In this document: in pieces, positions 1-25,681 of the stretch
How the letters are laid out: each line of letters opens with the position of its first letter
Position numbering within the stretch: position 1 is the first letter of the stretch
DNA from: a virus
Reading direction: 5' to 3' (one strand)
IMG/VR virus record: IMGVR_UViG_3300005511_000074
Span: 1 to 25,681 of that record
DNA: 25,681 bases
The notes under the pieces: generated by a model
What the model was told of the DNA's origin: nothing
Database searches by the model: none
Seen by the model: the letters and a program-made list of their open reading frames with translations, nothing else
Position numbers and translations under genes: made by a program

Positions 1-507
<507 letters not shown>

Positions 508-858
508 TTACAGATACTCCGCGAAGCGAAGTTTGAACATCGCGGCCAAAGTGTCGCCGTACATGTTGAGTATCAGAACGTGATGGGACGACTCGCCGCC
601 AAGAGCTTTCTGTGTGTGGCGCTTTGTCGCAAAGTCGTAGCTCGAATAGGTTCTCGTTTCCATATCGAGGATCATGTTCCACTGGCCGGGTGAGTCGTCG
701 TGATGCGCCGCAGTTTGGGGATGCTCTTCGCCAAATGTTGCCAAGAGCCAATCGTAAATCTCTTCCGCTACCTCAAGTTCTGCAAACTTGCACACTGCGA
801 CATAATAGCTCGAAGCTAGCGGTGCTCGCGGCGGGGACTGATGCAAATCAAATTTCAT
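508..858 (-). CDS. Small phage protein with C-terminal MFKLRF motif, 116 aa
   Basis: Function unknown. The protein begins MKFDLHQSPPR and ends with a strand VLILNM, then DTLAAMFKLRFAEYL. The same ending (hydrophobic strand, acidic turn, then M-F-K-L-x-F) recurs in the proteins at 2170, 2430 and 2886, so I treat them as a small paralogous family. The predicted Shine-Dalgarno GGAGATAGG sits inside a perfect 7-bp hairpin next to an AATAAATA box (see 863-887). The gene is divergent from the structured RNA and faces the ferredoxin. No membrane segment or catalytic motif is evident. Confidence 0.75.
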   Translation of the reverse strand: MKFDLHQSPPRAPLASSYYVAVCKFAELEVAEEIYDWLLATFGEEHPQTAAHHDDSPGQWNMILDMETRTYSSYDFATKRHTQKALGGESSHHVLILNMYGDTLAAMFKLRFAEYL

Positions 859-862
859 AACC

Positions 863-887
863 TATCTCCTTGTTGGAGATATTTATT
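863..887 (-). promoter_or_regulatory. Late-type TAAATA promoter with RBS-hiding hairpin
   Basis: On the minus strand AATAAATA (887-880) runs directly into the inverted repeat TATCTCC / GGAGATA (arms 881-875 and 869-863, loop of 5). The right arm is the ribosome binding site of the gene starting at 858. Initiation about 7 bases after the box would leave out most of the left arm, so only read-through RNA would fold the hairpin. The box is seen directly; its use as a promoter is inference. Confidence 0.55.
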
Positions 888-976
888 CGCCCCTATAAGA
901 TAAGAAACACTTTCTGGCAGCGCACATCAAATCCTCAGGTATTTTGACGTTTCGTGCAGCGATATTATCATCGTGG

Positions 977-984
977 TATAAATA
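977..984 (+). promoter_or_regulatory. TATAAATA, exact match to the T4 late promoter box
   Basis: The octamer TATAAATA lies just upstream of the structured-RNA region, with no gene between. A TTGACG at 944-949 is too far away (27 bases) to act as its -35. This is the best candidate for the promoter of the RNA, with a start near 990. Confidence 0.5.
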
Positions 985-1765
985 AAAGTACAACGAAGAT
1001 TAACGGTCCAGATTAATCCTCATCTCAGATTTACAAACGTTTGGCAAATATATTTGGCAAACAAGAAACCTGCAAAGTTGCTCGCTGGACCCGACGGCTT
1101 TTGCAGGTTTTCCTCATTACACAATCCCAACTACAAACGCAGTAATACATAGCAATGACGCAAGTGAGCATGCGCTCCCCGGTAGTTGCTAGGTAGGCCA
1201 AAGGCGAAAGGTTAGACCTAGCATCCGTGCTAGGCGAGAGGTCCGTTGTCAAAACCAAAACATTATCGCCATTAGCGAAAGCTATTAAGTGCGCTGGACA
1301 GTCTAAGTGGTCCAGATAAATGCACAGGACGAGGTTGCCCAGATAATATCTGCAAGCAATGACAAGCTTAGACGGTACAGAACAGGTTGATCTTCCTGTG
1401 ATAACGTCAGAAGAGGGTGTCCAAGGGCCACAAACATTTCACGGAATGTTTGGAACATAATCCTAATATCCCATCACCGGGAAGAGGGATTAGAATTCCT
1501 TTGATTCCAATTTCTGCTGTTTACTTGTTTTGATATATCACGCACCTGAGCTACTAACGCAGCTCAGGGAACTTACTCGCCGCTCTGCTAGCTCATAAGT
1601 TCAGTTCGCAGAAACTAGTACCTGACTTAACGCGAAACGAGTAAATGAGTTCGCAGAACGAAGACGAGGTAGAGCAGTTTGTTGTAGCGAAGCGGAAACA
1701 AACTCCCAGACGTTCCACTGAATATGTCTTGTGGCCCTACCTATGACTCTGCGAAAGCCAGTTAA
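985..1765 (+). ncRNA. Candidate large structured phage RNA (about 750 nt)
   Basis: No coding potential, but very dense pairing. 5' part: 11-bp stem 1066-1076/1100-1110; 8-bp stem 1187-1194/1216-1223; UAGC-GAAA-GCUA at 1273-1284; two-part hairpin 1289-1292/1322-1325 with 1294-1299/1310-1315; CAGAU/AUCUG at 1340-1352; ACAGG/CCUGU 1382-1386/1395-1399. 3' part: closing helix AGGGCCACAA (1424-1433) with UUGUGGCCCU (1729-1738), inside which lie hairpins 1431-1439/1444-1452, 1473-1493, 1545-1552/1561-1568, a long arm 1582-1596/1645-1675, and 1676-1683/1697-1704. GAAA loops and the UCCG loop make sense only on the plus strand. Size, phage location and multibranched form recall the GOLLD and ROOL RNA classes, but I cannot assign a family. 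No rho-independent terminator is seen at the 3' end. Exact ends are uncertain. Confidence 0.65.
1034..1062. repeat. Nested palindromes at the start of the RNA region
   Basis: CAAACGTTTG (1034-1043) and CAAATATATTTG (1045-1056) are perfect palindromes, and TTTGGCAAA occurs twice in direct orientation (about 1040-1048 and 1053-1061). They could be an operator for a dimeric DNA-binding protein or 5' hairpins of the RNA. Confidence 0.4.
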
Positions 1766-1787
1766 TCAATTTGACTGCACCCCGCTG

Positions 1788-1821
1788 CTCCCTAAATAAT
1801 ACGTCACATAATAACAGGGAG
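1788..1821 (+). promoter_or_regulatory. TAAATA promoter with RBS-hiding inverted repeat for the 1829 operon
   Basis: CCTAAATA (1791-1798) overlaps the left arm CTCCCT (1788-1793). The right arm AGGGAG (1816-1821) is the ribosome binding site of the gene at 1829, 7 bases before its ATG. RNA reading through from the structured RNA would hide the site; RNA starting at the box would not contain the left arm. The stem is only 6 bp, so this is the weakest of the clear cases. Confidence 0.5.
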
Positions 1822-1828
1822 ACATTAC

Positions 1829-2173
1829 ATGACACTTCTCTTTCCAATACTTTCCATTGCTGGCTTGGCGGCCTGCGCATTTTTGTTTTGCAGAGCTGTT
1901 AGGTACAGCTTCGAGGAAGAGCGCAAGCAGAAGTCGGCTCAACTGGAGAGCGACTGGGATGCATTTAAGGAAGCCACGCGAGCATTTCGCTTCCGCATTG
2001 AAACAGGGTACAGAACCTTTTACACAAACGATTATCGAGTTTCTGATGGCTGTATTGCCTTCCATTCGGAGGGAGTTCAGATATTGGACGGCAGCGCCCC
2101 AGCCCTTGCGAAACATAAAGAGCGCGTGACTGCATCGGTTTATACGATCACAGAGCAGGGAGAACAGCAATGA
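1829..2173 (+). CDS. Small single-pass membrane protein, 114 aa
   Basis: Function unknown. One hydrophobic segment spans residues 3-22 (LFPILSIAGLAACAFLFC), followed by R and K residues and a charged, probably helical stretch EEERKQKSAQLESDW. The positive charges after the segment suggest the C-terminus is cytoplasmic, which argues against an i-spanin. First gene of a three-gene operon; its stop overlaps the next start as ATGA. Its last residues GEQQ are encoded by bases that include the ribosome binding site of the next gene, and the same GEQQ ending recurs in that next gene. An AGGGAG site precedes the ATG. Confidence 0.75.
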   Translation: MTLLFPILSIAGLAACAFLFCRAVRYSFEEERKQKSAQLESDWDAFKEATRAFRFRIETGYRTFYTNDYRVSDGCIAFHSEGVQILDGSAPALAKHKERVTASVYTITEQGEQQ

Positions 2174-2433
2174 CTGAAATCTACAAGGTATCTGTCAAGC
2201 CAAGCTCCGCTGAGCAATTGGGGGCGTTGAAGGATTGGTGCAACGCCAACACTGAGCAGTGGGGAACGACTCTCTCCGGTATGGACGAATTGAGAAAGGT
2301 GGTCGGCATGTTGAACTTCTATGTGGAATCTCAGAAGCGAGGACTTGATGCTGAGCGCCCTGAGGTTGTCTTCGAGTTCGCCAACGCTGAAGACGCCACC
2401 ATGTTCAAGCTGGTTTTCGGAGAACAACAATGA
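2170..2433 (+). CDS. Small phage protein with C-terminal MFKLVF motif, 87 aa
   Basis: Function unknown. It has an N-terminal strand (IYKVSVKP), a central helical part and the family ending VVFEFANAEDATMFKLVFGEQQ-type (hydrophobic strand, acidic turn, MFKLVF). Member of the paralogous set with 508-858, 2430-2843 and 2886-3182. Translationally coupled on both sides by ATGA overlaps; the start is preceded by AGGGAGAACAGCA within the upstream gene. Confidence 0.8.
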   Translation: MTEIYKVSVKPSSAEQLGALKDWCNANTEQWGTTLSGMDELRKVVGMLNFYVESQKRGLDAERPEVVFEFANAEDATMFKLVFGEQQ

Positions 2434-2843
2434 CAACAAAATGCAATAACACCGGCCCTGCGCAAGAGCTTTTGGCTGCAATCAGCTCAGCAACAACAGC
2501 CAGCGGACAGGCACAAGCATCAGCCAACGCAAGTGCCAGAAGCGGGGGATATAGCACTGTGTTTTTGGGAGCAATGGGCGCGACGAAATCACGCTATTTC
2601 AATGATGCAGAAAGTAGCTGCAAGACTTACGTGCTAGTTTACGAGGACTCACAAGATGAAATCTGGCAGACGCTTTTTGATTACATCGGTGATTTCAAAG
2701 TACGTAAGGTAGACCAGAGGGAGATTCACGTCTCAATCAGTAATGAAGAACTTGGCACGATGCTGATGCTGAAATTCGATTGTACTTTTAGTGAAACAGA
2801 CTATATGGATTGGCTGCACCCCCGCCGCAACGTTATGCGGTAA
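2430..2843 (+). CDS. Small phage protein, diverged MFKL-family member with tail-fibre-like insert, 137 aa
   Basis: Function unknown. The C-terminal half (YVLVYEDSQDEIW through EELGTMLMLKF) aligns by pattern with the MFKL family, with a longer tail ending in WLHPRRNVMR. Residues 24-33, ASGQAQASAN, are identical to residues 63-72 of the tail fibre encoded at 6389-7900. The DNA matches at 28 of 31 bases (2498-2528 against 7685-7715), all differences at third codon positions. Last gene of its operon, ending 12 bases before a strong hairpin. Confidence 0.75.
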   Translation: MTTKCNNTGPAQELLAAISSATTASGQAQASANASARSGGYSTVFLGAMGATKSRYFNDAESSCKTYVLVYEDSQDEIWQTLFDYIGDFKVRKVDQREIHVSISNEELGTMLMLKFDCTFSETDYMDWLHPRRNVMR

Positions 2844-2854
2844 GACACACAAAC

Positions 2855-2879
2855 AACGGCAGGGATTATCCCTGCCGTT
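2855..2879. terminator. Hairpin terminator between convergent genes
   Basis: Perfect 11-bp stem AACGGCAGGGA / TCCCTGCCGTT with a TTA loop. It lies between the plus-strand operon ending at 2843 and the minus-strand gene ending at 2886. The following T-tract is short on the plus strand (TTT) and interrupted on the minus strand (GTTGTTTGTG), so it may work in both directions with modest efficiency. Confidence 0.75.
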
Positions 2880-2885
2880 TGACCT

Positions 2886-3182
2886 TCAGTTATCGCAGAA
2901 AGCGAGCCTGAACTGCAATGCCTCGCTTTCATCCAGCATAATGACCGTTGCACGATAATAGACCTTCTTGGTTTTCCTGCCGAACTTGCCCGCTTTGCTG
3001 TCGTAGTCCTGCTCAGATTCCTCAAATCTGCTGATTGCGTATCCCGCATGTTGCACACCGCAATCGGCTAACCAATTATCTACGTCCACACCCTCGTTCA
3101 ATACAGCTTGTTCGACCTCGCTCTGAAACGCAAACTGATAAGCAGCAGCGCTTGTAGTCAATTCCCATCGTTCATTAACCAC
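2886..3182 (-). CDS. Small phage protein, MFKL-family member, 98 aa
   Basis: Function unknown. It ends with a strand YRATVIML, then DESEALQFRLAFCDN, matching the family pattern of 508-858 and 2170-2433 (F-R-L-x-F in place of F-K-L-x-F). The start is GTG at 3182, preceded by AGGGGG; an ATG start would need moving inside the reading frame. It follows the AAA+ gene by 11 bases, so the two are probably co-transcribed. The hairpin at 2855-2879 closes the operon. Confidence 0.75.
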   Translation of the reverse strand: MVNERWELTTSAAAYQFAFQSEVEQAVLNEGVDVDNWLADCGVQHAGYAISRFEESEQDYDSKAGKFGRKTKKVYYRATVIMLDESEALQFRLAFCDN

Positions 3183-3193
3183 GTGACCCCCTG

Positions 3194-3856
3194 TTATTGA
3201 TTGAGTTCTGCATACAGGTCTTGAACAGCGTCCATAGCTGCTCGCAGATTATTACGCCTGCCCAGAATTTTCGTGTGTATATAACCAGCTTCGTGATACT
3301 GCGGATCGTCTATTCCGCATTGCGAGAGCATTCCCTGTACAGCAGGCACAAACACATTCGGGTTGCTGGGGTTGAAGCTAATGCAACGGCTACGGTCTTG
3401 AACGGAATTCTCGATCTTGTCGAGGTGGTTCGTCGTCATGATGAACACCGCATTTGCCTTTGCATAATCCATCAGCGAACGCAGCTCTTCCCGTGCATCT
3501 TTGGTGAGCTGATCGACCTCATGCAGAATCACGTAATGCAGTTGGTTGCCGTTAGCGGGGATGAAGCCGATCCCGCTAGTGATGTTCGACAGCAGACCAA
3601 CACCATTGTTGGGCGCTCTGACATGCTCGATGCGTGATTGCGCTTTCGTGCCTGTCAGCGTGCGTTCCATCGCATCTGGAATCAGCTCTGCACAGGTCGA
3701 TTTGCCTGTACCAACAACGCCTTCCAGAATGATCCCGTTCTTAGTGTTCAGCGGGAAGGCGAACTTCTGCGTAACGATGTTTTGTACGACACGTCGCGCG
3801 TCAGCATTCGGAAATACGAAGTCATCCAGCGAAGCTGGGGCCTTGATAATTGCCAT
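3194..3856 (-). CDS. Clamp-loader-like AAA+ ATPase without collar domain, 220 aa
   Basis: Predicted ATPase related to the small clamp-loader subunit (RFC, T4 gp44), which opens sliding clamps on DNA. Walker A GVVGTGKS at 46-53; Walker B region VILHEVDQ at 109-116; sensor 1 TTN at 141-143; SRC arginine finger S156-R157-C158, the hallmark of clamp loaders; a sensor 2-like GRRNNLR near 199-205. Two oddities: the usual first Asp of the DExD box is His112 (HEVD), and the protein stops at 220 residues, about 100 shorter than gp44, so the collar domain is missing. ATG at 3856 has a weak AAAGAGAA site. It lies between the 243-aa gene and the 98-aa gene in one operon. I am confident of the family, not of the partner: no sliding clamp is seen here. 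Confidence 0.88.
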   Translation of the reverse strand: MAIIKAPASLDDFVFPNADARRVVQNIVTQKFAFPLNTKNGIILEGVVGTGKSTCAELIPDAMERTLTGTKAQSRIEHVRAPNNGVGLLSNITSGIGFIPANGNQLHYVILHEVDQLTKDAREELRSLMDYAKANAVFIMTTNHLDKIENSVQDRSRCISFNPSNPNVFVPAVQGMLSQCGIDDPQYHEAGYIHTKILGRRNNLRAAMDAVQDLYAELNQ

Positions 3857-3876
3857 TGTGGATTCTCTTTAATCGT

Positions 3877-3898
3877 GGCCGGGCGCGCACACCCGGCC
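3877..3898. other. Perfect 7-bp GC-rich hairpin between two operon genes
   Basis: GGCCGGG / CCCGGCC with an 8-base loop lies between the stop of the 243-aa gene (3912) and the start of the ATPase (3856). There is no T-tract on either strand, so it is not a standard terminator; it may set transcript stability or relative expression. Confidence 0.5.
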
Positions 3899-3911
3899 TG
3901 CTTTGTTGTTG

Positions 3912-4643
3912 TTAGATGGTCTTACCGTAGGCTGCGTAAGCGGCATCGAGAGCTTTGTCGTCTTGCACAAACGCACGAACGGAAAACGAACCGTCTGGGT
4001 GTGCAGTGATGATTGCAAGCGCAGGTGCGTCAGCTTTGGGGCGTGCTGCTTCTTCGATGCGAACCTTGGTGTTGTCGATGTGCCCGAGCGACGTTTTCAA
4101 AGCGGCAGTGCGACCGCGTGTGACACTGGCAGCAAAGTCAGTGGATGCTTGCTTATCTGGCGCTGGCGTCTTGAGCAGTGCTTTGACGATGCCACCTTTG
4201 CCAGCAAGCCAGGTCTTGAACGCCGCAGGCTTGACCATCTCGTCGTTGATAGCAAGGCGCAGCAACCGCGCACGTTGCGACGTAGTAGTGTCCAGCAGCT
4301 CACCGAATGCCAGCTTTACGATCATGTGCTCAGGCTTGGTCTTGCCCGTGGTAATGGTCAAGTTTGCTTCGCTGCAATACTGCTCAAGGTTTTTACGCAG
4401 CGTCTCTTGATCTTTTGCCGATGCGTTCTCGAAAATGTAGAGAGCTGCGTATGCCTTGCTCAGTGCATCGTTGAGTGCGGCGCGATAACCAGCACCAGCA
4501 GATTTTGCTTCTGCAATGCTGTCATCGAATTTCTCGAAAATGGTTTTTGCCTTGCGGCTGTCGCGATTTTCGGTAGCTGCACCATATGCGATAATGGAGG
4601 TGCGCGGCTTGCGAATGTTTTGTGCGGTTACTGCTACGGTCAT
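3912..4643 (-). CDS. Unknown 243-aa protein heading the clamp-loader operon
   Basis: I do not recognise it. It looks soluble and mostly helical: charged N-terminus (residues 1-35), an Ala-rich helical stretch (36-90), a central segment with MIVKLAFGE at 107-115 that faintly echoes the MFKLxF ending of the small paralogues, a basic middle (TWLAGKGG, SVTRGRTAALK) and a C-terminal strand-rich part (ALAIITAHPDGSFSVRAFV). By position it matches where T4 keeps the clamp gene 45 upstream of the loader, but the sequence does not look like a sliding clamp. RBS GAGGGA is 7 bases from the ATG at 4643 and can pair with sequence overlapping the -10 of its own promoter. Confidence 0.8.
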   Translation of the reverse strand: MTVAVTAQNIRKPRTSIIAYGAATENRDSRKAKTIFEKFDDSIAEAKSAGAGYRAALNDALSKAYAALYIFENASAKDQETLRKNLEQYCSEANLTITTGKTKPEHMIVKLAFGELLDTTTSQRARLLRLAINDEMVKPAAFKTWLAGKGGIVKALLKTPAPDKQASTDFAASVTRGRTAALKTSLGHIDNTKVRIEEAARPKADAPALAIITAHPDGSFSVRAFVQDDKALDAAYAAYGKTI

Positions 4644-4648
4644 TTGAT

Positions 4649-4724
4649 AATCCCTCTTATTAGTTTGGCTAGCGCGTTATTGCGTCAGTGAGGGAATTGT
4701 GATTCGGGCATTAATTTGCGTCAA
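4649..4724 (-). promoter_or_regulatory. Sigma-70-like promoter and RBS inverted repeat of the clamp-loader operon
   Basis: Minus strand: TTGACG (4724-4719), 17-base spacer, CACAAT (4701-4696). The arm AATTCCCTC (4698-4690) lies over the -10 and initiation region and complements GAGGGATT (4656-4649), the ribosome binding site, with one bulged base. RNA from this promoter would start after most of the left arm; RNA reading through from the fibre genes would contain it. Confidence 0.5.
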
Positions 4725-4845
4725 ACGGCCGAAAATTGATTTTGCCGTGATTTAGTATATAACCGCCGATCAAGGCAAAATACGCCAAAACTTGCTGAAA
4801 ATAGTTTGTAGCGGAGCAGATTCTTGCGCTAGACAGCGGGATTTG

Positions 4846-4860
4846 TAGGAAATTTTCCTA
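4846..4860. repeat. 15-base perfect palindrome upstream of the HEPN-like gene
   Basis: TAGGAAATTTTCCTA: two 7-base arms around a central T, ending 29 bases before the GTG start. This is a possible operator for a dimeric regulator of the gene at 4890 or of the divergent operon. Confidence 0.4.
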
Positions 4861-4889
4861 AATTCATCTTTTTGACCGGGAGTTAGGCC

Positions 4890-5471
4890 GTGCCATACGA
4901 ATACTCAGCAGAGCACCACGACTGGAACATGACCCTCCGTTCCGCGGGAGAGCTGTACGGCCTAAGCGTCAATCCACAAATGCTTGGGAACGGCGTACGC
5001 TTGTTCGCCCTGCTTACAGGGAGCATGGTCTTGTCGTTCGCTGCTATCGAGAGCTTTTCCGCCTCAGTGGCGTTCTGCATGGCAGACAACCCCCGCTACC
5101 CGGGCTTTGACTTTGACCGCTACAAGAAGACATTCAGGTTTGCGGAGAAGATGAACATGCTCATGGAACCCCACGGCATCAAACCTGACTGGGGTAGCGG
5201 ACTGTTCCAGCGCATCGCAACCATGCAGCAGTGGCGCAACTTGGTCACACATGCGTCGCCCTATGAGATCGAGTCCACGCCCATTGCCGACTCCATGGAC
5301 GCACGGCATCTGCATACGCAAAGTCATCACGACCGTGAATATGCGCGCGGCTGCAACACGCAGGCAGCGAAGGACTACTACTCAACAGCGGTGGAATACA
5401 TTGAGATGATAAGGAAGACGACCGGCATCAATCCTGTGGCATCAGCCACGTACACGCCGGTCCAGCCTTAG
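4890..5471 (+). CDS. HEPN-like protein with RNxxxH motif, 193 aa
   Basis: Candidate RNase of the HEPN superfamily. A hydrophobic helix FAAIESFSASVAF (residues 50-62) resembles the AxEAF helix often seen in HEPN proteins, and residues 116-121 read R-N-L-V-T-H, the RNxxxH form of the catalytic R-x4-6-H motif. Start is GTG at 4890 with GGGAG 7 bases upstream. It is the only plus-strand gene beyond 2843, placed between the replication-type operon and the fibre genes. Its stop shares bases with the stop of the convergent gene at 5468. Such lone genes in phages often act in host takeover or exclusion of other phages, which is inference. No partner antitoxin (MNT type) lies next to it. Confidence 0.65.
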   Translation: MPYEYSAEHHDWNMTLRSAGELYGLSVNPQMLGNGVRLFALLTGSMVLSFAAIESFSASVAFCMADNPRYPGFDFDRYKKTFRFAEKMNMLMEPHGIKPDWGSGLFQRIATMQQWRNLVTHASPYEIESTPIADSMDARHLHTQSHHDREYARGCNTQAAKDYYSTAVEYIEMIRKTTGINPVASATYTPVQP

Positions 5472-6373
5472 AAGTTGGTTGTTTTCGTGAATGTGGGCGC
5501 GACTGGCAACGTAGGCAGGTTGTTTGAGTCAGTCGCACGGACCCACCCAAACGCTGCGTTAGTACCAAGTGCAACTGCGTCCGAGAATGCATTGGTGTGG
5601 CCGTCAGTCAGCGTCACAGTCACGGACATGCCGTTAGTGATCTTCTTCACGACAACGGCAATGGTGTTGGCCGTGTAGTTGGCCGTTGTCTGCGCAGTGT
5701 TCAGAACGGTCGTCCCGCCTGCTGTATAGGCGGAGTACGCGATTGAAGTAATCGCACCGTTACCGCCACCTTTACCAATGCTCGTACCACTGAACGTGAA
5801 CGTACCAAACGCGCTCAGAAACGAATTCCATGCGGTGTTCTGGGTTGTTGACGTGTTGGGGTGTGCGAGTGTCATGTACACGTAGCCACCAGTATTGAAG
5901 AATGCTGACGCACTTGCCTCTGACGCCCATGTGAACGACGCCACGCACGCGATTGCGGCACTCGCACTGGAACCCCACGCAGTAGCACGAGTGATTGTCG
6001 TATTTGCTACTGGCGTAGTGTTGGTCACGTTGGCAACATTGATAACCAGCCTGTTGGTTGAGCATGTGTTTGCCACTGACGCATACAAGGACGTTGCAGC
6101 AGCGTTCCACGTTGCACCACCGGCAATGACCGGCAGCACGGCCCCAGATGGAGCAGAGCCTGTTTGGTGTGTGTATGCGCGTGAAATGTCCGTGTACAAG
6201 TTCTGCCAGTCAGCGGCCTTGATCGGCTTACCAAACACCACTGGCGCACTTATGAGCGTCTGCCCATAGCCGAACGTCGAACCTAACGACGCAGCGCCCA
6301 TCACGGAACTGATAGTCGATTGGATCGAGTTGTAATCCGCTGCGGGAACGGCAGTTGAAACTGCTCCTGTCAT
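5468..6373 (-). CDS. Putative tail/fibre-associated virion protein, 301 aa
   Basis: Not recognised beyond general virion character. It is rich in Thr, Ala, Ser and Asn, with few charged residues. Residues 1-75 contain PIKAADWQNLYTDI, a Trp-containing helix seen in phage virion proteins; the remainder looks beta-rich (VNVANVTNTTP, GGYVYMTL, SVTVTLTDGHTNAF). It ends the long minus-strand virion transcript, right after the 503-aa fibre gene. Its TAA overlaps the TAG of the convergent HEPN-like gene, and there is no terminator between them, so virion transcripts could run antisense into that gene. Confidence 0.7.
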   Translation of the reverse strand: MTGAVSTAVPAADYNSIQSTISSVMGAASLGSTFGYGQTLISAPVVFGKPIKAADWQNLYTDISRAYTHQTGSAPSGAVLPVIAGGATWNAAATSLYASVANTCSTNRLVINVANVTNTTPVANTTITRATAWGSSASAAIACVASFTWASEASASAFFNTGGYVYMTLAHPNTSTTQNTAWNSFLSAFGTFTFSGTSIGKGGGNGAITSIAYSAYTAGGTTVLNTAQTTANYTANTIAVVVKKITNGMSVTVTLTDGHTNAFSDAVALGTNAAFGWVRATDSNNLPTLPVAPTFTKTTNF

Positions 6374-6388
6374 GATTCGTCCCCCTGA

Positions 6389-7900
6389 TTAGCTGTACAC
6401 GCCTGTCTTCGCAAACCACTTCGTTGATGAAGTGCTTACGAAGTCCACTGAGCTATTAGCGCTCAATGTCAGCGTGCCATTTGTGACGCCGTTCAGGATC
6501 GAACTGACCATGACGTAGACAATGATCGCATTCGCTGTGTCGTTAATCAGCGTTACAGTCCTACCCACGGCAGCGTTTGGCAGTACAACGCCAGAGCCAG
6601 CCGTTGAGCTAGTCACACAAGCGAGAGTGCCGCTAACCGCGTTAGACGTGGCTTGGTTATTGCCAGTCGCTGCCATAGTCGTGACAGTCGTGTAGTACGA
6701 ACCTGCGGATACCACTGGTGACGTTACAGTGCCTGTGAATGTTGGTGATGCCAACGGGGCCAATGATGTGTCTGTTGGGTGAACGTGGTCAGCACGAGCA
6801 AACTTGGTAGCAGTGCCGATTGCAGCAGTGCCGTCCATGTTTGGAGTGGTGCTGCTTGCCTGACCCAGAACAAATGCTGTGGTGGCAATCTGCGTTGTGT
6901 TCGTGTTCGCTGATGCCGTGGGAGCAGTTGGCGTACCCGTGAAAGCTGGCGACACCAGTGATGCGTAACCAACAACAGTTTGCAATGCCTGTTGCGCGTA
7001 ATACGCTGCTGAATAGAACGTACCGTCAACAGTACCGCTTGGCTGACTCGCCCATTTCTGTGCCAGTGTTGCACTGGCTGCTGCGTCGCTGGCTTGTGTA
7101 CCAGCAGTGGTAGCGCTACCTGCGGCATTGGTTGCACTGGTAGCTGCACTGGTAGCTGACAGAGTGGCACTCGCAGAAGCCGCTTCTGCTGTTGCGTCCT
7201 GATCTTGCCAACCCGTTGATGTGTAGACACGAATCTCGGGTGGTACTTTGGTTGTGTTCAGGTACTCAGCACCCACAACCAGCGGGTTGCCCTGATTGTC
7301 TACTGTTGGGTCGGTAGCGTGCGCACCCAGCCATGCTTTATTGAACGACGCAAGGCCGATGGTAAGAGCGGTTGCACTAGTTGCGGCATTGGTCGCACTG
7401 AGCGCGGCATTGTCAGCTTGAGTTGATGCTGTGGTCGCTGATGCGGCAGCTTGGGCGGCGCTGTTGGAAGCATTGATTGCTGATGTGTTTGCAGCAGTTG
7501 CAGACGTGGAGCTTGCGTTGGCGCTGTTAGCAGAGCTGTTGGCGGACGTGCTTGCGTTTGACGCACTGGTCGCTGCCTGAGTAGCACTGTTGGCTGCTGC
7601 TGTGGCGCTGTTTGCTGCATTGGTCGCCTGAGTAGCTGCCGCACTTGCACTGGTTTGTGCTTGTGCTGCATTGCTCGCTGCGTTGTTGGCTGATGCCTGT
7701 GCTTGCCCGCTGGCTGCGGTTGCCGTGTCCGCTGCCTGTACTGCGGTCTCTACGGTCGCCTCTGTGTCAGCAATGATGTTCAGCATGTCCTGCAATGTGC
7801 CGCTGAGCTGCAATGGCAGGAAGGGACCGAAGCTAGCAACGACTTGGCTTTGATCTTCCGTGAATGTGAAGATCAGTTCGTTTTCTGGTGTTGTGCTCAT
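6389..7900 (-). CDS. Tail fibre protein with long Ala/Ser/Asn heptad region, 503 aa
   Basis: Probable trimeric receptor-binding fibre. Residues 1-50 form a globular start (FTFTEDQSQVVASFGPFLP). Residues 50-180 and 238-280 are A/S/T/N-rich repeats typical of the shaft coiled coils of phage side fibres. Residues 196-230 (DPTVDNQGNPLVVGAEYLNT) form a motif common in fibre shafts. Residues 351-378 carry GTAAIGTATKFARADHVHPTD, a repeat frequent in phage fibres, followed by PTFTGTVTSP repeats. ATGA overlap with the 125-aa gene upstream. A 10-residue piece of the shaft is also found in the small protein at 2430. Confidence 0.88.
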   Translation of the reverse strand: MSTTPENELIFTFTEDQSQVVASFGPFLPLQLSGTLQDMLNIIADTEATVETAVQAADTATAASGQAQASANNAASNAAQAQTSASAAATQATNAANSATAAANSATQAATSASNASTSANSSANSANASSTSATAANTSAINASNSAAQAAASATTASTQADNAALSATNAATSATALTIGLASFNKAWLGAHATDPTVDNQGNPLVVGAEYLNTTKVPPEIRVYTSTGWQDQDATAEAASASATLSATSAATSATNAAGSATTAGTQASDAAASATLAQKWASQPSGTVDGTFYSAAYYAQQALQTVVGYASLVSPAFTGTPTAPTASANTNTTQIATTAFVLGQASSTTPNMDGTAAIGTATKFARADHVHPTDTSLAPLASPTFTGTVTSPVVSAGSYYTTVTTMAATGNNQATSNAVSGTLACVTSSTAGSGVVLPNAAVGRTVTLINDTANAIIVYVMVSSILNGVTNGTLTLSANSSVDFVSTSSTKWFAKTGVYS

Positions 7901-8274
7901 TGGCCACCCCCTTGCAACAGTGGGTTAGCCAAGAAGCGATACCAAACAGGACGAGTTGGGAGAATCGCACCAGCATCTGTGGTTGCTGCAATGAGCAACT
8001 GAACCTTACCAGTAGGCCAGGTATCAGTAGGCGCAGGATTGGCAAGCTGCACCAAGCCGTTTGTCTGCGGCAGTGCTGGGTTGGAGAGGTTCGTGACTAC
8101 AAGGTTAGAGATGAGCTTTGTTCCAGATTGATCGTAGAACGCAGCACGGATACTCCAATTGCTGTAGTCAGGTTGGTTTTTATTGAGGCCAGCATTACCA
8201 CCTGCAACGGGACCGTTTAGCTGCAACGTCCCGACGCGGTTGTATGAGCTGCCTAGAAAGAAATCGTAGGCCAT
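7897..8274 (-). CDS. Putative fibre-base virion protein, 125 aa
   Basis: Not firmly recognised. A small probably beta-sandwich protein: MAYDFFLGSSYNRVGTLQL, then DYSNWSIRAAFYDQSGTKL, a pattern reminiscent of receptor-binding baseplate proteins, and a C-terminal VQLLIAATTDAGAILPTRPVWYRF strand region. ATG at 8274 lies 2 bases beyond the HNH stop, and the gene is ATGA-coupled to the 503-aa fibre, suggesting the two work together in host recognition. Confidence 0.65.
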   Translation of the reverse strand: MAYDFFLGSSYNRVGTLQLNGPVAGGNAGLNKNQPDYSNWSIRAAFYDQSGTKLISNLVVTNLSNPALPQTNGLVQLANPAPTDTWPTGKVQLLIAATTDAGAILPTRPVWYRFLANPLLQGGGQ

Positions 8275-8276
8275 GT

Positions 8277-8774
8277 TCAGTCCACCGTTTTTGTTGTTGT
8301 TGTGAGTGGGCTGACGACAACCCCGTAATGCGCCATCTGCGCGTCTGTTACTGCTTGTGCTGCCTCTTCCTTGGTATCGAACGTACCAAGATGCTTGCGC
8401 TCTTTGCTAAGGGTGCAAGCGGCAACCCATCTCTTACTGGTCTTTGATTGATACACACCTCTATAGCCAGACTTGTTGTCCTTCCTCATGCCCGCGTTGC
8501 GGTTGTTCTCAGCAGCAGTGACGGGACGCAGGTTGCACCAACGGTTGTCTGAGCGAACACGGTTGATGTGGTCAACATATTTCTCCGGGAAAGAACCCGT
8601 CATGTAGAGGAAAGCTAGGCGGTGCGCGTAGTAGGTTTCTCGATCAATGACGATGCGAACATAGCCATGTGAAGAGACGATGCCAGCTACTTCGCCTGTG
8701 GGATGTGTGAAATGACCTGTCTCTGGGTCGTATGAAAGGAGGCTCAGTAACCTCTCTTGTGTGATGTTCTTCAT
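8277..8774 (-). CDS. HNH homing endonuclease with AP2-like domain, 165 aa
   Basis: Free-standing homing endonuclease. N-terminal HNH core: AHRLAF at 50-55, then V-D-H-I-N at 67-71 and DNRWCNLRPVT at 75-85. C-terminal AP2-type DNA-binding part: SGYRGVY at 102-108 and a Trp-containing strand through HLGTFDTKEEAAQA. I take the ATG at 8774, since the upstream extension is low quality and contains the terminator and promoter. The RBS is weak (AAGA) and lies in a 15-bp inverted repeat. The gene separates virion genes that would otherwise be adjacent, so it probably inserted with its own control region. Confidence 0.92.
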   Translation of the reverse strand: MKNITQERLLSLLSYDPETGHFTHPTGEVAGIVSSHGYVRIVIDRETYYAHRLAFLYMTGSFPEKYVDHINRVRSDNRWCNLRPVTAAENNRNAGMRKDNKSGYRGVYQSKTSKRWVAACTLSKERKHLGTFDTKEEAAQAVTDAQMAHYGVVVSPLTTTTKTVD

Positions 8775-8848
8775 TTCTTGGTTTCTCGTTCTACGAGCGC
8801 TCCAATCCGCGCTTCTGTCGTATTTAGCGAGACGAACGAACCAAGAAA
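8774..8848 (-). promoter_or_regulatory. TAAATA promoter inside a long RBS-hiding inverted repeat of the HNH gene
   Basis: The left arm (minus strand 8848-8834, TTTCTTGGTTCGTTC) pairs with the right arm 8791-8774, which includes AACCAAGAAA running up to the A of the start codon: 10 bp, a 3-base bulge, then 5 bp. GCTAAATA (8828-8821) lies in the loop. Transcripts from this box would start near 8814 and lack the left arm. Confidence 0.65.
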
Positions 8849-8869
8849 AAAGCCGCACTAGGCGGCTTT
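8849..8869 (-). terminator. Rho-independent terminator after the 101-aa gene
   Basis: On the minus strand AAAGCCGC / GCGGCTTT (8 bp) with a 5-base loop, followed by TTTTTTC. It begins 7 bases beyond the stop of the gene ending at 8876. Its T-tract overlaps the left arm of the HNH control repeat. Confidence 0.88.
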
Positions 8870-8875
8870 GGGTTA

Positions 8876-9181
8876 CTACAAGGGCTTGATCTGTGGTGGT
8901 CCACCGCATGAAAATCCGGGGTCTTCTGTGCGAACTAGGTCCGCATACCCGGGATCGTTTGGCGCGACTGGTTGCACGAAGATGGGCGCTGTCATGGTGC
9001 TTGGCATTGCACCGTCTACAAGACGCTTGATGTCGCTGACAAGCAGTTGGTTGTTCAACGATGCCAGCAATGTGTCGATGTCTTCTGCGCTGTACTGCTT
9101 CAACGTCTCTGCGAGGTCGTGCAGATCGGCAACGCTTGGGTATGTGTGCAGCGCGTTGAGCTGTTCGATTAAATCGATCAC
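8876..9181 (-). CDS. Unknown small protein, 101 aa
   Basis: Not recognised. The first 60 residues are acidic and helical (LIEQLNALHTYPSVADLHDLAETLKQYS), followed by a proline-containing tail (APIFVQPVAPNDPGYADL) ending in SCGGPPQIKPL. GTG start at 9181 with a consensus AAGGAGG site and a GTGA overlap with the GNAT-like gene, so the two are coupled. A terminator follows directly. Confidence 0.7.
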   Translation of the reverse strand: MIDLIEQLNALHTYPSVADLHDLAETLKQYSAEDIDTLLASLNNQLLVSDIKRLVDGAMPSTMTAPIFVQPVAPNDPGYADLVRTEDPGFSCGGPPQIKPL

Positions 9182-9684
9182 TTAACCTCCTTGCGCCACT
9201 TGGTTTCCTGCTTCTCGAAGTCGAAGCGAGGCGCGATCTTGTCCCACCAATCTTGATTGCTAGCGAATGTGATAGCCGCGCAGCCTGCTACCTTGGCAAG
9301 CTCGCTCAGCTCAGTGTTGAATGTCTGCATGATCGACCCTGCACCGTCCTTCTTGGTCGTGTCGTTGCTGACAGCCACCCAGATATGCAGAGCGCTTTCG
9401 TTGAAGTTGTTTGTCTTTTGCAGCACTACGAAGCCTGAACTGTCTTCGATAGCTGCATCCCTGCTGCCGTACTGCATGCCCTTGTTTGAGTCACGCATGA
9501 TCGACGTGAAAGCCAAGGTTGCATTGCCACTGCAAAGAAGCGAGAACACTTCTTCTGGCATCCAGCCGTCTGGGTTGCGCTTCTCCGCTACCATGTATTC
9601 AAGACCCGGGCGGATCAAATGCCAGTACTGGCGAATCTCGCTCTTGTCGAGAACAATCAGGTTGTTTGGTTTTGTAAGGTCCAT
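9178..9684 (-). CDS. GNAT-like acetyltransferase-fold protein, 168 aa
   Basis: Resembles the small GNAT-fold proteins often found in podovirus structural regions. N-terminal EIRQYWHLIRPGLEYMVAEK, then WMPEEVFSLLCSGNATLAF, a strand GFVVLQKTN, HIWVAVSND (residues about 102-111) where the acetyl-CoA strand would be, and a C-terminal FDFEKQETKWRKEV. The usual QxxGxG/A loop is replaced by KKDGAG, so catalytic activity is uncertain. ATG at 9684 sits 1 base past a perfect 12-bp inverted repeat holding its RBS. Substrate unknown. Confidence 0.7.
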   Translation of the reverse strand: MDLTKPNNLIVLDKSEIRQYWHLIRPGLEYMVAEKRNPDGWMPEEVFSLLCSGNATLAFTSIMRDSNKGMQYGSRDAAIEDSSGFVVLQKTNNFNESALHIWVAVSNDTTKKDGAGSIMQTFNTELSELAKVAGCAAITFASNQDWWDKIAPRFDFEKQETKWRKEVK

Positions 9685-9685
9685 T

Positions 9686-9727
9686 CCTGTCTCCCATTTT
9701 GTTATCTGGGTATTTATGGGAGACAGG
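9686..9727 (-). promoter_or_regulatory. TAAATA promoter in a perfect 12-bp RBS-hiding inverted repeat
   Basis: Minus strand: CCTGTCTCCCAT (9727-9716) and ATGGGAGACAGG (9697-9686) are perfect complements, loop of 18. CATAAATA (9718-9711) straddles the end of the left arm, and GGGAG in the right arm is the RBS of the gene at 9684. No T-tract follows, so it is not a terminator. The clearest of the series. Confidence 0.7.
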
Positions 9728-9733
9728 AAAGTG

Positions 9734-10717
9734 TCAGTACCTGCCCGGGATCAACGAGCTAGGCGTCAAGGGCAAAACACTTGGAGTAGTGCCAACGCCC
9801 ACGAGCCCCTGAGTAGGTGGCTGCATGGAGTTGTTCAGCATGTTTGTCAGCAGGTTCTGATACGTGCCCGTGGTAGTTGGCAACGCTGTTGCACCCGGCA
9901 TAGCCTGCATACCCTGTGACGGCGTTGCAATCATAGGCAGTGGTGCAGGAATGGGCATCTCATTCACACTGCCACGTCTAGCCCTCGGTGCAGACGGTAC
10001 TGATGTGGTTGTGGGTTGACCTGAGTTAGCAAGCTTCTGTGCGTTGCTTACAGCAGACAGACCGCGTTGTGCAAGCGCCATCTTCTGCGCGAACGTCATT
10101 GCACCAGTACCGAACATACCAGTTGCACCGGCTGTACTACCTGAACCCAGACCGGCACTGGTCGCAGCAGCACCGTAGCTAGGCAGGAAGCCTGTACCAC
10201 CAGCAAGCGCACCCATCGAATCGGCAGCACCTACGGTTGTACCCAACTGACCAGCAGCCATACCACCACCCAAGCCACTACCGACACCACCAGCAGCACC
10301 ACCGGCTAGACCAGTAGTGCCCGCTGCCGCAGCTCCTTCACCAGCAGCTAGACCGGCACCGGCACCGGCACCACCGCCTGCACCAGCTCCAGCACCCGCG
10401 AGCGCACCACCACTAAAGATAGTGCCCAGCACAAGGCCGATTGTGTCCGCGGGCTTGGCTTCTGCTACGTCACCAATTTGATCGATGATGCCGATCCTGC
10501 GCAGAGGGTTGATCGCCTTATCGACCTTCCCTAGCCCCTGTGTGATAGGTGCAAGGATTTGGTTCGTTGCACGAGGAATGTCCGTGCTTGTCCAGTCGGC
10601 CCATTTACCACCAGTCACCCACGAGAGCGGGTCTGTTGCCTTCTGGATAGGCTTCATGATCGCGCCGATGGGCGAGTCATGGTTAGAAGGGTCAAGCGTG
10701 TTTCCAATTGCTCCCAT
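9734..10717 (-). CDS. Gly/Ala-rich putative ejection/internal virion protein, 327 aa
   Basis: Function inferred from position and composition. Residues 1-95 are a normal soluble part with DPLSWVTGGKWADWTS. Residues 96-190 are extremely Gly/Ala-rich (LAGAGAGAGGGAGAGAG), a low-complexity hydrophobic segment that could insert into membrane. The C-terminal third is Pro/Ser/Thr-rich. AAGGGG precedes the ATG, only 9 bases after the collar-fibre gene. Similar proteins in podoviruses are packed in the capsid and help DNA entry; no signature proves it here. Confidence 0.65.
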   Translation of the reverse strand: MGAIGNTLDPSNHDSPIGAIMKPIQKATDPLSWVTGGKWADWTSTDIPRATNQILAPITQGLGKVDKAINPLRRIGIIDQIGDVAEAKPADTIGLVLGTIFSGGALAGAGAGAGGGAGAGAGLAAGEGAAAAGTTGLAGGAAGGVGSGLGGGMAAGQLGTTVGAADSMGALAGGTGFLPSYGAAATSAGLGSGSTAGATGMFGTGAMTFAQKMALAQRGLSAVSNAQKLANSGQPTTTSVPSAPRARRGSVNEMPIPAPLPMIATPSQGMQAMPGATALPTTTGTYQNLLTNMLNNSMQPPTQGLVGVGTTPSVLPLTPSSLIPGRY

Positions 10718-10726
10718 GACGACCCC

Positions 10727-11542
10727 TTAATTGTTGGAAATTTTCATCACGTAGCAGAGTGCGAAGTACGGCGGAATAACCGTGAACGCTGCGCCTGAAC
10801 CTGCGTTGTTGATGGTGACGCCTGTTGCTGCGCCGTAGATGCCAATGCCCGTACCAGCACCATAGATACCGATGTTGGAGCCTGCTGCATTGGTACCGTT
10901 CACGCCGTAAGGCCATTGACCGTAACCGTTAGCGCCACTGATGAATGACCCACCGCCGTTGTCCTGACCAGCTTGACCCCAACCACCACCGGGAATGCTG
11001 TGCGCGTGGCCGCCGTCATAGACGCTGTGTGCATGGCCGGGATCGGCAACGCTGTGCGTGTGACCTGGGTCATAGATACCGTGGTTGTGAACTGGCATGT
11101 TGGCTACAGACAGTGTGTAGCTAGTAGCACCGCCTGTTGCGCCGGGTGCATAGGTATTGCCTGCACCAACGACAAACTTGTCCGTCAGGTTTGGTGTGCC
11201 GTTTTGCCCGTTGCAGAGTGCCCAGTTAGCGCCCCATGCAGATGCGATGTTTGCCACTGAACCTGACCATAGCTTGATCGTGCCGATTGGCTCGTAGTTC
11301 TTCAACTGCTGGACGGTCACGGCATCTGTTAGTGCTACGCCGTTTGCCAAGTTGGTGAGCTGGTTGCCATTCATGGACAGGTTCTGATTGATCGTCAGAC
11401 CTGAACCGTTGGCAAGCTGTGCAATGAAAGCTGAGTGTGCTTGCAGGTACAGAGCAGCGTTGTTGCCGATTGGCTCAGTACCAGCAGGACCGTTCAGTGC
11501 GGGTGTGGTGCTGAGCTGCGAAATTGAGAGAGGTACAGACAT
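10727..11542 (-). CDS. Tail-collar domain fibre with HxH metal-binding repeats, 271 aa
   Basis: Short tail fibre or receptor-binding tip. N-terminal shaft segment LNMNGNQLTNLANGVALTDAVTVQQ-type at about 55-80 (common in fibre proteins), then the phage tail collar domain GTIKLWSGSV...WALCNGQNGTPNLTDKFVVGAG at 87-129. Residues about 147-175 hold MPVHNHG and a run of PGHTHS, PGHAHS and GGHAHS: repeated H-x-H pairs that in trimeric fibres bind iron along the axis. The end IPPYFALCYVMKI is the usual collar-fibre C-terminus. AGGA ribosome site 8 bases from the ATG. Confidence 0.92.
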   Translation of the reverse strand: MSVPLSISQLSTTPALNGPAGTEPIGNNAALYLQAHSAFIAQLANGSGLTINQNLSMNGNQLTNLANGVALTDAVTVQQLKNYEPIGTIKLWSGSVANIASAWGANWALCNGQNGTPNLTDKFVVGAGNTYAPGATGGATSYTLSVANMPVHNHGIYDPGHTHSVADPGHAHSVYDGGHAHSIPGGGWGQAGQDNGGGSFISGANGYGQWPYGVNGTNAAGSNIGIYGAGTGIGIYGAATGVTINNAGSGAAFTVIPPYFALCYVMKISNN

Positions 11543-11547
11543 GGTTC

Positions 11548-12570
11548 TTATCCTAGTGATGACATGGCAGACAGCAGACCTGCACCAGCGGTTGCACCAC
11601 CGATTGCCAAGCCCAACGGGTTCGCGTTCTGCGTTGTGTTGGTAATACCCTGCGCACCGTTACCCAATGCACCACTCAAAGCGCCCTGCAAAATGCCCAA
11701 CTGTTGGTATGGGGACATGGCTTTCTGATACCACTTCTGGTATTCAGCATTGAGCGAGTTCTGATCGGACGTTTGCTGTGCTGTACCGCCCGTGTATGCC
11801 GCGTTGAGCTGGTTGATAGTGTTCGCATCCAACTGCGGAGCGAGACCAGCAGCAGCGAGAACACGTTGCTGAGCAGTGTTGTAGTTATTGCTGTTGAGGT
11901 TCGCAGCTTGCAAGCCAGCAGACTGGTTAGCCAAGCTTGCCTGTGTGCTCAACGTTGCGTTGGTGCTAGCTGCTTGAGCCGCTGTGTTGTAGGCGTTGCC
12001 ATACATCGTTGCAGCGTTGTTTGACAGCGTAGTACCCAAATTCGCATTCGCGTTGTTGACAGCGTTCTGGTACGCGCTACCACCGAAAGCACCACTACCT
12101 GCAAACTGAGCATTCACGCCCATTGCATTTTGGTTGAACGCACGAGCGGTCTGGTCATTGGCAGCCTGTACCTGTTGTGCCAGATACGGGTTGTTCATGT
12201 CCGCATACGGGTTGTATCCCGCTTGTGCTTGTTGTGCTTGTACGGTGCCGTAGTTGTTACCACCGTTGTTAGCCATCTGTGCAACAGCACCTTTGACCTG
12301 ACCACCAACGCCCCCGCTTTGCGCGAGGTCGTTCATGCCCTGAATAGCGTTCTGCTGAGTGCTATTCATGCCGGCATAGGTCTGCCCTTGGTACTGCGGA
12401 ATCTCTTGGTTACTGAGCGCTGTACCACGGCTCAGAATGTCTTGCGCGGCAGGTTGCGCGTAGCCGGGGAGTTCCTGTGTGGTTGTTTGACTACCGCCAC
12501 CACCACCGCTAGACCCCATAGGCATGTGGTGACCAAACTTGGCCTTCTGCCTGAAAATGTAAATCGACAT
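11548..12570 (-). CDS. Gln/Asn/Ala-rich internal or ejection-type virion protein, 340 aa
   Basis: The start is followed by GSSGGGGGSQTTTQELPGY, an opening common in podovirus virion proteins encoded beside the ejection proteins. The rest is rich in Q, N and A with few charges (QAQAGYNPYADMNNPYLAQQV) and probably forms long helices. AAGGGAA precedes the ATG at 12570; an internal Met 15 codons later is an alternative start. It follows the transglycosylase gene by 49 bases. Role in DNA entry is inferred from context. Confidence 0.72.
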   Translation of the reverse strand: MSIYIFRQKAKFGHHMPMGSSGGGGGSQTTTQELPGYAQPAAQDILSRGTALSNQEIPQYQGQTYAGMNSTQQNAIQGMNDLAQSGGVGGQVKGAVAQMANNGGNNYGTVQAQQAQAGYNPYADMNNPYLAQQVQAANDQTARAFNQNAMGVNAQFAGSGAFGGSAYQNAVNNANANLGTTLSNNAATMYGNAYNTAAQAASTNATLSTQASLANQSAGLQAANLNSNNYNTAQQRVLAAAGLAPQLDANTINQLNAAYTGGTAQQTSDQNSLNAEYQKWYQKAMSPYQQLGILQGALSGALGNGAQGITNTTQNANPLGLAIGGATAGAGLLSAMSSLG

Positions 12571-12619
12571 CTTGGTTCCCTTGTTCTTATTGTTTTTTTG
12601 GGATTACTGCTGGTACTGC

Positions 12620-15600
12620 TTACTTGTTCTTGTCCTTCTGATCTACAGCAAGTCGTGTACCCACAATTGCGCCTAGCAAGCCGCCCTTGTCCTTGACTCC
12701 CTTCACCTTACTTATCAGACCTTCCTCGATTGCCTTCTTCTCGATACCGGCCTTCTCAGCAGCGGTAAGCGCATCTGCCAAGCGTTCTGGATGCAGCAGC
12801 AGCTTCTCGATAACGTCTCTGTTGGCTGCTGTCTTAGAGGCAATAGCAGCTTCGGACTCGCCACCCAGCAACCTACCGAGGGTGTGCGCTGCCTTCGTGC
12901 CCATCTTGTCCATACTGAAGTCAGCAGCAATACCAGCAAGTGGGCCGAGCGTTGCAGCAGCATGACCAATGCCAAGACCGCCGATGACGGAACGCATTAC
13001 GCGCTCGCCCTTCTCGCTCATGAGTGAATTGCCGATACCGCTCTTGCGCTCGCCTTGAATCAAGTTCTCGAAGCCTTCACGCTTGGCAAGGTTGCTTGCT
13101 GTATCCGATCCTGCGACCCTCTCTGTACGGTTGCCGTAGCGTTGCAGGTTCTCGTACACCGCATTCAATCGCGCTACGTTCTCGGGTGAGAAGTCGCCAT
13201 GTGTAGTGCCCAAGTTCTTTACATCGTTCCACGTCACGTTACCGTCGGCGCGAGTGTCAAACCTCTTGGTAAGATCGTTGAAGTTCTGCTGGTGCTGGAT
13301 TGCTTGCTCACCTGCTGCTTGGTCCCTATAGAACTGTTTGTATGCAGGTGAGTTGGCTTCCAGATGCTTTTGCAGTGCTTGTGCTGCCGCAGGGTCTTTC
13401 GAAGCACCCTCTCGCAAATACGTGAACGCATCGCCCTTCATGCCCTCTGTACTGAAGCGCTTATAGTCGGCCACAAGCTGATCGCGCACCGCCTTGAGCT
13501 GCGCCAACTTTGCCGTGGAGACTGACTTTGCCTTGTCGAGAGGGTTATTGTTCGCTTTCCCCGCCTCAATGACCTTGATTAAGGCATCAAGCGTTCGCGG
13601 CTGCATTTGTCTCGTCACGTTCGTCATGTTGTGACTGGTCAGGAAGTTCGACTCACTAATCATGTCTGTGTGTCGTGCATAAACAGCGTTCGCTTCCTTG
13701 AAGCCCTTTACGTTGTCCTCCAGTAGCTTGTTGAGCTGCTTTCGCACATCAATAAAGGCGCCCTGCTGCCATTTGTCTGCAGACGCAGCATCAAGCGGAT
13801 TGCTCATGCGCTGGATGTAGTCATCCAAGTGCATCTTGGCAATGTTCAAGTCTTGTGCCGTAATCTCGCCGTTGTTGATAACTGGCGCTTTGTTGCCCGC
13901 GTTCAACTTGTACGTCTGGACCTGACCCAACGCCTTCTGCATCACTGGTCGTTCGACGAGGTCGGCAAGTTGGCCGCGAACTGGAAACGTCTTGGCCGCG
14001 TCCAATGCCTTTGTGTACATTGGCGAGGTGGTCAGAGCACGCTGAGTTTCAAGCTGAGCGGTCTTTGCCTCTGAACCAGCGACACTGTTCCACGCATTCA
14101 CCATGCGGTTGTTTGGTTCATCCAATGCGTTCTGGATAATCTTGCTGCCATCGTTCTGTGCTGCGACATTGGCACGTCCAACAGCACGTTGCATGGCTGG
14201 CGTGTTGAACAACCCTTGGTCATCCGCTGCACTGATAGCAGGCATTTGGCGGTTGCCCGCTTCTGCAAGCTCTTGCTGTGCCTTCTGGAATGCTTGCTGC
14301 TGTGCTGCTAGCTCTGTGTCCGTGGTCGCAGCGGAACGCAGGAAGTTACTGTTGGCTTCTGCGTTTGCACTGACACGAGCCGCAAGAGCTGCATTGCTTT
14401 CGCTCTTGTCCAAGCCTTGCTGAACAGCTTGAATAGTCGGGTTGTTGGTTGTCTCCGCTGCCGTGCGTTGGTAGCCAGGTACTGAGCTTCTTGCGTTTGC
14501 ACGCAGCTCCGCTGCCACGTCCTTAGCTGCCTGACCCGTTACCGGGGTGGATGCGTTGACGTTCTGGGTAAGCTTGTTGGCAAGTGCAACCTCTTGCGGA
14601 GTGAACTCACGCCCCGTTGAAGCACCAGCCCTTGCGGCAGCTTCGTCAACAGCAGCAGTAGCCGCCTTTGTGCCCGTTACTGCCTTGATGATGGGCTTTG
14701 CCGCTGCGCCGAGAGCCTTGCCTACTAAGTGACCACCGGCACCAGCACCGGCACCGATAGCTGCACCAGTCAACATGTCGTCTGGATTTGCAAGCGCACC
14801 TTGCGCGGCACCTTGAACTGCCATAGTGCCAATGCCACCGCCTACCATTGGTGAGGTCAGTGCCTTCGCTGTCAGGTCAGTGGCAAAGCGAGTAACTTTT
14901 CCGCCTGTGGAATGGTCAACTGAATCGTATGCCAGTTCCTGAGCTGCATTGGTAGCGTGAAGGTCTTTGCGACCTTGCTCGAAGTCCTTTGCAAGCTGTG
15001 AGTTGGGTGCAACAGCGTTCGCGGCTCTGCTGATTAGACCAGTGGCGGAATCCAGCGTGCTATACAGCGCATCGCGGACGCCCATCATTACAGGGTTGGT
15101 TGTTGTCTTGACGTTACCGGGAGCCTTGGCAGCTACCGCAGCTTGTGCAGGGTCTGGCTGTTTGCCGCTGTCACCAGCACCAAGACCTGTCAGCTTCTGG
15201 AACTTGAGCAGGTAGTTAAGCTGCTCGTCTGGCAGCTTGGAAACGTCTGAACCAGCCTTTGTCCATTTGTCCACATTGCCCGGTCCCCAGCTATATGCAA
15301 GCGCCGCCGCCTGTGGATCGCCATACTTGGTATGCAGAGCTTGGTAGTAGTCACGACCTACACGGGCATCATCCTCAGCAGTGCCGTTAGATGGCTTGAC
15401 GCCATAACCCGGGTCTTTACGTGTGCCTGCAAGTACCTGCATTGAACCGGCAGCGGACGAGGCAGGATTGACAACCTTCGCGCTGTCGCTAGCACCGCTG
15501 GACTCGATTTGTTTAATCGCCTGTACTGGCCCCATGACTGCTGGTACTTTGCCGTCTGCTGCACCTTCTGACTGTGCAAGCAGACTGGCAAGCTGTGCAT

Positions 15601-15634
15601 CGCTCAGTTGGCTGATGTCGGGAGTGTTAGCCAT
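12620..15634 (-). CDS. Ejection protein with N-terminal lytic transglycosylase domain, 1004 aa
   Basis: Virion protein predicted to cut peptidoglycan during DNA entry. An SLT-type domain occupies about residues 35-125: IKQIESSG with likely catalytic Glu44, AAGSMQV at 61-67 (GxMQ), and ALAYSWGPGNV at 108-118 (the AYxxGxG motif). The rest is Ala/Lys/Glu-rich helix, with a hydrophobic stretch near 890-920 (VIGGLGIGHAAATLGPLAGIA) that could contact membrane. The stop of the preceding 517-aa gene and this start are adjacent, so they are coupled; both probably form the ejected set. Confidence 0.88.
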   Translation of the reverse strand: MANTPDISQLSDAQLASLLAQSEGAADGKVPAVMGPVQAIKQIESSGASDSAKVVNPASSAAGSMQVLAGTRKDPGYGVKPSNGTAEDDARVGRDYYQALHTKYGDPQAAALAYSWGPGNVDKWTKAGSDVSKLPDEQLNYLLKFQKLTGLGAGDSGKQPDPAQAAVAAKAPGNVKTTTNPVMMGVRDALYSTLDSATGLISRAANAVAPNSQLAKDFEQGRKDLHATNAAQELAYDSVDHSTGGKVTRFATDLTAKALTSPMVGGGIGTMAVQGAAQGALANPDDMLTGAAIGAGAGAGGHLVGKALGAAAKPIIKAVTGTKAATAAVDEAAARAGASTGREFTPQEVALANKLTQNVNASTPVTGQAAKDVAAELRANARSSVPGYQRTAAETTNNPTIQAVQQGLDKSESNAALAARVSANAEANSNFLRSAATTDTELAAQQQAFQKAQQELAEAGNRQMPAISAADDQGLFNTPAMQRAVGRANVAAQNDGSKIIQNALDEPNNRMVNAWNSVAGSEAKTAQLETQRALTTSPMYTKALDAAKTFPVRGQLADLVERPVMQKALGQVQTYKLNAGNKAPVINNGEITAQDLNIAKMHLDDYIQRMSNPLDAASADKWQQGAFIDVRKQLNKLLEDNVKGFKEANAVYARHTDMISESNFLTSHNMTNVTRQMQPRTLDALIKVIEAGKANNNPLDKAKSVSTAKLAQLKAVRDQLVADYKRFSTEGMKGDAFTYLREGASKDPAAAQALQKHLEANSPAYKQFYRDQAAGEQAIQHQQNFNDLTKRFDTRADGNVTWNDVKNLGTTHGDFSPENVARLNAVYENLQRYGNRTERVAGSDTASNLAKREGFENLIQGERKSGIGNSLMSEKGERVMRSVIGGLGIGHAAATLGPLAGIAADFSMDKMGTKAAHTLGRLLGGESEAAIASKTAANRDVIEKLLLHPERLADALTAAEKAGIEKKAIEEGLISKVKGVKDKGGLLGAIVGTRLAVDQKDKNK

Positions 15635-17187
15635 TACTTGCCTCCCTGACGACGCTTCATTTCCGCAATCAACTGGTCACGAGTGAACGTTGGCGCTGCC
15701 TTGTCGTTCTTTGGTTGCTCCTGCGTTGCCTTGCGTGTATCACCCAGAACGTCAGCGAGACTAGTACCTGCCTTGTACTGCTTGCCACCAATGACAGCAT
15801 CGCGCTTCAGTGGGCTAAGGTCAGCTTGGTTGGCAACCATGAAATCGGCACGAGCTTGCGATACGTTCGCAACTGCCTTCTGCACACGGCCAACAGCGTT
15901 GAGATACGCTTCCCATGTGGACTTGCTGGCATTGCTCGATGGGATACCTGCACGTACCAGCGCAACGTCCTTGTCAGACGCAGCACCCGGAGGCAAGTTT
16001 GCAACCACTGTTGAGTTAGCAAGCTGTTCCAACTGACCACGCAATTGTTGGCCTTCGTCTGCACGACCTGTAACCTTCGTGAACAGATCGTTGGCAGTAG
16101 CGAAGCCACCGCCCCACCAGTCAGCACCCTTCATGCGTCCAAGCATGTCGTTGGTTGACTGAAATGTTGATACGGCTTTCGCTGCGTCTGTTTGTGCGTC
16201 GTTGACCGTCTTCTGTTGTGTTTCGGTCAAGCCACCGTTGTACACGGTCTGCTGTGAAACTGGGTTCACGAGGTTATTGGACACCAGTACTGGTGCAACA
16301 TACTTAGGCTGCGGTGCACCGATCTTGTTGCCGTACTCGTCCACTTGCTGAACCATTGGTTCGCCGTTTGGACCGGCTATCTCGATTGGCGTACCTGCCT
16401 TTGGTGCGTACCCAGACTGGATGCCTGCAATCTCGTCAGGCGTAAAGCCCAAACCAGCAGCGGCACGTGGGTTCCATTGAGCAGTACCTTGCGACACCTG
16501 CGCCATGTAGTTGCGCTTGGCCTCGGCTATCTGCATTTCCTGACGTGTCTTTGCAGTAGTGGCATCGCGTGATGCATTCTCGGAACCAGCTTTGTAGACA
16601 TCGAGCGCGTTCTTCTGCTGCGCCAGTGCCCAGTCATGCTGTGCTTTGACGCCAGCCATCTGATTTGCAATCTGTTGTTGCTTGAGGTTCTGGTATGTGT
16701 CCATACCAGCTAGTGCGCCCTGACCTACCGCAGCAAGGCCCGGTGTCCCGAAGCGACTTGCGCCCATCATGCCGAAGCCTGCACTCATCAATGCAGTTGC
16801 CAAGTTTGGATTGGTCTTCAGCTCGTGCGTGAGCTTGGACAAGAAGCCAGGTTTGCTGTCTTCCGCGGGTGCCGCTGATGCGGTGTCCACTGGTGCAACA
16901 GCAGCGGGTTGTTCGATTGAATCGACTGGTTGTGCGTCTGCTGTTGCCTCTGTGTCGTCACTAGCTTGTGGTTTCGTGAACGCACCAAGCAGTGTTGACG
17001 GCTTATCCACTGTGTCTTCCTGCGTTTGCACTGGGATTGAGTTGGGACCGTTGACACCCAGAAGCGAATAGACGCCTGATGATGGGATGGCCTGTTGTGC
17101 TGCGAGTTGCTGTTGCTCTTCGTCTGTGAGCGTAGCGGGCAAACCGCTTGAGTCACCAAGTCCGAACAGCGAGAGAAGAGATGCCAT
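15634..17187 (-). CDS. Internal virion / DNA-ejection-type protein, 517 aa
   Basis: Shares the layout of podovirus internal proteins: an acidic Pro/Ala N-terminus (1-115), a hydrophobic Gly-rich stretch NLATALMSAGFGMMGASRFG (about 133-153), a long helical region (QQQIANQMAGVKAQHDWALAQQ), and a conserved-looking C-terminal part with GMKGADWWGGG and GAASDKDVALVRAGIPS, a motif I associate with this family. It is headed by an AATAAATA box and an AAAAGGA site before the ATG at 17187, and directly precedes the transglycosylase gene. Confidence 0.78.
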   Translation of the reverse strand: MASLLSLFGLGDSSGLPATLTDEEQQQLAAQQAIPSSGVYSLLGVNGPNSIPVQTQEDTVDKPSTLLGAFTKPQASDDTEATADAQPVDSIEQPAAVAPVDTASAAPAEDSKPGFLSKLTHELKTNPNLATALMSAGFGMMGASRFGTPGLAAVGQGALAGMDTYQNLKQQQIANQMAGVKAQHDWALAQQKNALDVYKAGSENASRDATTAKTRQEMQIAEAKRNYMAQVSQGTAQWNPRAAAGLGFTPDEIAGIQSGYAPKAGTPIEIAGPNGEPMVQQVDEYGNKIGAPQPKYVAPVLVSNNLVNPVSQQTVYNGGLTETQQKTVNDAQTDAAKAVSTFQSTNDMLGRMKGADWWGGGFATANDLFTKVTGRADEGQQLRGQLEQLANSTVVANLPPGAASDKDVALVRAGIPSSNASKSTWEAYLNAVGRVQKAVANVSQARADFMVANQADLSPLKRDAVIGGKQYKAGTSLADVLGDTRKATQEQPKNDKAAPTFTRDQLIAEMKRRQGGK

Positions 17188-17211
17188 GTTGAATCCTTTT
17201 CTTATTGTTTT

Positions 17212-17219
17212 TATTTATT
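17212..17219 (-). promoter_or_regulatory. AATAAATA late-type promoter box of the ejection genes
   Basis: The octamer sits 24 bases before the ATG at 17187. Only a weak 5-bp pairing is possible around it (TGAAT/ATTCA) and it leaves the AAGGA site free, so unlike four other genes there is no hiding hairpin. Confidence 0.5.
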
Positions 17220-17228
17220 CAGTTGGCG

Positions 17229-17621
17229 TCATGCGCTCACTGGAATCTCCACTGCAACAAAGACAGGCGGGTTTTCTGTGCCCACGTTGCCGCCCTGTGT
17301 GCATACCCAGCCTAGAGTGATGTAGCTACTACCATCACGCACATACACGGTAGGCTCGCTGTTGCGCATGTAGTCACCCATGCCATATGAAATACCCAGA
17401 ACCCTTGATGTTGGGTTCGTGGTAATGGGCATGCCCACCGCTGTAGGTGGTGCTTTTGCAGCGTTCCAGACTGCGGACACTTGGCCCGCTGTCAGTGCGT
17501 CCAACTGCGTGGCGATCTTTTGCAGAATCTGCTGTAGCTGTGTGGTCTCCGCGAACGTTACCTGCTGACCGTTGATAGTCGTGGTGTTGGTTGGGAGAAT
17601 GATTGTGCCGATACGTGCCAT
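17229..17621 (-). CDS. Small virion protein, 130 aa
   Basis: Not recognised. It starts MARIGTIILPTNTTTINGQQVTF, has a central helix (TQLQQILQKIATQLDALTAG) that could trimerise, and a beta-rich end (VYVRDGSSYITLGWVC). I use the internal ATG at 17621, whose first base overlaps the TGA of the 918-aa gene, because this gives direct coupling; a start 36 bases upstream is also open. Its place after the tail hub suggests a tail component. Confidence 0.7.
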   Translation of the reverse strand: MARIGTIILPTNTTTINGQQVTFAETTQLQQILQKIATQLDALTAGQVSAVWNAAKAPPTAVGMPITTNPTSRVLGISYGMGDYMRNSEPTVYVRDGSSYITLGWVCTQGGNVGTENPPVFVAVEIPVSA

Positions 17622-20377
17622 CAGTTTCTCCCTGTCTGAACCATGATGGGATACCACTGAAGCATCTCGAAGTCGCCATTGAATGTAAGCACGAGGTTAT
17701 GCCAGCGTGCGTTTTGGTCAACGTCGAATCGAGCATCGCTAGCAACGAACGGGCCTGTGTTGGTGTGTGCAATGATCGAAGGATCGCCACTGCCTAGCGT
17801 TGGTCTGCCCTGCCACACTGCATGGCCTGATGCTGGCTGCTTGTAGAAGCGCATCTTGAACTGCTGCATGGACGAGTAATACAGGTCATCACCGAATGCA
17901 TTGGTGGTGATCGTTGCCCCGCTTGATGTGCCCGCTAGTGCTTGCAACGTGTTGGACTCGTCAAAGTAACCGGGGGTGATACGGAAGTTGATCCAGTAGG
18001 ACGAGTCATACGAGATGTTTGGCAAGTCCTTCCATTCTTCCCACTTGTCGCCCAAGCCGTTGTACGTGATCTGCCCGTTAAGAATCTGCACGAAGCACTG
18101 CATGCTCGTGTCCATACGACCCCAACTGCCCGTTGTCCAGTTGTAGGTAATGCAGGTATCAATCTCTCCGTTGAGCGAGTTGTTGGACACGAACGCCCAA
18201 TAAATGACGCGCTGGTCTTGATCGTAGAAGGAACTGATCTTGTCCTTGTAGCTAGGGTTCAACGTGTTGAAGAACCAGCGACGCACGTTCTGACCAATAG
18301 GCACTGGCAAGCCGTTACCCTGATATGCGTAGAAGTCATCGGGACCAATGAAGTACAGCGTTGAGCCTGTTGATACGACTGCTTCCTGACATGTCGTGCC
18401 AATGTTCTTGCTGACTGCTTGGAAGTCCCAGCCCAGCGGGTAGCCAGTCTGTGTACCGAAGTACATGGAGTTGGACTTGAACAGGATCGCGTTCGGACCC
18501 AAGCTAGTACCAGCAGTGATTGGGCCTGCTGTGTCGATCAACTGACCGTATGCGCAGAGTGTCTGCTGATTGGTCGCGTCCCAAGCGGTGTGATCGTAGA
18601 TGCCTGAGGCAAACCAGAAATTACCGCCTGCTACGTATGATGGAGCGGAGCAGTTGCAGACGAACACCTGACCGTTAGCAACAAAGGTGATCTGTCCCAC
18701 TGGTGCTTGAACGATCTTTGCTGTTGCCTCGGCTTGTGCATCGTTGCTGACACCGCCACCGCTAATGGTCACAACAGGATCGACCGTGTAGCCGCTACCC
18801 GGATTGGTGATCGTGATGCCCGTTACCTTCTGGCTGGTTGTCGCAGTGACAGTCGCTGTTGCTGTGCTCGCGTTAGGTGTCGTGATCGTGATGGTTGGTG
18901 CAGACGTATAGCCAATACCTGCATTGGTCAACGTGACTGCGTTCACGAACCCGCGGGAGTCGATCGTGCAAGTTGCTGTAGCTGGTGTGGTCGGACCACC
19001 ACCACTGATCGTGATTGTTGGTGCAGTAGTGAACCCTGTTCCAGCAAACACGATGATGAGACCCGCAAGTGCACCGCCCTTCAACGTGGAACTGATAACA
19101 AGCGGGTTCAAATCAGGTTGTGAGCAAGCAAGTGTCGGGTTAGACGTGAAGCCTGTACCACCGTTGTTGATGGTCACGCCCGTTACGTTGCCGCTGACAT
19201 AGCAAGTTGCCCGAGCTGGTGTAGTTGGGCTACCACCCGTCAGTTCCACGGATGGGATGGCGTTGTATCCGGAACCCGGATTGGTGACTTGGAAGCCCAC
19301 GACTTGCCCTACAGTCGGTGATGCACTGAACGTGACTGTTGGAGCGGTCACATACCCTGCCCCTGCATTGGTGATCGTTACACCAATGACAGAGTAGGTG
19401 TTGCCCGGCATGCGGATAACGTTGGCAGTTGCCGTTGCCTGTGTACCGCCTGCTGGTGGAGCACTGATAGTGATAGTTGGTGCTGTTGCGTAACCCGCAC
19501 CGCTGATAGTGCTTGTGCTGGTGCCCAGATATGAGTTCATGACCCACGGACCAGCAACTAAGCTGATAGCTAGGATCGCACCGCCTGAGATTGCAGATGT
19601 GGCCGTAGCAGTCGTACCAATGATTGCAGTAGCAGTCGCACCAGTACCGCCACCACCCGTGATGGAGACAGTTGGCGCTGTTGTGTAACCAGCACCAGTA
19701 GCACCCGTGAGCGTGAACACGGACATAACACCGCCGTTCATGCTTGCAGTGAGCGTCGCGGTCTGGTTGCTGCCCTGCACGCCGACGAATGGTGTTGACG
19801 AGTAGCCTGCACCTCCCTGTGTGACTGTCGTTGTTGCAATAGCACCGCTGGTTGTGGCAGTGGCCGTTGCCTGTACGCCTGTCAGGAGGTTTGGAGCACC
19901 AATAGTGACTGTGGGTGCTGACGTATAGCCCGTTCCTGCATCTTCCAGCTTGATCGATTGGATCGATACAGGGACGTTGGTGAACTGCCCATCGAGAGCA
20001 GTTTGCAATACGTCAGTGCCGTTGACAGCTAGTGATGCGTTGCCGAATGCAGCGAAGCGCCATGTACTGCTAGTACCAAGGCTGTAGCCCCCAGGTCGGC
20101 TCATGTTTTCCCATGCACCGTCCACGTTCTCATACATGCTGGATGCAGTAGCCGCAAACTGGCGGTCAGTACCATTCAGACGTGCAATAAGAGCATTGCC
20201 TCGTACAGCAGATGGCAGTGCTGGTAGACCAGCATTGACGGGACTAGCTGCGCCCTTGAATCCGACCAGTGTCGGCACTACGTTGTCGCATGTCTGGAAG
20301 ATGCCCGGTGTACTTGGGTCAAGGTCAGGTGCAAAACCTAGTAGCTTCTGTGGCTGTGGTTGTAGTTTTTGTGCCAT
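17621..20377 (-). CDS. Tail hub/nozzle protein with ten inserted GxGY beta repeats, 918 aa
   Basis: Probable tail tube/nozzle protein of the P22 gp10 / T7 gp12 type. N-terminal part (1-144: LLGFAPDLDPSTPGIFQTCDN, GFKGAASP, YENVDGAWENMSRPG) and C-terminal part (about 560-918: YFIGPDDFYAYQGNGLPVPIG, DQRVIYWAF, ITYNWTTGSWGRM) look like one propeller-type protein. Between them, residues 145-555 hold ten copies of a 35-45 residue unit with G-x-G-Y/F-T-x-x-P-T-V/I-T-I, like adhesin-type beta repeats. About 400 residues longer than typical because of this insert. AAGGGG site 8 bases before ATG. Confidence 0.8.
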   Translation of the reverse strand: MAQKLQPQPQKLLGFAPDLDPSTPGIFQTCDNVVPTLVGFKGAASPVNAGLPALPSAVRGNALIARLNGTDRQFAATASSMYENVDGAWENMSRPGGYSLGTSSTWRFAAFGNASLAVNGTDVLQTALDGQFTNVPVSIQSIKLEDAGTGYTSAPTVTIGAPNLLTGVQATATATTSGAIATTTVTQGGAGYSSTPFVGVQGSNQTATLTASMNGGVMSVFTLTGATGAGYTTAPTVSITGGGGTGATATAIIGTTATATSAISGGAILAISLVAGPWVMNSYLGTSTSTISGAGYATAPTITISAPPAGGTQATATANVIRMPGNTYSVIGVTITNAGAGYVTAPTVTFSASPTVGQVVGFQVTNPGSGYNAIPSVELTGGSPTTPARATCYVSGNVTGVTINNGGTGFTSNPTLACSQPDLNPLVISSTLKGGALAGLIIVFAGTGFTTAPTITISGGGPTTPATATCTIDSRGFVNAVTLTNAGIGYTSAPTITITTPNASTATATVTATTSQKVTGITITNPGSGYTVDPVVTISGGGVSNDAQAEATAKIVQAPVGQITFVANGQVFVCNCSAPSYVAGGNFWFASGIYDHTAWDATNQQTLCAYGQLIDTAGPITAGTSLGPNAILFKSNSMYFGTQTGYPLGWDFQAVSKNIGTTCQEAVVSTGSTLYFIGPDDFYAYQGNGLPVPIGQNVRRWFFNTLNPSYKDKISSFYDQDQRVIYWAFVSNNSLNGEIDTCITYNWTTGSWGRMDTSMQCFVQILNGQITYNGLGDKWEEWKDLPNISYDSSYWINFRITPGYFDESNTLQALAGTSSGATITTNAFGDDLYYSSMQQFKMRFYKQPASGHAVWQGRPTLGSGDPSIIAHTNTGPFVASDARFDVDQNARWHNLVLTFNGDFEMLQWYPIMVQTGRN
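18731..19945 (-). repeat. Ten degenerate in-frame GxGY repeats in the tail hub gene
   Basis: The coding repeats begin around residue 145 and end around 555 of the 918-aa protein. Units keep the core GAGYxTAPTVTI-like sequence but differ at many bases, so the DNA is not a simple tandem repeat. Borders are approximate. Confidence 0.75.
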
Positions 20378-20389
20378 GTGTTCGACCCC

Positions 20390-21010
20390 TTATGAGCGGG
20401 TTCTTGTTAGCTTCGTGAGCTGTGGTGTGTTCTCGACTACTGCTGCGTCCTTGGCCTTCTGCAATACCTCAGCGAGCATCGAGGACCATTTCTGAATCTC
20501 TTCATCGTCCTTGATGTACGTGACTGCTTCCAGCAACGTTGCGTACTTGTAGATGTTTGGGTAGTCCTCAAGCAGCCAGTTGCTCTCGTTGAAGTCGCTC
20601 AGTCGTTCCCACTGTCTGTAGTAGTACACGGAAAGCGTTGATACGCCGTCAACGTATGTCTGCAACAGAAGCCTGCTGCCCAGCTTCGTGAACTGGTTTG
20701 CTCGGTTCTTACCCTTCTCTGAATCAAGCTGCTCGGGCGAGATGTACTGCATTGGACGATCATCGTATGTGACGCGGATAATTGCGCCGCAGTCAGAAGG
20801 CAATTCGATGGACGTTGTGCCCAGCACTGGTACCAAGGTGTAGGGTGACTTCGCTACCTGAGCTGGTAGTGTCTTGATTAAGTCAGCAAGACGAGCCTCT
20901 GCATCTGCGATGAAGATTGGGAGCATGTCGCCCAAGTTCGCACGTTGCAGGTATCTGGCTACAATTTCTTGCAGGCCATCGTATGTGTATGGATCTAATG
21001 TTGTTGCCAC
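20390..21010 (-). CDS. Head-tail adaptor protein, 206 aa
   Basis: Resembles podovirus adaptor proteins that dock on the portal (T7 gp11 / P22 gp4 type). The helical N-terminus IVARYLQRANLGDMLPIFIADAEARLADLIKT (about 15-46) is typical, followed by a beta domain (VLGTTSIELPSDCGAIIRVTYDDRPMQYISPEQLD) and YYRQWERLSDFNESNWLLEDYPNIYKYATLLEA, the usual C-terminal helix. GTG start at 21010 with AAGGTG upstream. It precedes the tail hub by 12 bases, the expected order. Confidence 0.8.
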   Translation of the reverse strand: MATTLDPYTYDGLQEIVARYLQRANLGDMLPIFIADAEARLADLIKTLPAQVAKSPYTLVPVLGTTSIELPSDCGAIIRVTYDDRPMQYISPEQLDSEKGKNRANQFTKLGSRLLLQTYVDGVSTLSVYYYRQWERLSDFNESNWLLEDYPNIYKYATLLEAVTYIKDDEEIQKWSSMLAEVLQKAKDAAVVENTPQLTKLTRTRS

Positions 21011-21060
21011 GTTTCACCTTGTTATTGTTGTTATGTGGTGAGGGGTACTGCTCTACTGCA

Positions 21061-21387
21061 TCAGTAGCCTGAGCTACGCAAGCGGAACGCTGACAATGCA
21101 GGGTCGGCAAGCAATGCACGAACGTGCTTCTTGCCTTCCTCTGGGTGATGGAACTCTGCCCATGAAATGCCACGGTCCTGACAAAACTTCTCGATGAGAA
21201 TTGCAGGGATGGTCATGAGTGGACGCATTTCCTCGCCATAGCTTGATGTGTTCTCAAGCTGTACGCGCCATGCTTTCGCGTCCTCTACTGCGTTGCCAAT
21301 ATCAACGGTGTGTTGCCAGACGATCTTCTCGCCTGTCACGTCCTTGTCGATGTGGAAGTCTGTATGGTTGGTCTTCTTAGTCATCAC
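21061..21387 (-). CDS. Unknown small virion-region protein, 108 aa
   Basis: Not recognised. Mixed alpha/beta: FHIDKDVTGEKIVWQHTVDIGNAVEDAKAWRVQLEN, MTIPAILIEKFCQDRGISWAEFHHPEEGKKHVRALLADP. Close-packed with neighbours: its ATG overlaps the previous stop (ATGA). Found between portal and adaptor, so a structural or assembly role is likely but unproven. Confidence 0.7.
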   Translation of the reverse strand: MMTKKTNHTDFHIDKDVTGEKIVWQHTVDIGNAVEDAKAWRVQLENTSSYGEEMRPLMTIPAILIEKFCQDRGISWAEFHHPEEGKKHVRALLADPALSAFRLRSSGY

Positions 21388-21656
21388 GCACCCTTGTTCT
21401 GGTTCTTGCGTGTTGCAGCGAGACGACCACCGATATGCAGTGATTGCAGCTCTGCGCGGAACTCACGAATGGCATGCAGTGAGTACCATGCCTTCTCGCG
21501 TTCCTCTTGCTTCAGCGAGTCAACCATTCTCTCGGTTGCTGCCTTCTCAAGCTTGTCCAGTGTCTCGTTGAGCAGGCTGTTTGCCAGCAGTGCTGATGCG
21601 TCATTGCCCTTCGCAATGTCGTGGTCAAAGCTGTCTTGTTGTGGTTTGCGTTGCAT
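21384..21656 (-). CDS. Unknown small charged helical protein, 90 aa
   Basis: Not recognised. Highly charged and helical (LLNETLDKLEKAATERMVDSLKQEEREKAWYSLHAIREFRAEL), probably a coiled coil. AAGGAG precedes the ATG at 21656, 9 bases after the portal stop. ATGA overlap with the next gene. Confidence 0.72.
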   Translation of the reverse strand: MQRKPQQDSFDHDIAKGNDASALLANSLLNETLDKLEKAATERMVDSLKQEEREKAWYSLHAIREFRAELQSLHIGGRLAATRKNQNKGA

Positions 21657-21665
21657 GTCTTCTCC

Positions 21666-24200
21666 TTATTCTTGTCGCAACTGTGGGTCTTGGCCCGGTG
21701 CGTCTGGTTCTGGTGCATCCAGCACGGCTTGCAGGAACTTGTCGTACTCCCCGCTTACCTGCACGTTGATGTTTGTCAGTGCGTCCTCAAGCGTCTGTGT
21801 CGTTGAGGTAAATGTCTCGTTGAACAGAGCCGCTTCTTGCTGAGGGGTAATCATGGCTTGCAGTGCTACTTGCTCGCGTTGGATTGCAGCTTGCAGGTAG
21901 AGCTTTTCGCGCTCTGCTTGCTGTTCCATTTGCAGCTTGGCTAGCTCGCGTTGGTGTGCCAGTTCCGCTTTCTTGTCGTCCTTCTGCGTCTCTGCTTGAA
22001 TGCGCATGGCATCCAGTTGTGCTTGACGCTCTTGCTTCTGCGCTGCTGCCTGTGCGTTGATCTTCGCAAGCTCGAACTGTGCTTGCACGTCAGGTGACAT
22101 TTGCGGTTGTGGTGGCTGTGGCATTGGTGCAGGTGGCTGCTGGAAGAACTCTTCTGGGTTCATGCCCATAGCCTTGACCATGCGTTGCAGCGTGTTGTGG
22201 ATCAAGTTGTAGTTGGTCAGACCTGATGGACCGCCCGGGGTCATCATTGCTTGCACTTGGAATTCGCTGATCGTTTTCAGATTAGCCAGCTCACGCGCAC
22301 GGTCACCAGTGCCAAGACCTACCTTAACTTCAACGCCATACTGGTTGTTGGCATCTACGGGGTTGGCATCGACCAGTTCCCCGTTCACGCGTACTTGCAT
22401 CAACTCGTCTTGGTATTGAGCAAGCAGCTTTTGTGTACGCAGTGCTAGTGGGCGCAAGCCTGTCTGTGCGAAGTCACGGCACATCAGCTTGATACGTTGC
22501 TCACTGCGCTCTGTCATGGCCATGTAGCCAGCAGCCGTTTCGTTGTTCACGTCTGCGTCACTACCTTGCGTTAGCTTCTGCACGCCGGTGCGTTCTTGCT
22601 TCATGGTGTCCAGCACTTGCATTACCGCTGTTGTGTTCGCAATGTCGCCACTCGTTGTTGGCAACACGGAAACAGCAGTCATGTCCTTGGTACGGACAAT
22701 GCCGCCCGGGCGAGAGTCCAACAGGTCGGAGATATTGACCTTTGTCTCGTCTACCAGCATCTGTGCATTGGCACCGAAGCTCACGTTGTCAACGAGCGAG
22801 CGTACAAGCTGTGTTTGCAGAGTTTGGATACCCTGTGCTTGCTCTGCTGTGGAGATACCGAATGCCAAGTGGGGCAGGCTGTTGCTAGAGATCATGATGA
22901 ACGGATTGCCGTCACATGGGCCGTTCTCAAGGATCGTGCCGCCACAACGAATGATCTTGCGCCATTCAGCAATGCCGGTCTTGCGGTAGTCCATCTTGAT
23001 ATAGCTCTCTACTACCGTTACTTCGCGCATTGATGTATCGCCGCTCTCATCGAAGTGTGGAGAGGCATATGCGCCTTGCAGCTCTGTACGGGTCAAGTAG
23101 GTAGCTGTCAGCTCTGAATCGAACTCGTTGCTGCTGAGCTGGTCTACCACGTCTGCATCGAAGCCCATTGCGCGCAGGTCTGAGAGAGTCAGTTTGCGTT
23201 GATGTGCCGCGTATCGCGCGTCTTCCGCGCTTCGTGCTCGTGGATCAATCAAGAACTCGTCAAGCGGAACGTTGATGATATTGATTTGACCGCGCGTGGT
23301 CTTGTCAGCATCGGGCCACTTGTGGATAACCACATCATGCAGACGTTCGCTGATGTGTGATGCTGTTGGGTCAAACTGTTGTGGTGCTTGCTGACCCACT
23401 GCCATTGCGTTTGCTTGCGCCTGACCCTGCTGGATCATGCTCAATGACTGGTAGTGTGGGTTCGCGTACTGGCGGTGCTTTACGACTGCAAAAGCACCGC
23501 TCTCTGCTTCAAGAGCTAATGCCGCGTATTGCAGGTCTGTAATTCCCTTGTAGTCAATGGACTCGGGTGTTAGGTCAGACTGCCAGTACACTTTGATGAT
23601 GCCTGCTGGTGCCATCAGTGCATCGTGGAACCACGTGCGGCAAATCTTGTAGTAGTCGTTCTGCTCACGCCATACGTGATTGACCATCGCTGTGGTCATC
23701 TCTGCTGACTTCTTCTTTGCTGGATGGCGTTCTTGGAAACGCACAACGTCGCTCTGATTGCCGCAGAACACGTCCATCAGGGATGGCAGTATCCAGTTGA
23801 TTGTGTCTTGTACTGATGTGTCTACGAACTTGGAGCGGTCTGGTAGTTGCTGCTCGAAACGTCCCTCTGGCTGTGCAAGAAAGAACTCATTGCTAATAGC
23901 AGCGCGGACGGAGATTTCATCTTGAACGAATGAACGTGCGTAGTTTTCATGCACATCCAGAATCGCAAGCACTTCCATGTCGGACAGTGGCTCTTGCGCT
24001 TTGCCGTCTTCATCGGCGCCTAGCTCGTCGGCTGCTACCTCGATGCTTGGGCCTTCTTCTTGTGGGAACAGACCGGGAAGCAAGCTCTGAACCATTACAA
24101 GTTCGTCTTCGCTTGGCTCGCTGCCCTTCTTCTGTGTGAACAACGGATCGTTGTCCTCGGAAATTGGTTGTTGGCTGCCTGTTTTTGTTTTTCTAGCCAT
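21666..24200 (-). CDS. Portal protein, 844 aa
   Basis: Dodecameric ring through which DNA enters and leaves the head. The body contains WILPSLMDVFCGNQSDVVRFQERHP and DYYKICRTWFHDALMAPAGIIKVYW near the start, SSNSLPHLAFGIS and SFGANAQMLVDET in the middle, and SDADVNNETAAGYMAMTERSEQRI, all typical of the large P22-like podovirus portal family. The C-terminal 120 residues form a Pro/Gln linker and a long Gln/Glu/Lys coiled coil, as in portal barrels. I choose ATG 24200 (AGGG 8 bases upstream) over a TTG 45 bases further up, which would place the promoter inside the gene. Confidence 0.9.
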   Translation of the reverse strand: MARKTKTGSQQPISEDNDPLFTQKKGSEPSEDELVMVQSLLPGLFPQEEGPSIEVAADELGADEDGKAQEPLSDMEVLAILDVHENYARSFVQDEISVRAAISNEFFLAQPEGRFEQQLPDRSKFVDTSVQDTINWILPSLMDVFCGNQSDVVRFQERHPAKKKSAEMTTAMVNHVWREQNDYYKICRTWFHDALMAPAGIIKVYWQSDLTPESIDYKGITDLQYAALALEAESGAFAVVKHRQYANPHYQSLSMIQQGQAQANAMAVGQQAPQQFDPTASHISERLHDVVIHKWPDADKTTRGQINIINVPLDEFLIDPRARSAEDARYAAHQRKLTLSDLRAMGFDADVVDQLSSNEFDSELTATYLTRTELQGAYASPHFDESGDTSMREVTVVESYIKMDYRKTGIAEWRKIIRCGGTILENGPCDGNPFIMISSNSLPHLAFGISTAEQAQGIQTLQTQLVRSLVDNVSFGANAQMLVDETKVNISDLLDSRPGGIVRTKDMTAVSVLPTTSGDIANTTAVMQVLDTMKQERTGVQKLTQGSDADVNNETAAGYMAMTERSEQRIKLMCRDFAQTGLRPLALRTQKLLAQYQDELMQVRVNGELVDANPVDANNQYGVEVKVGLGTGDRARELANLKTISEFQVQAMMTPGGPSGLTNYNLIHNTLQRMVKAMGMNPEEFFQQPPAPMPQPPQPQMSPDVQAQFELAKINAQAAAQKQERQAQLDAMRIQAETQKDDKKAELAHQRELAKLQMEQQAEREKLYLQAAIQREQVALQAMITPQQEAALFNETFTSTTQTLEDALTNINVQVSGEYDKFLQAVLDAPEPDAPGQDPQLRQE

Positions 24201-24228
24201 TGCGGTTTCCCTAATAGGTGTACCGCTG

Positions 24229-24236
24229 TATTTATT
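24229..24236 (-). promoter_or_regulatory. AATAAATA late-type promoter box of the portal gene
   Basis: Lies between the terminator after the capsid gene and the portal ATG, 29 bases upstream of it. A weak 5-bp pairing GCGGT/ACCGC flanks the RBS, but there is no strong hiding hairpin. Confidence 0.55.
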
Positions 24237-24251
24237 AACGCTCAAATGAAA

Positions 24252-24273
24252 AGAGGGAGCCGTAGCTCCCTCT
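24252..24273 (-). terminator. Strong rho-independent terminator after the capsid gene
   Basis: On the minus strand a perfect 9-bp stem AGAGGGAGC / GCTCCCTCT closes a UACG tetraloop (UNCG class with C-G closing pair), followed by TTTTCATTT. It lies 20 bases beyond the capsid stop and cuts scaffold-capsid transcripts off from the portal gene. Confidence 0.93.
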
Positions 24274-24292
24274 GTGTTTTCACTCGATCAGA

Positions 24293-25246
24293 TTAGGTGC
24301 CTGAGAGGTCACGGATCTGGAATGAAGCTGCTTCATTACGGTGTTCCAAAGTACCTTCCCAACGAATCTCGAAGTTCTTTGCGTCACCAGTTACTGCCAG
24401 CTCTTGCGTCTCGAAACCACGCAGAGTAGCCAGTGCCAGCATGCTTGTGTCAACACCATAAACAGCGTTGTCGCTGATCTGAGCCATGATTCGGTTTGGA
24501 ACGCACTTGACGTCACCGAAGTCTGAACCGTAGATGGTGTAAGCAGTGTTCAGTGTGTCGCCTTGACCGTTCACGACTTGCTGACGAGCAACGTTGCCGG
24601 TGAAAGCTGACTGCACTTGCTTTGTGTTTGGAGTCATCAACAGCATTGAAACGTTACCGCCTGCTGTGAATGTCTGTGACAGAGCTTGCTTCAGGATGGT
24701 TTCGCTGTATGCACGGGCTGTACCGGCTACTGGTGCTGTACCTGGCACACCATAGACTGGTGCTGAGGAACCTGTACCACCGAAGAAGTTTGTTGCCAGT
24801 GCGCCCTTCAGACCACGCATTGAGCGGCCTGTACCAACTGCACCAGCAGAAGCTGTTGAGCTAGCGATGATGTTAGCTTCAATGTTCTTCTTCAGTTCCT
24901 TCATTGTGTTGGCTGTAATACGTGCCAACTGGTTTGGACCTGCGTGGTTGACCGCTTCCTGTGTGTTGGACACTGAGAAAGCGTTCTTCAGGATCATGGT
25001 GTAGTTACCAAGACGAACTGTTGGAGCCTTAGCTGCGTATGAAGCGTCTGAACCTTCGATTGCACCACCACCAACTACTGCTGCTTGCAGTGTGTCAGTT
25101 TGCCACTCGTGGAATGTTGAGTTAGCGGAAACACGATCAATGGCGGATGCCAGTGGTGTGTCGGATGGAGCGATACTGAATACCTTTTCGATCAGGTCTT
25201 CACGGTTACCTACGGTACCGTATGTGGTTACTGTATTTGATGGCAT
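24293..25246 (-). CDS. Major capsid protein, SU10/DUF5309-like, 317 aa
   Basis: HK97-fold shell protein. The start MPSNTVTTYGTVGNREDLIEKVFSIAPSDTPLASA-like region (written in parts: TYGTVGNREDL, then SIAPSDTPLAS), FHEWQTDTL at about 46-54, and NYTMILKNAFSVSNTQEAVNHAG are the recurring features of the DUF5309 capsid family. The C-terminus has FGDVKCVPNRIM and FEIRWEGTLEHRNEAASFQI, also typical. AAGGA site 10 bases before ATG 25246. It follows the scaffold gene and is cut off from the portal by a terminator, consistent with the need for hundreds of copies. Confidence 0.92.
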   Translation of the reverse strand: MPSNTVTTYGTVGNREDLIEKVFSIAPSDTPLASAIDRVSANSTFHEWQTDTLQAAVVGGGAIEGSDASYAAKAPTVRLGNYTMILKNAFSVSNTQEAVNHAGPNQLARITANTMKELKKNIEANIIASSTASAGAVGTGRSMRGLKGALATNFFGGTGSSAPVYGVPGTAPVAGTARAYSETILKQALSQTFTAGGNVSMLLMTPNTKQVQSAFTGNVARQQVVNGQGDTLNTAYTIYGSDFGDVKCVPNRIMAQISDNAVYGVDTSMLALATLRGFETQELAVTGDAKNFEIRWEGTLEHRNEAASFQIRDLSGT

Positions 25247-25289
25247 CTTTATTATCCTTTTTATGAGCCAGATGGGTTTTGCGACCCCT

Positions 25290-25681
25290 TTATTTCTTCT
25301 TGGTCATCTGATGAAACAGATAATCCTCTAGGGTCTTCACGGACTGATCGCTCTTAAATCGATCGTTCCATGCTTTTGCTTCACGGGCTGCTTGTGTCTG
25401 AGCTTGTCGCTTTGCGAAGCCCGGATCACCAGTAGTTGCCGTACCAGCATTCAAAGTTTTGCCAGAGTTCTTGTTGTTGCTCTTTCTCTGGTCGTTAGCT
25501 TTTACTAACTGATCGTACAAGGCCGCTTTGTGTGCCACTGACACAATGCGTGCATCGAGAATCGAGTCCAGTTCCTGCGCGCTGAAACCTTCCTGTGTGA
25601 GATAGGCTTGCATGCGGGTCTTGTCTCGCTCTGCGACTTCAGGGTTCTTCCACGTTGGCAGTAGTTCAAGGAGCTTCTTTT
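25290..25681 (-). CDS. Capsid scaffolding protein (partial, N-terminus beyond right edge)
   Basis: Assembly scaffold, released after the shell forms. The frame is open to the edge of the window upstream of the first visible Met at 25613, reading LLELLPTWKNPEVAERDKTR, so the start is outside. The visible part is charged and helical (LTQEGFSAQELDSILDARIVSVAHKAALYDQLVKAN), as in podovirus scaffold proteins. It ends with a disordered basic tail (KKSNNKNSG-like, then FHQMTKKK) that would bind coat protein. It sits directly upstream of the capsid gene. Confidence 0.82.
   Translation of the reverse strand, partial: KKLLELLPTWKNPEVAERDKTRMQAYLTQEGFSAQELDSILDARIVSVAHKAALYDQLVKANDQRKSNNKNSGKTLNAGTATTGDPGFAKRQAQTQAAREAKAWNDRFKSDQSVKTLEDYLFHQMTKKK

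Follow-up and report, generated by a model that had tools for sequence, protein, structure and literature searches.

Evidence for a probable large structured RNA, present in two diverged copies, in the prophage of a temperate phage

What is encoded between positions 985 and 1765 of the 25,681-bp virus record analyzed here (the whole stretch, referred to as the window)? A sequence-only reading of this locus had proposed a large, ornate structured RNA encoded by a phage. We first consider whether the DNA is that of a phage. The left end of the window contains the beginning of a host ferredoxin gene (Pfam Fer4; minus strand), where a 45-bp attachment core occupies positions 76 to 120. A sister record, IMGVR_UViG_3300003775_000071 (G001; 36,561 bp), overlaps the window and is identical to it wherever the two were compared (window positions 2430 to 5991 and 24191 to 25681). 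G001 extends beyond the right end of the window to an integrase gene and an identical copy of the core, again where the ferredoxin gene begins (L089, positions 57 to 101). The insertion site of the prophage is in the first codons of the ferredoxin gene, and the unoccupied site is present in two genomes of the probable host genus (L094/L095). The window forms one end of a prophage that, judged by these coordinates, is ∼38.9 kb in size and encodes a portal, a major head protein, a DNA ejection protein, and a clamp-loader-like protein. Since the window and G001 form one integrated prophage, the attribution of the element to a phage was right. Relatives of the capsid are at most 43% identical, the identical phage aside, and a search of viral contigs for protein neighbors found G001 alone.

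Two further observations concern the genes of this prophage. A 39-bp inverted repeat (87%) lies at 2490 to 2528 and 7685 to 7723 of the window, inside two genes on opposite strands; both arms encode a similar ASGQAQASAN peptide, one of them within a long repeat-rich protein (6389 to 7900). In L089, positions 4275 to 5171 (minus strand) encode a protein of 298 aa in which a C..C..H motif is repeated several times, the repeats resembling small zinc fingers.

Does the locus at 985 to 1765 (copy A; plus strand, ends approximate) encode a protein? Its longest open reading frames (75 and 51 aa) are both on the minus strand and neither is convincing, in agreement with its description as gene-free. 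Folding of this interval was compared with that of dinucleotide shuffles and gave a z score of −4.2, with 0 of 100 shuffles equaling it; the interval 985 to 1830 gave −5.5, and three nearby control stretches gave values between −0.5 and +0.6. The minus strand of 985 to 1765 folds on a par with the plus strand (z score of −4.6), and folding energy alone therefore cannot assign the strand. Individual elements that had been pointed out are present in copy A. GAAA runs, described as loops, occur at several places; the 10-base long-range complement pairs AGGGCCACAA (1424 to 1433) with TTGTGGCCCT (1729 to 1738); and an extra 4-bp helix pairs GGGT (1415 to 1418) with ACCT (1739 to 1742). The complement of TGCTAGGT (1187 to 1194) with ACCTAGCA (1216 to 1223) is also there.

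Are there further copies of the element? A second one, copy B, lies inside the same prophage, in the part beyond the window (G001; L089, about 8005 to 8793, minus strand). It is 68% identical to copy A and on the same strand of the prophage. Conservation between the two covers ∼940 to 1765 of the window: it begins at a promoter-like sequence, ends at the last helix, where identity fades after about 1765, and is at background level on both sides. Within these limits it is patchy: some blocks are invariant, one of them with 38 identical nt, and stretches next to them cannot be aligned. A conserved reading frame, which the sequence-only reading had named as evidence against an RNA, is not evident across the copies: none of the 21 A/B indels inside the element (21/21) is a multiple of three, and every one breaks the frame.

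A genus-wide blastn search with copy A (E values of 3e-8 and 1e-6) independently revealed a third copy, C, in G440, from another species of the host genus. Copy C shares the upstream sequence TATAAATA and the 3' domain with A and B, and little of the 5' half. It lies next to a tyrosine-recombinase-like gene, where a contig of 5.2 kb ends, and the capsid gene of the prophage was sought in this genome and not found. The sequence following C at first suggested a 4.5S RNA, an idea given up because the Rfam scan reported none. A covariance model of the element, R1, also recovers C, which belonged to its training set. Across 398 family, 60 genus, 399 order, and 369 class genomes, R1 found copy C only; weak matches in the family-level scan looked like coding DNA that was similar by chance. 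Five conserved motifs, searched for as exact patterns in IMG/VR, returned G001 only, and blastn searches of phages and plasmids with A, and likewise with C, gave nothing useful. The element is very rare, with three copies across all searches. Great rarity would suit a decaying, nonfunctional sequence (an inactive mobile element or a dead gene, for example) that is conserved through common descent alone. We consider this very improbable: the patchy conservation, the compensatory changes described below, and the shared promoter-like sequence together indicate selection, and neither a protein relic nor terminal inverted repeats were seen.

Which helices are kept among the copies? Pairs predicted from copy A alone carried over to B or C not clearly better than a substitution-permuted null. 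Because these single-sequence pairs were mostly no better than the null in the homologues, the minimum-energy fold was not used as a model, and the structural picture drawn at first sight could not be trusted as a whole. The exceptional number of perfect helices noted at that stage is true of copy A but is not the conserved structure. One named helix, 1187 to 1194 with 1216 to 1223, failed when compared with copy B, in which the 5' arm is kept and the 3' arm is lost. The other, the long-range closing helix P1 (plus strand; 5' arm at 1424 to 1433, 3' arm at 1729 to 1738), fared better, being intact in A and kept in C (8 bp, a bulge, and 3 bp), but it has mismatches in B and is weak there.

The helices described from here on, all on the plus strand, rest on three sequences (A, B, and C) and were partly picked by eye from those same sequences. 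In the 5' half, a hairpin of the form GUUUG-G-CAAA...UUUG-G-CAAAC (1039 to 1062) is kept in B and is followed by a 15-bp hairpin (1066 to 1110) in which AAACCUGCAA and AGUUG pair with CGGCU, U, and UUGCAGGUUU. In the 3' half, helix Pa (ACAGG/CCUGU; 1382 to 1399) has a core that reads, by copy, CAGG/CCUG in A, AGGG/CCCU, and UGGG/CCCA in C, the last with the same loop UUGAUCUU; its pair-shuffle control was not significant (156/500). Every copy has the motif GAAGAGGG at two places in its 3' half (window positions 1410 to 1417 and 1481 to 1488); both occurrences are invariant, and one of them is borne by helix Pb (1458 to 1492). The three-copy comparison gives the outer stem of Pb as UAAUCC/GGAUUA in A, AAACCC/GGGUUU in B, and UAACC/GGUUA in C. 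Hairpin Pc (CCUGAGCU/AGCUCAGG; 1545 to 1568) has inner arms identical in all three copies and a longer loop in C. Helix Ph (AGUUUGUU/AACAAACU, in C AGUUUGCU/AGCAAACU; 1676 to 1704) lies in the 38-nt block identical between A and B. Pa, Pb, and Ph contain compensatory changes in addition to those of the pseudoknot helices below. A screen for local stems common to all three copies found 25, and column-shuffled alignments gave 10.9 ± 3.1; compensatory columns, totaled over this screen, were not clearly more numerous than in shuffles.

Between Pc and Ph lie two helices that cross. Helix Pd pairs 1569 to 1574 with 1597 to 1602 and reads GAACUU/AAGUUC in A, GAAUUU/AAAUUC in B, and GGAUUU/AAAUCC in C, with two compensatory pairs. 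Helix Pe pairs 1591 to 1595 with 1646 to 1650 and reads GCUCA/UGAGU in A and B and ACUCG/CGAGU in C, with one compensatory pair and one G-U/A-U change. Because Pe crosses Pd, the two would form a pseudoknot. An invariant helix, Pf (UUCGC/GCGAA), spans 1605 to 1636. Scored on alignment A4, pairing is complete in Pd, Pe, and Pf (48/48 cells), and three pairs are changed on both sides; when the partners were slid by one to three columns, two-sided changes fell to zero at every slide. The pair-shuffle control for the pseudoknot was modest (24/500), as three sequences would lead one to expect. The three-copy comparison supports a conserved 3' domain made of predicted hairpins and a pseudoknot.

Which strand would be transcribed? 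A promoter-like sequence, TTGACG-16-TATCAT and then GGTATAAATAAAAGTACAA, lies at 942 to 990 on the plus strand and is common to copy B (TTGACG-17-TATACT). The window and L089 each contain one exact occurrence of TATAAATA, in both cases at the RNA locus, and it is found again in copy C near position 4387 of L098. In the tabulated helices, every one-sided change can be accommodated by G-U pairing on the plus strand. The four A/B differences in the 1066 to 1110 hairpin illustrate this (U-A to U-G, G-C to G-U, and two U-G to U-A); they are allowed in a plus-strand RNA and would be A-C mismatches in the complement. From the G-U pattern and the promoter-like sequence, we infer that the RNA is made from the plus strand. 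A terminator was sought directly after copy A and not found; copy B has a strong hairpin and then a T run between the RNA and the next gene. We regard the structured element as real, probably selected, and probably transcribed.

Could the element instead act as DNA, as a replication origin or as a packaging or recombination site with hairpins? Equal folding of both strands and the location of the copies in intergenic phage DNA would be compatible with such a site. We think this improbable, given that the one-sided changes are compatible with G-U pairing on one strand only and that a promoter-like sequence is shared at the same position. In addition, efficient homologous recombination between the copies would need an identity higher than 68%, and copy C is in a genome where the capsid gene of the prophage was not found.

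A stronger rival, and the main one, comes from the genes that follow. Three small genes (114, 87, and 137 aa) lie downstream of copy A on the plus strand (1829 to 2843, from the open reading frame listing), and A and B are each immediately upstream of a small-gene operon on the same strand. The element could be an unusually long cis-acting leader that controls these operons, through a terminator in B and a hairpin at the ribosome-binding site in A. The hairpin and T run of B stand just before the ribosome-binding site of the gene, a CUCCCU...AGGGAG hairpin near 1786 to 1822 could hide that of the gene at 1829 in A, and both operons hold relatives of one small-protein group by our own reading of the sequences. 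We nonetheless consider a leader unlikely. The conserved unit ends ∼60 nt (A) and 165 nt (B) before the gene, the putative expression platforms of A and B are unrelated, and copy C is without a convincing gene in the ∼240 nt downstream, where the contig ends. Typical leaders are also far shorter than an element of ∼800 nt with a pseudoknotted 3' domain.

The small phage proteins show a feature of their own: several share a C-terminal motif like A-x-x-F-K/R-L-x-F, which suggests an expanded paralogous family. Members are encoded in the window at 508 to 858 (minus), 2170 to 2433 (plus), and 2886 to 3182 (minus) and in L089 at 3276 to 3557, 3554 to 3892, 3889 to 4182, and 7514 to 7885 (minus). 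Members of the group sit behind both RNA copies.

The reading that we favor, with a probability of about 0.6, is a stand-alone structured RNA of a new family. It is the most likely one because of the size, setting, 3'/5' pattern, and pseudoknot that resemble those of GOLLD and ROOL, together with the precedent of the phage ICP1 RNA, all compared below. The original proposal of a large structured phage RNA is supported by the copies, by blocks running from promoter to last helix, by compensatory changes, and by the lack of a conserved frame, but the helices that it named held only in part. The locus would be a gene for a large stand-alone structured noncoding RNA, carried by a temperate phage and belonging to a family outside Rfam. 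The shared promoter-like sequence would probably start transcription near 980, giving RNAs of about 750 to 800 nt for A and B and about 580 nt for C. Each RNA would combine a 5' half that varies with a 3' domain that is conserved. In this 3' domain, Pa, Pb, Pc, Pf, and Ph would be arranged around the pseudoknot (Pd crossing Pe), and P1 would close it in copies A and C. If GOLLD and ROOL are taken as a guide, the RNA may serve as an abundant scaffold or sponge in the phage cycle, possibly self-associating. A scaffold or oligomer function is a tentative suggestion, and the step to a self-assembling particle is an analogy only.

To our knowledge, few families of very large RNAs have been described in bacteria. 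We give roughly even odds to a more specific proposal, namely, that this is a new family of large pseudoknotted phage RNAs unrelated to GOLLD and ROOL, that the products of the two diverged copies in one phage could co-assemble or be differently timed, and that it has also moved outside the phage. If true, an unrelated family of the same size and setting would show that such RNAs arose in phages on more than one occasion, and its natural paralogues, two in a single genome, would offer a system with separately deletable copies.

How does the element compare with known large RNAs? Membership in GOLLD or ROOL, which its arrangement had been said to recall, found no support. At E ≤ 10, the window, G001, and G440 gave no match to the GOLLD covariance model (RF02032), in a search without an above-cutoff positive control, or to the ROOL model (RF03087), for which the controls were also silent and the negative is not fully controlled. 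Scans of A, B, and C with all of Rfam (4227 models; gathering and relaxed thresholds) gave no meaningful match, self-splicing introns included, and yielded just two chance-level eukaryotic matches. GOLLD RNAs are frequently near tRNA genes, which is not an absolute requirement; no tRNA genes were found in the window or L089.

GOLLD is defined by a conserved 3' region and a less conserved 5' region (PMC12286853), and the element shows a pattern of this type, its 3' domain aligning in A, B, and C and its 5' half only in A and B. This pattern, the similar size, and the prophage location would be expected of a very divergent GOLLD or ROOL RNA. With neither model matched (again, without a strong positive control) and no tRNA nearby, we judge that relationship to be very doubtful; of the two options originally offered, a divergent member or a new class, the latter is the better one. 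The element is like GOLLD in being large (many GOLLD RNAs exceed 800 nt), phage or prophage encoded, gene-free, and pseudoknotted, but it differs in having no covariance model match or tRNA neighbor, two copies per prophage, and a Burkholderiales host. It is like ROOL in being large, ornate, prophage encoded, and pseudoknotted, and it differs in the same lack of a model match and a tRNA neighbor. Recent work showed that GOLLD and ROOL RNAs each assemble into cages made of RNA only, whose purpose is unknown (PMC12286853). The lytic Vibrio phage ICP1 makes an abundant orf-less transcript of ∼800 nt between gp139 and gp140, with no assigned family (PMC7567579). That transcript differs in coming from a lytic phage, and its region was not matched by R1, but it resembles our element in being orf-less, of similar length, without an assigned RNA family, and from a phage without tRNA. 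The element is not a demonstrated member of GOLLD or ROOL; it is like them in size, setting, and layout, and across its three sequences it has the marks of a large structured phage RNA, being long, gene-free, and carried by a prophage and having conserved helices with compensated pairs.
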